Assembly: GCF_900114435.1 (NCBI RefSeq)
Contig: NZ_FOZK01000002.1
Location: 744,001-808,000, forward strand
Source: Halomicrobium zhouii
Lineage (GTDB): Archaea; Halobacteriota; Halobacteria; Halobacteriales; Haloarculaceae
Direction of reading: 5' to 3'
Length of the DNA: 64,000 bases
This document shows, piece after piece, positions 1-64,000 of the stretch. Every line of letters starts with the position of its first letter. Positions within the stretch are counted from its first letter, which is position 1. Below the pieces are notes generated by a model. The model saw only the letters and a program-made list of their open reading frames with translations. It made no database searches and was not told the DNA's origin. The translations under genes and the position numbers were made by a program.

Positions 1-1
1 C

Positions 2-793
2 CTCGTGCCGGAGCCGACGCTCAACGAGGGGCCACGCTACCTCCAGCCGTTCCAGGACTGGACGATCCCGTTCGGCACCGACAACCTCGGTCGCGGCATC
101 TTCAAACAGCTCATCCACTCGACGCCCGCGATGCTGAAGATGGCCCTGGCCGGTCTCGTCTTCGCCGTCGGCGTCGCGATCCTCTTCGGGATGATCGCCG
201 GCTACAAGGGCGGCGTCCTCGACACCGTGCTGATGACCATCACGGACATCTTCTTCGTGCTCCCGGGACTCCCGCTGATCATCGTCCTGTCGGCCATCTT
301 CACGCCGCGGGACCCCTTCATCGTCGGCGCCATCCTCTCTATCTCCGTCTGGCCCAGGCTCGCCAGGGAGTTACGCTCGCAGGTCCTCTCGTTACGGACG
401 GAGGACTACGTCGAGGCCTCGCGCTCGATGGGGCTGTCGACGCCGACCATCATCGGCCAGGAACTCATGCCGAAGCTGGCCCCCTACATCCTCATCCGCG
501 GGTCGGGCTCCGCGGTGCGGATCATCAGGGACTCCGTGGCGCTGTACTTCCTGGGCATCCTGCCGTTCAGCACGACCAACTGGGGCGTGATGATGCAGTT
601 CGCCTACAGCACGGGGAACGCCATCTCGACGCCGAGCCACCTCTACTGGCTGGTCGTCCCCCTCGTCGCGCTGGCGGGGATGGGCTTTTCGCTGATCCTG
701 TTCTCGCAGGGCCTCGACCGGGTGTTCAACCCGCGACTCCGGGCCCGGAACACGGAACACGGTGCCGACGAAGACGGGACGGGGGTGATGTGA
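2..793 (+). CDS. Dipeptide/oligopeptide ABC transporter permease, DppC/OppC type (5' truncated)
   Basis: This is an inner-membrane permease subunit of a peptide-type ABC importer. The reading frame is open to the window edge, so the true start lies upstream; about 262 residues are visible. Several hydrophobic segments are seen. The cytoplasmic EAA loop that docks on the ATPases is recognisable as YVEASRSMGLS, about 45% of the way along. The N-terminal FGTDNLGRGIF is typical of DppC-like subunits. The next gene, an ATPase, begins one base after this stop, so the genes form an operon. The family call is firm; the substrate (peptide, nickel or sugar) cannot be told. Confidence 0.9.
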   Translation, partial: LVPEPTLNEGPRYLQPFQDWTIPFGTDNLGRGIFKQLIHSTPAMLKMALAGLVFAVGVAILFGMIAGYKGGVLDTVLMTITDIFFVLPGLPLIIVLSAIFTPRDPFIVGAILSISVWPRLARELRSQVLSLRTEDYVEASRSMGLSTPTIIGQELMPKLAPYILIRGSGSAVRIIRDSVALYFLGILPFSTTNWGVMMQFAYSTGNAISTPSHLYWLVVPLVALAGMGFSLILFSQGLDRVFNPRLRARNTEHGADEDGTGVM

Positions 794-794
794 G

Positions 795-1922
795 ATGGCG
801 ATAGACCAGTCGGGAACGACCGGCACGCCCGACGCAGACGAGGACGAACCGGAAGATATCGTCATGTCGGTCCGCGACGCGCGGGTGTCCTTTGACATGG
901 CCCGCGGGCAGGCGTGGGTGCTCAACGACGTCGACCTCGACGTCCGGCGCAACGAGATTCTCGCCGTCGTCGGCGAGTCCGGGTCGGGCAAGTCGATGTT
1001 CGCCTCGGCGCTGCTGGACGCCGTCGAGGACCCGGGACGGCTAGCCGGCGACGTCACCTACTACCCGGACGAGGCGGCCGGGGAGAGCCAGACCATCGGC
1101 TCGTTCGACGAGGGACTCGACGACTCCGTGGACGTGCTGGACCTGGACCCGGACGAACTGCAGGCGTTCCGGTGGGAGAAGGTCTCGATGGTGTTCCAGG
1201 GGGCGATGAACTCGTTCAACCCCACGATGAAGATCAAGGCCCACTTCCACGAGACCATCCAGGCCCACAACGCGGTCCTCGAAGAGCGGATGGACCACGT
1301 CCGGAAGCTCTTCGACGCGCTGTACATCGACTTCGACCGCGTGATGACGTCCTATCCACACGAGCTCTCCGGCGGGATCAAACAGCGGACGCTCATCGCG
1401 CTGGCGCTGGTGCTGGAACCCGAGGTGCTCGTGATGGACGAGCCGACCGCCGCGCTGGATCTTTTGATGCAGCGCTCTATCATCTCGATGCTGCGGAACC
1501 TCCGCGACGAGTTCGACCTCACCATCGTGTTCATCACCCACGACCTGCCGCTGGTCGGCGGCCTCGCGGACCGCATCGCCGTGATGTACGCCTTCGAGTT
1601 CGTGGAGGTCGGTGCGACGCGGGATCTCATGAAGAACGCCGCCCATCCCTACACCCGCTCGCTGTTACGGTCGGTGCCGAGCATCACCTCGGACGTCGAC
1701 GAGATGGAACCGATCGAGGGGGCGCGGCCGGACCCGGTCAACATCCCGACCGGCTGTTCGTTCCACCCGCGCTGTCCCGTCGCCGACGACCGCTGTGAGA
1801 TCGAGGACCCGGACCTGGCCGCCGTCGAGGACGACCTCCAGGCGGCGTGTTTCTACACCGACCAGGCGCGCGAACAGATCGACTACACGCTGGAAGACGA
1901 ATCCACGGGGGACGACAGATGA
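795..1922 (+). CDS. Peptide-type ABC transporter ATP-binding protein, DppD-like
   Basis: This is the first of two ATPase subunits powering the importer. Visible motifs are Walker A GESGSGKS near residue 60, signature LSGG near residue 192, and Walker B VLVMDEP near residue 211. The C-terminal oligopeptide-transporter extension has its cysteine cluster (CSFHPRCPVADDRC near residue 320), which in this family can bind an Fe-S cluster. At 375 residues it is slightly longer than bacterial DppD because of an acidic N-terminus. It starts one base after the permease stop, and its own stop overlaps the start of the next ATPase (ATGA). Confidence 0.93.
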   Translation: MAIDQSGTTGTPDADEDEPEDIVMSVRDARVSFDMARGQAWVLNDVDLDVRRNEILAVVGESGSGKSMFASALLDAVEDPGRLAGDVTYYPDEAAGESQTIGSFDEGLDDSVDVLDLDPDELQAFRWEKVSMVFQGAMNSFNPTMKIKAHFHETIQAHNAVLEERMDHVRKLFDALYIDFDRVMTSYPHELSGGIKQRTLIALALVLEPEVLVMDEPTAALDLLMQRSIISMLRNLRDEFDLTIVFITHDLPLVGGLADRIAVMYAFEFVEVGATRDLMKNAAHPYTRSLLRSVPSITSDVDEMEPIEGARPDPVNIPTGCSFHPRCPVADDRCEIEDPDLAAVEDDLQAACFYTDQAREQIDYTLEDESTGDDR

Positions 1923-3073
1923 GCACCGACGACGCGACCGACGGGGAACAGCACGACGAGGAAGCCGGGCGCGCCGACGAACCCCTCCTGGCGCTGGAGG
2001 ACGTCGAGGTCCACTACGATACGGGGACCGGCATCGAGCGCTACCTCAGCGACAAGCGCGTGAAGGCTGTCGACGGGGTGAACCTCGAACTCGAGGAGAA
2101 CGACATCGTCGTGCTGGTCGGCGAGTCGGGGTGTGGGAAGACCACGCTCGGGAAGTCCGCGGTCGGGCTCGAACGGCCGACCGGCGGCGCCGTCAAGTAC
2201 CGCGGCCAGGACATCTGGGAGGCCAAGGACCACCCCAGAGGGGCCGACATCGAGTTCCGCGAGATCCGTCGGGCGATGCAGATCATCCACCAGGACCCGG
2301 CGAACGCGCTCAACGCCTCGCGCAGGGTGCGGGCCATCCTGGCCGATCCCCTGAAGAAGTACCGGACGGAACTCGGCCCGCAGGAACGCGAGGAGACGAT
2401 CTACCGCTACCTGGAGTACGTGGACATGACGCCGGCGGAGGACTACGCCGACCGGTACCCCCACCAGCTCTCGGGCGGCGAGAAACAGCGCATCACGCTC
2501 GGGCGCGCGCTGTTGATGAACCCGGACGTCATCCTGGCCGACGAGGCCATCAGCGCGCTGGACGTCTCCCTGCGCGTCGAGATGATGGACCTCATCCTCG
2601 ATCTGCAGGAGACGTTCGACACCTCCTACGTCTTCATCTCCCACGACCTGGCGAACGCTCGCTACCTGGCCAAGCGGGCTGGCGGTCGGATCGCCATCAT
2701 GTACCTGGGCAACATCGTCGAGATCGGTGGCCCTGACGAGGTGATCCAGAACCCGAGCCATCCCTACACGGAGGTGCTCCGGTGGTCGACGCCCTCGATG
2801 GACCCCGACGTCGCGATGGAACGGATCAAGGAGAAACCGCCCGTGCGACGGATCGACGTCCCCGACCCGCAGGACCCGCCGTCGGGCTGTGCGTTCCACC
2901 CGCGCTGTACGAAGGCCCGCGAGGCCTGCGCGGCCGAGGACCCGGAACTGTACGACGCCGAGGAAACCGAGGCGGCCTGCTTCCGGGCGCTCGACAACCA
3001 CGAGTACTGGTCGAGTCAGGAACTCGAGGACGCAGAGGGCTCCGGGACGGCGGAACTCGGCGTCGGCGACTAA
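1919..3073 (+). CDS. Peptide-type ABC transporter ATP-binding protein, DppF-like
   Basis: This is the second ATPase of the importer, 384 residues. The start chosen is the ATG that overlaps the upstream TGA, because it gives a normal acidic N-terminus and translational coupling. Walker A GESGCGKT is near residue 67 and signature LSGGEKQR near 183. Walker B reads VILADEAISALD near 203. In most DppF proteins the residue after DE is proline; here it is alanine, while the catalytic glutamate is kept. The C-terminal CAFHPRC cluster is present. It is the last gene of the operon: a 105 bp gap and a new promoter follow. Confidence 0.92.
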   Translation: MSTDDATDGEQHDEEAGRADEPLLALEDVEVHYDTGTGIERYLSDKRVKAVDGVNLELEENDIVVLVGESGCGKTTLGKSAVGLERPTGGAVKYRGQDIWEAKDHPRGADIEFREIRRAMQIIHQDPANALNASRRVRAILADPLKKYRTELGPQEREETIYRYLEYVDMTPAEDYADRYPHQLSGGEKQRITLGRALLMNPDVILADEAISALDVSLRVEMMDLILDLQETFDTSYVFISHDLANARYLAKRAGGRIAIMYLGNIVEIGGPDEVIQNPSHPYTEVLRWSTPSMDPDVAMERIKEKPPVRRIDVPDPQDPPSGCAFHPRCTKAREACAAEDPELYDAEETEAACFRALDNHEYWSSQELEDAEGSGTAELGVGD

Positions 3074-3145
3074 GTCCTGACCGCCTGCGACAGTCGCACC
3101 GAACCGAACGCCGCCGCCCGCTCGCGAGGACCGCGGGAGGGCAAC

Positions 3146-3153
3146 GCTTATCT
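3146..3153 (+). promoter_or_regulatory. Probable TATA box of the thermosome-like gene
   Basis: The sequence gcttatct lies 26-33 nt before the ATG at 3179, the spacing expected for a leaderless haloarchaeal transcript. No Shine-Dalgarno-like sequence is seen between it and the start codon. This is inferred from position and composition only. Confidence 0.5.
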
Positions 3154-3178
3154 TCGCTACCGAGTCATCAGGGTACAC

Positions 3179-4804
3179 ATGACACGGCAGACGCAGTCAG
3201 GCCCGACGAGCGTCACGTCCGAGGAAACCCAGCGTAGTACCGGCGAGCAGGCGCTGGCGCTGAACGTGGCCGCCGCCGAGGGCATCACCGACGCGGTGCG
3301 GACCACGCTCGGCCCTCGCGGGATGGACAAACTGCTCGTCGACGGATCGGGCGACGTCGTCGTGACCAACGACGGCGCCACCTTGCTGTCGGAGATGGAC
3401 GTCTCTCACCCCGTCGCCCGGTCGCTGATACAGGTCGCGACGACCCAGGAGGCCGAGGTGGGCGACGGAACGACGTCGGCCGTCGTGCTGGCCGGCGCGC
3501 TCCTGCAGGAGGCCCTGGACCTGGTCGACGACGGCGTCCACCCGACGACCGTCGCCACGGGGTACTGGATGGCGGCCGACGTCGCGAGCGAGGCGCTCGA
3601 CGAGATGGCCAGGGGCGTCGGGCCGGACGACGTCCCCGCGCTCGAACGCGTCGCCGCGACGGCGATGACGGGCAAGGGCGCCGAGCAGGCCAGGGACCAG
3701 CTCGCCTCGGTCGTCGTGCAGGCCGTGCGCGCGGCGCTGGCGGAGAACGGCCGGGTGAACGACGACTCGCTCGTCCTGCGGGCGTTCCCGACGCGCTCGC
3801 TCTCGGACTCGCAGTTCGTCCCCGGACTGCTGTTCGACTACAACCCGTGTCACCGGGGGATGCCCCGCTCGCAGACGGACGCCGACGTGCTCGTCTACGA
3901 CGGCGCCGTCGAGACCGCCGAACTGTCCAACGACGGCGGGGCCACGGTCACCGACTTCGGCGAGTACCAGTCGTTCGTCGACCGGGAACACGCCGAACTC
4001 GACGCCGCCGTCGACCGGATTCTCGACGCCGGCGCGGACGTGGTGCTCGCGACCGGGAATATCGAATCCCGTGCCCGGGAACGGCTGGCCAGGGCGGACG
4101 TGACGGCGTTCTACGAGGTCGACGACGACGACGGCCGGCAGGTCGCGCTGGCGACCGGCGCCACGCCGGTCGGCGACCTCGACGTGCTGACCGCGGACCA
4201 CCTCGGCTTCGCTGGCAGCGTCGCACAGCAAAAGTTCCGGGAGCTGACCCACAAACAGGATGCACCGGCCGAGCGGACGATGGTGTTCGACGACCTGCCG
4301 GGCGAGACGGTCGGGACCATCCTGCTGCGCGGCGGGACCGAGCACGCCCTCGACGAGGTCGAGCGAGCGGTCGAGGACAGCGTCGGTGTGACGGTCGCGG
4401 CCGTCGAGGACGGCGTCATCGTACCCGGTGCGGGCGCCCCGGAGATAGCACTCGCACGCGCAGTACGCGAGCGCTCGACGGACGTGGCGGGGCGCGAGCA
4501 ACTCGCGCTCGAGGCGTTCGCCGATTCGCTGGAGACCCTGCCCCGAACGCTCGCGGAGAACGCCGGTCACGACGTCGTCGACGCGCTGGTCGCGCTGCGG
4601 ACGGCACACGACGACGGCGACTGGGCCGCCGGCCTCGACGCCGACACCGGGGACGTCGTCGACGCGTATCGGGCTGGCGTCATGGAGCCCTACCGGGTGA
4701 AATCCTGTGCGCTGTCGTCGGCCGTCGACGCCGCGACGCTGGTCCTGCGCATCGACGACCTCATCTCGGCGGGCGACCTGACGGCGAGTGACGACGAGAA
4801 CTGA
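3179..4804 (+). CDS. Thermosome (group II chaperonin) subunit, divergent paralogue
   Basis: This is an Hsp60/CCT-type chaperonin subunit that would assemble into a double ring and fold proteins using ATP. The nucleotide-binding signatures are present: TLGPRGMDK at residues 43-51, GDVVVTNDG near 58-66, GDGTTS at 95-100, and VPGAGAPE near 414. At 541 residues it has the usual length. It differs from the abundant haloarchaeal thermosome subunits in its apical domain, in the replacement of the usual GDGTTTAVV by GDGTTSAVV, and in ending with acidic residues rather than a Gly-Gly-Met tail. A third, minor CCT-type paralogue is the likely identity. It is monocistronic, convergent with the IclR gene. 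Confidence 0.9.
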   Translation: MTRQTQSGPTSVTSEETQRSTGEQALALNVAAAEGITDAVRTTLGPRGMDKLLVDGSGDVVVTNDGATLLSEMDVSHPVARSLIQVATTQEAEVGDGTTSAVVLAGALLQEALDLVDDGVHPTTVATGYWMAADVASEALDEMARGVGPDDVPALERVAATAMTGKGAEQARDQLASVVVQAVRAALAENGRVNDDSLVLRAFPTRSLSDSQFVPGLLFDYNPCHRGMPRSQTDADVLVYDGAVETAELSNDGGATVTDFGEYQSFVDREHAELDAAVDRILDAGADVVLATGNIESRARERLARADVTAFYEVDDDDGRQVALATGATPVGDLDVLTADHLGFAGSVAQQKFRELTHKQDAPAERTMVFDDLPGETVGTILLRGGTEHALDEVERAVEDSVGVTVAAVEDGVIVPGAGAPEIALARAVRERSTDVAGREQLALEAFADSLETLPRTLAENAGHDVVDALVALRTAHDDGDWAAGLDADTGDVVDAYRAGVMEPYRVKSCALSSAVDAATLVLRIDDLISAGDLTASDDEN

Positions 4805-4849
4805 GTTCGGATTCGGACGGCGGTGAGATCGGGGGCAAGTGCGCGCCGG

Positions 4850-5611
4850 TCAGGAGTGGTTGTGTTCCAGTTCGACGACGTTGGCCGCACTGAGAACTTC
4901 GTTGGGCAGCTCCTCGAAGAACCGCTCGTCGTCGACCCGCTGGCTCGGACAGGCGACGCTGATGGCGGCCAGCGCCCGGTCGTGGCCGTCGGTGATGGGC
5001 ACCGCGATACAGCGCAGGCCGGGGAGTCCCTCCTCGCGGTCGACGGCGTAGCGCTGCTCGCGTATCTCGTCGAGTTCTTCGAAGAACGTCTCGCGGTCGG
5101 TGATCGTCTTGTCCGTCGCCGCGGGCATCCCGTGCTCGTCGAGGACCGCCTCGACCTCCTCGCGCGGGCGGAACGCGAGGATGGCCTTGCCGAGCCCGGT
5201 CGAGTGGAGGTGGACTCGCTGGCCGGCGTAGGTGCCCAGCTGGACGGCCTGGTCGCCCTCGGCCTTGTAGAGGAAGATGCCCCGTCCCTGTTTCTCGACG
5301 AGCAGGTTCACGAGCTCGCCGGTTTCCTCGGCGAGTTTGTCGACCGCCGGCCGGGCGGTGTCGTAGATCTCGTTCCGGTTGCGGGCGTAGGCGCCGAGGC
5401 CGAGAAAGGCCAGGCCGATGTGGTACTCGTCGCCCTCCTTGACGACGTACTCGCGCTGGGCGAGCGTGTTGAGGTGATTGTGAACCGCGCTCTTGCCCAC
5501 CTGCACCCTGTCGGCGATCTCGGAGACCCCCGCCCCGTCCAGTTCGCGGATGATCTCGAGGATCTCCAGCGTCCGGTCCACGGTCCGGACCGGATGGTTC
5601 GTCTGTGCCAT
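4850..5611 (-). CDS. IclR-family transcriptional regulator
   Basis: This is a DNA-binding regulator of 253 residues. An N-terminal winged helix (TVDRTLEILEIIRELDG, then a recognition helix around KSAVHNHLNTL) is followed by an IclR effector domain with the typical GLGKAILAF segment and a C-terminal AAISVACP stretch. The ATG at 5611 was chosen over an in-frame upstream start because it gives the standard IclR N-terminus. An AT-rich box (attatattc on the minus strand, about 5628-5636) sits 17-25 nt upstream of it. The target genes are not evident: neighbours are a chaperonin and rdfA. Confidence 0.9.
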   Translation of the reverse strand: MAQTNHPVRTVDRTLEILEIIRELDGAGVSEIADRVQVGKSAVHNHLNTLAQREYVVKEGDEYHIGLAFLGLGAYARNRNEIYDTARPAVDKLAEETGELVNLLVEKQGRGIFLYKAEGDQAVQLGTYAGQRVHLHSTGLGKAILAFRPREEVEAVLDEHGMPAATDKTITDRETFFEELDEIREQRYAVDREEGLPGLRCIAVPITDGHDRALAAISVACPSQRVDDERFFEELPNEVLSAANVVELEHNHS

Positions 5612-5976
5612 ACCTTCGCAACTTACCGAACGAATATAATGGTTCTGCCTGGCCGAACGACGTTCTGTCTGTGCCAGCGGTCTCCGAGTCACGGACGAGG
5701 AGCGTCCCGACGAGCGATTCGGTCCGTGACTGTCGTAATTTTATATAGGATGGGAACCAATTTAGGTCTGTCCCGGGGTAACACACGGGACTGGTGGAAT
5801 CGAACAGCCACGAACCACTGCTACTCACTGCTATGAGTACGCGCGGCGGCGTCACGGACGCGTCGCGGGACGGATCGCCACTATCCACCCGCGTCCGTCT
5901 GAACCGATCCGGAGACACGAACGCCGCCGCGCTCATCATAACAGATTTGACTCCTATTCCCCAAGACTGGACAGGT
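5612..5976. promoter_or_regulatory. Divergent intergenic region between the IclR regulator and rdfA
   Basis: This region of 365 bp holds the minus-strand TATA-like box of the IclR gene near 5632 and a strong plus-strand TATA-like box (ttttatatagg, near 5738-5748). A second weak AT-rich box lies about 35-45 nt before the rdfA start. The octamer ccgaacga occurs near 5628 and again near 5653 and could be part of an IclR operator. An open frame runs through 5794-5976 in phase with rdfA but its protein sequence looks untranslated. Confidence 0.4.
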
Positions 5977-6630
5977 ATGACTGACGAGGGCCACGTAGAC
6001 GAGAATGGCGCGGGCGGGGACGGGCCGAGGACGCCCGAAAGCCGGCGGAGCAAGGTCGGGCGCGTCCTCGCAGAGCGGGACCTGGACGGGCTGGGCACGG
6101 AACTGGAAGCGTACTGGACCGGCGAGGGGAGCGAGCGCTACAGCCTCCGGGATCTCGCGGACCACTTCAACCGGCGCGTCCTCCGGGCAGCGCTCCGAGC
6201 GGCCGACCAGGACCCCCTCGACGGCGAGGCCGAGAACCTCTACGAACTGCTCACGGGCGACGAGGTGACCAGCGGGACCCGTATCCAGGCCGAACACCGG
6301 CTCGAACGGGCCGGCGTCGACGTCGACCGGCTCGAGCGGGACTTCGTCTCCCACCAGGCTGTCCACACCTACCTCACGAAGTACCGCGACGTCGAGGCAC
6401 CGTCCTCTGGCGACGGCACGACCGTCGAGAGCGCCCGGACGACGGTCCAGCAACTCAGGAACCGCCTCCAGGCGGTGACGGAGACGACGATCGGCGCCCT
6501 GCTGAACGCGAACCTGCTGTCGCTCGGCGACCACCACGTCTACGTCGACGTCCGCGTCACCTGCAACGACTGCCAGAACCAGTATCCGGTGACCGACCTG
6601 TTCGACGCGGGCGGTTGCGAGTGCGAGTGA
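5977..6630 (+). CDS. rdfA: Rod-determining factor RdfA
   Basis: This is a haloarchaeal cell-shape regulator of 217 residues, linked to rod formation. It is recognised from the N-terminal RRSKVGRVLAERDLDGLG, the helix SLRDLADHFNRRVLRAAL near residues 56-73, the segment SHQAVHTYLTKYRD, and a cysteine-rich C-terminus (CNDCQ and CECE) that resembles a zinc ribbon. The ATG at 5977 gives the usual N-terminus. An in-frame extension to 5794 exists, but its translation is arginine- and serine-rich and unlike the family. Membership comes from recalled family features; no alignment was run. Confidence 0.8.
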   Translation: MTDEGHVDENGAGGDGPRTPESRRSKVGRVLAERDLDGLGTELEAYWTGEGSERYSLRDLADHFNRRVLRAALRAADQDPLDGEAENLYELLTGDEVTSGTRIQAEHRLERAGVDVDRLERDFVSHQAVHTYLTKYRDVEAPSSGDGTTVESARTTVQQLRNRLQAVTETTIGALLNANLLSLGDHHVYVDVRVTCNDCQNQYPVTDLFDAGGCECE

Positions 6631-6672
6631 CGCGTCAGCTGCCTGTACACGCCGTGCGTTCTCCCGTGCGCC

Positions 6673-7137
6673 TCACCCCATGACGACCGTGACCGGGCCG
6701 TCGAAGTTGAGGATGATCCGCTGGGCCACGTCACCGAAGATGACCTTCCCCGTCGGCGAGCGGCGGCGGCCGACGACGAACACGTGGTCGCAGTCCTCGC
6801 GACTCGCCGCGTCGAGTATCTCGTCGGCCAGTTCGCCGTCGTCGGCGACCGAGGCGGTGACGTCGAAGGCGGGCGCGTCGTCGCCGAAGACGTCTCCGGC
6901 CAGCGTCCGTGCGAAGTTCCGCGCGACGTCCAGCGCGTCGGTCCCGCTGTAGGAGGCGTGCTCGGCCGTCTCGAGAGCCTCCATCGTCTCCGCGTCCTCG
7001 TCGTACTCTCCGGGAGTGACCCAGGAGAACAGGACCAGTTCGGCATCGACACCCCGGGCGAGTTGCCCCGCCTCTGCGAGCAGTTCGCGATTCGCGTCGC
7101 TGTCGTCCACGACGACAAGTGCCCGTTCCATATCCAC
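6673..7137 (-). CDS. Universal stress protein (UspA family)
   Basis: This is a small cytoplasmic Usp-fold protein of 154 residues. It starts with the family signature ALVVVDDSDANRELL and ends with the nucleotide-binding pattern GRRRSPTGKVIFGDVAQRII, which follows the G-x2-G-x9-G-[ST]-like motif of ATP-binding Usp proteins. A second in-frame ATG two codons later is possible. It lies convergent with rdfA. A role in stress response is inferred from the family only. Confidence 0.88.
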   Translation of the reverse strand: MDMERALVVVDDSDANRELLAEAGQLARGVDAELVLFSWVTPGEYDEDAETMEALETAEHASYSGTDALDVARNFARTLAGDVFGDDAPAFDVTASVADDGELADEILDAASREDCDHVFVVGRRRSPTGKVIFGDVAQRIILNFDGPVTVVMG

Positions 7138-7692
7138 GTACCTGCACGCTCTCCCCCATAAGTGTTCCTGGGAGGGCCGTTCAGCGTTCCGGATACGTCC
7201 TCGCTGGCTGCCGGAAACCGATCGAACGGGGAACGAATTATATAAAAATCTAATAATACCTGTCTTTCTGATATAGTGTAATAACGTCAGCGACGGGATG
7301 CCGCGCTGGTTCGGGTCGTTTCTTCGGGTCAGGTCTGGACTGTAGCTCGAAGATTGCTCCTAGACGGGCGGTGCGTGCCCAATCGGTCGGCGAGTTATCT
7401 GGATCCAGTCGATTTCCCGTTCGCTGGAATCACGCCGATCTACCGGGTCGCCTCCGGGGTAAATCTGTGTCTCTGGTTCCTCTCACGGTGATCTCAGCCG
7501 GTAACGCCCTTCGGCAGGACCTGCACGGCCGTCCGTTCGACTCGGATTGCTAGATATGATTGAGATCTTAGTATATGGGGTATTTATACGCATTTTGCCA
7601 TTAGAATTACCGATCTCGTCACCGCTGGGCTATCCGGGCCCGGCGTCGCTGGCAACCGATACTATAAACAGAGTGCCACGAGCACTGCCGCC
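7138..7692. other. Long intergenic region with the promoter of a lipoprotein gene
   Basis: These 555 bp lack a convincing gene. The first part is AT-rich (around 7230-7275). The middle contains only a 60-codon frame (7371-7553) with no recognisable features. A TATA-like box actataaac lies at 7661-7669, 24-32 nt before the ATG of the lipoprotein gene at 7693. A second AT-rich stretch with gtatttatacgc near 7580 could be another promoter. No tRNA or structured RNA was recognised. Confidence 0.4.
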
Positions 7693-8610
7693 ATGCCCAT
7701 CGACCGTCGAACCGCCCTCCAGACGGTGGGAACGGCCGGCCTGGCCGCACTCGCCGGGTGTCTGTCCACGAACCACTACGAGTACACCCTCACAGTGGAC
7801 TCCGTCGACCAGTCGCTGGCCGACTACGCGCTGTACGACCCGGACGACGAGTCGCTGTTCGACACCGCGGCGCGGGACGCCCTCGACGCGATACTCCCGG
7901 ACGGCCGGCACACGACGTACGGATACGAACCGCTCCCGACCGGCGCCTACGTCGAGGACGGTGGCCGGTACTACCAGACCGAAGCCGTGGTCACCGGCCG
8001 CGAGGAGCGGGAGCGAACGCTCGTCCGCGCCGACCACCTCGAAATGGACTCCGTCTCGGCCGAGATGGTTCCCCTCGACTCCCTCTCGACGGTGAGCCGC
8101 CGTATCGTCGAAATCCTCCACGAGTACCACGCGACGGACGGCGCTGGTCACTCGACCGATTCGCTCTGGGACGGCGCGTACGTGCTCCGCCGGCCGGCCG
8201 AACTGGACAGCGCGGTCACCGGCGAGCTCGACGACGCGACGGTGGCGGTGGATCCAGGGGAAAACTCGGCCTACCGCCTCTCGCTCGCCACCGAACGGAT
8301 CACCGAGCGCGTGGTCGAATCGTTCGCCGTCGACGTCGCCGAGGACTCGCAAACTTTCAATGACGTCGTCCTCGCCACCCGGATCGACGCCGAGGTCGAG
8401 GGCCCGGGCCTGGACCCGGGGGTCAGGCAGGCGCTCGAGGACGTCGTCGAAACCGGCGAGACGAGCGAGACGACGCCGCTGACCCCCTCGTTCGAGGGAT
8501 TGCTCGAACGTCTGGGGCTTGGCGACGTCGACGTCGGCAGGAACGGACAGGTACTCTGGTACGACGAGCGACTCTATCGCTACGGCCTGTACGTGAGCCC
8601 GGCCAACTGA
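7693..8610 (+). CDS. Tat-exported lipoprotein, paralogue 1 of 3 in this window
   Basis: This is a secreted lipid-anchored protein of 305 residues with unknown function. The N-terminus has a twin arginine (DRRTALQTVG), a hydrophobic stretch and a lipobox LAGC, so export by Tat and lipidation at the cysteine are expected. Segments GRHTTYGYEP, then a GG-YYQTEAVVTG block, and a C-terminal WYDERLYRYGLYV match the proteins encoded at 30596-31546 and, more weakly, 59681-60685 in order and spacing. It is transcribed from its own leaderless-type promoter. No enzymatic motif was seen. Confidence 0.8.
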   Translation: MPIDRRTALQTVGTAGLAALAGCLSTNHYEYTLTVDSVDQSLADYALYDPDDESLFDTAARDALDAILPDGRHTTYGYEPLPTGAYVEDGGRYYQTEAVVTGREERERTLVRADHLEMDSVSAEMVPLDSLSTVSRRIVEILHEYHATDGAGHSTDSLWDGAYVLRRPAELDSAVTGELDDATVAVDPGENSAYRLSLATERITERVVESFAVDVAEDSQTFNDVVLATRIDAEVEGPGLDPGVRQALEDVVETGETSETTPLTPSFEGLLERLGLGDVDVGRNGQVLWYDERLYRYGLYVSPAN

Positions 8611-8690
8611 GTGGGGTCTGGGCCGGCTGAATCCGGCCGACGGGCAGTCCTGCTCGGCCGAGATCGCTCCCGCGGGCCCGGGTTGGTCCC

Positions 8691-9962
8691 TCAGTTGACG
8701 GGCTCGCCGAAGGCGTACACCGTGTTGTGGCTGGTAATCTCGCACTCGACGAACTCGCCCAGTTCCAGCCCGCGCTCTTCGGCGTCGGCGATAACGACCT
8801 GTCGGTAGGCCCCGTCGTAGCCCACCAGCGACTCGTCGGTGCCGTCCTCGACCAGGAGGACCTCGCGGGTCTCGTCGCTCTCGACCATCGCCTCGTAGGC
8901 CTCGGCGACGACGTCCATCTTCAGTTCGGACATCGCCTTCGAGCGCTCCTTCTTGACCGTCCCGCCGAGCCCCTTCATGTCGGCGGCGTCCGTGCCGGGG
9001 CGCTTCGAGAACCGGGTGACGTTGATCTTCTCCGGGCGCGTCTCGCGCAGGAGCGCCATCGTCTGCTGGAAGTCGCGGTCGTCCTCCGTCGGGAAGCCGA
9101 CGATGAAGTCCGTCGACAGCGTCCAGTAGTCGAGGTACTCGTCGAAGGTCTCCACGACCTCGACGTACTCCTCGACGCAGTGCTGGCGGCGCATGTCGGC
9201 GAGCACGTCGTCGGAGCCCGACTGGACCGGCGCGTGCAGGAAGCTGTACAGTTCGTCGTGGGTCGCGAACAGGTCGGCCAGTTCCTCGCGGACGCCGTGG
9301 ATGCCCTTGGGATTGGCCATCCCGATGCGGACCCGGAACTCGCCGTCGATTTCGGTACAGATCCGCTCCAGTAGCTCGGGGAGGAGGCTCTCGCCCTGGT
9401 TGCGGTCCCAGCCGTAGACGCCGGTGTCCTGGCCCGTGATCCTGATCTCCTTCGCGCCGGCGTGGACCAGCGCGCGGGCCTTCTCCAGGTTCTCCTCGAC
9501 CGGTGGAGACTCGATCCGGCCGGTCGCCTGCTTGGTGATGCAATAGGAACAGTCGCTCATGCACCCGCGGGCGATGGGGAGGATGCCGACGACGCCGTCG
9601 AGGACGGGTTCGGTGTCCGGCGTGACCGTCGGGCACTCGCCGTTGAGGACGTGCTGGGGGACGTCGTCCCAGTGGAGCACGTCGGCGTCGAGGTCGGCGC
9701 TCCGGAACTCCTCGCCCTGGGCCAGCGCCATACAGCCCGTGATGACCAGATCCGCCGGCGTCTCCTCGTCGAGTTCCGCGGCCCGGCGGAGCATGTTGCG
9801 CTCCGTCTTCTCGACGACCGTGCAGGTGTTGAGGATGGCGACGTCCGCCGACTCCGGGCCGTCGGCCGGGTGGTGACCGCCGTCGCGGAGCGCCTGCTCG
9901 ATCTGTCGGGACTCACCCCTGTTCGAGGTGCAGCCGTACGTTTCGATGTGGTAACGGGCCAT
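8691..9962 (-). CDS. tRNA t6A37 methylthiotransferase (archaeal MtaB / CDKAL1 type)
   Basis: This is a radical-SAM enzyme expected to add a methylthio group to N6-threonylcarbamoyl-adenosine 37 of tRNAs. The N-terminal UPF0004 domain carries cysteines C11, C47 and C77 for one Fe-S cluster. The radical-SAM motif CMSDCSYC is at residues 134-141. The C-terminal part resembles a TRAM domain (about residues 355-423). The ATG at 9962 gives MARYHIETYGC, the usual start for this family; an in-frame upstream extension is rejected. The length (423 residues) is normal. Confidence 0.92.
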   Translation of the reverse strand: MARYHIETYGCTSNRGESRQIEQALRDGGHHPADGPESADVAILNTCTVVEKTERNMLRRAAELDEETPADLVITGCMALAQGEEFRSADLDADVLHWDDVPQHVLNGECPTVTPDTEPVLDGVVGILPIARGCMSDCSYCITKQATGRIESPPVEENLEKARALVHAGAKEIRITGQDTGVYGWDRNQGESLLPELLERICTEIDGEFRVRIGMANPKGIHGVREELADLFATHDELYSFLHAPVQSGSDDVLADMRRQHCVEEYVEVVETFDEYLDYWTLSTDFIVGFPTEDDRDFQQTMALLRETRPEKINVTRFSKRPGTDAADMKGLGGTVKKERSKAMSELKMDVVAEAYEAMVESDETREVLLVEDGTDESLVGYDGAYRQVVIADAEERGLELGEFVECEITSHNTVYAFGEPVN

Positions 9963-10105
9963 GGTGGATCGGAGACTGCGACTGCTGCTTGTCCTATCCT
10001 TGGTACTCGCGGCCAAAAGCGCGACGGATCTGACCGGGGCGATTGGACAGGGCGGGGGCGGGTTTTATCGTCCCGTCTCCTCTGCATGGGACAAGGTTCC
10101 ACTCC

Positions 10106-10879
10106 ATGCGTTCGTCCTCGTTCCCGACCGGCCCGATGGAGAGCGTGACCGGCCGGCTCTACTCGCTCGGGATGGCCCACCACGACCGCCTCAACCACGC
10201 CTTCGGCGGCGGCCTTCCCCGGGGGAGCATCGTCCTGGTCGAGGGCGAGTACGGCGCCGGCAAGTCCGTCCTCGCCCAGCGCTTCGGCTACGGCCTGTGC
10301 TCTGAGTCCCACGACGTCACCTACCTCTCGACGGAACTGACGACGGGCAAGTTCGTCACCCAGATGGCCTCGCTGGGCTACGACGTCACCTCGCTGCTCC
10401 TCCAGGACCGCCTCCTCTTCCTCCACGGCGCCGTCGGCGGAACGACGAGCGACGGCAAGCGACTGAACCTCCTCGAACGGCTCATGGGTGCGACGGCGAT
10501 GTGGGACTCGGACGTCGTCCTCGTCGACACTTTCGACGCCATCCTGCGCAACGACCCCACGTTCGAAGGGCTCGTCGCCGACGGCGAGCACCGCCAGGCC
10601 GCCCTGGAGATCATCTCGTTCTTCCGTCGCCTCACCGCGACGGGCCGGACCGTCGTCCTCACGGTAGACTCCTCGAACCTCTCCCGGGATTCGCTCGACC
10701 CGTTCCGCTCCATCGCCGACGTCTACCTCGAACTGTCCGTGTCACAGGTCGGCCGCCACCAGCGACGGGACATCGAGGTGAAGCGCTTCGCCGGGATGGG
10801 CACGCAGGTGGGCAACAGGATCGGCTTCTCCGTCCGGCCGGGAATCGGCATCGTGGTGGAGAACCGGATGGTCGTCTGA
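10106..10879 (+). CDS. ArlH/FlaH-like ATPase of the RecA superfamily, outside any archaellum cluster
   Basis: This protein of about 257 residues closely resembles haloarchaeal ArlH, the KaiC-like ATP-binding scaffold of the archaellum motor. Walker A GEYGAGKS is at residues 47-54. VTYLSTELT follows, then Walker B with VLVDTFDAILRNDPTFE near 135-150, and the C-terminal KRFAGMG-Q-G segment. The start is uncertain: ATG 10106 fits a TATA-like box (gttttatcg, 10062-10070), and ATG 10136 is also plausible. No arl genes lie nearby, so it is either a solitary paralogue or a gene with a different role, such as pilus assembly or signalling. Confidence 0.82.
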   Translation: MRSSSFPTGPMESVTGRLYSLGMAHHDRLNHAFGGGLPRGSIVLVEGEYGAGKSVLAQRFGYGLCSESHDVTYLSTELTTGKFVTQMASLGYDVTSLLLQDRLLFLHGAVGGTTSDGKRLNLLERLMGATAMWDSDVVLVDTFDAILRNDPTFEGLVADGEHRQAALEIISFFRRLTATGRTVVLTVDSSNLSRDSLDPFRSIADVYLELSVSQVGRHQRRDIEVKRFAGMGTQVGNRIGFSVRPGIGIVVENRMVV

Positions 10880-10934
10880 GGGTTTCTGTGGCCTCATCGT
10901 AACGTATATCGGCGGGAGTAGACTGGTCAGACCA

Positions 10935-11852
10935 ATGAGTCGAGCGACGACGACTGCGCTCTTTCTCCTCCTCGGCCTCCTCTGGGGCGGGTCGTTCGTC
11001 GCCATCGAGGTCGGGCTCGCCGACTTTCCGCCGGTGCTCTTCGCGTCCTTCCGCTTCTACGTCGCTGGCGCGGTCATCCTGGGCTACGCGGCCGTCTCTA
11101 CCGACCACTGGCGGCCCCGTCGGAACGACGAGTGGCTCGTCGCCGGTATCGCCGGCGTACTGTTGATCGGGGGGACGCACGCGTTCCTGTATCTCGGGGT
11201 TCCGTACATCTCCGGTGCCGTGGCCGCCATCGTCATCAGCTTCAGCCCGGTGTTGACCGCCGTCTTCGCCAGTGTTCTCCTCGACGACCGGTTCACCGGG
11301 GTCGGTGTCGTCGGGTTCGCGTGCGCTCTCGTCGGAATCGGACTCATCAGCCAGCCCGACCCGTCGAATCTCCTCTCGGCGGACGTCGTCGGCGTCGGGC
11401 TGGTCTTCGCCTCCGCGGTCTTCTGGGCGCTCGGTGCCGTCCTGACCCGTCCGTTCCGCACCGAGATGCCGGTCCAGAGCCTCCAGGCCTGGGCGATGGT
11501 GATCGGCGCACCGCTGTTACACGCCACGTCAATCGCACGCGGCGAGTCGATGGCTGCCATCGCGTGGACGCCGGTGGCGGTCGGGACGCTCGCGTACCTG
11601 GGGCTCGTGGCCGGGGCGGTGGCGTTCCTCATCTACTTCGAGTTACTGGACCGCCTCGGCGCCGCCGAGATCAATCTCATCGGCTATCTCGAACCGGTGG
11701 CTGCGACGGGGCTCAGCTACCTCCTCCTGGGGAGTCTGATCGACCTCCCCATCGTCGCGGGGTTCATCGCTATCTTCGTCGGGTTCGCGCTCATCAAGCG
11801 CGACGCGATTAGAGAGGTCGTACTCTCGGTCGCTGGCGCCGACGACGCCTGA
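10935..11852 (+). CDS. DMT-superfamily transporter (EamA type)
   Basis: This is an integral membrane protein of 305 residues with about ten hydrophobic segments arranged as two EamA repeats. Marks include the N-terminal LLLGLLWGGSFVAIEVGL, the glycine-rich ISGAVAAIVISFSPV and the second-repeat GAVAFLIYFELLDRLGAAEI. These proteins usually export metabolites or amino acids; the substrate here is unknown. A TATA-like box near 10898-10908 fits a start at 10935. It is convergent with the serpin gene. Confidence 0.9.
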   Translation: MSRATTTALFLLLGLLWGGSFVAIEVGLADFPPVLFASFRFYVAGAVILGYAAVSTDHWRPRRNDEWLVAGIAGVLLIGGTHAFLYLGVPYISGAVAAIVISFSPVLTAVFASVLLDDRFTGVGVVGFACALVGIGLISQPDPSNLLSADVVGVGLVFASAVFWALGAVLTRPFRTEMPVQSLQAWAMVIGAPLLHATSIARGESMAAIAWTPVAVGTLAYLGLVAGAVAFLIYFELLDRLGAAEINLIGYLEPVAATGLSYLLLGSLIDLPIVAGFIAIFVGFALIKRDAIREVVLSVAGADDA

Positions 11853-11864
11853 GGGGACTCGGGG

Positions 11865-13229
11865 CTAGTCGTCGCCCTGCGCGGCACCGGCGTCGACCAC
11901 CCGTCCAAGGAACAGGACCGCGTCGGTCGGCCGGTCACGGATGCAGAACAGGAACGGCCGGTCGAAGCGGAGTTCGCCCCACTGGGGCGGCATGGATTCC
12001 GTCATCACGACGGCGGTGGAGGCGGCGGCCTCGGTGCCCTCCTCGTCGACGCTGACGAAGGAGTCGTGGTACACCTCGTCTATCCACGGCCCGCCGTCGC
12101 CCCGGACCATCCCGGAGAAGTCTGCGCCGCTCTCGAACGGGACTGGCATGCCCATCTCCGCGAGGGCGTCGGAGAGCTGGACCTCGGTCTCGAACTCGAA
12201 CGTCGGGAGCGCCAGGTCCCCCGCCGCGTCGCCGAGTTCCTCGAAGATGCCGAACAGCCGGTCGGCGTCGAGGTTCTGCTCGAACGCTTCGAACCGGCCC
12301 TCGTCGGGGAGGAGCAACACCATCGAGACGTCGCCACCGACGTAGGGGAGTTCGACCGCCTCGGCGCCTGGCACCGACGCGTACGCCGTCCGGAGGTTCT
12401 GGTGCATCATCGGCACTGTGGACTCGGTGCCGTCGAGTGCGGTGAAGGTGCCGTCAGCGGTGTCCTCGGGGTCGAACTCCTGGTACCAGCTCGCCATGAA
12501 GTAGATGGCGTTGGTCAGGACGAGCACCGTCTGGGGTGTGATAGCGTTCGGCGGCAGCAGGTCGTCGATGCGGTCCTCGGTGGCGTCGGCGACCCACTGG
12601 TTGATTCGCTGGCGTTCTCCCTCTGGGTCACCGGCGAAATCAGCGGCCTCCAGCCCGGCGCCGTAGTGGTCCTCCAGCAGCGCGAGGTAGTCCTCGGAGA
12701 ACGGGTAGTCCTCCCGGCCCCAGAGCGCGTTCACGACTGCGAGTTGGAACGCGTCGACGTCGTCGCCGTCGGTCGGATCGGTCGTCGTCGCACGCGAGTC
12801 CAGCTCGGCCTGCAAATCGGCCAGCGCCGGGTGGACGTCCTCGCCCAGCGTGTAGCGCAACGTCTCCCGCATCTGTTCGCGAGTCTCGCCGCGGGCGCCC
12901 GCGAAGGGCATCGCCAGCGCGACGGAAATGCTGTACGGCGACAGGAACTGGTTGCCGCCGTCGCCGGCGGCGAGGTGCCGGTGTAACTCCAGGGCGAACC
13001 CGGCGTTCCCGACCGCGAGTTCCGCCAGTCGCTCGTCGTCGACGGATGGCTCGCCCGATGGCGGCTCGTCAGTCGCAGTACTCGTCGGCGTCTCGGTCGG
13101 CGAATCGACCGGCGTCTCCGTGGGGCTACTCGTCCCGGGCGTCGATCGCCCGTCTCCGTCACCCGTACAGCCGGCCAGCACCGCGGCCGCGAGGGCGCCC
13201 GACAGCGAAAGTACGTCACGTCGGTCCAT
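11865..13229 (-). CDS. Serpin-family protease inhibitor, secreted lipoprotein
   Basis: This is a serine-protease inhibitor of 454 residues. It starts with a signal ending in lipobox LAGC (cysteine 21), followed by a threonine/proline/serine-rich linker to about residue 75 and a complete serpin domain (SPYSISVALAMPFAGA, ALWGREDYPF, VVLLLPDEG-type segments). The reactive-centre hinge EEGTEAAASTA (from residue 396) has the small residues of inhibitory serpins, and the loop runs on through VVMTESMPP to FDRPFLF. The scissile bond is near the ES/SM pair, but the exact P1 cannot be fixed. The ATG at 13229 was chosen because it starts the signal peptide. Confidence 0.92.
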   Translation of the reverse strand: MDRRDVLSLSGALAAAVLAGCTGDGDGRSTPGTSSPTETPVDSPTETPTSTATDEPPSGEPSVDDERLAELAVGNAGFALELHRHLAAGDGGNQFLSPYSISVALAMPFAGARGETREQMRETLRYTLGEDVHPALADLQAELDSRATTTDPTDGDDVDAFQLAVVNALWGREDYPFSEDYLALLEDHYGAGLEAADFAGDPEGERQRINQWVADATEDRIDDLLPPNAITPQTVLVLTNAIYFMASWYQEFDPEDTADGTFTALDGTESTVPMMHQNLRTAYASVPGAEAVELPYVGGDVSMVLLLPDEGRFEAFEQNLDADRLFGIFEELGDAAGDLALPTFEFETEVQLSDALAEMGMPVPFESGADFSGMVRGDGGPWIDEVYHDSFVSVDEEGTEAAASTAVVMTESMPPQWGELRFDRPFLFCIRDRPTDAVLFLGRVVDAGAAQGDD

Positions 13230-13324
13230 AGCCGGGTGGTTCACCCGCGCGAGAAAAGCCCTTCTGGTGGGACAAACGCGGTTTTGAGCGACGATCGCCC
13301 GTCGAGTTCGAAACCGGTGTGCTC

Positions 13325-13513
13325 TCAGGCGGTACTCTGCGCCGCCGCCATCTTCATGATCTGCGGGACGACCAGGATCTCGAGGACGGCGATGCCGAGC
13401 ACGAGCCAACGCATCGTTCCGTCGAGGACGGTGAACGCGATTATCGTGAGTATCACTGCGCTGCCGATGCCCATGCCGTAGCGCATCGCGGGGCTCTCCA
13501 GGGGTGCAGGCAT
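13325..13513 (-). CDS. Small two-helix membrane protein
   Basis: This is a 62-residue protein with two predicted membrane helices (GIGSAVILTIIAFTVL and WLVLGIAVLEILVVPQI). The ATG at 13513 is preceded by an AT-rich box on the minus strand (aaatattatg, near 13540), consistent with a leaderless transcript. An in-frame upstream extension to 13576 runs through that promoter and is rejected. Function is unknown; small membrane proteins of this form are common in haloarchaea. Confidence 0.65.
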   Translation of the reverse strand: MPAPLESPAMRYGMGIGSAVILTIIAFTVLDGTMRWLVLGIAVLEILVVPQIMKMAAAQSTA

Positions 13514-13644
13514 ACGATCGGGTGGCCGCGAGCTACCTACATAATATTTGTCACCTGCGATCTGTATCGAATCCATCCCCGCCCGACCGAGTCCTGTCGT
13601 GACCGTCGTGGAAATCGGCAGACGGGAAAGCGTACCAGCATACC

Positions 13645-13820
13645 ACTCGCCTCCGGCGAGCGGTTTCCACCGTCAGAGCGGAGCTCTGACGGGCCAAACG
13701 TCGTTGCACTCTGTTGGACACCGGTCGCGAACGCAGTGAGCGACCGGCTTTTTTCATCGACGTTTTTTGTGGGGGGTTGAGCGCTCGCCGGAGGCGAGCG
13801 CGATTCCCCCCACGAAAAAA
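13645..13820. repeat. Cluster of short inverted repeats, including a long terminator-like hairpin
   Basis: Four hairpins follow each other. They are ctcgcc/ggcgag with loop tcc near 13648, gtcagagc/gctctgac with loop gga near 13673, cggtcgc/gcgaccg near 13722-13747, and gcgctcgcc/ggcgagcgc with loop gga at 13781-13801. The last lies inside a larger inverted repeat whose arms are ttttttgtgggggg (13763-13776) and ccccccac-g-aaaaaa (ending 13820), with one bulged base. On the minus strand this long hairpin sits just after the KaiC-like gene and could end its transcript. No gene is seen here. Confidence 0.7.
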
Positions 13821-13827
13821 GGTCGTC

Positions 13828-14919
13828 TTAGAAAATACTCGCCTGCTGGTAGACGCTGATGCCGTCTGTCGTTATCTCGTAGGGTTTGGTCTCCCGGGAG
13901 TGGTTCGCGTTGCGGATCTTCTGGATCTCGACGGCGAGCCTGGTCTCCTGGTTCTCCGAGCGGACGTACTTGAGGACGAAGACGGCGTCGGTGAGGTACT
14001 CGATGGTGCCGTGGCGGGAGGCGTAGGGGTTCGACTCGCTGGCTTCGGAGGTGAGCATGGTCGTGACGCCGGCGCGCTTGAGCGCGCGCGTGAAGTCGAA
14101 GACTTCGGTGCGGCGGCGGGCCTGGTCGTCGTACATCATCTCCAGCAACGAGACGGAGTCGAGCACGAGGCGGTCGGCGTCGAACTCCTCGACGAGGTCC
14201 GGGAGTTCGCCACGGATGTTGTCGAGGCTGTTGGCCATCTCCACCGGGTCGAGGTCGACGACGGCGAGATGGCCGTCCTCCTCGTAGGCTTCGAACTCCC
14301 AGTCCCACTCGTCGGCGGTGGCCATGATGTCGCCGTGGCTCTGTTCGAGCGTGACGAAGATGGCGTTCTCGCCCTGTTCGAGGCCGTGATGCAGGAACTG
14401 GAGGCCGAAGGTCGTCTTCCCGGTCCCGGCGGAGCCGATGGCGACGATCAGGTGGCGCGCCGGGACGCCACCCTGTATCATCGCGTCGAGGCCGGCGATG
14501 CCGAGGTCGATGCGCGGGATCTCGGACTCGAAGTCCTCGTCCTCGAACTCGTCTTCGCCCGGTCCGCCGGCCGACCGAAACGCGGACTCGAAGTCGTCCT
14601 CGAACAGCGATCCGCCGCCGTCCCGGGCTCCGAGGTCGACGCCGCCGGCACCGTTGGTCGCGTCGAACCCGCCAGACCCGCCGTCGTCGAACGGGTCGTC
14701 GTCGGTCGCGCCCGACGGCTGGTCTCCCTCGCTCTCGATGTGGGCCTGTGCCGCCGCGAAGGCGTCCTCCGCCGCGTCCTCGAGATCGCGGTCCGACGGC
14801 CCGGCCGCCGTCGTCCCCTCGCTCGCACTGTCACCGCTGGCCTCGCTCTCGTCGACGTCTCCGTCGTCGCCGCTGACGGCGCGTTCGAACCAGTCGTCGT
14901 CGGAGGACTCCTCGCTCAT
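13828..14919 (-). CDS. KaiC-like RecA-superfamily ATPase with a long acidic N-terminus
   Basis: This 363-residue protein has an unusual low-complexity acidic N-terminus (residues 1 to about 132, rich in D, E, S and G) followed by a single KaiC-type ATPase domain. Walker A GSAGTGKT is at 162-169, a VTLEQ strand near 191 and Walker B VLDSVS near 250. Proteins of this group are thought to act in signal transduction rather than as a clock. It is transcribed away from the NAD kinase gene. A long hairpin follows its stop codon. It is the second ArlH/KaiC-type ATPase in this part of the window. Confidence 0.85.
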   Translation of the reverse strand: MSEESSDDDWFERAVSGDDGDVDESEASGDSASEGTTAAGPSDRDLEDAAEDAFAAAQAHIESEGDQPSGATDDDPFDDGGSGGFDATNGAGGVDLGARDGGGSLFEDDFESAFRSAGGPGEDEFEDEDFESEIPRIDLGIAGLDAMIQGGVPARHLIVAIGSAGTGKTTFGLQFLHHGLEQGENAIFVTLEQSHGDIMATADEWDWEFEAYEEDGHLAVVDLDPVEMANSLDNIRGELPDLVEEFDADRLVLDSVSLLEMMYDDQARRRTEVFDFTRALKRAGVTTMLTSEASESNPYASRHGTIEYLTDAVFVLKYVRSENQETRLAVEIQKIRNANHSRETKPYEITTDGISVYQQASIF

Positions 14920-15072
14920 CTGTGATTCGGGCCCCGCCAGCGAGCCGTTGGCATCTAACTCGCGTCCGGACAGATTAACCTTACCCGCCGCGTTCGCGTT
15001 CCTGATAATCCCGTCGCGGCTCGCGGCCGCCCGTGGACGGGTTTATGTGGACCCCGCCGAAAGCCCGAGGCA

Positions 15073-15948
15073 ATGAAGGTCGGCATCGTCGCCCAGCGGG
15101 ACAACCGCCGGGCAACGTCTCTCGCCGGGCGCCTCGGCGTGCGACTCCGTTCGGCAGACGCGACCGTCGTGTTCGACGAGACGACCGCGGACTCGCTCGA
15201 CGGCGCCGACGGCGACGGCGACGACGGCGAGTGGTCTGCGGTGGAGGGACCGGCGACCGGCGTCGACGTCGACGAGATGGCGTCGTGCGACCTGGTGGTG
15301 AGTATCGGCGGCGACGGCACGTTCCTGTACGCCGCCCGCGGCGCGGGGTCGACGCCCATCGTCGGTGTCAACCTCGGCGAAGTCGGGTTCCTGAACGCTG
15401 TCTCGCCCAGTGACGCCATCGACGCCGTCCTCGAGGAAGTCCGCCACTGCCGGGAGAACGGCGGACCGCGGACGACCGACATGGCGCGAATCGCCGCCAG
15501 CGGTGCGGACTGGTCGCTCTCCCCGGCGATCAACGAAGTCGTCGTCCACGGCCCTCGCCGGGGCCACGGCGGCGGCGCGGAGTTCGAAGTACGCGTCGAC
15601 GGGTCACTGTACACCAGCGGCCACGCCGACGGCGTGCTCGTGGCGACGCCGACCGGGTCGACGGCGTACAACCTCAGCGAGGACGGGCCGCTCGTCCACC
15701 CCGGCGTCGACGGACTGGTCGTCTCCGAGATGGCCGGCGAGGAGTCGATGCCGCCGCTCGTCGTCGGTGCCGACAGCGAGGTGACGGTACGAATCGAGGG
15801 CGCAGAATCCGGGGTCGTCGTCAGCGACGGGCGCGCGCGACAGCGGGTCGGCCCGCCGGAACTGGTGACGCTCACGCGGGCGGACGTCCCGGTGCGGATC
15901 GCCGGGCCGCCACGGGACTTCTTCGGTGCGCTCGGGAAACTGGCCTAA
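15073..15948 (+). CDS. nadK: NAD(+) kinase
   Basis: This enzyme phosphorylates NAD to NADP in the cytoplasm. The diagnostic GGDGT is at residues 79-83, followed by the NLGEVGFL segment and the [10 protein letters not shown] motif that contacts the nucleotide. An acidic insertion (about residues 40-66) is a haloarchaeal feature. The 291-residue length is usual. A TATA-like box (gtttatg, near 15038) lies about 30 nt before the ATG. Its stop codon overlaps the end of the convergent membrane-protein gene. Confidence 0.93.
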
Positions 15949-16232
15949 CGCCGGCTCACGGCGAAGATGACGGGCGCCATGACGAGGAGCGCCAGGCCGA
16001 CGAACTTGTACATCGCGACGCTCGCGAGCAGGCTGCCGGCCTTCGGTTCGAGCATGTTACCCGGCAGGACGACGAACAGGAGCCCGAACGTGAGCAGGTG
16101 GAGCCCGAACAGCTTGTTCGAACGCTGGACGAGGATCCCGACGGCACCGAGTACGGCGACGAGCAGGAGAACGTCACCGATGTTGTAGTTAAACAGGAAG
16201 CTGTCGACGACTTGCAGCGGTAACGCGAGCAT
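15945..16232 (-). CDS. Small membrane protein with three helices
   Basis: This is a 95-residue protein with three hydrophobic stretches ([30 protein letters not shown] and [16 protein letters not shown]). It overlaps the nadK stop tail-to-tail by four bases. A minus-strand box gtttattg near 16265 fits a leaderless start at 16232. Conserved small membrane proteins like this are found in many haloarchaea; no function can be assigned. Confidence 0.75.
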
Positions 16233-16360
16233 CCTTGTCCGAATCTCACGATGGCGGAATCAATAAACTTCCGTTCCGCGCCCGCGCGCTCGGTCGTCGG
16301 TGGTCAGGCCGGCGCGGGAGCAAACACACTTATTAGCTGTCGGCCGTGAAACAACTCATT

Positions 16361-16939
16361 GTGCCGGAGTCATCCGCCGACGCGAGCGTGCTGGTCGTCG
16401 ACGACGAGCGGGACGTCGCCGACGTCTACGCGCTGCGACTGTCAGACGAGTTCGAGACGCGGACGGCCTACAGCGGCGGGGCAGCCATGGAGTCGCTCGA
16501 CGACGACGTCGACGTGGTGTTGCTCGACCGTCACATGCCGGAGATCTCGGGCGACGACGTCCTCGAGGAGATCCGCGCGTGCGACGTCGAGTGCCGGGTG
16601 ATCATGCTGACCGCGGTCGACCCGGACTTCGACATCATCGATATGCCGTTCGACGACTACCTCTGCAAGCCCGTCCAGAAGACCGACCTCGTCGCCGCCA
16701 TCGACCAGCAGCTGACGGCCCGTCGCTACGACGAGCGCCTCTCCGACTACCTGAAGGCCACCTCGAAGCTCGCGCTGTTACAGGGCGAGAAGCGGGTCGA
16801 GAGCCTCGAAGCCAACGAGAAGGTGGCGGCCCTCGAACAGCGGGCCAGCCGCATCAGGGCCGAGATGGACGAGGCGCTCGCGTCGTTCGACGACATCGAC
16901 GCCGCGTTCAAGGAGATCGGTCGCCACCCCGGTAACTGA
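16361..16939 (+). CDS. Response regulator with HalX domain
   Basis: This is a two-component receiver protein. The receiver domain (VLVVDDERDVADVY at the start, phosphoacceptor D56 in VLLDRHMP, conserved lysine in LCKPV near residue 107) is followed by a C-terminal helical HalX region with the usual coiled-coil heptads (YLKATSKLALLQ onward). The start is a GTG. The codon at 16361 fits a TATA-like box (acttatt, 16328-16334) for leaderless expression; GTG 16346 is the alternative. A membrane PAS protein is encoded tail-to-tail, but no histidine-kinase domain is seen. Confidence 0.88.
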   Translation: MPESSADASVLVVDDERDVADVYALRLSDEFETRTAYSGGAAMESLDDDVDVVLLDRHMPEISGDDVLEEIRACDVECRVIMLTAVDPDFDIIDMPFDDYLCKPVQKTDLVAAIDQQLTARRYDERLSDYLKATSKLALLQGEKRVESLEANEKVAALEQRASRIRAEMDEALASFDDIDAAFKEIGRHPGN

Positions 16940-16967
16940 CGACCGTCACCGCCGCGGCCGACTGCCG

Positions 16968-17723
16968 CTATTCTTCCCGGTCGATCCGTGTGTAGATGAC
17001 GTAGCCGTCTGCGCCGCCGCTGGCGGTCCGTACCCGGAACCGTTCTGGCCCCGACGGCGTCCGGCAGGCCAGCGTCTCCTCGACCGGGTCGCCGCTGGCG
17101 ACGGCGTCGACGACGGCTTCGACCGCCGAATCGCTCTCTTCCTCGGCCATCAGTGACTCGTCGAGCGGCGTCTCGCTGAGCGCGTCGGCCGGCACGTCGA
17201 ACGTCTCGGCGAAGGCGTCGTTGGCCGCGAGGACGACCGGTCCGTGGCCCCGGTCGGCGACGTACAGCACCGGATCCGGGTGGTCGTCGAACAGGTCGGC
17301 GGGCCGGGGCGAGGGCGCGTCGTCCGTCTCCATGTCGACGGTCATCGACTCCGACTGGTCGACGTCCTCGCCCCGGGCCTCGGCGGCCAGGAGGTTCGAG
17401 ACGACGCCGATGCCGCCGCCGAGCGCGATGCCCAGCCCGATCGCGCCCTGGGCCGCGAGCGGGAACCCGGCGATCAGGGTGGTCGCAGCGTAGCCGATCC
17501 CGGCGCCCAGTAGTGACCCGCCAAGCAGCCAGCCGACGAGCCAGGTGAGCCCCCGTTGTTCGCGCACGTCACCGAGAAAGAGGAGCGACGCCGCCACGGC
17601 GAGGCCGTCCCCCGTCGTGGTGACGATCAGCGCGCTGGCGACGGCGCCGACCCCCCAGGCGACCGCGAGCCGACGCCCCCACGGCATCCGTTCGCGTTCG
17701 CTGTCGTGACCCCTTTGTTTCAT
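16968..17723 (-). CDS. Membrane protein with a C-terminal PAS-like domain
   Basis: This 251-residue protein has about four membrane helices in residues 17-115, then a linker and a cytoplasmic PAS-type domain (DLFDDHPDPVLYVADRG, then LAANDAFAETFDVPADAL). There is no kinase domain. The PAS fold suggests a sensor or an anchor that binds a small ligand or a partner protein. It is convergent with the HalX response regulator, so a functional link is possible but unproven. The start codon choice is not certain within the first 13 residues. Confidence 0.75.
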   Translation of the reverse strand: MKQRGHDSERERMPWGRRLAVAWGVGAVASALIVTTTGDGLAVAASLLFLGDVREQRGLTWLVGWLLGGSLLGAGIGYAATTLIAGFPLAAQGAIGLGIALGGGIGVVSNLLAAEARGEDVDQSESMTVDMETDDAPSPRPADLFDDHPDPVLYVADRGHGPVVLAANDAFAETFDVPADALSETPLDESLMAEEESDSAVEAVVDAVASGDPVEETLACRTPSGPERFRVRTASGGADGYVIYTRIDREE

Positions 17724-17815
17724 CGTATCTGGCCTCTGGATGGCCCGCGGTATAACTGTACCTCACCCGGCCGACGCGTCTCGGGGCCGGCTCCCGGTGC
17801 CGTCGCGCACGCCGG

Positions 17816-18439
17816 TCAGTCGGCCAGCAGGCGCGATTCGATATAGGCGTTGACCTCGTCGGCGACCGCTTCGTGGTCGTGGGCGTCCCCCGTCGTTCGT
17901 CGAAAGATGTTGCCGGCCAGAACGGTGGCGATGAACGTGGCGGCGGCCTCCGGATCGACGGGTTCGAACTCGCCCTGTTCGATCCCGGCGCGAACGATCT
18001 CCGAGAGCTGGTCGGCGAAGATCTCGTCCGCCTCGGTGAACTTCTCGCGGATGGTGTCGTCGCGGACCGCCTGGGCCCGTAGTTCGACGTACGTCCCCAC
18101 GATCTGGAGGACCTCCTCGGGTGGGTGGTCGCCGACGTTGGGGTCCAGACCGACGAGCAGTTCGACGAAGGTCCGGAGGTTCTCGACCGGGTCGTCGCCT
18201 GATTCGAGCGAGAAGATCCGTATAAACTCCTCCAGCGTGAAGTCCACGAAGGCGGTGAGCAGGTCCTCTTTGCCGTCGTAGTGGTGATAAAACGTGGATT
18301 TACTCAGATCGGCCTCGTCGGCTATCCGCTGGATCGAGAGGCCGGCGTACCCGTATTCGCGCAAGGCGAGGTACGTCGCGCGCATGATCGCCTCCCGTGA
18401 GTCTGCCGGTTCGCCCACGAAAGGGAGGTCCTCGTCCAT
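17816..18439 (-). CDS. TetR/AcrR-family transcriptional regulator
   Basis: This is a repressor-type DNA-binding protein of 207 residues. The N-terminal helix-turn-helix is clear (AIMRATYLALREYGYAGL, then RIADEADLSKSTFYHHY), followed by an all-helical ligand-binding domain. The ATG at 18439 lies immediately downstream of an operator-like palindrome. The gene is divergent from a secreted COG1361 protein and an MMPL/RND-type transporter, the classic layout for a TetR repressor of an exporter. The extended upstream frame is rejected because it runs through the operators. Confidence 0.92.
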   Translation of the reverse strand: MDEDLPFVGEPADSREAIMRATYLALREYGYAGLSIQRIADEADLSKSTFYHHYDGKEDLLTAFVDFTLEEFIRIFSLESGDDPVENLRTFVELLVGLDPNVGDHPPEEVLQIVGTYVELRAQAVRDDTIREKFTEADEIFADQLSEIVRAGIEQGEFEPVDPEAAATFIATVLAGNIFRRTTGDAHDHEAVADEVNAYIESRLLAD

Positions 18440-18441
18440 AC

Positions 18442-18459
18442 CGAACGAATATTCGGTCG
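18442..18459 (-). promoter_or_regulatory. Predicted TetR operator 1
   Basis: On the minus strand this reads cgaccgaatattcgttcg, with a perfect ten-base palindrome at its centre (cgaatattcg, 18445-18454). It directly precedes the TetR start codon. It matches the second copy at 18516-18533 in 16 of 18 positions, differing only in the two central bases. Confidence 0.7.
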
Positions 18460-18515
18460 GGACAAAAGGGTCTTTCGGCCCGAACGACACCGGCCAGAGT
18501 CGATAGTTTGATAAG

Positions 18516-18533
18516 CGACCGAACGTTCGTTCG
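18516..18533 (+). promoter_or_regulatory. Predicted TetR operator 2
   Basis: The sequence cgaccgaacgttcgttcg contains the perfect palindrome cgaacgttcg (18520-18529). It lies just after an AT-rich box (tagtttgataag, about 18504-18515) and before the ATG at 18537, so a bound repressor would block transcription toward the COG1361/MMPL genes. It pairs with operator 1, which faces the TetR gene. Confidence 0.7.
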
Positions 18534-18536
18534 AGT

Positions 18537-18683
18537 ATGGAAAGACGGACGGGTCTCCAGACAGCCGGTGACTCGCGAGCTATCTCTTCCGCCCACCGAA
18601 CCCGGCCGTTCCGCGGCGTGTCGAAACCGACGCCGGTCCGGTCCAGCGACCGGCGACCCACCCACCGAGTGACTATCCAATGA
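18537..18683 (+). CDS. Possible 48-residue upstream ORF, coupled to the COG1361 gene
   Basis: An ATG sits about 25-30 nt after a TATA-like box and 4 nt after TetR operator 2, where a leaderless transcript would begin. The frame codes for a basic 48-residue peptide rich in arginine and threonine, and its TGA overlaps the ATG of the next gene (aATGA). It may be translated, giving coupled initiation, or this stretch may simply be a long leader. No family is recognised. Confidence 0.35.
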   Translation: MERRTGLQTAGDSRAISSAHRTRPFRGVSKPTPVRSSDRRPTHRVTIQ

Positions 18684-20260
18684 AACGACGCCTCCAGATC
18701 GTGATCGCGATCGTCGTATTGCTCTCCGTCCCCGGCTTCGCCCTGGCCGACGTCAGGGGGAGCCCGGACCTGACCGCCCACATCGGCGACAACCACGTCG
18801 TCCCCGGTGAACGAACCACGCTGCAGGTCACGCTCCTCAACGACGGGGAACTCGAGTCCAGCGCCAGCACCGACCCCTCGCTGAACGGCGAGGTGACGAC
18901 GGCACGCGGCGTCACGGTCAACGTCAACTCAGGCGACGCGCCGTTCGACGTGAAGACCGGCCGCCAGGCCGTCGGTACCATCCCCGAGGGCGTCTCTAGC
19001 CCCATCCAGTTCTCCGTCGTCGTCCCGGAGGACGCCGAGGCAGACACCTACCGCATCCCGGTGCGGGTGTCCTACAGCTACTACGACTACATCTCCGAGG
19101 GCGGCACCCGAACCGAGAGCGACGAACAGCACACCTTCCGCATCCCGGTGACCGTCGAGGACCGTGCGCGCTTCGACGTCGTCAACGTCTCCTCCGACGT
19201 CGGCGTCGGCTCGTCGGGCACCGTCTCGGTCACCGTCGAGAACGACGGCTCGATGACCGCACGCGAGACCCAGCTCTCGCTGGCGTCGTCGAGTGCGGAT
19301 CTTACCTTCAGTGGCGCACAGGAGGGGACCCGCTCGGCAGGGCAGATGGAGCCCGGCGAGCAACGCACGCTCAACTACAGCGTCGCGGCGAGCGGCGACG
19401 CAGACACGTCGTCGTACCCGCTGACGCTCACGGCCGACTACAAGGACGGCGACGGCCAGCAGTACACGACGAGCGGGACGCGACTGACCGTCACGCCCGA
19501 GCCCGAACAGACCTTCGCCGTCGGCCAGGTCGAATCGACGCTCGCGGTCGGTGACGACGGGGAACTGTCCGGCGTCCTGACCAACACTGGGCCCAGCGAC
19601 GCAGACGACGTCGTCCTGACGTGGGCGAGCGAGCAACGGAACGTCAACCCGACCGAGACGGAGTACGCCGTCGGTGCCCTCGAGGCCGGCGAGTCCGCCG
19701 AGTTCGAGTTCGACGTCGAGGTCAGCGACGCCGCGCGGAGCGGCCCGCGCCAGTTCTCGCTCGTCGCCGAGTTCGAGAACGACCAGGGCGACGACCGGAC
19801 CACCGACCCGCTCACCGTGCGACAGGAGGTCGCTGGTGCGAGCGACGAGTTCGAGGTGGACATCGTCAACGCGAACGTCTCGGCGGGGGGTAGCTCCACG
19901 ATCGAACTGGAGCTGACGAACACCGCCGGCGAGGAGTTGACCGACATCTCCGCCGCGCTGTTCGCCGACTCGCCCATCTCGGCCGACGACGACGAGGAGT
20001 ACGTCCAGTCCCTGGAGCCGGGCGAGTCCGAGACGCTCGTCTTCGGCATCAGCGCGGGCGGCGGCGCGCTCGAGAAGGAGTACCCGCTGTCGATGGACTT
20101 CCAGTACGACGAACCCGACGGCGACACGGTGACCTCCGACACGTACCGGGTGCCGGTGCAGGTGACCACGCCCGACGGCGGCGGGTCCCCGCTGGCGCTC
20201 GTCGGCGGCGCCGTCCTGCTCGTCATCGTCGCCGTCGGAGCCTTCATGCGGTTCCGATAG
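18680..20260 (+). CDS. Secreted COG1361-type protein with repeated beta domains, partner of an RND-type transporter
   Basis: This 526-residue protein has an N-terminal signal peptide (IVIAIVVLLSVPGFALA), three or four CARDB/NEW3-like beta-sandwich repeats (each with a GE-xx-TL-x-V-x-L-x-N-x-G type pattern), and a C-terminal membrane anchor (ALVGGAVLLVIVAVGAFM) with a short basic tail. It is therefore probably cell-surface exposed. Its stop abuts the start of the MMPL gene with no gap, so the two are co-translated. Such proteins may help assemble or guide substrates to the transporter. Confidence 0.85.
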   Translation: MKRRLQIVIAIVVLLSVPGFALADVRGSPDLTAHIGDNHVVPGERTTLQVTLLNDGELESSASTDPSLNGEVTTARGVTVNVNSGDAPFDVKTGRQAVGTIPEGVSSPIQFSVVVPEDAEADTYRIPVRVSYSYYDYISEGGTRTESDEQHTFRIPVTVEDRARFDVVNVSSDVGVGSSGTVSVTVENDGSMTARETQLSLASSSADLTFSGAQEGTRSAGQMEPGEQRTLNYSVAASGDADTSSYPLTLTADYKDGDGQQYTTSGTRLTVTPEPEQTFAVGQVESTLAVGDDGELSGVLTNTGPSDADDVVLTWASEQRNVNPTETEYAVGALEAGESAEFEFDVEVSDAARSGPRQFSLVAEFENDQGDDRTTDPLTVRQEVAGASDEFEVDIVNANVSAGGSSTIELELTNTAGEELTDISAALFADSPISADDDEEYVQSLEPGESETLVFGISAGGGALEKEYPLSMDFQYDEPDGDTVTSDTYRVPVQVTTPDGGGSPLALVGGAVLLVIVAVGAFMRFR

Positions 20261-22789
20261 ATGGACTACCAGCGCTACATCGACTGGGCGGACGACCGCA
20301 TCGTCGAGGACTCGCGGAAAGTCGTCATCGTCTTCCTCCTCCTGACCGGGGTGTTCGCCATCGGGCTGGGGAACATCTCCATGGCGGCCGGGACCTCCCA
20401 GTTCACGACCGGCCTGCCCGCCGAGGAGGCGCTGACGGACATCAACCGGGAGTTCTCGTCCAGTTTCTCGGCCGACACCGGCAACACGCAGCTGATCCAG
20501 GAGGGGACGAACGTCCTCTCGAAGGAGTCGATGTTGCGGATGTTGCGCGCCCAGGAGCGCGTCGAGGACCACGACGAGTTGCGCGTCACCTCGACGAGTA
20601 GCGCCGCGACCATCGTCGCGACCCAGCTGGACCCGGAAGCGACGACCACGTCGGCCCAGATAGACGCCGTCGAGGAAGCGACGCCGACCGAGATAGACCA
20701 GGCCGTGCGCAGCGCCGACGAGCGGAGCCCCCAGTTCTCGGGGCTCGTGAGCAGCGACTTCAACCGGAAGTCGGCCTCGGCGTCGGCGACCATCGGCCTC
20801 GTCGTCCACGAGATCCCGGCCGGTATCTCCGAGGGGTCGGGTCAGGGCGGGTCGAGCCCGCTGACGTCCATCCAGAAACAGGCCGACTTCACGGTGAGTT
20901 CGGCCGGTCAGGGGACGATCACGGTGTTCGGGTCCGGGATGATCGCCGAGGAGTTCTCGAACGTCATCGTCGACTCCCTGCTGATCGTGGTCCCTGCGGC
21001 CGTCCTCTTTATCTTCCTGTTTCTCACTATCGCGTACCGTGACCTGGCGGACCTGGCGCTCGGGCTACTGGCCCTGTTGATCACCATCATCTGGACGTTC
21101 GGCTTCATGGGCCTGGCCGGCATCGCGTTCAGCCAGATGCTCATCGCGGTGCCGCCGCTGTTGCTCGCGGTCGGTATCGACTTCGGTATCCACGCCGTCA
21201 ACCGCTACCGCGAGGAGCAGGTCCAGGGGATCCCGCCGGGGCCGGCGATGCGGACCACGACCGACCAGCTGCTGGTCGCGTTCTTCATCGTCACCGGGAC
21301 GACGGTGATCGGTTTCCTCTCGAACTTCGCCAGCGACCTCCCGCCGATACAGGACTTCGGGCTCGTGGCCTCCATCGGGATCGTCTTCACCTTCTTCACG
21401 TTCGGCGTCTTCCTGCCGGCCGCGAAGGTCGAACTCGACCGGCTCCGGGTCAGGTATCCGATCCCGACGTTCAGCAGGACGCCGCTCGGGTCCGAGGAGT
21501 CACGGCTCGGCTCCGTGCTCCGGAGCGGCGTCGTCATCGCCACCAACGCGCCGGCGGTGTTCCTCGTGCTCGTGCTGGTCTCCAGTGCGGGCGTGGGCGT
21601 CTACGCCAGCGAGGTCGACACCAGTTTCACCCAGGAGGATTTCCTCCCGCCCGAGGAGACGCCCGCCTACCTCCAGCAGCTTCCAGAGCCGTTCAAGCCC
21701 AGCGACTACAGCGTCACCGAGCAGCTGAACTTCCTCGAGGACAAGTTCGAGTCGACCCAGAGCAGCCAGTCGACGGTGTACGTGGAGGGGCACCTGCAAC
21801 GGGACGACGCCCTCGAAGAGATCTATCGCGCGGGCGAGGACCCACCCGAGAGCTTCGTCCGTCAGAACGGGCGCGCAGAGAGCACGTCCATCGTCACGGT
21901 GATCCAGGACCACGCCGAGCGCGACCCCGAGTTCCGCCGCCTGGTCGAGCGAAACGACCGCAACGACAACGGCGTGCCCGACGACAACCTGCGGGAGGTC
22001 TACGACTACCTGTTCGCGTCCTCGGCCGGCGACCAGGCGCGCGACTACCTCACCGAGGACCGCCGGAGCACGCGCGTCGTCTACACAGTCAAATCCGACG
22101 CCGAACAGGACGAGGTGACGGCGGACACCCGGCAGGTCGCCGACGACTTCCGGATGACGGCGACGGCGACGGGACAGACGGTCGTGTTCAAGGCCGTCTC
22201 GGACGTGATCCTCGAGTCCGCGCTGGTGAGTCTCGCCCTCGCGCTGGTGGGCGCGACGGTGTTCCTCGTGTTCATCTACTGGCTGGTCGAGGGGTCGCCG
22301 CTGCTCGGCGTCGCCAACATGGTCCCGGTGCTGGTTACGGTCGCCCTGGTCGCGGGGTCGATGCGCTACTTCGGCATCGCGCTCAACGCGATCACCGCGA
22401 CGATCCTGGCGATCACCATCGGCCTCGGCGTCGACTACTCCGTCCACGTCACCCACCGGTTCGCCGACGAACGCGAGCGCCACGACCTGATCACGGCGCT
22501 GGACCTGACGGTCCGCGGGACGGGCGGGGCACTGCTGGGCAGCATGCTCACGACCGTCTTCGGCATCGGCGTCCTGGCCCTGGCGGTGTTCCCCGCTATC
22601 GGCCAGTTCGGCGTCATCACCGGGATGTCCATCGCGTACGCCTTCCTCGCGTCGATGCTGGTCCTCCCGGCGACGCTGGTGGTGTGGGATGCGCTCGTCA
22701 ACGACGACGTCAGCGTCCGCTCGCTGTTCCTCCCGGGCATCGCGAGCGGACTCGACCGCGACGAACCGGCGGAACGGACGCGGTCGTGA
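20261..22789 (+). CDS. MMPL/RND-superfamily transporter (HAE3-like)
   Basis: This is a large membrane transporter of 842 residues. An N-terminal helix is followed by an extracellular domain, a block of five or six helices (about residues 235-400, with AVGIDFGIHAVNRYREE), a second extracellular domain, and a second helix block (about 640-820, with ITIGLGVDYSVHVTHRFADE). The acidic residues in both GIDFG and GVDYS segments are the usual proton-path positions. It follows the COG1361 gene directly and probably belongs to the TetR-controlled operon. Export of lipids or hydrophobic compounds is inferred from the family. Confidence 0.92.
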   Translation: MDYQRYIDWADDRIVEDSRKVVIVFLLLTGVFAIGLGNISMAAGTSQFTTGLPAEEALTDINREFSSSFSADTGNTQLIQEGTNVLSKESMLRMLRAQERVEDHDELRVTSTSSAATIVATQLDPEATTTSAQIDAVEEATPTEIDQAVRSADERSPQFSGLVSSDFNRKSASASATIGLVVHEIPAGISEGSGQGGSSPLTSIQKQADFTVSSAGQGTITVFGSGMIAEEFSNVIVDSLLIVVPAAVLFIFLFLTIAYRDLADLALGLLALLITIIWTFGFMGLAGIAFSQMLIAVPPLLLAVGIDFGIHAVNRYREEQVQGIPPGPAMRTTTDQLLVAFFIVTGTTVIGFLSNFASDLPPIQDFGLVASIGIVFTFFTFGVFLPAAKVELDRLRVRYPIPTFSRTPLGSEESRLGSVLRSGVVIATNAPAVFLVLVLVSSAGVGVYASEVDTSFTQEDFLPPEETPAYLQQLPEPFKPSDYSVTEQLNFLEDKFESTQSSQSTVYVEGHLQRDDALEEIYRAGEDPPESFVRQNGRAESTSIVTVIQDHAERDPEFRRLVERNDRNDNGVPDDNLREVYDYLFASSAGDQARDYLTEDRRSTRVVYTVKSDAEQDEVTADTRQVADDFRMTATATGQTVVFKAVSDVILESALVSLALALVGATVFLVFIYWLVEGSPLLGVANMVPVLVTVALVAGSMRYFGIALNAITATILAITIGLGVDYSVHVTHRFADERERHDLITALDLTVRGTGGALLGSMLTTVFGIGVLALAVFPAIGQFGVITGMSIAYAFLASMLVLPATLVVWDALVNDDVSVRSLFLPGIASGLDRDEPAERTRS

Positions 22790-22846
22790 TCGTGGAACGC
22801 ACGGCCACTCGACCCTTTATGGGTGACCCAGACGGTACATAACGGT

Positions 22847-24256
22847 ATGACCCACGTCGTCATCGTCGGTGCCTACGGGAGCGCCGGATCCGCCGTCGCC
22901 GAGGAACTGGTCGACGAACCCGGGATCGAACTCACCCTCGTCGACGACGGCGACCCCGGCGGTGGTCTCTGTATCCTCGACGGCTGCATGCCCTCGAAGG
23001 AGGTACTCTCCGCGGCCGAGCATCGGTTCCAGGCCCGCCACGACGACCGGCTGGTCGGTGACCTCCCCGAGGTGGACCTGGAGGCGGTCGTCGAGCGCAA
23101 AGACGACCACACGCTGGACTGGGCCGGCCACCGCCGACGAGGGATCGAGGAGCTTGCCGAGCGCGACGACGTCGAGTTCGTCCACGACACCGCGCAGTTC
23201 GTCGACGACCGGACCGTCGCGGTCGGGGACCGCGAGATCGAGGCCGACTACGTCGTCGTCGCCACCGGCTCGGTCGTGAACGTCCCCGACCTGCCGGGGA
23301 TCGAGGACGTCGACTACCAGACCAGCGCCGACGTCCTCGACGCCACCGAATTCCCCGACAGCGGCATCGTCCTGGGCTTTGGCTACGTCGGTATGGAGCT
23401 GGTGCCCTACCTCGCCGAGGCCGGCGGGATGGAGCTGACGGTGGTCGAACACGACGACCGCCCGCTCGACGAGGCTGACCCCGCGTTCGGTGACGCCGTG
23501 CTGGACGTCTACGAGGCGAACTTCCCCGTCGACGTCGAGACCAACGTCTACGAGCGGGAACTCGAACCGACCGCCGACGGCGGCGTCCGGCTCACCGTCG
23601 AGTGCGCCGACGGGACCGAGGAGACCTACGAGGCCGACCAGCTGTTCTGTTTCACCGGCCGCCGCCCCAGCGTCGACCGGCTGGGCTTCGAGCGAACGGC
23701 CATCGACCCCGGCGTCGGCTGGGTCGAGGCGACGATGCAGGCCCGGGACGACGAGCGCGTGTTCGTCGTCGGCGACGTCAACGGGAAGGAACCCATCCTC
23801 CACGTCGCCAAAGAGCAGGGGTTCACCGCGGCCGAGAACATCTTGCGGCACCGGGAGGGCGGCTCGCTCCGGGAGTACCACAACGTCCACCACCACGTCG
23901 TCTTCACCGGGCTGGGCGTCTATCCCTACGCCCGCGTCGGCCACTCCGAGGAGACCGCCCGTGACGCGGGCCACGACGTCGTCGTCGCGACCCGCCAGGC
24001 CAGCGACGACGGCGTCTACAAGGCAAAGGCCGTCCCCGAGGGACTGGCGAAACTCGTCGTCGACGCCGAGGACGGGACGGTGCTGGGCTGGCAGGGCCTC
24101 CACTATCACGCCGACGTGATGGCCAAGACGATGCAGGTGATCGTCGAGATGGGGCTGGACGCCCGCGAGGTTCCGGACCGGGCGTACCACCCGACGACGC
24201 CCGAGACCATCGACGGCCTGCTCCGGGACTGCGTGGCGCAACTCGACACCGAGTGA
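22847..24256 (+). CDS. NAD(P)/FAD-dependent disulfide oxidoreductase (dihydrolipoamide dehydrogenase-like)
   Basis: This is a class I pyridine-nucleotide disulfide oxidoreductase of 469 residues. The redox-active pair appears as CILDGCMPSK near residues 44-53. A second nucleotide-binding fold starts at GIVLGFGYVGMELVPYL. The FAD-contact segment FVVGDVNG and the C-terminal YHPTTPE with the catalytic-type histidine are present. The N-terminal dinucleotide motif is loose (VGAYGSAGSA). The start at 22847 fits a TATA-like box (ctttatg, 22814-22820). There are no 2-oxoacid dehydrogenase genes nearby, so the substrate may be another disulfide. Confidence 0.88.
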   Translation: MTHVVIVGAYGSAGSAVAEELVDEPGIELTLVDDGDPGGGLCILDGCMPSKEVLSAAEHRFQARHDDRLVGDLPEVDLEAVVERKDDHTLDWAGHRRRGIEELAERDDVEFVHDTAQFVDDRTVAVGDREIEADYVVVATGSVVNVPDLPGIEDVDYQTSADVLDATEFPDSGIVLGFGYVGMELVPYLAEAGGMELTVVEHDDRPLDEADPAFGDAVLDVYEANFPVDVETNVYERELEPTADGGVRLTVECADGTEETYEADQLFCFTGRRPSVDRLGFERTAIDPGVGWVEATMQARDDERVFVVGDVNGKEPILHVAKEQGFTAAENILRHREGGSLREYHNVHHHVVFTGLGVYPYARVGHSEETARDAGHDVVVATRQASDDGVYKAKAVPEGLAKLVVDAEDGTVLGWQGLHYHADVMAKTMQVIVEMGLDAREVPDRAYHPTTPETIDGLLRDCVAQLDTE

Positions 24257-24426
24257 GCCGACTGTCGGTGTCCGACTACGGCCGCTGGTCCTCCGCCGCC
24301 GGCTCGATGGACCGGCCCGTGCTGCTCGCCTGATCGGTCCGAGCGGACTGGGGGGGCCGCAGACCGGAGGGTTTCTCCGGCAAATTTAGAAGGAATTCGC
24401 CCGCGACGTGGACAGTAGACCAGTCG

Positions 24427-26553
24427 ATGACGGGACGTATTCACGTAGTGGCCCTACTGGCCGATCCATCGGCACCGTCGTCGCTGCGGCCGCTGCTGGC
24501 GACCGCCCAGCCGCTCTCGCCGCCGTTCCACGACCCGGTCGTGATCTTCGGGCTGGCGATGTTCGTCTTCCTCGCGGCGCCGCTCGTCCTCCAGCGGTAC
24601 CGGCTCCCCGGCATCCTCGGGATCATCCTGGTCGGCGCCGCCATCGGGCCGAACGGGCTCCACCTGCTCGAACGCGACCAGACCTTCGTGTTGCTTGGCG
24701 AGGTGGGTCTGATCTACCTGATGTTCGTCGCCGGCCTGGAGATCGACTACGCCCAGTTCGTCGCCTACAGGGACAGGAGCGTCGTCTTCGGGCTGTTGAC
24801 CTTCCTGATCCCCCAGGCCGCGGGGACGGCGGTCGGGATGTGGCTGCTCGACCTCTCGCTGCCCGCCGCGTCGCTCTACGCGGCCATCTTCGCCTCCCAC
24901 ACCCTGCTCGCGTACCCCATCGTGAACCGGCTCGGTGTCGTGAAGAACGAGGCGATCACCGCGGCCATCGGCGGGACGATCCTGACCGACACGCTCGCGC
25001 TGCTCGTCCTGGCGGTCGTCGTCGCGGCACACGAGGGCGTCCTCGACGCGGCGTTCTGGATCGCACTCGGTGTCGGACTGACCCTGTTCTTCGGGGGCGT
25101 GTGGGTCGTCGTCCCGCGGGTCAGCCGGTGGTTCTTCCGGACGCTCCACGAGGAGAGCTACTACGAGTTCCTCTTCGTGATGGTGGTCCTGTTCGTCGCC
25201 GCGTTCCTCGCCGAACTCGTCGGCGTCGAGCACGTCGTCGGGGCGTTCCTCGCCGGCCTCGTCCTCAACCGGCTGATCCCCTCGTCCGGGCCGCTGATGA
25301 ACCGCATCGAGTTCGTCGGCAACGCGCTCTTCATCCCCTTCTTCCTGCTGTCCGTGGGGATGCTCGTCGACGTCGGCGTGCTCCTCGCGGGCCCGGAGAC
25401 GCTCGTCGTCGCCACGTCGCTCGTCGTCCTCGTGGTGACGACGAAACTCGCGGCGGCGTGGCTCACCGGCCGGATCTACGGCTACGGCCGGGACGAGTGG
25501 CTCGGGATGTTCGGGCTCTCGCTGGGGCAGGCCGCCGCGGCACTCGCCATCGTCCTGATCGGCTTCGACGCCGGCGTTCCCGGCTTCGACCAGCACATGG
25601 TCAACGGCGTCGTGGTGATGATCCTGGTCGTGAGCCTGGTCAGCCCCGCGGTCGTCGAACGCGCCGGGACGGCCATCGCCCGGACTGAACGCCGGCAGCC
25701 CTACGGCCCGAGCGACGCACCCCGGCGGGTCCTCGTGCCGGTGTCGAACCAGTCGGAGCACTGGGAGTCGCTGCTCGACCTCGCCATGGCGGTTCGCGAG
25801 GAGCCCGCGGCGGACCCCCTGCACACGCTCTCGGTCGTCCAGCCGGGCGACGAGGCGGCGACCGAAGCGGCCGTCGCCGGGGCCGAGGCGCTGCAGGAGT
25901 CGATGGCCGAGTACGCCGCCGGTGCCGACGTGCCGCTCGTCGGCCACACGCGCGTCGACCACAACGTCGCCTCCGGCATCGTCACGGCCGCCGTCGAAAA
26001 CCGCATCTCGACCGTCGTGATCGGCTGGGACGGCGCCGCCTCGCGAGAACAGCGCGTGTTCGGTCACGTCATCGACCAGGTGTTACGCCGCGCTCCGCAG
26101 TTGACGCTCGTGAGCCGGATCCGCGAGCCGCTCGGGACGACGCGCCGGATCCGCCTCGTGCTCCCGCCGGGGATCGACCACAACGCCGGGTTCCCCGAGG
26201 CGCTCCACGCCTGCACGCACCTCGCAGCACAGGTCGGCGCACCGGTCCACTCGCTCCTCGTCGACGGCGACTCCGACGGGGACGGACGGGCGGACGCGCT
26301 CGACCGGGCCGGGGCGGCGGGCGAGTACGAGTCGGTCGCGGGCTGGACCGAACTCCGGACGCGACTCCGCGAGACTACCCAGGAGGACGACCTCGTCGTC
26401 TGCCTGAGTGCTCGCCGGACCGATCCGAGCTGGCACGCCGCGTTACAGACGCTCCCGATGGACGTCTCGACGCTCACCGACGGTAACTTCGTCGTGGTCT
26501 ACCCCGCCAGCGCGGAACGGGTCGACGACCGGCAGTTCCTCCGGTTCGAGTGA
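24427..26553 (+). CDS. Cation:proton antiporter (CPA2/KefB type) with a C-terminal stress-protein-like domain
   Basis: This 708-residue protein has about twelve membrane helices in residues 35-420 with CPA2 hallmarks (LPGILGIILVGAAIGPNG, then LIYLMFVAGLEID). A soluble C-terminus follows, starting near RRVLVPVSNQSEHWESLL, which resembles one or two Usp-like domains. It would exchange sodium or potassium for protons across the membrane. A TATA-like box (aaatttag, near 24382) lies about 40 nt before the ATG. It is monocistronic. Confidence 0.9.
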   Translation: MTGRIHVVALLADPSAPSSLRPLLATAQPLSPPFHDPVVIFGLAMFVFLAAPLVLQRYRLPGILGIILVGAAIGPNGLHLLERDQTFVLLGEVGLIYLMFVAGLEIDYAQFVAYRDRSVVFGLLTFLIPQAAGTAVGMWLLDLSLPAASLYAAIFASHTLLAYPIVNRLGVVKNEAITAAIGGTILTDTLALLVLAVVVAAHEGVLDAAFWIALGVGLTLFFGGVWVVVPRVSRWFFRTLHEESYYEFLFVMVVLFVAAFLAELVGVEHVVGAFLAGLVLNRLIPSSGPLMNRIEFVGNALFIPFFLLSVGMLVDVGVLLAGPETLVVATSLVVLVVTTKLAAAWLTGRIYGYGRDEWLGMFGLSLGQAAAALAIVLIGFDAGVPGFDQHMVNGVVVMILVVSLVSPAVVERAGTAIARTERRQPYGPSDAPRRVLVPVSNQSEHWESLLDLAMAVREEPAADPLHTLSVVQPGDEAATEAAVAGAEALQESMAEYAAGADVPLVGHTRVDHNVASGIVTAAVENRISTVVIGWDGAASREQRVFGHVIDQVLRRAPQLTLVSRIREPLGTTRRIRLVLPPGIDHNAGFPEALHACTHLAAQVGAPVHSLLVDGDSDGDGRADALDRAGAAGEYESVAGWTELRTRLRETTQEDDLVVCLSARRTDPSWHAALQTLPMDVSTLTDGNFVVVYPASAERVDDRQFLRFE

Positions 26554-26599
26554 CCGGCGCGTCGTCATAGCTGGCGCGTCCTCAGGGCCGGCGCGCTGT

Positions 26600-27349
26600 T
26601 CACGGCTCGCTTCGCTCTCCGTTCACGGTTTCTCGCCGCTCGCTGCGCTCGCGGCGACTCGCGAGCACCGGCATCTCCTCGATCCGTTCCTCGTCGAGTT
26701 CGTCCCAGTCGACGCCGGTCGGCCGGTCGAACGGCGTCTCGGTCTCGATCGTCCGCTCGGGCGTGACCAGGTAGTCCAACGGCACGTCGTGGTCGTCGAC
26801 GGCCCAGTCAGCGTCGCTCAGTTGCATCTCGTGAACCGTCGTCACAACGGGCGTCTCGTCGTCGACGAGGTCCAGTTCCCGCAGAACGGCGTACTCCAGG
26901 TCGCTGTACCCCTCGCCCTTGCCGATGCGGGCGCCGTCCTCACGGACCGCCACGCTCCCCGAGACGACGACGTCGACGGACTCGACGGCTTCGGGCCCGA
27001 CCTGCCGCCCGTACTCGTCCATCGACGACACCGTCGGCGCGGCGTCCAGGTCGTCGATGCGCTCGGGGTCTAACTCGACGAAGCACTCCTCGTCCCTGAG
27101 TCGTGGGACCGCCATGTAGACCGTCTTCCCCTCGTGGAGTGCCCGGCGACGGACCGGTAGCTGCGGCGCGTCGGGGTTGGCCTTGATAGAGTCGGCGGAT
27201 CGCCAGGCATCGAGTTCCGCGAGTCGGTTCGCGGCCGCTTTCGCGCCGGCGAAATTGGGGATGCGGCCGTGGGGCGGGAACGGAAACCGTGCCTGGCCGC
27301 TCTCCTCCAGTTCGTCCCAGACCCGCTCTCGGATGTCCTGTTTGTTCAT
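26600..27349 (-). CDS. 5-formyltetrahydrofolate cyclo-ligase family protein
   Basis: This 249-residue protein has the family's N-terminal helix (MNKQDIRERVWDELE), the substrate segment around VYMAVPRLRDEECF and the phosphate-binding loop IGKGEGYSDLEYA. The canonical role is ATP-dependent conversion of 5-formyl-THF to 5,10-methenyl-THF. Archaeal and MTHFSD-like members may act differently. The last twenty or so residues are a low-complexity tail of R, S and E encoded by a short inverted repeat (near 26634-26660) and look like an accretion rather than part of the domain. Confidence 0.82.
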   Translation of the reverse strand: MNKQDIRERVWDELEESGQARFPFPPHGRIPNFAGAKAAANRLAELDAWRSADSIKANPDAPQLPVRRRALHEGKTVYMAVPRLRDEECFVELDPERIDDLDAAPTVSSMDEYGRQVGPEAVESVDVVVSGSVAVREDGARIGKGEGYSDLEYAVLRELDLVDDETPVVTTVHEMQLSDADWAVDDHDVPLDYLVTPERTIETETPFDRPTGVDWDELDEERIEEMPVLASRRERSERRETVNGERSEP

Positions 27350-27466
27350 TATCTGGGGGTGTCGGCCCGTTCCCGGAAGTCGGTTCGGATCGCTGGAGAT
27401 GGGTACTTTGTGTACCGGTCTCGTTTAGTTGGTTTCGAGCTGTCGGTGCATCCGCTGACAACAACA

Positions 27467-27950
27467 CGTCGAAAGCCCTCGGCGCGCTCTCTGGAGTCGG
27501 AACCGAGCCCGCCAACACCCAGAAAGCCCTCGGCCCGCTGGACTCGCGCGGACCCGCTGCGCTCCTCACTTCGTTCCGGTGCTTGCGGGTCCGTGCTTCG
27601 CCCAGCGTGCCTCGCCCTTTCAGTCCTCCAGGGACAGCATTGCTCGCGCGATAAATCGCGCTCGCGATTGACTCCCCACCCCTCCCCGGTCGCGCCGCGT
27701 CCGCGTCGCGACACGCTTCCTGACCGCACCGCCCGGCCGGGAGCGCGTTTCATCGCGCGACCAGGGGGAGGGCAGGGGCGATGCTGTCCTGGTGGACTGA
27801 AAGGGCGAGGCGGGGTCGACGAAGTCCGAACCCGTAAGCACGCGAGGAACGAGCGCGCGCAGTGGGTTCGCACGAGTCGAGCGCGCCGAGGGCTTTCTGG
27901 TTGTTGGCGGTCTCGATTCAGACTCGTGAGAGGGCTTTCTGGTTGTTGTT
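27467..27950. repeat. Long non-coding palindromic element, copy A
   Basis: This is an intergenic element of about 484 bp that reads as an imperfect palindrome over most of its length. The outer arms contain aaagccctcggcgcgct and its complement. Inner arms include tcgccctttcagtcc (27612-27626) and ggactgaaagggcga (27794-27808), and ccctccccggtcgcg pairs with the region near 27755-27770. The centre holds a non-palindromic core, cgcgacacgcttcctgaccg (27707-27726), identical to that in copy B. Frames crossing it in several phases show no protein features. The RNA would fold as one long branched hairpin. Confidence 0.75.
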
Positions 27951-28052
27951 GTTCCTGGTCCTCACGTCGCAGACCCACCAAACCTCTCGCTCAACTCACA
28001 CGCGTACCGATCGATCAGCAAGACGAATAGGGCTCGATGCGTTACCGCGTGC

Positions 28053-30530
28053 GTGGACGAGACGATCGCGTGGCTCCGGGACAGACCGTACTACGAGGGC
28101 CAGATCCGGGACGAGCGGACGGTCCCCGGCCGCGGCGCCGACTTCGCCGACGTCGACCTCGACTCGCGACTAGCGAGCACCCTGGAGTCGGCGGGCATCG
28201 ACCGCCTCTACGACCACCAGGCCGAGGCAGTCGACGCCGTCAGGGGCGGGGACAACGTCGTCCTGGCGACGGAGACGGCGAGCGGGAAGAGCCTGGCCTA
28301 CACCGTCCCGGCGTTCGAGCGCGGGATGGACAGACGGGCCACCACGCTCTACATCGCGCCGCAGGTCGCGCTCATCAACGACCAGACGGACACCCTATCC
28401 GAGTTAGCACAGGGCCTGGGCTTCGCCTCTGGCGTGCAGGTCGACCAGTACACCGGCCGGCAGTCGAAATCGGAGAAGGAGGCCATCAGGGAGCGCCAGC
28501 CCACGGTGTTGCTGACGACGCCGGACATGCTCCACTACGGGATTCTCCCCCACGCCCACCGGCTGTGGAAGTGGTTCTTCGAGCGCCTGGAGACGGTGGT
28601 CATCGACGAGGTGCACGAGTATCGCGGCGTGTTCGGCAGCCACGTCTCGCTCGTGATGCGGCGGCTGAGCAGGATGGTCGAGCGGTTCGCCGACGACGGG
28701 CCCGACGAGGCCGACGGGAACCCGGAGTGGGTCTGCTGTTCGGCGACCATCGGGAACCCCGTCGAGCACGCCGCCACGGTGACTGGCCAGTCGGCGGACT
28801 CCTTCGCGCTGGTCGACCACGATTCGAGCGCCAGCGGGCCGCGACACTGGCTGCTGTGGAACCCGCCGGAGTACGGCGGAGGCGGACTGGCATCCGGGGG
28901 CGCGGACGGGGACGGGAGCGCAAGCGGAGGAGGGTGGGGTGACGGCGGCCGCCGCCGGTCGAGCCACGTCGAGGCCAAGCACCTCTTCGCCGATCTCGTG
29001 GAGCGCGGGCTCCAGACGGTCGTCTTCACACGCTCGCGCCAGACCGCCGAGCGGTACGCCAGCCAGTGCGCCGACGAGTTACAGGACCGGGGGGAACACG
29101 ACCTCTCCCGGTCGGTGGGGGCCTACCAGGCCGCGCTCACGGACGAGCGCCGGCGGGACCTGGAGGCCGAACTCCAGTCTGGCGAGCTACGCGGCGTCTG
29201 GAGCACGAACGCGCTGGAGCTGGGCGTCGACGTGGGCGGGCTGGACGCCGTGATCCTCGACGGGTACCCGGGGACCAGAATGCAGACGTTCCAGCAGGCC
29301 GGCCGCGCGGGTCGCGGCACCGACCCGGCGCTGGTCGTCCTGCTCGGCGGCGAGGACCAGCTCGACCAGTACGTGATGCGCAATCCCGACGTGCTGTTCG
29401 ACCACCCGCCGGAGCAGGCCGTCACGAATCCCGAGAACGACCAGCTGCTGCCCGACCACGTGCTATGTGCCTCGCGGGAGAACTGGCTCAGTCCCGACGA
29501 CGACCGTCACTTCGGGGGGACGTTCCCCGACGTCGTGAGCGACCTCGAAGCGACGGGGGACCTCGACCGCAGGACCACCGACGCTGGCGTCCGCTGGCTC
29601 TCCGCGGTCGACGGCAGCCCCCACCACGAGATGAGCCTGCGGACCATCGACTCACAGGAGATCCGCCTGCTGCACAAGGGGGATATCGTCGCCAAACTGC
29701 CCTTCGGCGACGCCCTGCGCGACGCCCACCCGGGCGCCATCTACCACCACCAGGGTCGGACATACGAGGTGACCGACCTCGACCTGGACCGCGGCGTGGC
29801 CGAACTCGACCGGACGTGGGCCGACTACTACACCAAGGTGCTCCACGACAAGGAGATCACCGTCGAGGCGGACCTGGGCGAGCAGTCACTCGACGCCCGC
29901 CCGGACGTCCCCGTCCGCTTCGCCGAGGTGACCATGCGCAAGCAGATAACGGGCTACGAGCGCCGGGACGGCCAGAGCGGCGAGAAGATCGGCGAACGCT
30001 CACTGGACCTCCCCGAGACCAGCCTGGAGACCAGGGCCCTCTATTTCACCGTCCCCGGCGACGTCGAGCGGGCGATGCTGGGCGCGGGTGCCGGTGGCGA
30101 GGCGGTCGCGGACGGCGGGGGTGAAGAGAGGTCTTCCCAACCGGACGGCCCCGCCCCGGTCGCCGAACTCCCCGACGAACCCGGCGACTTCCCGGGCGGC
30201 ATCCACGCCGCCGAGCACGCGATGATCTCGATGTTCCCCTTCGAGTACCTCTGTGACCGCCGGGATATCGGTGGGCTTTCGACGCCGCTGCACCCCCACA
30301 CAGAGGAGCCGACCATCTTCATCTACGACGGCTATCCCGGCGGCGTCGGACTCGCGAAGAGCGGCTACCGCGGCGTCGACGAGTTGATGGCGACGACGCT
30401 CGACATGCTCCGTTCCTGTGATTGCGAGGGTGGCTGTCCCGCCTGCGTCCAGTCGCCCCACTGCGGCAACGCGAACGACCCGCTCGACAAGGGACTGGCC
30501 ATCTACCTGCTCGACGCGCTCACCGAGTGA
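28053..30530 (+). CDS. DEAD/DEAH-box helicase with C-terminal DUF1998 (MrfA/YprA-Hrq1 type)
   Basis: This is a DNA helicase of 825 residues. Motif I is ATETASGKS near residues 71-79, motif II DEVHEYRGVFGSH near 188, SATIGNP near 230 and motif VI QQAGRAGRG near 414. The C-terminal DUF1998/MZB domain contains the zinc-type cluster CDCEGGCPACVQSPHCGN. Bacterial relatives take part in repair of crosslinks and other lesions. The start is GTG. It begins directly after palindromic element A. A glycine/serine-rich insertion (about residues 275-308) separates the two RecA folds. Confidence 0.92.
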   Translation: MDETIAWLRDRPYYEGQIRDERTVPGRGADFADVDLDSRLASTLESAGIDRLYDHQAEAVDAVRGGDNVVLATETASGKSLAYTVPAFERGMDRRATTLYIAPQVALINDQTDTLSELAQGLGFASGVQVDQYTGRQSKSEKEAIRERQPTVLLTTPDMLHYGILPHAHRLWKWFFERLETVVIDEVHEYRGVFGSHVSLVMRRLSRMVERFADDGPDEADGNPEWVCCSATIGNPVEHAATVTGQSADSFALVDHDSSASGPRHWLLWNPPEYGGGGLASGGADGDGSASGGGWGDGGRRRSSHVEAKHLFADLVERGLQTVVFTRSRQTAERYASQCADELQDRGEHDLSRSVGAYQAALTDERRRDLEAELQSGELRGVWSTNALELGVDVGGLDAVILDGYPGTRMQTFQQAGRAGRGTDPALVVLLGGEDQLDQYVMRNPDVLFDHPPEQAVTNPENDQLLPDHVLCASRENWLSPDDDRHFGGTFPDVVSDLEATGDLDRRTTDAGVRWLSAVDGSPHHEMSLRTIDSQEIRLLHKGDIVAKLPFGDALRDAHPGAIYHHQGRTYEVTDLDLDRGVAELDRTWADYYTKVLHDKEITVEADLGEQSLDARPDVPVRFAEVTMRKQITGYERRDGQSGEKIGERSLDLPETSLETRALYFTVPGDVERAMLGAGAGGEAVADGGGEERSSQPDGPAPVAELPDEPGDFPGGIHAAEHAMISMFPFEYLCDRRDIGGLSTPLHPHTEEPTIFIYDGYPGGVGLAKSGYRGVDELMATTLDMLRSCDCEGGCPACVQSPHCGNANDPLDKGLAIYLLDALTE

Positions 30531-30595
30531 GGAACCGGTGACCCGGGCGGCTCGCACACCATCTCGCCCTCGGCCGGACGACGATCGCGCTCGCC

Positions 30596-31546
30596 CTAGA
30601 CGGTGTTTACGTACAGTTCGTGCTGGTAGTCGCGACCGTCGTAGCGGAGGTACTTCCGGGCGACGCCGTCGTCCACGTCGTCGACGTCGAGTGCGTCGAG
30701 CAGGTCGGCGAACGGCTCGTCGAGCGGCGCCGTCTCCGCGTAGCCATCGCCGGTCGCCCGGAGGAACATCCGGCGCTGTTCTTCGGACAGGTCGCTCTCC
30801 GAGAGGCGAACGTCGAGTTGAGCGCCGTCGACGGCGTCGGCGTACTCGGCCATCGAGTCGCCCAGCTCCGTGGCGACGACGGAGTAGGCCGGCTCGCGGA
30901 TGCGCTCGACGCTCGCGTCGACGCGGAGGACCGTCCCGTGGGTCGAGACCGTCTCGTACTCGGGGTCGGGAACGAGCACGCTCTCCGATGCGGTGTTCTG
31001 CCGATAGACGTACCCGCCGTGTTCGGTGAGTTCGTCCGGGGCACCGACGCCGTGCTCGCGCCCCCTCGCGGCGAAGTACGCGATCATCGCGGCGTTGCTG
31101 TCGACGTCGGGGAGGTCCTCGACGGCGACGTCTGCCTCGGGGACGTCCTCGTCGTCTTCGTCGCCGACCCAGCGCAGTCGGAGGACGTCCCGGTCGATGG
31201 ACTTCTCCCCGGTGACGACGACGGAGAGGCGGTAGTAGCTCCCCTCGTACGCCGTGTACTCGCCCTCGTCGTTGATGGCGGAGTAGCCGTACGTCGTGTA
31301 GCGGCCGTCCTCGATGGCGCCCCGGCGGGCCTCGGCCTCGAGTTCGTCCCACGAGGATTCTATCTCGTCGGGCGACCAGAGCAGGTGTTCCGCGAGCGGT
31401 TCGTCGAGGTCGCGGACGTGGAGGCTGTACTCGCGCTGTTCGTCGTCTTCGTCGTAGCTCTGGAGGGCGGTACAGCCAGCGAGCGACGTGGCAGGGAGGG
31501 CGGCCAGCGCCGTCAGGGTGCGCCGGCGGGACCAGCGGGCGGGCAT
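30596..31546 (-). CDS. Tat-exported lipoprotein, paralogue 2 of 3 in this window
   Basis: This is a 316-residue secreted lipoprotein. The signal has the run RRR, a hydrophobic stretch and lipobox LAGC. Segments GRYTTYGYSA, SYYRLSVVVTG and a C-terminal LRYDGRDYQHELYV match paralogue 1 (7693-8610) in order. An internal LSEEQRRMFLRATGDGY matches the segment LSSEQRDIVETATGDERY of paralogue 3 at 59681-60685. A minus-strand TATA-like box (gatttatgg, near 31573) fits a leaderless start. Function is unknown. Confidence 0.8.
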   Translation of the reverse strand: MPARWSRRRTLTALAALPATSLAGCTALQSYDEDDEQREYSLHVRDLDEPLAEHLLWSPDEIESSWDELEAEARRGAIEDGRYTTYGYSAINDEGEYTAYEGSYYRLSVVVTGEKSIDRDVLRLRWVGDEDDEDVPEADVAVEDLPDVDSNAAMIAYFAARGREHGVGAPDELTEHGGYVYRQNTASESVLVPDPEYETVSTHGTVLRVDASVERIREPAYSVVATELGDSMAEYADAVDGAQLDVRLSESDLSEEQRRMFLRATGDGYAETAPLDEPFADLLDALDVDDVDDGVARKYLRYDGRDYQHELYVNTV

Positions 31547-31608
31547 GGGCGCGACTGGTCAGCCAGAGGCCATAAATCGTTCGAGCGACGCCGGCCGACA
31601 CTCCCGGG

Positions 31609-31700
31609 GGCCGACGGTCCCAGTGAGGGCCGACGGTCCTGGTGAGGGCCGGCGTCCCGGTGACGGCCGACGGTCCCGGTGACGGCCGGCGTCCCCGGGG
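31609..31700. repeat. Tandem repeat of 18-19 bp, five units
   Basis: Five successive units follow the pattern ggccgacggtcccggtgag with small changes; alternate units read ggccggcgtcccggtgac. The repeat lies between a minus-strand lipoprotein gene and the HTH-10 regulator. It may be a slippage product or a multi-site operator. No coding function is apparent. Confidence 0.75.
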
Positions 31701-31757
31701 CGAGTTCGGTCTGCGACGCGAACCGTCTTGTACGTGGCAATGGAACGAACAGTACGC

Positions 31758-32423
31758 ATGGCCGTCATCGCAGAGTTCTCGGTCGACCACGTTGACTTCG
31801 CGCTGTCCGAGATTTTCGAAACCTGTCCGGACGCGACAGTCGAGCTCGACCGCGTCGTCCCGACGGACGAGGCGTTGCTCCCGTACTTCTGGGTCTGGGA
31901 CGCCGACGCCGACGCCGTCGCGGAACTCGTGGGGCGGGAAGGCACCGTCTCGCGGCTCGAACTCGTCGACGAGGTCGAAGGCGGCGGCCTGTTCCGCGCG
32001 TGGTGGACCCGCGAGATGGGCGGCATTCTACAGGCGATGGCGACCTCCGACCTGACGCTCCGGAAGGCGGTCGGGTCGGCCGACGACTGGCTGTTCGAAC
32101 TCCGCGCCGAGCACCCCTCGGCCCTCTCCGCGTTCCAGCGCTACCTCACCGAAATCGACGTCGAGGCGTCCCTCGTCCGGTTACACGAACTCGACGAGGA
32201 CGCCACCACCGGCCGGTACAACCTCACGCCGGAGCAACACGAGGCCCTGCAGACTGCCTACGACCGGGGGTACTACCAGCAACCCGCCGAGGTCGACCTC
32301 GAATCGCTGGCCGCCGAACTGGGCATCTCTCGCTCGGCGTTCAGCGCCCGCCTCAAGCGCGGCTACCGGAACCTGATCGAGGCGACGATCGCTCACGAGC
32401 AAGACCCAGACGCCGAACGGTAA
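31758..32423 (+). CDS. HTH-10 (bacterio-opsin activator-like) transcriptional regulator
   Basis: This is a haloarchaeal DNA-binding protein of 221 residues. The N-terminal domain starts with AVIAEFSVDHVDFALSE. The C-terminal HTH-10 domain reads LTPEQHEALQTAYDRGYY, then LESLAAELGISRSAFSARLKRG. The ATG at 31758 gives the family's usual start. In-frame ATG 31740 and TTG 31728 are alternatives. A HalOD1-domain gene follows 78 bp downstream after a small hairpin. The regulated genes are not evident. Confidence 0.88.
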   Translation: MAVIAEFSVDHVDFALSEIFETCPDATVELDRVVPTDEALLPYFWVWDADADAVAELVGREGTVSRLELVDEVEGGGLFRAWWTREMGGILQAMATSDLTLRKAVGSADDWLFELRAEHPSALSAFQRYLTEIDVEASLVRLHELDEDATTGRYNLTPEQHEALQTAYDRGYYQQPAEVDLESLAAELGISRSAFSARLKRGYRNLIEATIAHEQDPDAER

Positions 32424-32429
32424 CTTGCC

Positions 32430-32459
32430 GGCCCTTCAATACCCACCATACTGAAGGCC
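32430..32459 (+). terminator. Hairpin between the HTH-10 and HalOD1 genes
   Basis: The arms ggcccttca and tgaaggcc are separated by about 13 bases, just after the HTH-10 stop codon. This could be a terminator or an mRNA end. No T-run follows directly, so the assignment is tentative. Confidence 0.35.
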
Positions 32460-32501
32460 AACCTTCTCTCCCCCGAAGCGATTACCCAGACGTGATGTCC
32501 A

Positions 32502-32963
32502 ATGGTTGATCTGGCCAAGCACGATTCCTCTCAATCCGGCGTCGACGCTCGCATCGGGGCCCGCGAGTCGGTGGTCCAGTCGGTCCTCGAAGCTGTCCAC
32601 CCCTCTACGGGCGAGGATCTGATCGGCAGCGACTCGACCCAGGCGGGCACCAGCACCGTGACGACGCCCCCGCTCTACGACTTCGTCAACCCGGACGCGC
32701 TGGAGGCGCTGTATTCTCACGCCCAGGACCACCGGGGAACCGCGGAGTGGACGACCACGTTCCGCTACGCCGACGCCGACGTCTCCGTCACCAGCGCCGG
32801 CACCGTGACGGTCGAACCTCGCGACGGCGGGGAGTCGGACCAGCGTGGCCACGCCTGCCCCGGCTGCGAGGACGCCACCGTCGGCGTGAGCGACGACCGG
32901 TTCGTCGTCGGCGCCACCCTGCAGTGCCCCGAGTGCGGCCACGAGTGGGCCGTTTCGTTCTAG
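32502..32963 (+). CDS. HalOD1 output-domain protein with a zinc ribbon
   Basis: This is a 153-residue protein. Residues from about 20 to 107 fit the HalOD1 pattern (SVVQSVLEAVHPSTG, then PLYDFVNPDALEALY and FRYADADVSVTSAGTVTVE). The C-terminus adds CPGC and CPEC pairs that would bind one zinc. HalOD1 domains are predicted outputs in haloarchaeal signalling. A poly-T stretch (about 33007-33011) follows the gene and may end the transcript. Confidence 0.8.
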   Translation: MVDLAKHDSSQSGVDARIGARESVVQSVLEAVHPSTGEDLIGSDSTQAGTSTVTTPPLYDFVNPDALEALYSHAQDHRGTAEWTTTFRYADADVSVTSAGTVTVEPRDGGESDQRGHACPGCEDATVGVSDDRFVVGATLQCPECGHEWAVSF

Positions 32964-33024
32964 GGAGGCCCGCGCTGAACCCGATGTTCTCCGGACGGTG
33001 TGCAGTCTTTTTCTGACGACGGTG

Positions 33025-33375
33025 CTACTGCCGGTCCACGTCGGCTTCGACGTCCGCGTTCGGATCGACGGCCTCGTCGACGGCGAACTGTGTGACGTCG
33101 ATGGCGTCGAGAAGGTCACGGTCGCTGTCGAGTAGCTGCGGTAGCTGCGCTTCGAACTCCCGGTAGTGCGCCGACTCGTTGTGTGCCTCCAGCGCCGCTT
33201 CGTCCTCGTACTGTTCGACGAATCGGACCACGTTGGGGTTGGCCACCTCTGTCGTGCCCACGTAATCGATCACTCCCGCTTCCTCCCGCGTCCGTTCGAC
33301 GAGTTTTTCGACGGCGTCGAGGGCTTGTTCGCGCCGGTCCGGGTCGATTCGGAGAGCCGCGTGGACGACGATCAT
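33025..33375 (-). CDS. Antibiotic biosynthesis monooxygenase (ABM) domain protein
   Basis: This is a small dimeric alpha/beta-barrel protein of 116 residues. The family pattern is MIVVHAALRIDPDRREQAL, then GVIDYVGTTEVANPNVVRFVEQYEDEAAL with the H-x-x-S-x-H-Y-R segment (HNESAHYREF). Relatives such as YgiN oxidise quinols or are stress-linked. The ATG at 33375 is preferred because a TATA-like box (ctttatctg, near 33404) lies about 29 nt away; ATG 33390 is an alternative. Confidence 0.85.
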   Translation of the reverse strand: MIVVHAALRIDPDRREQALDAVEKLVERTREEAGVIDYVGTTEVANPNVVRFVEQYEDEAALEAHNESAHYREFEAQLPQLLDSDRDLLDAIDVTQFAVDEAVDPNADVEADVDRQ

Positions 33376-33475
33376 GGTCTGACGAGTCATGCAGACGACA
33401 GATAAAGGTTGTACACCTTCGTGCGGACGGCGTCCGAGCGAAAACCACTATCTGTGCCCCGACGAATCTGCCGGT

Positions 33476-33601
33476 ATGAACGAGCACGTCGCCGTCTGCC
33501 GGGACTGTGAGTGGGAACAGGTGTTCCCGAAACGGGACATGGCCGAACACGGAAAGCGCGTCCACGAGGACGAGACCGGTCACACGGTCGCACTGGAGTG
33601 A
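33476..33601 (+). CDS. 41-residue zinc-finger protein
   Basis: This tiny protein has a single CRDC pair and a downstream H-x4-H pair (AEHGKRVHEDETGH), giving a C2H2-like finger. The start at 33476 follows an AT-rich box (actatctg, near 33447) at the spacing for a leaderless transcript; an in-frame upstream extension to 33389 crosses the neighbouring promoter. Micro-proteins with zinc fingers are common in haloarchaea; the role is unknown. Confidence 0.65.
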   Translation: MNEHVAVCRDCEWEQVFPKRDMAEHGKRVHEDETGHTVALE

Positions 33602-33613
33602 CGAGCGCGCCTC

Positions 33614-34537
33614 TCACGACACCTCGTCGACGACCTCCTCGGCGAATCGCGTGAGGTTCGCCGCGGGGTCGTCGCCGCCCGGCGAGACGAGCACGTGGTC
33701 GACGCCCACGTCCTCCAGGTCGCGGAAGTACTCGGCGAACCACTCGGTGCCGGCGCGGTAGCCCAGGTGGATCGGTTCGGGGCCGGCCGTCGGGTCGTCT
33801 GCCAGTTCTGTCTGCACTGCCATCGCGTAGGGCTTGTCACCGGCCGCCTCCCGCCAGTCGGCGAGGTAGCTCTCGAGGGTCTCCATCGGCAGATGATAGA
33901 AGAACCAGCCGTCGCCGTGCTCGCCGATCCACTCGACCTCCTGGCGGGCGTGGCCCGTCGGCAGGAGCGGAATGGTGTCGGTGGTGGGCTTCGGCACCAC
34001 GTCCATCTCGCCGTCGAGCGTGCCCCACGAGGACTCGATTTCGGGGAACTCCTCGCGCCACACCGTTCGCATGACGTCGACGCTCTCGCGGAACAGCTTG
34101 CCGCGCTCTCCGGGGTCCACGTCGAAGGCCGGGAACTCCGGGTCGCGGTCCCCCGTCGCGACGCCCATCACCAGCCGGCCGTCGGAGAGCCGGTCGACCG
34201 TGGCGGCGGACTTGGCGACGTGGAGGGGATGGCGCAGCGGGAGGACGACGCTGGCGGTGCCCAGCGCGATCTCGTCGGTGTGTGCCGCGGCGTGGCTCAG
34301 CCACGGCCAGGTGTCGAAGGTCTGGCCCGCGTCGCCGAATCGCGGCCAGTAGAGCGGGACGTCGCGGGCCCACAGCGCGTCGAAGCCGACCGACTCGGCG
34401 TGGGCCGCCAGTTCAATCTCCTCGTCGATCGGTGGCCGGGACTCGTTGCTTCCGGTGAGTGGGAAGCCGGTCCCGAAGGTGAGCCCATCGGTGTCGAAGA
34501 TCCGTCTCCAGCCGGCGTTGGCGTGGCCCCGTGTCAC
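33614..34537 (-). CDS. Luciferase-like monooxygenase (LLM class flavin-dependent oxidoreductase)
   Basis: This is a flavin-dependent TIM-barrel oxidoreductase of 307 residues. LLM features include LAAHAESVGFDALWARDVPLYW, a LGTASVVLPLRHPLHVAKS strand-helix, VDRLSDGRLVMGVATGDRDPEF and a C-terminal GVDHVLVSPGGDDP. Substrate and coenzyme (FMN or F420) are not determined by the sequence. It is convergent with the zinc-finger micro-protein. Confidence 0.9.
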   Translation of the reverse strand: MTRGHANAGWRRIFDTDGLTFGTGFPLTGSNESRPPIDEEIELAAHAESVGFDALWARDVPLYWPRFGDAGQTFDTWPWLSHAAAHTDEIALGTASVVLPLRHPLHVAKSAATVDRLSDGRLVMGVATGDRDPEFPAFDVDPGERGKLFRESVDVMRTVWREEFPEIESSWGTLDGEMDVVPKPTTDTIPLLPTGHARQEVEWIGEHGDGWFFYHLPMETLESYLADWREAAGDKPYAMAVQTELADDPTAGPEPIHLGYRAGTEWFAEYFRDLEDVGVDHVLVSPGGDDPAANLTRFAEEVVDEVS

Positions 34538-34660
34538 GAGAGAGGGTTCGGTCTGTCGTGTGAAGGGAACTGTGATCTCGGGTCTGTTCGTCGGGTATCA
34601 CGTGGGTGAGTATGGCGAACGTTTCGTGAGTCTACGCGGTCACCACTGACAGCACAAACA

Positions 34661-35122
34661 CGTCGAAAGCCCTCTGCGCGCTCTCACGAGTCGGAAACGA
34701 GGCCGCCAACAACATTTAGAAAGCCCTCGGCGCGCTCGACTCGCGCGCCACAGTCTGCGCTCCTCGCTTCGCTCCGGTGCTTGACGTGTCGTGCTTCGCC
34801 GAGCGCACCTCGCCCTTTCATTCCTCCAGGGACAGCTGTCGCTCGCGCCACGGAGGCGCTCGCGATTGACTCCACCAAACCTCCCCGGTCGCGCCTGGCG
34901 GCGCGACACGCTTCCTGACCGCTCCGCACACGCCCGGCCGGGAGCGAGTAGCCGAGCGAAAGCGAGGCTCTCGCGACCAGGGGAAGGGCAGGGCTGCGGT
35001 ACTGTCCCTGGAGGACTGAAAGGGCGAGCGGCTCTCGTCCCTCCCGGGCGACGCAAGCACCTACTGGAGCGCAGCGAGCCCCGGAGAGGTCGAGAGCCGC
35101 GAGGGCTTTCTGGGTGTTGGCG
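34661..35122. repeat. Long non-coding palindromic element, copy B
   Basis: This element of about 462 bp is homologous to copy A at 27467-27950 and in the same orientation. It has the same outer arms (aaagccctcggcgcgct near 34710; gagggctttct near 35101-35111), inner arms (tcgccctttca 34810-34820; tgaaagggcga 35017-35027) and the identical central 20-mer cgcgacacgcttcctgaccg (34902-34921). Sequence between the arms differs more than the arms themselves. Frames that cross it are not convincing genes. Confidence 0.75.
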
Positions 35123-35323
35123 GTTGCGGGATCAACTCCTAGCGAGCGTACCGAGGGAGTTCGACGGAGTCACGGAATCTGTACCGTCTCGACGTGCTCG
35201 ACTCGAAAGCACCGCTCGTGCGAACCGGATCGGTGTCACTCGTAAAATCCTATCCAACCGACGAAATTATTCGAACCGACCGCACGGAGAAAGCCTCTTC
35301 TCGGAGGCGACGAACGCCGGAGT

Positions 35324-36004
35324 ATGCGACGACGATCCGCCCTCGCCGCGTTCGCCTCCCTCGGGACGGCGGCCCTCGCCGGCTGTTCCCTCGATCGCGA
35401 GGAGCTCCACGACGACCCGCCCACCGTCCAGCCGTCGACCGAGACGACCGAACGGACGCCCACCGCCACGGCCACGCCAGAGGCATCCACGCCGCGGCCC
35501 GGCGACGTCCCCGCCGAGCGCGTCGTCGACGGCGAGGCGGTCGCCGAGAACGGCGTCGGCGTGACCGCCGACCGCTGGTTCGCGCTGGAAGCGCTTCGGT
35601 ACGAGAACGGCGACGGCGAGCACGAGACCGTGACGTCCGACCGCGGCTGGTTCGTCGCGTGGGAGTTCACCGTCGCGAACCGGGGCGACTCGCGGGTGGA
35701 CGCGCTGCCGGACTCGGTGTTCGAACTCCGCGTCGACGGGGAGACGTCCGCCCACCTCCACGAGTTCCCCGGCGGCGTCTCCTTCGGCGCGCTCGACCAG
35801 CCCGACTCGGAGCCCCAGGTCCGCGAGCTGGCGTGGTACGGCGGCCTCGACCCCGGCGAGGCGGTGTCCCTCCAGCTGGTGTACGAGGCGCCGGTCCGGC
35901 GCGACTACCGGCACTACCTGGCCTGGGACCCCGAGTCACCCGTCGAGGGCGCGTCGGAGCCGGTGTACCTCACCGGCCAGCGCGTCCTCCCCGGCGCGGA
36001 GTGA
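35324..36004 (+). CDS. Secreted lipoprotein of unknown function
   Basis: This is a 226-residue protein with a signal of MRRRSALAAF type and lipobox LAGC (cysteine 21), then a threonine/proline-rich linker and a beta-rich domain (WFVAWEFTVANRGDSRVDALP, then LVYEAPVRRDYRHYL). The pattern resembles DUF4352-like immunoglobulin folds that sit on the outer cell surface. It is unrelated to the three paralogous lipoproteins elsewhere in the window. An AT-rich promoter stretch lies near 35260-35270. Confidence 0.78.
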   Translation: MRRRSALAAFASLGTAALAGCSLDREELHDDPPTVQPSTETTERTPTATATPEASTPRPGDVPAERVVDGEAVAENGVGVTADRWFALEALRYENGDGEHETVTSDRGWFVAWEFTVANRGDSRVDALPDSVFELRVDGETSAHLHEFPGGVSFGALDQPDSEPQVRELAWYGGLDPGEAVSLQLVYEAPVRRDYRHYLAWDPESPVEGASEPVYLTGQRVLPGAE

Positions 36005-36017
36005 GCGGGGGGAGTCG

Positions 36018-36096
36018 GCCGGTCGCGGTCGGGCTGGGGGCGGTTGGGCTGGTCGTGGTCGGGCTGGTCACGGTCGGGCTGGTCGTGGTCGGCTTA
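36018..36096. repeat. Tandem repeat with a ggtcgggctggtcgt-type unit
   Basis: Several units of about 15-18 bp related to gtggtcgggctggtcacg follow the lipoprotein stop and run up to the end of the convergent gene. The region would code for a valine/glycine-rich repeat in one frame, but no start or context supports that. Confidence 0.65.
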
Positions 36097-36330
36097 GCCG
36101 CGTGCGAGTCGCGAGGCCACGTCGCCCAGCCACTCCGGCTCCTCGAGGTCGGCGAGGACGCCGTCGCGCCAGCTGGTGACGATCTCCGTCGCGCCGTCGC
36201 GCGTGACGTCGACGTGCCACTTCCGGCCGTCCTCCGTGGTGAGTTCGAACCGTGCGCCGCCGCCCGGGAGCGCCTCCAGGTGTTCGATGGTCACCGACTC
36301 GCCCGTGTAGACCTCGATGGTTTCCTTCAT
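36094..36330 (-). CDS. Conserved small haloarchaeal protein (78 residues)
   Basis: This is a compact acidic protein beginning MKETIEVYTGESVTIEHLE, with a beta-hairpin-like centre (ARFELTTEDGRKWHVDVT) and a C-terminal helix. The ATG at 36330 is preferred over the upstream in-frame start because a minus-strand TATA-like box (gtttaagtc, near 36354) lies about 25 nt away. Function is unknown. It is the last gene before the sharp drop in GC content at about 36.35 kb. Confidence 0.7.
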   Translation of the reverse strand: MKETIEVYTGESVTIEHLEALPGGGARFELTTEDGRKWHVDVTRDGATEIVTSWRDGVLADLEEPEWLGDVASRLARG

Positions 36331-36538
36331 GGGTGGGTTCTGGTGTCGGGATGACTTAAACAGCGGCGGGGCTTGTGGTCCGACCAATGCTTATAGTCCG
36401 ATGTAGACGATTTTGATATAATCTTCAAGACTTGTGTGCGCGCTCTAACCGTTTGGTCGACCATTTCATCTAACTCTAACATTCGCATATTCCATTTGGT
36501 TGTTATAAAATAACCCATTCCCAAAGCTCGTCCTGAAT

Positions 36539-38686
36539 TCAACCCATATCTCCTAACACCTCTTCAACTCTTTCTCTCGATAAAACAATCTCATCATTTG
36601 GGATCGCCTTTTCTTGTTCATCCCGCTGCCCAGCTAACCGATTGTATTTTGCAAACAGTTTCCGGTTCTCTCCGTCTAAAACGACTTTTGCAAATAGCTC
36701 ATGACCGATTGCGTACCAGATAAGTGCATAAATATTATTGTTCATATTTTCTAGATGTTCGCCGCATTTGATGTATTCGTCAGCAATTTCATTCGGTCTA
36801 TCTCGAATAAGGTCTAAGCGTTGCTGAAGTCTCTGTTGAGCTTCAGTGTGTGTCTCTTCCAGCATTTCCCTCAACTCAATACGGTCTCTGATGTTTTTAT
36901 CTAGTGAATCGAACCTTTCTTTGAAAGGATCTTTCTCTTGATCTGGTTCGCCTTCCAATTCTGGTGTTAGTTCTTCCACAAGATGTTCGATTTCATCTAA
37001 CCAGTGGCAAAATGGGTCTTCCTCCAAGCCATACTTTTCGGCAGTTTTTCCAAATCTATTGTAATATTCTCTAGCGGTTCTACTATCAGTTACTCCGAGA
37101 GCAATAAGAGTCGCTAAAGCTCTGTTTACATCATTAGGTAAATCCTCAAACAAATCTGAGTTCATCATCCTTTGAATCCGTTCTACGACATCATCTGGGT
37201 TTGACACATTTCCGAGGTCAAGATTTTCGGTGTTCACATCACCTGACCAACCACTAGCTAATTCATTAGCATATGCTTGAATATCAAAGCCAAAGAGGAC
37301 CCCTAATGTACCGGAGAATAGTTCGTTTTCTACATCCCCTTCAATGCCAAGAATTGACTCTGATAAGTCTTGGAGAATCTCTGTCGGGTCTTCGAAAAAG
37401 AATCTCTGCGCTGTCAGACCAAAAGCGAATACCCCTGACGGATCTCCATTTATTTCCTCAAGCTCTCTAATAAATTCTCCTTTGTCCATATCTTCATTTA
37501 ATTTTGACAAATGATGTATGGCTAGGAACAAGTTTGGATCTGTATGTCCTGGATCCATATCTCGAGGAGATATCGTCTCATCTTCTTCTGTTCCCCCAAC
37601 CTGATTTTGCATCTCCTGCATCCGAGACTCATGGGCATCTACCCACTTTTCAGCATAATCGTGGAACGACATTTGGTGCTGCTTCGAAAGTTCATCGCCG
37701 GTGAGTTTTGTCGAAGTATAGAGTTTAACATATTTATCGGTAGTAAATAAGCCAGACTTTTTCTGTGAGACAACTCCTTTACTGCGTAATCTCGTCAATA
37801 TCTCCTTTGCTTCACCACGTGTTTTGTCCGTAACTGATGCCACGTCCCGTTGGTCAAGGTCGATAAGGTGTGCACTGTCTGTCAGGAGGTCTAGCTCGTC
37901 TCCAGAGATCTTATCTTCATATACACTTGCCCAGAGTTCTTGTAACGCCTCTCCCGATAGTTTCTTTCGTAGTGAGCCGCGTTCTGCAGCGATTTCTATC
38001 GCAACCGGATTTCCGTCATGTATTCGGTGAATTTCAGCGGCCTTCTCCTCATTTACTTCCCCGTCTATATGGGTGAGATAACTGACGGCCTGTTTTTTAC
38101 TTAAACGTCCTATCTCAAACTGAATGCTATCCTCAAATTTACAATCCGTGTATCCATCCGTTATTATCGTAGAGTCGCCAGGGATATCCAGTTTCGGTAT
38201 CCAACCAAAATTATCGACTGGTCTTTTTCCATGGTAATTAACGAAAACTATAAGATTATCTTCTGTCCTATTGCTTACATCATGGAGATAATCATTCGTG
38301 CGTGAATAGTCCGGTCTAGCTTCTACTCCTGCACTGAAACCTGCTCCAAAGGAAGCTCCAACATTCTTTATTCGGCTGTAAATATATTTAATTGTTGATA
38401 GCTCTCGCTGAAGCTCGTATCTTAATGTCTCCATCAGCTCGGCATGGTCCCACTCCGAGATGTCAATTGAAATTACATTAAATTCTTCTAATTCAGATTG
38501 GAGGTCATCAGTAAATCCCTCAACAATGACTTTCCGACGTATATGTAGGTGATCGGGCGTCTCATCGGTCAGAATGTTCCTACACTCCTGAATCTCAGTT
38601 CCCCGCTTCATTATTATTCTACATTTAAATCCAACCCCAATTACTTTCGGATCCAATATCATATTGACATAAATCACTCCACTCAT
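36539..38686 (-). CDS. STAND/AAA-like protein without a recognisable Walker A, AT-rich island gene
   Basis: This 715-residue protein lies in an AT-rich stretch unlike the chromosome before it. The first 300 residues follow the layout of STAND NTPases: a strand-rich core with VISIDISEW near 71-79, a possible sensor strand IVFVNYHG near 146-153, and a GNPVAIEI segment at 225-232 that matches the GxP motif. A winged-helix-like part (KTRGEAKEILTRLRSKGVVS) follows. No GxxxxGK[ST] is present where Walker A is expected. The rest is helical, with a long coiled-coil-like region. STAND proteins often act in defence or signalling; here this is inference. A TATA-like box (atatatc) lies near 38713. Confidence 0.6.
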   Translation of the reverse strand: MSGVIYVNMILDPKVIGVGFKCRIIMKRGTEIQECRNILTDETPDHLHIRRKVIVEGFTDDLQSELEEFNVISIDISEWDHAELMETLRYELQRELSTIKYIYSRIKNVGASFGAGFSAGVEARPDYSRTNDYLHDVSNRTEDNLIVFVNYHGKRPVDNFGWIPKLDIPGDSTIITDGYTDCKFEDSIQFEIGRLSKKQAVSYLTHIDGEVNEEKAAEIHRIHDGNPVAIEIAAERGSLRKKLSGEALQELWASVYEDKISGDELDLLTDSAHLIDLDQRDVASVTDKTRGEAKEILTRLRSKGVVSQKKSGLFTTDKYVKLYTSTKLTGDELSKQHQMSFHDYAEKWVDAHESRMQEMQNQVGGTEEDETISPRDMDPGHTDPNLFLAIHHLSKLNEDMDKGEFIRELEEINGDPSGVFAFGLTAQRFFFEDPTEILQDLSESILGIEGDVENELFSGTLGVLFGFDIQAYANELASGWSGDVNTENLDLGNVSNPDDVVERIQRMMNSDLFEDLPNDVNRALATLIALGVTDSRTAREYYNRFGKTAEKYGLEEDPFCHWLDEIEHLVEELTPELEGEPDQEKDPFKERFDSLDKNIRDRIELREMLEETHTEAQQRLQQRLDLIRDRPNEIADEYIKCGEHLENMNNNIYALIWYAIGHELFAKVVLDGENRKLFAKYNRLAGQRDEQEKAIPNDEIVLSRERVEEVLGDMG

Positions 38687-39147
38687 GTCAATACAAATGA
38701 TATATTGTTCTGGCTCTTAGCACAATCCGCGAGTGTCTCATTGATTAATGCCATAACGCCATTGGGCTGTCTTCATTGGCTTGGCCTTCCGATCTGAGCC
38801 CGATAAGAAGCGGCGGATATCTAGCTCAAATGCACCTATTTCATTTTAATTACAAAGTCTCGTCCAGAGAAAGACGTTCCGGGCGTCCGGCCCCGTTCCG
38901 CTCGTCCGTTCCGGGGCTGTGACTTGTGTCAGAGCGAAGCCCTGACAACGTCTTGCTTGCGGTGCTCGCTAGACTTCCAGGGTTCAAATCCGCTCGGTTC
39001 ATACTTCACGCTCGGGGGTCTCACTTCATTCGACGCCTCGCAAAAAGTATGGTCCAACGCGGGTACGGAATTTCCGCTTGCTGATCCATCCGTAGCTGTG
39101 CTTGCTGCTATGTGTCGGTTTTCATATTGTGTCTGGAATGAACTCGC
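38687..39147. other. AT-rich intergenic region with a small hairpin
   Basis: This region of 461 bp holds the promoter of the STAND-like gene and no convincing gene. A hairpin with arms tgtcagagc and gccctgaca and a gaa loop lies at about 38927-38947. The stretch gggttcaaatcc near 38983-38995 resembles a tRNA T-loop, but the flanks do not pair as a tRNA. The base composition changes from AT-rich to mixed within this region, so it may contain a recombination junction. Confidence 0.35.
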
Positions 39148-39249
39148 GTCGACGAGAATTGGGATTACTACCGAATCACGGACAAAGGACGCGACTACCT
39201 CGCGGGCGACCCCGACGCCGACGATCTCCGACTCGACGACGAGGAATAA
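39148..39249 (+). pseudogene. C-terminal fragment of a winged-helix regulator
   Basis: In one frame this stretch reads WDYYRITDKGRDYLAG followed by an acidic tail ending in DDEE and a TAA. This is the typical end of haloarchaeal PadR/PhiH1-like winged-helix proteins (a YYRIT wing, then a KGRDYL helix). A stop codon lies just upstream in the same frame, and no start codon or first two helices are seen. It is therefore a broken remnant. Confidence 0.55.
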
Positions 39250-39267
39250 TCTCCGGCCCACTAACCA

Positions 39268-40057
39268 TGCCACCATATCCAACCACAGAGGCGTTTTCAG
39301 AGACGCACACCGAAGACACGTACGCGAGCCCATAGAGCGGCTGGAAACCAACGAGCGGGTGATGCAGGCCGCTGCCGAACATCCCAACAAGAAGTCCTCG
39401 GCGCTGTCGAGCGTGGTCAAACTCCCCCGGTACCAGATAGAGACCTGGGTCGACGACGACGGGAAGCCCGACGTGGGCCGCGGCGTTGAGACGGCCCGGG
39501 AACGCGGGTGGCTCGACGTCGACGTCGAGACTAAACAATTCGACGCGCTCAACACGCTCGTCGCGGCGGTCTTCTCGGGCGGGACGATTAACGAGAACGA
39601 CGTCCCGGCGTTCACGCCGGACGCCGGATGCGTCACCGTCACCCGGGTCAAAGACGCGCTGGTCCAGCTCGGCGCCGGCACGAAAACCCGCGGCGACGAC
39701 GACGCCGACCGCCCGGTCGAAGTGCTCCCCGAGACCGACGCGTCGGTCCTCGGCCGTGTTCTCGTGGCGCTCGGTGCCCCACACGGTGCGAAGAACAGCG
39801 AGGCGGACGTCTCGCTTCCCGAGTACTTGGACGACTGTCCGATGTACCTCCGGCGGGACTTCGTCGAGATTTACGTCTGGAATCGTGGGCAGCAGATGGG
39901 CGACGGGGCGACTGTGCAAATCATCGAGGAACGCCCCCGGAAGTTCTACGAGGAACTCGCCGGGCTGATCAGGGCGGTGGTAAATGGGCCGGTCTACATT
40001 CGCGACGACGGGGTCAGTATCTCGTCAGCGGCCATCGAGGACCTACGATGTGGTTGA
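39268..40057 (+). pseudogene. Uncharacterised haloarchaeal gene with a one-base frameshift
   Basis: A good N-terminus starts at ATG 39268 (MPPYPTTEAFSETHTEDTY) but stops at TAG about 39332. Adding one C to the ccc run restores the frame, so that ASP is followed by IERLETNERVMQAAAEHP and the long downstream frame to 40057, giving about 262 residues. The downstream part (PRYQIETWVDDDG, then SVLGRVLVALGAPHG and YLRRDFVEIYVWNRGQ) belongs to no family I can name. If unshifted, translation could restart at 39362. A sequencing error is possible. Confidence 0.55.
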
Positions 40058-40398
40058 AAAATCACGGGCCAAAACTCCGTCCGATCGCTCCCTCTATTCG
40101 CTGTCGTCGAGACAAAGATTAGCTGTCTCTCAACGCGCACCATCGTTCCTCTGGACCAACACGTACGCCCCTTCAAGCGGGCCTTGAGCGGCCGAAATAG
40201 GCAGTAACGCAGTCTGATAAAGCCGGTCTCACGGGGTTCTAGCTGCTGAATGCGGAGGATACTATGGGTTCGGGCCGAGGGGATCCCATTGCGACCCCAC
40301 GCACACCTTCGATACCCGTCAAGTGACCCTTGATTAATCGTAGATTAGCGAACAGTACGGAGGGTTTAATGTGCAATCTATCAGGGTTCAATTCGCAC
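40058..40398 (+). promoter_or_regulatory. Intergenic region with the promoter of the pilin array
   Basis: This region of 341 bp lacks a convincing gene. A TATA-like box (ggtttaatg, 40363-40371) lies about 30 nt before the ATG at 40399, the first pilin. No similar box is seen directly before the second to fourth pilins, whose gaps are 5-8 bp, so the four genes probably form one transcript. Confidence 0.5.
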
Positions 40399-40884
40399 AT
40401 GCAGATCAAACACCTCATGCAAGACGACGATGCCGTTTCTCCGGTCATCGGCGTCATCCTCATGGTCGCGATCACCGTGATCCTCGCGGCCGTCATCGCA
40501 TCGTTCGTGCTCGGTCTCGGTGACCAGGCACAGCAGACGACTCCACAGGCGAGCTTCTCGTTCGACTATGAACAGGAGACTAGTACGGCCGACATCTTTA
40601 GTCACGGTTCCGGAGTGGAAGACGGGCTGTTAACCATTACTCACGATGGTGGTGACACTATCGATGCTCCAAGAATTAGCATTGTCGGAGCATCTAGTAC
40701 CTCCGATTTGAACCTTGTTACTGATTCAAGTGGGACGGGCGAGTACGTTTCTAACGACGAAGTCTCAGCTGGATCGACAATTCCCCTTCGCGTAGCCAAC
40801 GGTGACACAATTCGCGTCGTGTACTCCGGCGAGTCTGGAGACAGTTCTTCGACGCTCGCAACTTGGGAAGGACCCGATGCCTAA
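40399..40884 (+). CDS. Archaeal type IV pilin 1
   Basis: This is a 161-residue class III signal-peptide pilin. It starts MQIKHLMQDDDAVSPVIG and continues into the H-domain (VILMVAITVILAAVIASF), the hallmark of haloarchaeal PilA-type pilins. The prepilin peptidase PibD is expected to cut just before the AVSP stretch. The variable middle differs from the other three pilins, while the C-terminus SGESGDSSSTLATWEGPDA is shared. The ATG at 40399 was chosen over an upstream in-frame one. It would be exported and assembled into surface pili. Confidence 0.88.
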   Translation: MQIKHLMQDDDAVSPVIGVILMVAITVILAAVIASFVLGLGDQAQQTTPQASFSFDYEQETSTADIFSHGSGVEDGLLTITHDGGDTIDAPRISIVGASSTSDLNLVTDSSGTGEYVSNDEVSAGSTIPLRVANGDTIRVVYSGESGDSSSTLATWEGPDA

Positions 40885-40892
40885 GTAAAACA

Positions 40893-41348
40893 ATGAATCT
40901 TAAACAACTCATCCACGAAGACGACGCTGTTTCACCGGTCATTGGCGTCATTTTGATGGTTGCGATCACCGTAATCCTCGCGGCTGTGATCGCATCGTTC
41001 GTGCTCGGTCTCGGTGACCAGGCACAGCAGACTACTCCGCAGGCGAGTTTCAGCTTCGATTACGACGGTACAACTAGTCCAAGTCCTGGAGTCGGTCTCT
41101 ACGACGACAGCACGGGTGAGGGCGGTGACCTAACGGTTACTCACGATGGTGGGGACACTATCGCAGATGCTCGTGTAGATATTGTTGATGACGACGACTC
41201 ATATGCTCACCAGTTTGGATCTGAGATCTCTGCAGGCGTCTCGACGACCGTGGAGGTTGACAACGACGATACGGTCAGAGTGATTTTCACCGGCGAATCT
41301 GGAGATAGTTCCAGTACTCTTGCTACCTGGGAAGCACCCAACGCCTGA
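40893..41348 (+). CDS. Archaeal type IV pilin 2
   Basis: This 151-residue pilin follows pilin 1 by eight bases. It has the same N-terminal H-domain (DDAVSPVIGVILMVAITV) and the same linker GDQAQQTTPQASFSFDY. Its middle is different, and the C-terminus FTGESGDSSSTLATWEAPNA is almost the same. The DNA coding for the first 60 residues is near-identical to its neighbours, pointing to recent duplication or gene conversion. Prepilin processing by PibD is expected. Confidence 0.88.
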   Translation: MNLKQLIHEDDAVSPVIGVILMVAITVILAAVIASFVLGLGDQAQQTTPQASFSFDYDGTTSPSPGVGLYDDSTGEGGDLTVTHDGGDTIADARVDIVDDDDSYAHQFGSEISAGVSTTVEVDNDDTVRVIFTGESGDSSSTLATWEAPNA

Positions 41349-41356
41349 TTGAAACA

Positions 41357-41818
41357 ATGGACCTGAAACAACTCATCAACGACGACGACGCTGTATCACC
41401 AGTGATCGGTGTCATTCTAATGGTCGCGATCACTGTGATCCTCGCGGCCGTTATCGCATCGTTCGTGCTCGGTCTCGGTGACCAGACATCAAATACGACT
41501 CCGCAGGCCAGCTTCTCATTTGACTACGAACAAGGCACGTCCCCGAGTGGTTCGTTCATCAGTATTGGTTCCGGTAACACGCTAGAAATCGTTCATGACG
41601 GTGGAGATACGATTGATTCAGAACGGCTGAGTGTTAGCGATGGAACCAATTCTGCAGACTTTGACGATCCCGATGCATTGGGTGCCAGCGCGGCAATGTC
41701 GGCTGGCAATTCAGTGACTGTGGAGATAGAGAACGACGACGTAGTTCGAGTCATCTACAGTGGCGAAAGCGGGGACAGTTCCTCTACTCTCGCAACGTAC
41801 GAAGCACCCGGAGCATAA
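41357..41818 (+). CDS. Archaeal type IV pilin 3
   Basis: This 153-residue pilin begins MDLKQLINDDDAVSPVIG with the shared H-domain. The linker after it reads GDQTSNTTPQASFSFDY, a small change from the others. The middle has an SIGSGNTLEIVHDGG segment, and the C-terminus ends SGDSSSTLATYEAPGA. It follows pilin 2 by eight bases and precedes pilin 4 by five, so an operon is likely. Confidence 0.88.
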   Translation: MDLKQLINDDDAVSPVIGVILMVAITVILAAVIASFVLGLGDQTSNTTPQASFSFDYEQGTSPSGSFISIGSGNTLEIVHDGGDTIDSERLSVSDGTNSADFDDPDALGASAAMSAGNSVTVEIENDDVVRVIYSGESGDSSSTLATYEAPGA

Positions 41819-41823
41819 GAACA

Positions 41824-42360
41824 ATGGATATAAAGAAACTCATCAACGACGACGACGCCGTTTCACCGGTCATCGGTGTCATTCTCATGGTCGCGATCAC
41901 CGTGATCCTCGCGGCCGTTATCGCATCGTTCGTGCTCGGTCTCGGCGACCAGGCACAACAGACGACCCCACAAGCCAGCTTTAGCTTCGACTACACGCAA
42001 GACGACGCTGGTGACGATACACTCAAAGTCACTCACGACGGCGGTGACACAATTGAAGCAGCACGAATCAATGCGACCGCATCAGGAGCGATAGCACATG
42101 ATTATTCTGGCGGTTCAGAAACAGACCTGAAATTTGGAACTCATCCAGGCGGCGCTGATGGTGAGCTCTTCACGTCAGAGGTCAGTGCTGGTACAACTGA
42201 CACCTTGAATGGAGACGACTTCCACGATGGGGCAGATTACGCGTCCTCGATGACAGGCGATCATCTCGACCTGTCGGAAACGACCATTCGTGTCGTCTAT
42301 TCAGACGCATCCGGTGACAGCAGTTCGACCCTCGCGACCTGGGAAGGCCCAGACGCGTAA
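41824..42360 (+). CDS. Archaeal type IV pilin 4
   Basis: This is the longest pilin of the array, at 178 residues. It has the common N-terminus MDIKKLINDDDAVSPVIG, the linker GDQAQQTTPQASFSFDY, a longer variable middle (including a DYSGGSETDLKFGTHPGG stretch) and the common C-terminus ASGDSSSTLATWEGPDA. It ends the tandem array. No assembly ATPase or platform gene is present nearby, so pili would be assembled by machinery encoded elsewhere. Confidence 0.87.
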   Translation: MDIKKLINDDDAVSPVIGVILMVAITVILAAVIASFVLGLGDQAQQTTPQASFSFDYTQDDAGDDTLKVTHDGGDTIEAARINATASGAIAHDYSGGSETDLKFGTHPGGADGELFTSEVSAGTTDTLNGDDFHDGADYASSMTGDHLDLSETTIRVVYSDASGDSSSTLATWEGPDA

Positions 42361-42373
42361 CCGCTAATTCAGT

Positions 42374-42628
42374 TCATTTTTCGACATCCACGGCCTGAGA
42401 GACATCTATCTCGTAGTAACTCGGCACAGTCAGCGTCTCCGCGATCTCCCGCCTCTGAACAGTAGTTAAATCGTCCCGCGCCAGCACTTTCTGGATTCGC
42501 TGGTCGATTCTGACGGTGAATTCGGCGGACTTCACGAGCGCTGTGGTCTTGTTGCAGCTCCAGAACTCTGCTGCCTCGTCGATCGTGTCTTCGCGTCGAG
42601 CGTGCTTCCCGTCAGTTCGGATTCGCAC
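42374..42628 (-). CDS. Small conserved haloarchaeal protein (DUF7692-like), possibly 5' altered by the IS
   Basis: The 84-residue protein reads RIRTDGKHARREDTIDEAAE and then FWSCNKTTALVKSAEFT, with RDDLTTVQRREIAETL near the end. This resembles the haloarchaeal DUF7692 group (family name recalled, not searched). The only available start is a GTG. The frame is open upstream of it without an ATG up to the right end of the IS at 42654, so the insertion may have separated the gene from its promoter or original start. Confidence 0.65.
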   Translation of the reverse strand: MRIRTDGKHARREDTIDEAAEFWSCNKTTALVKSAEFTVRIDQRIQKVLARDDLTTVQRREIAETLTVPSYYEIDVSQAVDVEK

Positions 42629-42651
42629 GAACGCCGCTCGTACACACGGGG

Positions 42652-44461
<1,810 letters not shown>

Positions 44462-44562
44462 CTATGTATACTATCACAGTCGGACGGCTTAAAGATCACG
44501 TTGAACCCCGTCTATGCCATCGTCGGCGGTTGAATACTATCGGTCGGCTTCATCCCCGTCCT

Positions 44563-44606
44563 CGAAAAGCGAAGCTTTTCGGTTGCAGCGAGAGCTTTGC
44601 TCTCGC
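44563..44606. repeat. Paired hairpin in the left end of the IS
   Basis: Arms cgaaaagc/gcttttcg with loop gaa (44563-44581), a six-base spacer, then arms gcgagagc/gctctcgc with loop ttt (44588-44606). It lies outside the genes, next to the end hairpin of the element. The same layout (about 19 nt, 6-7 nt spacer, about 19 nt) occurs in tnpA and tnpB. Confidence 0.8.
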
Positions 44607-44611
44607 CCTGC

Positions 44612-44643
<32 letters not shown>

Positions 44644-44848
44644 TCGTAACTAAACGGGCTTCTCTTTAAGTACTACTCCATGGCCCATGCCCATCGCTCG
44701 TCTATCTCCGGACTGCGCCCATCGTCACCTACTCAATATGCACACGGACTGAGCGAGTTCGTGTGTATATCGAAGCGAGTGGGTTTCTCTACACGCAAGT
44801 GGTGGGGATCATCTGGTTAGAAGATACTCTGGAGTGTTCAACTAAGAT

Positions 44849-45661
44849 TTATTCGAAAAGGGCTCCGAGAATCCCACCGATCTCTTCGTCATTCTCACCA
44901 AAGAGTAAGATTACTAAAGATGCAAAAAACGATATCCCGGTCACTGTGATAATTACTCCCGCAAGGTCAAGCGAGAGTTGCATAGCCTGGAATTGAGCGA
45001 ATGCAGAAAATGTGGATAGTGATACAACTAACGCAGTTATTGCGACGGTTAATCTTCGTGCTATTTCGAAGGATTCGGTAGTTTCTGTAACTGAATCATA
45101 TTTGACCAAATTCCGTTCTATCTCCTGAATGTCTTCATTGTGTCCGGGATATTCCGCTTTTTCACTAATTCTATCAAGGACCTTCGCACTTTCAGCAGGT
45201 AATACGACCGGGCTGGGTGCATCTTCACGAATGGTATTGATGATTTCTGTGATCGCCGCGGAATATCGTACTTTTTGCTCTGGGTCAAGATATCGGCTAT
45301 TTTTAATTCGAAGATCAACATCCTGTAAGAGAGATACTGGGGTCGTAAACTCAGATAAGGACACTTGATGCTCTCGTTCTGCAGCGTCAATTAAATCATC
45401 AATTCTCTCCGATGACAGCCCTAACCTGCCCATATCTACTTCGCTATCTCCGATCTTCTCCCTATTATTTATGACAATATTCTCAATTGCTGTACGAAGT
45501 TCTTCTAAAGCCCGTTGTCGGTCTTTATCTTTCGCAGATTTGAACTTCCTTTTAACTCCATAATTGGATAACCCTGCAGCTAATAGAGTGACAAAACTAG
45601 TAACTAAAATCGTCACCCAGTTTGCAAGAATTGGGTTGATAAACCAATCAAAACTCACCAT
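44849..45661 (-). CDS. AT-rich island gene: membrane protein with coiled-coil middle
   Basis: This 270-residue protein has one N-terminal membrane helix (residues about 13-31), a helical, charged cytoplasmic middle (about 35-200), and two C-terminal helices (LTVAITALVVSLSTFSAFA and LAGVIITVTGISFFASLVI). It has no known catalytic motif. It stands alone between the IS and a provirus-like segment and is much richer in AT than the chromosome. A TATA-like box (gtataaatg) lies near 45692. A membrane effector of a defence system is one possibility, not shown. Confidence 0.6.
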   Translation of the reverse strand: MVSFDWFINPILANWVTILVTSFVTLLAAGLSNYGVKRKFKSAKDKDRQRALEELRTAIENIVINNREKIGDSEVDMGRLGLSSERIDDLIDAAEREHQVSLSEFTTPVSLLQDVDLRIKNSRYLDPEQKVRYSAAITEIINTIREDAPSPVVLPAESAKVLDRISEKAEYPGHNEDIQEIERNLVKYDSVTETTESFEIARRLTVAITALVVSLSTFSAFAQFQAMQLSLDLAGVIITVTGISFFASLVILLFGENDEEIGGILGALFE

Positions 45662-45852
45662 TGCTCACTTATCCATTTCCCTTTCATTTATACTTAATGT
45701 CAGAGACATGGTCGTCAGCAACATATTATAATTCCATAGATCCAACTAATGCAAAATTCTGTTTAACAAATTCTGGTTGTAGTATACTTCAGCCTCTTCT
45801 CCCAGTTACTACTGACTACCTGTCTTAAACCGACCCACTCGGAACGCGGTGA

Positions 45853-46640
<788 letters not shown>

Positions 46641-46806
46641 TGAGAGTACGACGCCCTGCGTTGCGTGTTGCACCACCCCCGGCGTACTGGATAGTGCAGG
46701 CCCATGGCTCGCTCGCCGGGGGCGAGCGTACGCCAGCCATGGGCAATCGCTGGACGATGGCTGGAGGAGTAGATATATATGACGCGCGACGAGCGCGTGA
46801 TCGGCG

Positions 46807-47187
46807 ATGAACCGGTCGCACAAGGCAAACCACTATGGGACGCTCTGCGAGCGGAAAGCGGTCCATCGATACGGGTTGGAGTTAGATCGCTCGAGTTGGC
46901 ACGATGCTCGCCGAGACGATGGGACGCCGGTTGAAATCAAGAGTACGATGAGGCGGCACGCAGATGGACAGCCGGGAAACTTCAAACTTTATTCAAAGTA
47001 TCACCGGCGCCTCTGGCGAACGAACGGGTGGTATATCTTTATTATATACCGGGTGCGTGGAAATGGATTACAAGTGCTAAAGAGTGAGATGAGGCATAGT
47101 AGCCGCCTTCCACAGTTGAGTTGGCATGGCGGTGGCCAGCATCGCGACGCCAAACAGGCTAAAATATTGATCAACAGCCTGTTTTAA
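46807..47187 (+). CDS. Possible PD-(D/E)xK nuclease-like protein of virus/plasmid origin
   Basis: This is a 126-residue protein. The N-terminus (HKANHYGTLCERKAVHRYGL) holds a conserved glutamate, and a downstream GTPVEIKSTM gives the E-x-K pair of PD-(D/E)xK nucleases. WYIFIIYRVRGNGLQVLK follows as strands. Similar small proteins occur in haloarchaeal plasmids and viruses. A strong TATA-like box (gatatatat, about 46769-46777) lies 30 nt before the ATG. The nuclease activity is inferred. Confidence 0.6.
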   Translation: MNRSHKANHYGTLCERKAVHRYGLELDRSSWHDARRDDGTPVEIKSTMRRHADGQPGNFKLYSKYHRRLWRTNGWYIFIIYRVRGNGLQVLKSEMRHSSRLPQLSWHGGGQHRDAKQAKILINSLF

Positions 47188-47202
47188 CCGAGCAATCTTA
47201 AA

Positions 47203-48195
47203 CTATGTATGAGGGGAATCAGGCTTCCCAATCTTTGAAAACATGCTTCTCTCAATCATTGATTGCTTATCTCCTTGTAATTGGAACCTCTCAAACTCTA
47301 TTCCTGAAGAAAATAAAATCTCGTCTGAAACACCATACCGGCTTGGGAAAACCATGTCTAAGAGTTGCTTTTCTTGAACTTCTCCCTCCCCATCTTTGTA
47401 TTCGAGAATATACTTTATTCGAACGAAGAGAGTACCCACAGCATTATCGACAATTTTCTTCTTCGCATCCTTGCTAACCTTTTCACGAATTTTTTCTTCT
47501 GAATCAACTGGCAGATCTGAAACATCCGGTTTGTCATATAGGATCGAAGAAACCCTATCTTCCCCGTCTAGTGATAGATGGTACTCTGTTTCTTCTTCCG
47601 TCTCTAAGTCAGGATAGTTATTTTTTGTGATTCTACTCTGTAGTTTTACTTCTGATACTGGTTCCGGTAATTCTGATAACGAAAGGTGCCCTCCTCTCGT
47701 GATGAACTCGTTCTGAATAAAGAACCCTCCAGTATGTGCAGGGATGGCGAACTTCACATCCCTCTCCCCACCTTCTAAATAATTCCCACTGCGCTTTATT
47801 TCGGTTCCTGCTTCTTCTAATGCTGCTATCTGTATTCGCTCCAATTCTTCCTGGACTGACTCAAGATCTACTTCTACTTCCGAAAGCAGTTCTGGGATGA
47901 CCCGGATAGCCATCTCATTTGTTCTCCCTTGGCCGATATTTGAGAATCTGAAATATATCTGATTATCATATGACGTTTTATGTCTGAGTTCAGATTCGCT
48001 TATTCCAATACCTTCTGATATGATATCTGTTTCAGTTTCTTTCTCCATCTGCTTCTTCAGAACGCCATGTTGCTTATAGTACAGGAATGCAAGGGTGCCG
48101 CTTAGCAAAACTGATGCAAACCCACTTCCAATTTGGCCCCATTCTTGTAACCAACTGCTAACTATCGAAATGAGGGTCGATAACTCATTTATCAT
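47203..48195 (-). CDS. AT-rich island gene: membrane-anchored protein of 330 residues
   Basis: One N-terminal membrane helix (about residues 22-42, GSGFASVLLSGTLAFLYY) is followed by a long soluble region with mixed strands and helices; no motif I can name. A lysine-rich segment (KIREKVSKDAKKKIVDNA) and low GC set it apart from its neighbours. It is convergent with the nuclease-like gene. Like the 36.5 and 44.8 kb genes it is a single, AT-rich, minus-strand gene. Confidence 0.6.
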   Translation of the reverse strand: MINELSTLISIVSSWLQEWGQIGSGFASVLLSGTLAFLYYKQHGVLKKQMEKETETDIISEGIGISESELRHKTSYDNQIYFRFSNIGQGRTNEMAIRVIPELLSEVEVDLESVQEELERIQIAALEEAGTEIKRSGNYLEGGERDVKFAIPAHTGGFFIQNEFITRGGHLSLSELPEPVSEVKLQSRITKNNYPDLETEEETEYHLSLDGEDRVSSILYDKPDVSDLPVDSEEKIREKVSKDAKKKIVDNAVGTLFVRIKYILEYKDGEGEVQEKQLLDMVFPSRYGVSDEILFSSGIEFERFQLQGDKQSMIERSMFSKIGKPDSPHT

Positions 48196-48479
48196 GTAAT
48201 TGGGTCGCTTGTTAGGAGATATTGGGTCCTATTAAGCTCTGTTGCGTTTGGTGGTGGTGTATTTTGATGATGTGGCCTTAGCCACACCCCTAATGCAGAA
48301 TTCAACCCCCAGGGTTGGATTCGAGACGGCGACACTCGCCGCTCGTCGAGCTGACCAAGACGGTCGCGAAGACGATCGACGCTCGCGCGACGAGAAGGCG
48401 GCGAAAATAGCGGTGGTTTCGGGGTGCTGCATAGTGATGCCTCTATCCAAGCCCGGCGCTACCCGGTGTTCGGGAACCG
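48196..48479. other. Non-coding region with several small inverted repeats
   Basis: Hairpins gtggc/gccac (near 48271) and caaccc/gggttg with loop cca (near 48302) were seen, plus a short cggcga repeat. A 72-codon minus frame here lacks protein-like features. The region marks the change from the AT-rich gene to the decayed gene that follows. Confidence 0.35.
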
Positions 48480-49260
48480 CTAGGCCTGGCCCATGCTACC
48501 GTTCGAAAAGCGAACTCTCGCCAGCCGGAATCGCTCTTCCGGCATCCCGGCCTCTCTCCAGATCTGGAGTCCCTCGGCCATCGTTTTCTCAGTGCTCTCT
48601 AGGCCGGTGTCGTCGAACCAGAGCGTCATTTTCGCGTCGCGGGCGTCGGAGACGTCGACGCAGTGGCGAGCGGCCCACGCGATGAACGTCCTCAGCGTCT
48701 CTTCGAGCCCATGTTCCATGGCTTCTACGGCCTTCGCCGTCGTCTCTGTGGCCCGCTGGATGCTCTCACGTGCCTCGCTGACGGCAGTATGGACCATCTC
48801 GGCGACGTAGTCCGACTGGAGGGAGACGTCGGCGGACTCGCGCTCTACGAGGTCGTCCATATCCCGCAACACCGCCGAACGCTCTTGGCGTACCGATAGT
48901 TCTGAACGCGATGTCCGTCAGCACGACCTGGCCGCTTTTCGTGATTAGCGCTTCCCACTGCTCCGGAGACAGTCCGCCCGCCACGTGGCAAACAACGACG
49001 CTCGCCTGGGACAGCTCGACGCGGGTCAGCTCCAGCTCTATCGGGTCCAGTCAGGTTTCGTCGACATCCTGCGCCATATACGCAGCTTCGACGAACAACC
49101 CCATCGTGTTCAAGGACGACGTCCAGGCCGGCGTCGTCACGGCTGCCCCGCTGTGTGAACTCCTGCTTCGTGGCCGTGTCGAGCGGCTCTCACACCCGGT
49201 GTCGCAGTGCCTTCCTCCCGCCAGATTTCGAAGGGGGTTCCACTCGCCAAATGCCCCCAC
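48480..49260 (-). pseudogene. Decayed plasmid-type gene spread over three frames
   Basis: The 3' part (48480 to about 48920) codes for a helical protein (SVRQERSAVLRDMDDLVERE, then AEMVHTAVSEARESIQRATE). The preceding part continues in another frame as LDPIELELTRVELSQASVVV and EQWEALITKSGQVVLTDIAF. Before that a third frame reads GLDVVLEHDGVVRR. A TGA interrupts the middle frame at about 49052. The pieces follow one another without overlap, so this was one gene that has lost its frame at two or more places. Confidence 0.55.
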
Positions 49261-49346
49261 TCCTTGCCGAGAGCCTCTTCGCGCCCACTTGAACCCACCT
49301 TCACAACTGATTAATTAACTATCACCAGGTTGCAGCAGAACGTGAT

Positions 49347-49538
49347 ATGAGTGCGTCAGAGCAGGCGAGGAGCTCTCGACAGCGGCGACGTTGGCATGAA
49401 TCGTGGCTCCCCGATCAGCAGAACTACGGGCTTCTGGGGTACTGGTTTTGTTCTCTCGGTCGCAGTACACACTCTAGTCGACAGGCCAGGACGTCAGTGG
49501 GGACACGCCCAGCGGGGGACGACGCCGATGGCCAGTGA
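49347..49538 (+). CDS. Possible 63-residue leader ORF before the ATPase
   Basis: The ATG at 49347 lies about 31 nt after a TATA-like box, where a leaderless transcript would start. The frame (MSASEQARSSRQRRRWHESW) runs 63 codons and overlaps the start region of the large ATPase in another phase. It could be a real small gene, or the ATPase may start upstream in its own frame; the sequence does not decide. Confidence 0.25.
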   Translation: MSASEQARSSRQRRRWHESWLPDQQNYGLLGYWFCSLGRSTHSSRQARTSVGTRPAGDDADGQ

Positions 49539-52500
49539 CGTCCCAGGCAACGGAGACCCAGCGTCAACAACGGATTCCTCGTCGACGCTCCCGATCCCAG
49601 TACCGGGCTCGATACGGTCGGACGAGTCCACGCCGGCAACGGACCCGATCGAGCCTCGACCGTACCTCGAGATCAGGCCTTCGGAAACGATGGTCGATCC
49701 GACGGCAGTGACGCGGGCAATGGATCAACTGGAGGCACTGCTCGCCGACCAGACACAGACCGGGGTGCTCGACACGATTCGTGGGTCAGCACAGGTTCCG
49801 CTGGTCGAGTGGCTACTCGTCTCCGACGGGCGTCCCGACCCGCAACTGCGGTATCTCGTCGGGACGTCCAACCCGGCGTTGATCGAGGACCTGCGGGGCC
49901 TCCTCCGACGGTGTTTCCCGGACACCTACGAACTGCGAGACGTTACGTGGCACCCCCGATACGTCGAGGAGTTCCTGCCCATCGGCGATCCAGTGACAGC
50001 GAATCACTCGGTCTCGTTGCCGACTGGTGAAACGATCGATACGACAGTCCATCCGTACGTCGCGGGGGTCGAATATCACGGCGAAACGAACCGAACTCGC
50101 GACTGGCAGACGCCCCTGGCGTCGTTTGCTGACCGGAACCAGTCAGCCCGACGAGTGAGCTCGTCGTCGGACCACCACGATGGGTCTCACCGGCCGTCGG
50201 TAGCCTCACTGGTCGAGACGATGTGCAACGCGGCGGTCCCGGTCGTCTACCAGCTGGTCTGTCAGACTCACGGCGACTGGAGTGGTCAGGCGAATGCGTA
50301 TCTCTCGGATATAGAGAACGGGGCAGCGACGGGGCTTGACACCATCCGGGAGATCATCTATCCGCGGACCAGGGAGGAGCGGGAGCGATACACGCCACCG
50401 GCGTCGGACCGCAAGCGCATCGAGGCCATCGAGGAGCGTGACCCCCAGCACACGCTTCGGATCTCTGCTCGCGCCGTCGTGCTGACGCGAGACGACAGAC
50501 AGCGGGCAGAGACAGTCGCCCGCCAGTTGCGGACCGCGCTCAGTGGCCTCGACGGTCCATACCACAAAGTGCGGGGACACGTCGTCACCGACGGGGACCT
50601 CAGGCCACTCGGTGAGACGCCACCCGGGACGGCGCTGTTCGAGGAGATGATCGACCGAACGGTCCATCCCGTGACCTACGAATCGAGATCGAACAAGCTC
50701 CCGTGGAATACGTGCCAGAGCCAGGGGATCGTCGTCGCTCCCGAGGAGTTGCCGGGGCTGTGTCTCGTCGACGGCACGGAACTCACACCAGACGGGCACC
50801 GCGCGCTCGCGACGCGGCCGGTCGAACAGACCGCGCTCGTGCTCCCGCCGCCACAGCAGCTCATGCGGTACACCCCGCCCGGGATGGCCCTGTGCATGCC
50901 GTTGACGCACGACCGGCGACCGTACGGCCAGCCGTTCTACCTCACGCCGAGCCAGCAGGACCGCCACCTCGTCGTCGTCGGCGACACCGGCTCTGGAAAG
51001 TCCGTCCTCGTGGAGGGCGGGATGGTCACGAACGTCGCGGCGACCGATGGCCCCGATGTCCTCTTCGACTACAAGGGCGGTGGCACCGCCGAGGAGTACC
51101 TCCGGATGCACTACGCCGAGTACGGTAACCTCGACGACGTGCTGTACTTCGACCTCGCGCGCGTGCTGCCTGCATTCTCGTTTTTCGACATCGAACCGCT
51201 CCTCGAGGCAGGCATCCCCAGGGAAGAAGCCCGCTCGCGGAAGGCGGGTCACTACGCGGAGATCCTCCAGGGCGTGATGGGCGCCGAGAACTACGGCGAC
51301 GCCACCGAGTCGGTCAAGGCGATTCGCAACCACCTGCGAGCGCTCTACGACCCAGTCCACGGGAGTGACTCGATATCGCACGCCGACCTGTACGATGCCC
51401 TCCAGCGGACCCAGCGTGGCGAGGCGATGCCCTCGACGACAGACGAGAACCTGACCCACTACTTCTCCGGCCTCGCCGAGCGCGACAGGGACGTCTTCAA
51501 CAAGATCCTCGGCGGCGCAGTCGGTCGCGTCGAGCGGATCGCGACGGATGGTCGTCTCGCGCCGGTCTTCGAACACACACCAGACGAGAACGGTGGAGGA
51601 GAATCGGACCCGACACAGCCGTCCTTCGACTTCACGGACCTCGTCGACGAGGACACGGCCGTCGTCTTCGACTTCGCGGGGATGGAAGGGTCGGTCAAGC
51701 GGACGCTGACACTGGTCATCCTCTCGAACCTCTGGACAGCGCTCAAAGCCCGCGAGCAACGACGTCGCCACTCCGGGTCTGACGCCCTGCCGCAGGTCAA
51801 TCTCTACCTCGAAGAGGCGCGTGACGTCGGGGCGACCAAACTGCTCGATACGCTCCTCGCCGAGGGCCGCAGTTTCGGCCTGTCCGTCGCACTCGGGTTA
51901 CAGTTTCTCGAACAGCTCGAATCCCCCGATCCCGACCGGAACACCTACCAGGAAGTGCTCAACGAGACGGCGACGTTCGTCGTCGGGAACGTCTCGGTCG
52001 ATACCGACCTGCCGCGCGTCCTGGCGACGGAGTCGATGTCTCGGGAGGCCGTCGACAAACGCCTGACCGCGATGAGTCGCGGGGAGTGGCTCGTCCGTCC
52101 CGGGACTGACTTCGGTGACGAGGCGGTCCGGCCATTCCTCGCCCGCTCGCTCCCGGCCGCGGCCGGGCACCCGGCCAGCGATGACCCGCTCTCGGCAGTC
52201 GAGGAACGAGATTTCCAGACTGCCTTCGAACAGGTACGCGAGGAGACTGCCGCGAACGCGGGGCTTCGACAACACGAGAGCTTCGAGTCGGCTCAAGTCG
52301 ACGAGACTGATGGAACGGGGAGCGAATCGGAGACGGACGAATCAGAACCAGAGCGACTGGATTCGACGTATCCCGCCCTCCGCGTCGATACGCTACTGCC
52401 ACACACACGTCGCATGCCCGACTGCGTGGACTACGACGCCGAGGCGGATGCGATACGTTGCGAGGGGTGCGGGAACCGGTACGACCCGTCCGTCGACGGG

Positions 52501-53418
52501 ATGCACCGCGCCATCGAGTGCTGTCACTCGCTGGACGAGGTCGATTCCGACGATATCCCGGTCTGCGAGTTCAACCTGAAACTCACACCGGAGGAGGTCA
52601 TGGCCTCGGAGTGGTCGTTGACGCAGTTGCTGTTCGTCCAGGCCGTCTACAATGCCGAGCAGCGCCGCTACGACCCCCGGGCCTACGACCTCCTGACCGA
52701 TTCGATGCTTCGCCTGGAGGAGTACGTCGGGATCGACAGGGAGGACCTCCAGCCCCTCCTGGACGCGGACCTGGTGCGCCACGACACTGACCACCCACAT
52801 CGCATCTACTCGGTGTCGCCGGACGGCCGGAAGGCGATCGGGGAATCGTACAGGCGCGGCGTCGACTACGGCCACGGGAAAGGCGACCTCGAAGAGTCGA
52901 GCGAACACGTCTTCGGCGTCGAACTCGGGATCCGATTGCTCGAACAACAGTACGCGGCCGACCCCGACTCGGCCGTCGAGACAGTCGTCCCCTACTACGA
53001 GTTACAGGAGGGCTCGCTCCCCGCAGCGGCGTTCATGGGTGACGCCGCCGACGTCGAGGAGGAAACCAGCGACTTCGAACAGCGCCGACTGGACGTCGCT
53101 GGCCTCGACAGCGAGGGCGACGTCGTCGTCACGCTCGAGGTCGAACGGGTGAACAACGACATCCACCGGGCAGTCCCCGACGACTTCGACAAGATGGCCG
53201 CGTGCGAACCCGAGGAGGCCATCTGGATCGTCATGTCACGCACGGACGGCCACGAGGTACTCGCAGCGTTGAACGACCCGCCTGAGGGCGACACGCGTGT
53301 CGAGAAGACCTATAGTCAGAACACGCCGCCCCAGCAGTTCAAAATCGAAACGCCAGGACTGACGGGGATCTATCCCGCCGAGTACGTCCGGAATTCGCTA
53401 CTCGAAGACCGAGGGTAG
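49528..53418 (+). CDS. VirB4/TraG-type ATPase of a conjugation-like system, 1,296 residues
   Basis: This is a very large protein with a P-loop ATPase core. Walker A GDTGSGKS is near residue 486, followed by DVLFDYKGGG and a Walker B-like AVVFDFAGMEG near 710. A helicase-like segment NLYLEEARDVGATKLLDTLL follows. The C-terminal third carries a CEGCGNRYDP-type zinc site and an acidic tail. Such ATPases power DNA transfer or secretion in haloarchaeal plasmids. The start is uncertain: ATG 49528 is used here, but the frame is open to GTG 49351. A TATA-like box (taattaact) near 49314 fits transcription from about 49345. Confidence 0.78.
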   Translation: MASDVPGNGDPASTTDSSSTLPIPVPGSIRSDESTPATDPIEPRPYLEIRPSETMVDPTAVTRAMDQLEALLADQTQTGVLDTIRGSAQVPLVEWLLVSDGRPDPQLRYLVGTSNPALIEDLRGLLRRCFPDTYELRDVTWHPRYVEEFLPIGDPVTANHSVSLPTGETIDTTVHPYVAGVEYHGETNRTRDWQTPLASFADRNQSARRVSSSSDHHDGSHRPSVASLVETMCNAAVPVVYQLVCQTHGDWSGQANAYLSDIENGAATGLDTIREIIYPRTREERERYTPPASDRKRIEAIEERDPQHTLRISARAVVLTRDDRQRAETVARQLRTALSGLDGPYHKVRGHVVTDGDLRPLGETPPGTALFEEMIDRTVHPVTYESRSNKLPWNTCQSQGIVVAPEELPGLCLVDGTELTPDGHRALATRPVEQTALVLPPPQQLMRYTPPGMALCMPLTHDRRPYGQPFYLTPSQQDRHLVVVGDTGSGKSVLVEGGMVTNVAATDGPDVLFDYKGGGTAEEYLRMHYAEYGNLDDVLYFDLARVLPAFSFFDIEPLLEAGIPREEARSRKAGHYAEILQGVMGAENYGDATESVKAIRNHLRALYDPVHGSDSISHADLYDALQRTQRGEAMPSTTDENLTHYFSGLAERDRDVFNKILGGAVGRVERIATDGRLAPVFEHTPDENGGGESDPTQPSFDFTDLVDEDTAVVFDFAGMEGSVKRTLTLVILSNLWTALKAREQRRRHSGSDALPQVNLYLEEARDVGATKLLDTLLAEGRSFGLSVALGLQFLEQLESPDPDRNTYQEVLNETATFVVGNVSVDTDLPRVLATESMSREAVDKRLTAMSRGEWLVRPGTDFGDEAVRPFLARSLPAAAGHPASDDPLSAVEERDFQTAFEQVREETAANAGLRQHESFESAQVDETDGTGSESETDESEPERLDSTYPALRVDTLLPHTRRMPDCVDYDAEADAIRCEGCGNRYDPSVDGMHRAIECCHSLDEVDSDDIPVCEFNLKLTPEEVMASEWSLTQLLFVQAVYNAEQRRYDPRAYDLLTDSMLRLEEYVGIDREDLQPLLDADLVRHDTDHPHRIYSVSPDGRKAIGESYRRGVDYGHGKGDLEESSEHVFGVELGIRLLEQQYAADPDSAVETVVPYYELQEGSLPAAAFMGDAADVEEETSDFEQRRLDVAGLDSEGDVVVTLEVERVNNDIHRAVPDDFDKMAACEPEEAIWIVMSRTDGHEVLAALNDPPEGDTRVEKTYSQNTPPQQFKIETPGLTGIYPAEYVRNSLLEDRG

Positions 53419-53542
53419 TCACGCAGTTTGATGAGAGATCACTGGGGCTCGTCCCTCCGACACCCCCGACCGCTATGCTCATTCTCCGGGACAATGCTTT
53501 GCCCGAACCTCGACGCCAGTTATAAAAAGAATAGACGGACAG

Positions 53543-53668
53543 TTATTCGTCACCGTCGAAGTCCGCCCGTTCTTCCGGATCATCGCTGTTTGTGATGATG
53601 TTGCCATCCAACGATGGGCGGTCAGGTTTCTCAGATTCCTCACTGTCAGCGTCTGAGTCACCACCCAT
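53543..53668 (-). CDS. Very small acidic protein, paralogue B (41 residues)
   Basis: The peptide contains KPDRPSLDGNIIT and ends ERADFDGDE. It matches the upstream peptide in RPSL-x-G and in the final DFD-acidic block. The ATG lies two bases after the upstream stop codon, so the two are translated together. A poly-T tract on the minus strand (near 53523-53528) follows and may end the transcript. It is shorter than normal gene-calling limits. Function is unknown. Confidence 0.5.
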   Translation of the reverse strand: MGGDSDADSEESEKPDRPSLDGNIITNSDDPEERADFDGDE

Positions 53669-53670
53669 CG

Positions 53671-53775
53671 CTAATTATCCTCCTCTTCGTCGAAGTCGCC
53701 CTTGAAGATCATCTGGCCTGAGAGCGAAGGGCGCTCGTGATCCTCGTCGCATTCGTCCGGATTGCGGTCAGGCAT
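53671..53775 (-). CDS. Very small acidic protein, paralogue A (34 residues)
   Basis: The peptide reads DEDHERPSLSGQMIFKGDFD and ends in an acidic EEEDN. It shares the RPSL-x-G-x-[IM]-I core and a terminal DFD block with the next peptide. It lies 37 bp after the 4TM membrane gene on the same strand, so the three may form an operon. The pair suggests a duplicated micro-protein. No known family was recognised. Confidence 0.5.
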   Translation of the reverse strand: MPDRNPDECDEDHERPSLSGQMIFKGDFDEEEDN

Positions 53776-53812
53776 ACTATAGGGTTTGTCGGCACCAGTG
53801 ATGAAAGTTTGC

Positions 53813-54445
53813 TTAGTTGTTGCGTGTCTGATGCCAGCGACGGACTTGCCCCACGAACCCCGTAAAGTGCATGACGGTTAGTGAGAGCAAGACCGTGACC
53901 GTAACCAGCCAAGGCTCGACGTCGCCTGTTGCGGCTTTCTTGACGCCCAGGGCTAGCCAGGCCATTGAGTAAACCAACAGCAGGATCGTAAGTGTCCCCA
54001 ACGGTGCATTCTTCGCATTCGTCCTGTAGTTGTACTCGATCCACTCAGAATACCCCTCAACGATTCCCTCTAAGTTTTGACGGTCAGTATAGTCGTTATT
54101 CAGTAAGTTCCTGAGATCAGTTGCTGCGAGACCGCTTTGGAGGCTTGACGCCGTATACGTAATCGCCGCGACGCCCGTCGATAGCAGGAGAAGCGATACA
54201 CCAGCAATCGTGTAATTGTTGATGAGGTCCGTATAGTGAAGGATCTGGTTTGGTTGGGACTCGGGTGCGGTCGCGACGGATAGACCAGTCAATAGTATCC
54301 CCAGGATTACGAGGTTAATCCGAAGAATGCGGGCGACTTTCGAATCGATATCGTTCAGCGTGTTAATCTGGTTATCAACAGTGCGGTGTGCCTCTTCGCG
54401 TAATATCATCTCCATATCGATGTCGTCATCGCCGCGGTCTGCCAT
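53813..54445 (-). CDS. Four-helix membrane protein (SLATT/S-4TM-like layout)
   Basis: This 210-residue protein has a cytoplasmic helical N-terminus (REEAHRTVDNQINTLNDIDS), two membrane helices (about 43-62 and 80-100), a soluble helical segment (about 105-145) and two more helices (about 150-172 and 180-200). This arrangement resembles 4TM effectors that accompany nucleotide-signalling defence systems, but no sensor gene is next to it. It is AT-richer than the ATPase gene. Two tiny acidic genes follow it. Confidence 0.55.
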   Translation of the reverse strand: MADRGDDDIDMEMILREEAHRTVDNQINTLNDIDSKVARILRINLVILGILLTGLSVATAPESQPNQILHYTDLINNYTIAGVSLLLLSTGVAAITYTASSLQSGLAATDLRNLLNNDYTDRQNLEGIVEGYSEWIEYNYRTNAKNAPLGTLTILLLVYSMAWLALGVKKAATGDVEPWLVTVTVLLSLTVMHFTGFVGQVRRWHQTRNN

Positions 54446-54708
54446 TTTGTATAGTTCCGCTTCCTACTGGATGATATTAAAGATAGTAGCTGCCATCCTT
54501 GGTGCTTTAAGTTGAACAGGTTAAATTGTACGGAATCCAACCAGTATCGGCTTGTTTAGTAGAACCGCCGGTCCTGATCGAGTACCTTCTGCGACGTTTA
54601 TTGTTCCACCAACTGCTTCCGAGACAATTGATGTTTTTGAGGGATGATTGAAAAATCCGATAAACTCACAAATATTTAGAATAACGACTTCAGGGATTCC
54701 TGGCCAAA

Positions 54709-54861
54709 TTACTCGATTTCGTACGTCACGATTCCGTCTCGACCACACGTCGAACACCGTTCAGCAATGGGTTCGACTGCTGTTCCGCAGTGTCTACACT
54801 CGACGATCGTTTCGCTATCGCTCTCTCGAAGATACCGAACGACCAGTAAGAGTCCGAACAT
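54709..54861 (-). CDS. 50-residue zinc-ribbon protein, downstream of TFB
   Basis: The small protein contains two CxxC knuckles (CRHCG and CSTCG) separated by eleven residues and ends in TYEIE. It starts one base after the TFB stop codon on the same strand, so it is translationally coupled to TFB. Similar short zinc ribbons are widespread in haloarchaea. A role in transcription is possible from the position but not shown. Confidence 0.6.
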   Translation of the reverse strand: MFGLLLVVRYLRESDSETIVECRHCGTAVEPIAERCSTCGRDGIVTYEIE

Positions 54862-54862
54862 C

Positions 54863-55795
54863 CTACCTCCCCAGGAACGACCACAGCGTATCCCGGTGCT
54901 CACGCACTGTCGTCGGTGAGACGGCCGCTTCATCGGCCAAATCCCGCTGGATAACTTCGATCCCCTGCTTGGCCGCGGCGACGGCCACGCACCCCGCCGC
55001 AAAGCCCGCGGGGTTGACGCCCGTCGTGAGGTCAGCCTCCACCGCTTCAGTCGCGATATCTCTGGCACGTCGCTCAGTCCTGCACGGAAGATCGAACGCC
55101 GAGACGAGCCGCGGAATGTACTCCTGGGGCTGCTGCGGAGGGACCGGGAGGTCGAGTTCCCTGTTGAGGACCATGTACCCGTTTCGGACTTTCTCCTCTC
55201 CGACGGTAGCGACACTGGCGATCTCGTCGAGTGTGCGTGGAACGTCGTTGATCCGACAGACAGCGTAAACGCAACCCGCGGCGATCGACTCGATCGACCG
55301 TCCGATGAGGAGGTTCTCGTTCTGTGCCGTCCGGAACAGGGAACTCGCCTGTTCCTGGACGGACCTCGGCAGGTCCAGTTGCGCCGTGAGTCGGTCGATC
55401 CCACCGAGTCCGTGTGCGAGGTTTCGCTCGCGCTTCGACCGGAACCGCGCCCGGTCGTGTTCACGGCGTAATCGTGCGAGTTGCCGTCGTTTCTTGCTCG
55501 GGATCGCGTTCCCCCTCGCATCGCGCTTCCGGCCGATAGTCGTTGAGAGACCCCGGTCGTGTCGCGTTACCGTCCGGGGACCGCCCGTCCGTCGCTTCTC
55601 CGTCTCGTCGCCACAGAAGGTTCTCGGTCCGCGCCTGTCGAGCCGACACGCCTCAATAATTAGCCCGCAGTCCTCGCAGCACTGCTCGCCATCGACGGTG
55701 CGAATCGTGCCGTCACAGTCGGGACACGTCGTCGAAGGAGTCGTCTTGCCAGTCGATTCATCGAAGCCACGTACGTAGATGTCTCTCGAACTCAT
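54863..55795 (-). CDS. tfb: Transcription initiation factor IIB (TFB) paralogue of the element
   Basis: This is a 310-residue general transcription factor. An N-terminal zinc ribbon (CPDCDGTI, CEDCG), a linker and two cyclin-like repeats are visible (about residues 120-205 and 215-305; e.g. SIAAGCVYAVCRINDVPRTL, then AAGCVAVAAAKQGIEVIQRD). Haloarchaea use several TFBs to select promoters. Here the gene lies among plasmid-type genes and carries the shared promoter/leader motif upstream (55821-55852), as do other genes of the region. A zinc-ribbon micro-gene follows directly. Confidence 0.92.
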   Translation of the reverse strand: MSSRDIYVRGFDESTGKTTPSTTCPDCDGTIRTVDGEQCCEDCGLIIEACRLDRRGPRTFCGDETEKRRTGGPRTVTRHDRGLSTTIGRKRDARGNAIPSKKRRQLARLRREHDRARFRSKRERNLAHGLGGIDRLTAQLDLPRSVQEQASSLFRTAQNENLLIGRSIESIAAGCVYAVCRINDVPRTLDEIASVATVGEEKVRNGYMVLNRELDLPVPPQQPQEYIPRLVSAFDLPCRTERRARDIATEAVEADLTTGVNPAGFAAGCVAVAAAKQGIEVIQRDLADEAAVSPTTVREHRDTLWSFLGR

Positions 55796-55820
55796 TCGTT
55801 ATCGCGGGCACCCGTCTGCA

Positions 55821-55852
55821 GGCCCCGCACCCGACAGGGGCCAGAAAAAATA
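55821..55852 (-). promoter_or_regulatory. Shared promoter/leader motif, copy 1 (upstream of TFB)
   Basis: On the minus strand a T-rich box (tattttttctgg) is followed by arms ggcccc and ggggcc with a second internal G-run (cgggtgc). The TFB start codon lies about 26 nt on. Arms and G-run match copies 2, 4 and 6. Confidence 0.7.
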
Positions 55853-55914
55853 CCTGCGGCGCTGTCGCGGTCTAATCGAGTCTAAATGATTCGCCAGTGA
55901 AGCGGAGACAGTCG

Positions 55915-56373
55915 CTAACGATCTCGTTCGTTCCGTGTCGGCATCGGTCGCCTCCCTGTCCGAACACACTCCCAGCACGGGAAGTCGTCGGGGAGGAAGC
56001 CACACTCGCAGTCGTCCGATTCTGGTGACTCGTTAAGCTGAGTTTCAGCCTGCTCCGAATCATCCCGTTGTGGGCGCGTCCCACCATCAGCGAGCAACTG
56101 CACGTCGGTGGCGAAATCGAGGACCGGCCGCCGTATCGCGACGGCGACTCTGTGTTTGCACGCGTGCTCATAGTTCGCATCGGCAGGACAGGTACAGTCC
56201 ACCGGAAGGCCGTCCTCGATAGTGACGAGGTACTCGTGGTCGGCTGGGACGGCGTGGCTGGCGTTTCGAACCCGGATGTCGGTGTCCAGCAGTTCGAACT
56301 CGAATGCCTCGTACTGAGCGCGTTTGCAAACACGATTCGATACCGAAAGTTCGTCGAGTGGATGTGGAGTCAT
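55915..56373 (-). CDS. SWIM zinc-finger protein
   Basis: The 152-residue protein carries a SWIM-type site: C-x-C (DCTCPADANYE) followed by ACKHRVAVA, giving CxC-x7-CxH. An N-terminal domain (RAQYEAFEFELLDTDIRVRN) precedes it, and a further cysteine group (CECGFLPDDFPCWEC) closes the protein. SWIM domains bind DNA or protein. The ATG at 56373 was chosen because it follows the shared promoter/leader motif by about 29 nt; an upstream in-frame start would include the motif. Confidence 0.78.
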   Translation of the reverse strand: MTPHPLDELSVSNRVCKRAQYEAFEFELLDTDIRVRNASHAVPADHEYLVTIEDGLPVDCTCPADANYEHACKHRVAVAIRRPVLDFATDVQLLADGGTRPQRDDSEQAETQLNESPESDDCECGFLPDDFPCWECVRTGRRPMPTRNERDR

Positions 56374-56401
56374 GCGAGAATCCGCGAGGCCCGAATCGTG
56401 T

Positions 56402-56434
56402 GGCCCCGCACCCCGAAGGGGCCAGAGAAAACGC
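56402..56434 (-). promoter_or_regulatory. Shared promoter/leader motif, copy 2 (upstream of the SWIM gene)
   Basis: On the minus strand gttttctctgg is followed by ggcccc, the loop ttc, gggg, tgc and ggggcc. The C-run can pair with either G-run. The start codon lies 29 nt downstream. Confidence 0.72.
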
Positions 56435-56453
56435 ATGTGCACAATCCGATCGA

Positions 56454-56678
56454 TCAGGAATTCGATTCGGTGTGAGGGACGTCCGGGAGGTTGGCCCGTT
56501 GGACACGGTCGTGCCACGAGCGAGGGACATAGCCATGTTCTTCGATCGCGTCGGCGTAGCCGCGAAGCAATCCGACGAGCACGAGTTCGGGAACCTCGTC
56601 TGTGGCCTGGCCTCCGAGCCAGCGTTCGAGCGACTGTGCAACCTGTTCGAACTGCTCATCGTCGAAGTCAGTCGTCAT
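56454..56678 (-). CDS. Small acidic protein of the element (74 residues)
   Basis: The protein starts MTTDFDDEQFEQVAQSLERW and has the helical segments LVLVGLLRGYADAIEEHGYV and RSWHDRVQRANLPDVPH. No family was recognised. It sits between two genes with the same leader motif and has its own copy (56707-56737) about 29 nt upstream of the start codon. It probably belongs to the same regulon. Confidence 0.6.
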   Translation of the reverse strand: MTTDFDDEQFEQVAQSLERWLGGQATDEVPELVLVGLLRGYADAIEEHGYVPRSWHDRVQRANLPDVPHTESNS

Positions 56679-56706
56679 ACGTCGTTTTAGGCGACCAGTG
56701 CAGGCT

Positions 56707-56737
56707 CGCCTGCGCCCTTCGCAGGCGAGAAAAAACG
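56707..56737 (-). promoter_or_regulatory. Shared promoter/leader motif, copy 3 (different bases, same hairpin)
   Basis: On the minus strand gttttttctcg is followed by arms cgcctgc and gcaggcg with loop gaagggc. The arm bases differ from the other copies, but the hairpin, the T-rich box and the distance to the start codon (29 nt) are kept. This is compensatory change, which supports a role for the structure. Confidence 0.68.
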
Positions 56738-56881
56738 ACCGAAGCGTGTATGATCGATTGGATGCCCCGGTGGGTCCAGTTCACTGGTCGTACCAGACAC
56801 GAACGTACTGTAGACATAGGGGAGGATAGCTCGTCGGATAGAATTGAGAGAAGCCAACGTCACGAGGGTGTGACCCAGGAG

Positions 56882-57427
56882 TTACGACCCGAGATAAACG
56901 TCTTCAGTAACGGGGTACACCGACACACCACACGCACGGCCAAGACTACGAAGTGGCCCATCGAAGGAGAAGAGACAATCGTCGCCTCGTTTCGCCTGTA
57001 GAACTAAGATCGCTTCTTGGAGGGAAACGTCGTGCTTTGGATACTGGGCCAAGAATTCCGCTGCTGCATCCATGACACCCCGTGGACTCGTCGACAGTTC
57101 GCCTTCGTCCCAGGGATCCGAGCCGTGCTGGACGAGCATATCTGACGCCTTGATATCTGCATACAGATCGAGTGCCTCGTGTGCGCCCCGTTGAGAACGA
57201 AACGCCGAGACGACTTCTGCGACCACGTATGCATCAGTGACGTAGTACGCGCGTTGCCCCGTCAACTCGAAGAATCGATCGACGACTGCTTGCTTCTGTT
57301 CGGATCGATGATTCGTGGTGAGGCGGGCCAGTAGTGACTCTTTGTCGAGATACACGACCACAGAACCGATTTCATCGGGAAAGATGAGACTGTCCTTGAC
57401 GAATGGAGCGCTGTCAGTTCCAGCCAC
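56882..57427 (-). CDS. PIN-domain toxin-like protein
   Basis: This is a 181-residue protein. The N-terminal VVVYLDKESLLARLT holds the first PIN aspartate. The glutamate appears in VVAEVVSAFRSQRG, and later acids in HDVSLQEAILVLQAKRGDD and SFDGPLR fit the four-acid active site of PIN RNases. The start is GTG. A 51-residue acidic gene ends two bases before it, as expected for a toxin-antitoxin module. No ribbon-helix-helix is seen in that partner. Confidence 0.7.
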   Translation of the reverse strand: MAGTDSAPFVKDSLIFPDEIGSVVVYLDKESLLARLTTNHRSEQKQAVVDRFFELTGQRAYYVTDAYVVAEVVSAFRSQRGAHEALDLYADIKASDMLVQHGSDPWDEGELSTSPRGVMDAAAEFLAQYPKHDVSLQEAILVLQAKRGDDCLFSFDGPLRSLGRACGVSVYPVTEDVYLGS

Positions 57428-57429
57428 GC

Positions 57430-57585
57430 CTACTCCTCGGAGGATTCGAGTTCGACACGATCACGCGTCAGCAACGGATCGTCACCATCGTGAAGCGGAG
57501 GCTCCCCAAGAGATTCAAAATCGAGAGCCGGGCCGCTCAGGAACGCTTCGAGCGGACTCTCACCATCCTCGTTATCTGCAGCCAT
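57430..57585 (-). CDS. 51-residue acidic partner of the PIN gene, possible antitoxin
   Basis: The small protein reads MAADNEDGESPLEAFLSGPA and then a proline/aspartate-rich tail ending ELESSEE. It has no obvious DNA-binding motif. It starts inside the end of the metalloprotease gene and stops two bases before the PIN start codon. Its coupling suggests a PIN antitoxin. It is below the length used by many gene finders. Confidence 0.5.
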   Translation of the reverse strand: MAADNEDGESPLEAFLSGPALDFESLGEPPLHDGDDPLLTRDRVELESSEE

Positions 57586-58603
57586 CTGAATTCCCCGTAT
57601 TATTCACATGTTGATTCTCGTCGGACTTAAAGCTAGAGTCTCGCCGCGGACCACAGTCCTTCTGGGTCTGTTCTCCGGAAGTTACTTCGACCGTGTCGAT
57701 GATTTTCTCTGCCGTCCGGCTGATACGACCGAGTCTTTCGGTGATAGCGTCGCTGTCGTCACCTTCCCACGCTGCGAGGTAGAACGCCGAGTTGTTCGTG
57801 TCCAAGTCGAAGTGGCGACCAACGACGTAGGCGACTGCCTCGGCCTCGACTTCCCGTTTCGAGCGCTCCGTCGCGTCGTCGACGTCACTGTGTAGCAGCG
57901 CGTGGGCGTACTCGTGGACGAGCGTCGTCGCCAGGTCGGCGTCGTTCTCAGTCTCCTGGACTTCGACGACTGGTGCACTGCCGTCGCCGTCGTACTGACA
58001 GACGCCCTTTGCGTCCCCGTGTGACCACTCGTGGTTCGGGACGAGCCGAACGTCGATGCCGAGTTCAGTGGCTGCCTCGAGGAGCTCGGAGACGAGGTCC
58101 CCAGCGTCACCGTTTGTCTCAGTATCGAGTTCTGGCAGTGGGTCACCCTCCGTCTGCGAAATGTCGAAGACGGTCGTCGGTCGGAACCCGACCAGTCCTT
58201 CCGACCACTCCTCTGGTGGCGTCTCGTCGTACTCGCAATCGATCGAATCGTGGTACGACGGTGCGTTCTGGCACTCCGGACACCGCGTCGTGACGATCGG
58301 TGCCCAGATCCAGATGGCTGATTCGCCCTCCGTCACGTGCCGATCGAACTCTGACTGCCAGGTGTGGTAGCCCGCGACTTTTGTTGCCTGGGGGCACTGG
58401 GCCTTGATCAAGAGCGTATTTCGGTACGAGTACTCGTGGAAGCGTGATTGGACATCTAGCCACTCCTGGAACTGCTCACTGGTCGCGGCCTCGTCGGTCA
58501 GGTCGGCCAGGTCTTCGACCCACTCGGTGATCGTGCTGTGCATCTCGTCGTCGCGAGTCTCCTGGTCGTCGAAGGAGACTCGCTGATCGTCTTGTGAACT
58601 CAT
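57572..58603 (-). CDS. ArdC/ImmA-like zinc metalloprotease
   Basis: This is a 343-residue protein. The N-terminus (WVEDLADLTDEAATSEQFQ, then RFHEYSYRNTLLI and QATKVAGYHTWQ) matches the ssDNA-binding part of ArdC-like proteins. A zinc-type cysteine pair (RCPECQN) follows. The catalytic domain has the HEYAH helix at residues 230-234 and a later EVEAEAVAYVVG segment. In plasmids such proteins protect incoming DNA or cleave regulators. The ATG at 58603 lies 25 nt after the shared leader motif. The last 14 bases overlap the small acidic gene. Confidence 0.8.
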   Translation of the reverse strand: MSSQDDQRVSFDDQETRDDEMHSTITEWVEDLADLTDEAATSEQFQEWLDVQSRFHEYSYRNTLLIKAQCPQATKVAGYHTWQSEFDRHVTEGESAIWIWAPIVTTRCPECQNAPSYHDSIDCEYDETPPEEWSEGLVGFRPTTVFDISQTEGDPLPELDTETNGDAGDLVSELLEAATELGIDVRLVPNHEWSHGDAKGVCQYDGDGSAPVVEVQETENDADLATTLVHEYAHALLHSDVDDATERSKREVEAEAVAYVVGRHFDLDTNNSAFYLAAWEGDDSDAITERLGRISRTAEKIIDTVEVTSGEQTQKDCGPRRDSSFKSDENQHVNNTGNSDGCR

Positions 58604-58627
58604 TCTCGGAGTGCGAGGGTGTGAGAA

Positions 58628-58656
58628 CCCCCGCACCCCTTCAGGGGGCGATAAAA
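58628..58656 (-). promoter_or_regulatory. Shared promoter/leader motif, copy 4 (upstream of the metalloprotease)
   Basis: On the minus strand ttttatc is followed by gccccc, tgaa, gggg, tgc and ggggg. This is the clearest copy of the pattern T-box, C-run, G-run, G-run. The start codon lies about 25 nt downstream. Confidence 0.75.
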
Positions 58657-58746
58657 CGCTGTCTGCTGAGCAAGGCTGACCGATGAAGAAGCTCCTCGGA
58701 AAGTGGCTCAGTAGCCGCTATTTACCTGCACAGGAGTGCAGAACCG

Positions 58747-59226
58747 CTATAGTTCGACACCGCCGTGCTGGATGACGTCCTCGGTCCGAAACCAGCTAGC
58801 GTAATCCTGGTGCCCGAAGACCTTGTCGTCACTCCAGATGTCACCACCTGTCGCGATCGCTGCCGCGAGGAACACGACGTCGTCCTCGTCGCGGCCTTCG
58901 AACTGACGCTCCTGATCTGCATCGGGATGTGAGGACGTCGCCTCGGCCGCGGTTCGATACTGTAACAGGACATCCGCTTCCGGGACGAGGGTGATGTTCT
59001 TGAAGAGACGATCGATGAGTTCGTCGATGGCCGTCGCGGAGAGGCCCGCTCGTTCCTGGATCACGCCCCGGTTTCGACGAATTTCCTCGAACGAGGGTTC
59101 TGGATATCGGAGGTCTCGTTCGAGATCAACAATCAGCTTCCGTGTTGCACCGCCAATGAGCCCCGAAAGAGCGGTGTTCGTGTCGATGACGAGGGGCCTA
59201 CTTTCCTGCCAGTCGTTCTGCGACAT
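58747..59226 (-). CDS. VapC-like PIN-domain toxin
   Basis: This 159-residue PIN protein begins with PLVIDTNTALSGLIGGATRK and has a C-terminal DEDDVVFLAAAIATGGDIWS followed by DDKVFGH. These acids form the expected metal site of an RNase. It overlaps the upstream ribbon-type antitoxin gene by 29 bp, the common arrangement of vapBC modules. PIN toxins usually cut tRNA or rRNA; the target here is unknown. Confidence 0.82.
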   Translation of the reverse strand: MSQNDWQESRPLVIDTNTALSGLIGGATRKLIVDLERDLRYPEPSFEEIRRNRGVIQERAGLSATAIDELIDRLFKNITLVPEADVLLQYRTAAEATSSHPDADQERQFEGRDEDDVVFLAAAIATGGDIWSDDKVFGHQDYASWFRTEDVIQHGGVEL

Positions 59227-59422
59227 TGCTGTCGATCAACTCCGCGAGTTCGTCGACGTCTTCGTCGGTGAGTTCACTGTCTGACGTGAGCCGATTCATC
59301 ATCTCGAGATCGTCGATTTTCTCTTCGAATGCGTTGCGGGCGACTTCGGACCAGTTGATCTCGGAGTGGTCCTCCATCTGTGCTTTGAGGTCGTCGTCGA
59401 CGTTGATGGTTACCGTTGGCAT
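59198..59422 (-). CDS. VapB-like antitoxin
   Basis: The 74-residue protein starts with the ribbon MPTVTINVDDDLKAQM and the helix INWSEVARNAFEEKI, a ribbon-helix-helix pattern. The C-terminus is acidic and helical (LTDEDVDELAELIDSN) for toxin binding. It overlaps the PIN gene. The promoter is not clear: a copy of the shared leader motif lies about 127 nt upstream. Confidence 0.78.
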   Translation of the reverse strand: MPTVTINVDDDLKAQMEDHSEINWSEVARNAFEEKIDDLEMMNRLTSDSELTDEDVDELAELIDSNVAERLAGK

Positions 59423-59548
59423 CGTGGATTGCTCCTTGGCTGGGATTATGGCTGCTGTGACTTATGTCTATTGTGGAAACTGTGATTTCTGTGTCCACTG
59501 CGTTCGCCGCTAATTCTGACGTGATCAGCTGGAATGTGCGGGTTCGAT

Positions 59549-59580
59549 CGCCCCCGCCCCTTCCAGGGTGCGATAAAATA
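59549..59580 (-). promoter_or_regulatory. Shared promoter/leader motif, copy 5 (orphan or long leader)
   Basis: On the minus strand attttatcg is followed by caccc, tggaa, gggg, cggggg. No ATG lies within 100 nt downstream; the next gene is the VapB-like antitoxin. Either a gene was deleted here or this is a long leader for vapBC. Confidence 0.6.
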
Positions 59581-59680
59581 GCGTGGGAGGAGCCCGGACG
59601 CTCAAACGCCCGTTTGTGCCATGGGAAGTATATTTGCAGCCAAAGGTGATAGATAGCTATAGACATTCAAGCGGGCCACT

Positions 59681-60685
59681 ATGAGAGAATGCCAGAACAC
59701 GTATCGAACGACTGCGGCCGCCCGGACGATGCGCCGTCGAACGCTGTTAGCGTCGACGGCCGCCCTCCTTCCCGCTGCCCTGTCCGGCTGCCAGACCGGG
59801 CCAGAGACCAGCGGTAACCTCGTCGACGAAGTACCGACTGCCAGCTTCCAGATGACCGCCGTTACCGATGCCGAACTCCCGGAGAAGGTTCTCTACTCAC
59901 TCCAGTCGTATCCGGACGAGGATCCTGATGCAGCACTACTCGAGCGGATACGCGACGGTGGGGCGACGACTGAGGGGACGCGGCCCCCGCTCCCGGCAAA
60001 CCGGCACATCGCGACCGACGATGCAGTGGTCGAACTGTCGAAAGAGGTCGTCGGCGAGACGCCGGCGACGACGTACTCTGTCAAAGTCGACATCGTCCAG
60101 GATTCGATCCAGGACGATGAAGCGATCCGGTTCACAGATCTGCCCGAGGTTGACCGAACTGTCTTTTCCGATAAGGGGCTCGCCGACGGCGACGTCGTCG
60201 GCATCGGGACGACGCTCCTGTATACCCACGAGGAACGCAAGCAGTCCGTCCTCGTCCCCGAATCGGAGTATGCCTACATCGTCTGGGAGAACGGCGCCGA
60301 AGCCGAATGGGTCGTCGACGACGCCTACGAAATGTCGCTGAAGACCTACGACTATTCGGCCGAAGAGGTCGCCACCGTAGTGGAATACGGCCAGCAGATG
60401 CGCGAACAGTTCGCGTTCGAGTTTTCCGGCCTCTCCAGTGAGCAACGAGACATCGTGGAGACGGCTACCGGCGACGAACGGTACGTCGTCAGAGCAGACG
60501 AGACAACGCCCCAGCCACTCGTCGAACTCGCCGACCAGTTCCGTCCACAGGAACAGGCCAGAGGTCTCGACGAATCAGGCGAGGACGACCTGAGCGGGTC
60601 GTACATCGTTCGCTATGAGGGAGAGATCTACTGGACCACGTTCGTCGTCAACGGCGAATCGTTTGCAACATCGACGCCGAGCTGA
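59681..60685 (+). CDS. Tat-exported lipoprotein, paralogue 3 of 3 in this window
   Basis: This secreted lipoprotein of up to 334 residues has a signal MRRRTLLASTAALLPAALSG followed by the lipobox cysteine. The segments LLERIRDGGATTEGTRPPLP, LSSEQRDIVETATGDERYVV and SYIVRYEGEIYWTTFVV match the other two paralogues (7693-8610 and 30596-31546) in order. An in-frame ATG at 59729 starts directly at the signal; the upstream ATG 59681 fits a TATA-like box (gctatagac). Unlike its relatives, it sits in the mobile region. Function is unknown. Confidence 0.75.
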   Translation: MRECQNTYRTTAAARTMRRRTLLASTAALLPAALSGCQTGPETSGNLVDEVPTASFQMTAVTDAELPEKVLYSLQSYPDEDPDAALLERIRDGGATTEGTRPPLPANRHIATDDAVVELSKEVVGETPATTYSVKVDIVQDSIQDDEAIRFTDLPEVDRTVFSDKGLADGDVVGIGTTLLYTHEERKQSVLVPESEYAYIVWENGAEAEWVVDDAYEMSLKTYDYSAEEVATVVEYGQQMREQFAFEFSGLSSEQRDIVETATGDERYVVRADETTPQPLVELADQFRPQEQARGLDESGEDDLSGSYIVRYEGEIYWTTFVVNGESFATSTPS

Positions 60686-60694
60686 GTGAGGAAG

Positions 60695-61321
60695 TTACGT
60701 AGTATCGCTGTGGACGTGAATTTCCGCGTCGTCGTGGACCCACGTCTGGAGTTTCTCGATCATGTACGTCTGTGCCTCGTCCTCGTCGAAGACGTCCCTG
60801 TCGAGCGTGTCTCGCGTGATCGATCGCAATGCGTGAAGCCGACCACGAAGGACGCCATCGCCGACTGGTTCGCCGTCGTTCCACCGGACCGGGACGAGTG
60901 CGCCGTTGCCGACGGTATCGCCCTCCTTTGTTTGATGCTCGACGTGGTCCATCGCGAAGGAGAACGTCCGGTACGCCGTGACGTCGAAGTCCCGGTCGAC
61001 GACGTAGAACGCTTCGTGAGTGAGGTAATCGACGTGGCCCTCGCAGATTGTCTCAAGCGCGAGGGCGATTTCTTTCGGTTCCATCTCGACCGGCGCCGCC
61101 CGATATCGGCCGCTGTCCACGGAGATACCGGCGCCACCGGGCTGGACCTCCAGCATGAGATCGAGTCGGTTTCGCTGGTCTGTACTCGGGACGCCGCCAC
61201 CGAATGGTGTGTCAGCCGTGATGTCCGTCGCCAGTCGAAGTTCGTACGCGCCTTCGTGTGAGTAGTGCAGGTTGAATCGTCCGTCAGGTCGCTCGTACGC
61301 GACGAGTGCTCTATGTGCCAT
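60695..61321 (-). CDS. DUF6735-like haloarchaeal protein
   Basis: The 208-residue protein begins MAHRALVAYERPDGRFNLHY and contains ELRLATDITADTPFGGG, features I recall for the haloarchaeal DUF6735 group. No catalytic residues are known for it. It is convergent with the lipoprotein gene. The shared leader motif (61338-61367) lies 17 nt before the start codon, making this the fifth gene of the putative regulon. Confidence 0.72.
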   Translation of the reverse strand: MAHRALVAYERPDGRFNLHYSHEGAYELRLATDITADTPFGGGVPSTDQRNRLDLMLEVQPGGAGISVDSGRYRAAPVEMEPKEIALALETICEGHVDYLTHEAFYVVDRDFDVTAYRTFSFAMDHVEHQTKEGDTVGNGALVPVRWNDGEPVGDGVLRGRLHALRSITRDTLDRDVFDEDEAQTYMIEKLQTWVHDDAEIHVHSDTT

Positions 61322-61337
61322 GATGTGCTGCGGGATT

Positions 61338-61367
61338 GCCCCCGCACCCCTCGGGGGGTAATAAACA
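61338..61367 (-). promoter_or_regulatory. Shared promoter/leader motif, copy 6 (upstream of the DUF6735-like gene)
   Basis: On the minus strand tgtttatta is followed by cccccc, ga, gggg, tgc and ggggg, again a C-run facing two G-runs. The start codon lies 17 nt downstream, the shortest distance among the copies. Confidence 0.7.
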
Positions 61368-61481
61368 CACCGTAGGTTAGATGTCCCAGAGAACCGCCTC
61401 GCGATATGCGCGGTTAACGGCGCTCATCGGTGGAAATGGTCCAATTCCGCTGAAGTGACGATGTTCTAGAGAGGGAGGCCT

Positions 61482-62189
61482 TCATTGACTGGCGTCAAGA
61501 GTGTCCTCTACATTCTTCGCCAACCAGTATGGGTCTCGTGGTGGCACTTGACCCACTTCAAGCAATTCATCAAGATGATCGACGAATGCTGTCCCCTCGT
61601 GCCCCGCCTCTAAAAGTTGCTCTTTGAGGCTAGAGGTGTATGCCTTCCAGTCCACGAGGTCGGGAAAACGCATCCACTTGCCCGGGTAACTGATATCAAG
61701 GAATACGTGGTGACGAGGCTTGTGCGTAGAACAGAACGGTACGAGGTTTGGCGCGTCCGCAATGCCCCAGAATTTAGGTGGAACAATCCTCACATACCCA
61801 ATTTCATCATCTGAATCGCATAGAATACAGGAGTCCCCATATTTCTCCCTAGCACGGCGCTTCCGAGCTTTCGTTATCGTATCAGTATTGTCGTCCTTCG
61901 GCCGAGTCTCGTACCCGAACGTGCGCCCCATTTGCTCCCGTGGAGGCATGTGAAACTTCGAGTTGCACTCTGGGCACCGCTTATTCCCACCATCTCGCCA
62001 TGATTTACAGTTGGGCCACGATGTCTTCATCCGGTCCCCCTCGTCGAGACGTTCTGGAGTTAGGTCACAGCCACATTTGCAGGTATACGGCCGTACTTCA
62101 GTGCGTTTGAGGCCGTGTTCTTCAGATTTTCCAATGATGAAAACAACCTCATGCCGACTGGCTGGCTTGTGAAGAGTCTCAAAGAGCAT
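61482..62189 (-). CDS. HNH-like protein with several zinc knuckles
   Basis: This 235-residue protein has a first cysteine group (TCKCGCDL), a second (RCPECNSKFHMP) and an HNH-like core (CILCDSDDEIGYVRIVPPKF, then NLVPFCSTHKPRHH). The usual histidine of the first HNH strand is replaced by valine or arginine, so nuclease activity is uncertain. It lies at the start of an AT-richer stretch. The following small gene is on the same strand and upstream in transcription. Confidence 0.6.
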   Translation of the reverse strand: MLFETLHKPASRHEVVFIIGKSEEHGLKRTEVRPYTCKCGCDLTPERLDEGDRMKTSWPNCKSWRDGGNKRCPECNSKFHMPPREQMGRTFGYETRPKDDNTDTITKARKRRAREKYGDSCILCDSDDEIGYVRIVPPKFWGIADAPNLVPFCSTHKPRHHVFLDISYPGKWMRFPDLVDWKAYTSSLKEQLLEAGHEGTAFVDHLDELLEVGQVPPRDPYWLAKNVEDTLDASQ

Positions 62190-62199
62190 ATCGATTGTA

Positions 62200-62445
62200 C
62201 TATTCTGTCTCCAAAACAGTTGGGGGCCAACACTCCTCGCAGTATTCTATCTCCTTATCGTCGAACTTTAACTTGGGGCGTATTTCGTCGTCTTCTGTTG
62301 GCACACCGCATTCCGTTTCGTCTTGTTGTTCTCCATCTTCGTTGAATTCCGAGACCACAGCGTGGCAGATCCCTGGGGCACGTTCAAGCTCTACGGCGGA
62401 ATGGCCTGAAAGGTCTCGGTCGAAACCAGGCGCACTGATTACCAT
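62200..62445 (-). CDS. Small acidic protein with cysteine pairs (81 residues)
   Basis: The protein contains ICHAVVSEFNEDGEQQDETE followed by CGVPTEDD and a YCEECWPP C-terminus, which together could bind one zinc. It precedes the HNH-like gene by ten bases on the same strand, suggesting co-transcription. No family is recognised. Confidence 0.5.
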   Translation of the reverse strand: MVISAPGFDRDLSGHSAVELERAPGICHAVVSEFNEDGEQQDETECGVPTEDDEIRPKLKFDDKEIEYCEECWPPTVLETE

Positions 62446-62494
62446 ACCCCGACAACATAGTCAATCAACAATAAACGCACCCCCCTTTGAGAAA

Positions 62495-63256
62495 CTACAA
62501 CTGATCTAACGCATCGACAAAGTCGTCAAAGTCTGCATATACATCTAAATCATCTTCACCTTCAATTTCATCTGTTACCCGTTCAATGAGTTCGACATTT
62601 CTCCATTTCTCTTCAATCAATAGCATCTCACACTCTGTGATTATTCCGTGAGCGCACACGGCTATATCAGCAATATCGTTGGTGTCGATCGTCTCATTTG
62701 GTGCCATCAGTACTATTCGGTGAGCATAGATTATCTTCTTCACAAATTCGATAATATCTACGTCTCCCATCTGCAGTTCCATTATTCCGTCACCCCGTTC
62801 TTTCGAATAAGATTCAAAAGCAATCGCCTTGAGGTCCTCAAATTCATAATTTTCAGCGATGTCTTTGAACTGATTAATGCCGACCTCATATTTCCCAGTC
62901 GGTACCCAATCAGACAGGCGAAAAATCATCTGTAATGTCCCCACCGGGTCAGAAGGAACGGTTAGCTTTCGTAGGTCATATCGGAGACCAGCGTCCGGTA
63001 CCATATGGATGGGGTCTTCAGTAATATGATAAGACTGGCCATCAGGGGGCATAGGTGGGATATAGGTGTCTACAGTTTCGGCAATTAGCTCTGACATCTC
63101 GTCTTGCTCCCGACGCTTTACGAGGTCAACGAGGTTTCCAAAGGAAAATAGAACTTCAATCCCATCCTTGTTAGTCACAATTTCTCTAAACCTCCCAAAA
63201 TCTGTTGGATTGTTCTCCATTCGTATCCAGTACTTCGTATCCAATAGGATTCTCAT
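62495..63256 (-). CDS. AT-rich island gene: PIN-like protein
   Basis: The 253-residue protein starts MRILLDTKYWIRMENNPTDF, with an aspartate in the position of the first PIN acid. A later helix (IIEFVKKIIYAHRIVLMAPN) and DTNDIADIAVCAHGIITECE could supply further acids. The match to PIN is partial. The ATG at 63256 is preferred over an upstream in-frame start. The gene is AT-rich and stands apart from the element genes before it. Confidence 0.5.
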   Translation of the reverse strand: MRILLDTKYWIRMENNPTDFGRFREIVTNKDGIEVLFSFGNLVDLVKRREQDEMSELIAETVDTYIPPMPPDGQSYHITEDPIHMVPDAGLRYDLRKLTVPSDPVGTLQMIFRLSDWVPTGKYEVGINQFKDIAENYEFEDLKAIAFESYSKERGDGIMELQMGDVDIIEFVKKIIYAHRIVLMAPNETIDTNDIADIAVCAHGIITECEMLLIEEKWRNVELIERVTDEIEGEDDLDVYADFDDFVDALDQL

Positions 63257-63358
63257 TGATGTTTTCTTGGCAATTACCAAGTATAAACCCTCGTCCACAC
63301 GTGGATTGGGTGCTATCCGCTATAATAGTAGAAAAAGAGGTGTAGAAAGTGATTGGAC

Positions 63359-63544
63359 CTACTTACCGACCGTCACATAGGAAACTGGAATGGCATTCCG
63401 AGTGCGACCGGGCTTGTTCTCCCGTTCGTACCCGCAGTTTTCGCATGCTCCGCATGAGTACGTCGTTTTTGAATTTGTGCTCTTCTCAATGGAGGTGGAA
63501 GCGTTGCACTCAGGACAGCTTACCGTGATGGTAACGTCGAACAT
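63359..63544 (-). CDS. 61-residue zinc-ribbon protein
   Basis: The protein has the pairs CPEC and CGACENCG spaced as in a zinc ribbon (VSCPECNASTSIEKS, then YSCGACENCGYE). It is probably a real micro-protein, but nothing further can be said. It lies upstream of the PIN-like gene on the same strand with a 102 bp gap. Confidence 0.5.
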   Translation of the reverse strand: MFDVTITVSCPECNASTSIEKSTNSKTTYSCGACENCGYERENKPGRTRNAIPVSYVTVGK

Positions 63545-63764
63545 GCTCTCCTATCGAATTGGCTGAAACATAGGGGTATCGGGGGGAGGAGCGTTTTAGC
63601 CAGCATCTGAGGGTCCGTAGAACATTTCTTGTGAATGTGGGTTGTGGGACAATGTTTGGCGACACGAGGTGCGGGAACATTAGGCCGTCATACCGGTTTC
63701 GCACCGTTGTTTACTGAGATATTGGGGGTAGGTTTAATGCAGAAGTCTCCAGACTGCTGAGTAT

Positions 63765-64000
63765 ATGCTAAATGAGGTGCAGCGGTGGATTGACGACAGC
63801 CAATATGACAATTGGGAATGGTATTCTCTCATCATTGCAGCCAGTATCAGTGGTTGCATTTTCTTCGAAGTGTATTCTGTCACATCGGCCCTCAGGTCGC
63901 TAGATACCCAAATAGTGATGTCTGGATACACCTTCGGTGATTTTTTCATCGCATCACTGCAAGGTATTGTGATGGGATTTGTGGGCAAGCGCCTGTATAC
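63765..64000 (+). CDS. Membrane protein, 3' truncated by the window end
   Basis: An open frame starts at ATG 63765 and runs to the window edge (78 codons). It codes for MLNEVQRWIDDSQYDNWEWY followed by a membrane helix (SLIIAASISGCIFFEVYSV) and a second hydrophobic segment near the end (FFIASLQGIVMGFVG). A TATA-like box (ggtttaatg, 63731-63739) lies about 28 nt before the start, supporting a real, leaderless gene. Confidence 0.6.
   Translation, partial: MLNEVQRWIDDSQYDNWEWYSLIIAASISGCIFFEVYSVTSALRSLDTQIVMSGYTFGDFFIASLQGIVMGFVGKRLY

Follow-up and report, generated by a model that had tools for sequence, protein, structure and literature searches.

A structured leader motif shared by a TFB gene and its neighbours on haloarchaeal mobile elements, and a candidate self-regulating circuit

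A gene for an initiation factor of the TFB (TFIIB) family, located in a probable mobile element of a haloarchaeal chromosome, shares a hairpin-containing leader motif with genes next to it, and the same motif accompanies related TFB genes on plasmids across haloarchaea. The sequence-only reading of this DNA had proposed a self-regulating circuit, in which the TFB, perhaps together with a small zinc-ribbon protein, drives the genes that have the motif. The motif was confirmed as real and turned out to be broader than first noted. The circuit is the best-supported reading, short of proof. A motif-defined regulon of an integrated conjugative-type element, driven by its own TFB with autoregulation, is given a slightly less than even chance here.

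To our knowledge, the separate tasks of the many TFBs for which haloarchaea are known are largely unassigned. A large plasmid-borne group of TFBs has a discrete, searchable candidate target, so that promoter choice by TFBs becomes directly testable. The motif also provides a handle on counter-defence in archaea and on the genes, most of unknown function, that are expressed together by haloarchaeal plasmids, perhaps upon entry. A hairpin start signal that recurs on plasmids across the haloarchaea suggests that mobile DNA has a private system of gene expression.

The region and its genes

The window, i.e. the whole 64-kb stretch of DNA that was analysed (G000:C2:744001-808000), is contained in a chromosomal contig of a haloarchaeon. 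Past 36 kb of the window the GC content falls from about 0.68 to 0.44-0.65. Because of this drop and of a coupling-protein-like ATPase encoded there, the region is most likely a conjugative-type element integrated in the chromosome. The minus strand, read from 61.4 to 54.7 kb, carries in order the genes for a DUF6735 protein, an RHH/PIN pair, an ArdC-like protein, a 74-aa protein, a SWIM protein, the TFB and a zinc-ribbon micro-protein (Table 1). ArdC-like genes are annotated in the same motif setting on other plasmids.

Table 1. Genes and motif sites of the element (window coordinates)
Feature	Position	Strand	Basis or details
TrwB/TraG/HerA-type coupling-protein-like ATPase, conjugative	49351..53418	+	Pfam TrwB_AAD_bind 3.2e-6
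Zinc-ribbon micro-gene, 50 aa (ECRHCG..CS.CGR.GI..YEIE)	54709..54861	-	ORF; conserved in relatives
Element-encoded TFB (TFIIB family), 310 aa, N-terminal zinc ribbon and two cyclin repeats	54863..55795	-	Pfam TFIIB 3.5e-33
Motif site 1, upstream of TFB	55820..55850	-	T-box TTTTTT, arms GGCCCC/GGGGCC, loop GGGTGC
SWIM zinc-finger protein, 152 aa, motif gene	55915..56373	-	Pfam SWIM 1.1e-6
Motif site 2, upstream of SWIM gene	56401..56431	-	Covariance model
74-aa conserved protein, motif gene	56454..56678	-	ORF; same gene behind the motif in L032, L164 and L165
Motif site 3, upstream of 74-aa gene	56705..56736	-	Arms CTCGCCTGCG/CGCAGGCGAG, compensatory stem
ArdC-like anti-restriction protein (ArdcN and M78 peptidase), motif gene	57572..58603	-	Pfam Peptidase_M78 7.5e-5 (above cut-off), ArdcN 7.4e-4 (below cut-off)
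Motif site 4, upstream of ArdC-like gene	58626..58657	-	Second arm can pair over 13 bp with the pre-ATG leader segment
RHH/PIN gene pair, downstream of motif site 5	58747-59422	-	
Motif site 5, weakest, upstream of RHH/PIN pair	59549..59579	-	Covariance model
DUF6735 protein, motif gene	60695..61321	-	Pfam 2.1e-82
Motif site 6, upstream of DUF6735 gene	61337..61368	-	Covariance model

The leader motif

In 80 related loci the motif consists of a T-rich hexamer (the T-box), a spacer of a few nucleotides, a stem arm of 4-8 bp, a loop that ends with GGGTG and one further base, and the second arm. The motif spans 25-30 nt from the start of the T-box to the end of the arm, and the commonest distance from there to the start codon is 22-32 nt. 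The arms vary in sequence yet stay complementary (CCCC/GGGG, GCGCCGGC/GCCGGCGC, CTCGCCTGCG/CGCAGGCGAG and others).

A covariance model, built from the 80-locus set with the window excluded, finds exactly six good sites in the 64 kb, all on the minus strand, with E values of 1.2e-7 to 0.11. The TFB leader is one of these six, so the earlier claim that the TFB gene shares a leader motif with its neighbours is borne out. The site upstream of the RHH/PIN pair has no start codon close behind it, and it recurs in the element's second copy (G000:C2:280000-299900). A 30-nt pattern taken from the TFB leader has two matches in the window, where 0.00 are expected, and a shorter pattern produced zero hits in the reversed control, both in 57 and in 148 genomes. 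Of 24 Halobacteriales genomes, 9 contain the strict pattern, compared to none of the 124 other genomes of the phylum. Nothing near the gathering score was found when the element was scanned against Rfam, only sub-threshold chance matches, and neither Rfam nor the open-access papers that were searched describe the motif.

The stem covaries in 45 non-redundant sites, with a score of 0.494 compared to 0.159 for shuffled data and 69 double-changed cells compared to 30, but the figure is inflated by selection because the sites were picked by a scan that demanded four paired bases. Neither value was reached in any of 500 shuffles, and the signal was lost when the partner columns were slid. The range of different stems is firmer evidence for the stem than the covariation score.

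The stretch that separates the second arm from the start codon contains a third segment, complementary to the second arm of its own site. The longest match between the two averages 6.54, compared to 5.27 +- 0.10 when leaders are swapped among sites (z 13). The excess is 1.27 if GU pairs are allowed and 0.45 if the mirror pair AC is allowed instead, an asymmetry that RNA would be expected to show. Between the first and second arms, in contrast, GU is not preferred (GU in 11 and AC in 18 of 620 cells). The GU bias of the downstream pairing implies transcription of the second arm and is at odds with a start site behind the dyad. Thus the pair statistics disagree on the dyad as DNA and on where the RNA begins. 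The motif is not a simple TFB site and is more than a promoter word.

The T-box as a putative core promoter

An upstream TATA box was rejected as the promoter of the motif genes: the aligned profile is flat upstream of the T-box and a free-position scan found no TATA box there. A TATA-like element lies within 52 nt before the T-box at 2% of the sites that have a co-directional upstream gene. As no other TATA-like element is present upstream, the T-box itself is the favoured candidate for the core promoter. In one genus the start codon is directly behind the second arm, so that the T-box is at -28, the position of the TATA box in leaderless haloarchaeal promoters. Some T-boxes, e.g. TTTGTC and TTTCTG, make poor TATA boxes. 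Since arm sequences vary inside a single element, the TFB cannot recognize the arms by their sequence, and what it could read is limited to the T-box, the GGGTG core and the spacing. The genus mentioned above (L148-L153, from genomes G005, G040 and G053) has the variant TTTT[CG]TG...CCTC..GGGTGAGAGG-ATG with no leader, which is found at many genes of one strand and accompanies a TFB lineage of its own.

The TFB and its coupled zinc ribbon

The TFB of the window matches the archaeal TFB structures in the Protein Data Bank (1d3u/1ais, E 7e-39), the 1d3u match covering residues 122-300. The N-terminal Cys4 zinc ribbon is present, with C24, C27, C40 and C43 invariant in the subfamily alignment (A2), and is accompanied by two cyclin-like TFIIB repeats (Pfam PF00382, two stretches). 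Despite being homologous across nearly the full length of the curated archaeal TFB model NCBIfam PRK00423, the protein scores below its cut-off (253 bits compared to 384). It therefore belongs to a diverged subfamily, which is of the TFIIB family but outside that curated subfamily. Its predicted role is to bind the TBP-DNA complex and to recruit RNA polymerase.

The element TFBs form several lineages. The tree parts most of them from the chromosomal TFBs, but its backbone is unresolved, and the notion that they are a single clade opposed to the chromosomal TFBs was rejected. In PLSDB, 250 plasmids carry the TFB at the threshold used, a number in which other TFB subfamilies may be counted as well. 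A viral origin was also rejected: the strict pattern is found in 3 stretches of 2.9 million viral contigs, and a distant TFB (33%) in three halovirus records only. On plasmid pHLAC01 (L115) a gene for a TATA-box-binding protein (26057-26617) lies at a distance of about 5 kb from the TFB of the element, and it may be that some elements encode the two initiation factors together. On plasmid pJ7-1 a 293-aa protein (L112:15951-16832 and equivalents) that matches NCBIfam 'biosurfactant protein 1' (E 6e-139) directly follows the TFB.

The ATG of the zinc-ribbon micro-gene is 1 nt past the TFB stop codon (TAG-G-ATG), in keeping with the coupling noted earlier. Its best Pfam matches are weak zinc ribbons, every one below the cut-off, and its identification as the RNA polymerase subunit Rpo12 was rejected, having no Pfam support. 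Residues E21, C22, R23, C25, G26, C36, C39 and Y47 are invariant. The gene is conserved downstream of the TFBs of clade I and of one more distant lineage, where it mostly overlaps the TFB stop codon. Most clade II TFBs lack it; some have a separate gene about 100-250 nt downstream that starts with a zinc ribbon. Since the coupling is limited to clade I and one other lineage, the ribbon cannot be a partner that is required everywhere. In clade I, judging from the coupling alone, it is probably a helper of the TFB or of RNA polymerase.

Co-occurrence of TFB and motif

Essentially every TFB leader carries the motif in the 80 related loci across haloarchaea. The two that lack it in the stretch covered, L037 and L086, owe this solely to a tblastn match that started within the gene or past a shifted start. 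None of 18 chromosomal TFB loci has the motif. The family is represented by 57 genomes. The TFB subfamily (387 bits or more, the next scores, past a gap, being about 370) is found in 26 of these, each of which has 2-23 sites; of the 31 that lack it, 19 have no site.

Motif clusters that appeared to be TFB-free were considered as a refutation of the pairing and rejected as such, since most have a TFB of another lineage. When the eight genomes that seemed to be exceptions were searched at a lower TFB threshold, nine of their ten clusters (two or more sites) had an other-lineage TFB no more than 15 kb away on the contig, and 13 of the 42 sites were within 5 kb of a TFB, compared to 0.9 expected. 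Most of the other-lineage TFBs beside motif clusters carry the motif too, and wherever a lineage has a clear motif cluster, the TFB is itself one of the motif genes. One contig (G038:C1) has two sites and no TFB, and genome G017 has two isolated sites on two contigs, neither with a TFB. The factor gene and the motif thus co-occur across genomes, as a dedicated initiation factor and its promoter class would. As a test of recognition in trans, the loop variants GGGTGA and GGGTGC were compared in the main TFB clade: the variant at the TFB leader does not co-vary with that of the neighbouring genes and tracks the gene family, not the element.

Layout on one strand

The motif sites keep to the strand of the TFB: 190 sites in 80 loci are on that strand and 4 on the other, whereas the genes, by crude calls, number 979 to 534. 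The four opposite-strand sites look like false positives. The complete plasmid pJ7-1 has nine gene-linked sites, all on one strand, with opposite-strand genes, restriction genes included, interspersed among them. Bacterial plasmids show the same one-strand rule in their leading-region genes (PMC11541004), and ArdC ranks among the typical establishment genes (PMC7213743, PMC8708921). The likeness to bacterial leading regions is a parallel, not membership.

The proposed circuit and its alternatives

In the proposed circuit each motif gene is preceded by the common structured 5' element, with the T-box as its core promoter. The element TFB, together with the host TBP, would recruit RNA polymerase to the T-box and would transcribe its own gene and the establishment-like genes (ArdC, SWIM, DUF6735 and RHH/PIN), the coupled zinc ribbon of clade I possibly helping the TFB or the polymerase. 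The motif, its orientation on one strand, its near-obligatory pairing with the TFB, its presence at the TFB gene itself and its lack at chromosomal TFB genes are observed; contact of the TFB with these promoters, positive autoregulation and a role in establishment are inferred. The original proposal is supported in part, but a plain promoter model does not account for the RNA-like third segment. Furthermore, co-occurrence could mean that the TFB and the motif genes reside together on one element, and not that one regulates the other.

The third segment speaks for an RNA leader switch, in which the whole element would be transcribed, the first arm and the pre-ATG segment would compete for the second arm, and translation of all motif genes would be set by a protein or signal, the TFB being regulated and not the regulator. 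The site-by-site, GU-biased complementarity downstream agrees with such a switch, and so does the 13-bp alternative stem upstream of the ArdC-like gene. However, GU pairs are not favoured between the first and second arms, an upstream promoter is not visible, the genus with its start codon right after the second arm leaves no room for a third segment, and Rfam has no match at its curated thresholds. We consider a switch of this kind unlikely. The dyad could also be the operator of a different element-encoded regulator, like EGeRS2 of plasmid p576, which is bound by a ribbon-helix-helix repressor, with the TFB merely a member of the regulon. A repressor would be expected to bind where the dyad is, between a TATA-like box and the start, and plasmids control ardC by this logic (PMC8708921). 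A single dimeric repressor, however, would not tolerate arms that differ within one element, and in an unsystematic look no regulator except the TFB was seen to track the motif, which makes an operator quite improbable.

The strand layout suggested a promoter that works on single-stranded DNA, as does Frpo of F: the hairpin of the entering strand would let a host or carried RNA polymerase start before second-strand synthesis, and the motif genes would be establishment genes. The one-strand sites, which bacterial leading regions share (PMC11541004), are compatible with it, as are the strictly Watson-Crick, sequence-free stem and the presence of ArdC and RHH/PIN genes with a coupling-protein-like ATPase nearby. 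Nevertheless, an ancestral block of co-directional genes explains the layout as well. A core box that is double-stranded in the folded strand was not found in the motif structure, where the T-box is outside the stem; being single-stranded there, it could not be bound by TBP in the usual way. Such a promoter is rather improbable. The chances are also slim for a composite archaeal establishment system, whose hairpin promoters would lie on, or be switched by, incoming conjugative single-stranded DNA and would be read by a TFB of the element that, in the recipient, would initiate its own production and immediately switch on ArdC together with other counter-defence genes.

Comparison with known systems

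Phage-encoded sigma factors have dedicated late promoters. Like them, the TFB circuit would have a mobile element bring its own initiation factor and promoter class, but the factor is an archaeal TFB, the promoter a hairpin element and the carrier a plasmid and not a virus, the strict motif being rare in viral contigs. The expanded TFB and TBP sets of haloarchaea, e.g. Halobacterium NRC-1, have extra TFBs that were proposed to select promoter classes (PMC2121645). The present case is alike in the extra TFB proposed for promoter choice and in the standard TFB domain plan; it differs in that the TFB is one of mobile elements and is tied to a structured motif that is absent from chromosomal TFB genes.

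The elements EGeRS1 and EGeRS2 of pLS20-family plasmids resemble the motif in being conserved and repeated before several plasmid genes, ardC included, and EGeRS1 also in its richness in inverted repeats (PMC8708921); here, too, the same motif precedes several genes and its clusters often include ArdC. EGeRS1 is 420-750 bp long and belongs to Bacillus plasmids with no dedicated initiation factor (PMC8708921), whereas the haloarchaeal element has about 30 bp plus the leader and comes with a TFB. Frpo of F-type plasmids is likewise a hairpin before genes of one strand, anti-restriction genes among them (PMC11541004). Folding of Frpo makes the -35 and -10 boxes double-stranded; in the haloarchaeal motif the T-box is outside the stem, and the host is an archaeon.

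Further features of the window and the genome

Two further motif clusters are present in the same genome, at G000:C2:241-249 kb and 287-296 kb (L164 and L165). One has an intact, 87% identical TFB. In the other the TFB frame is broken after about 18 codons, and the leader motif at the TFB is still kept. Within the window, four tandem pilin-like genes with nearly identical N-termini occupy positions 40401-42360 of the plus strand, and two neighbouring ORFs on the minus strand (42705-44461) resemble, by eye, an IS200/IS605-type pair of TnpB and TnpA.
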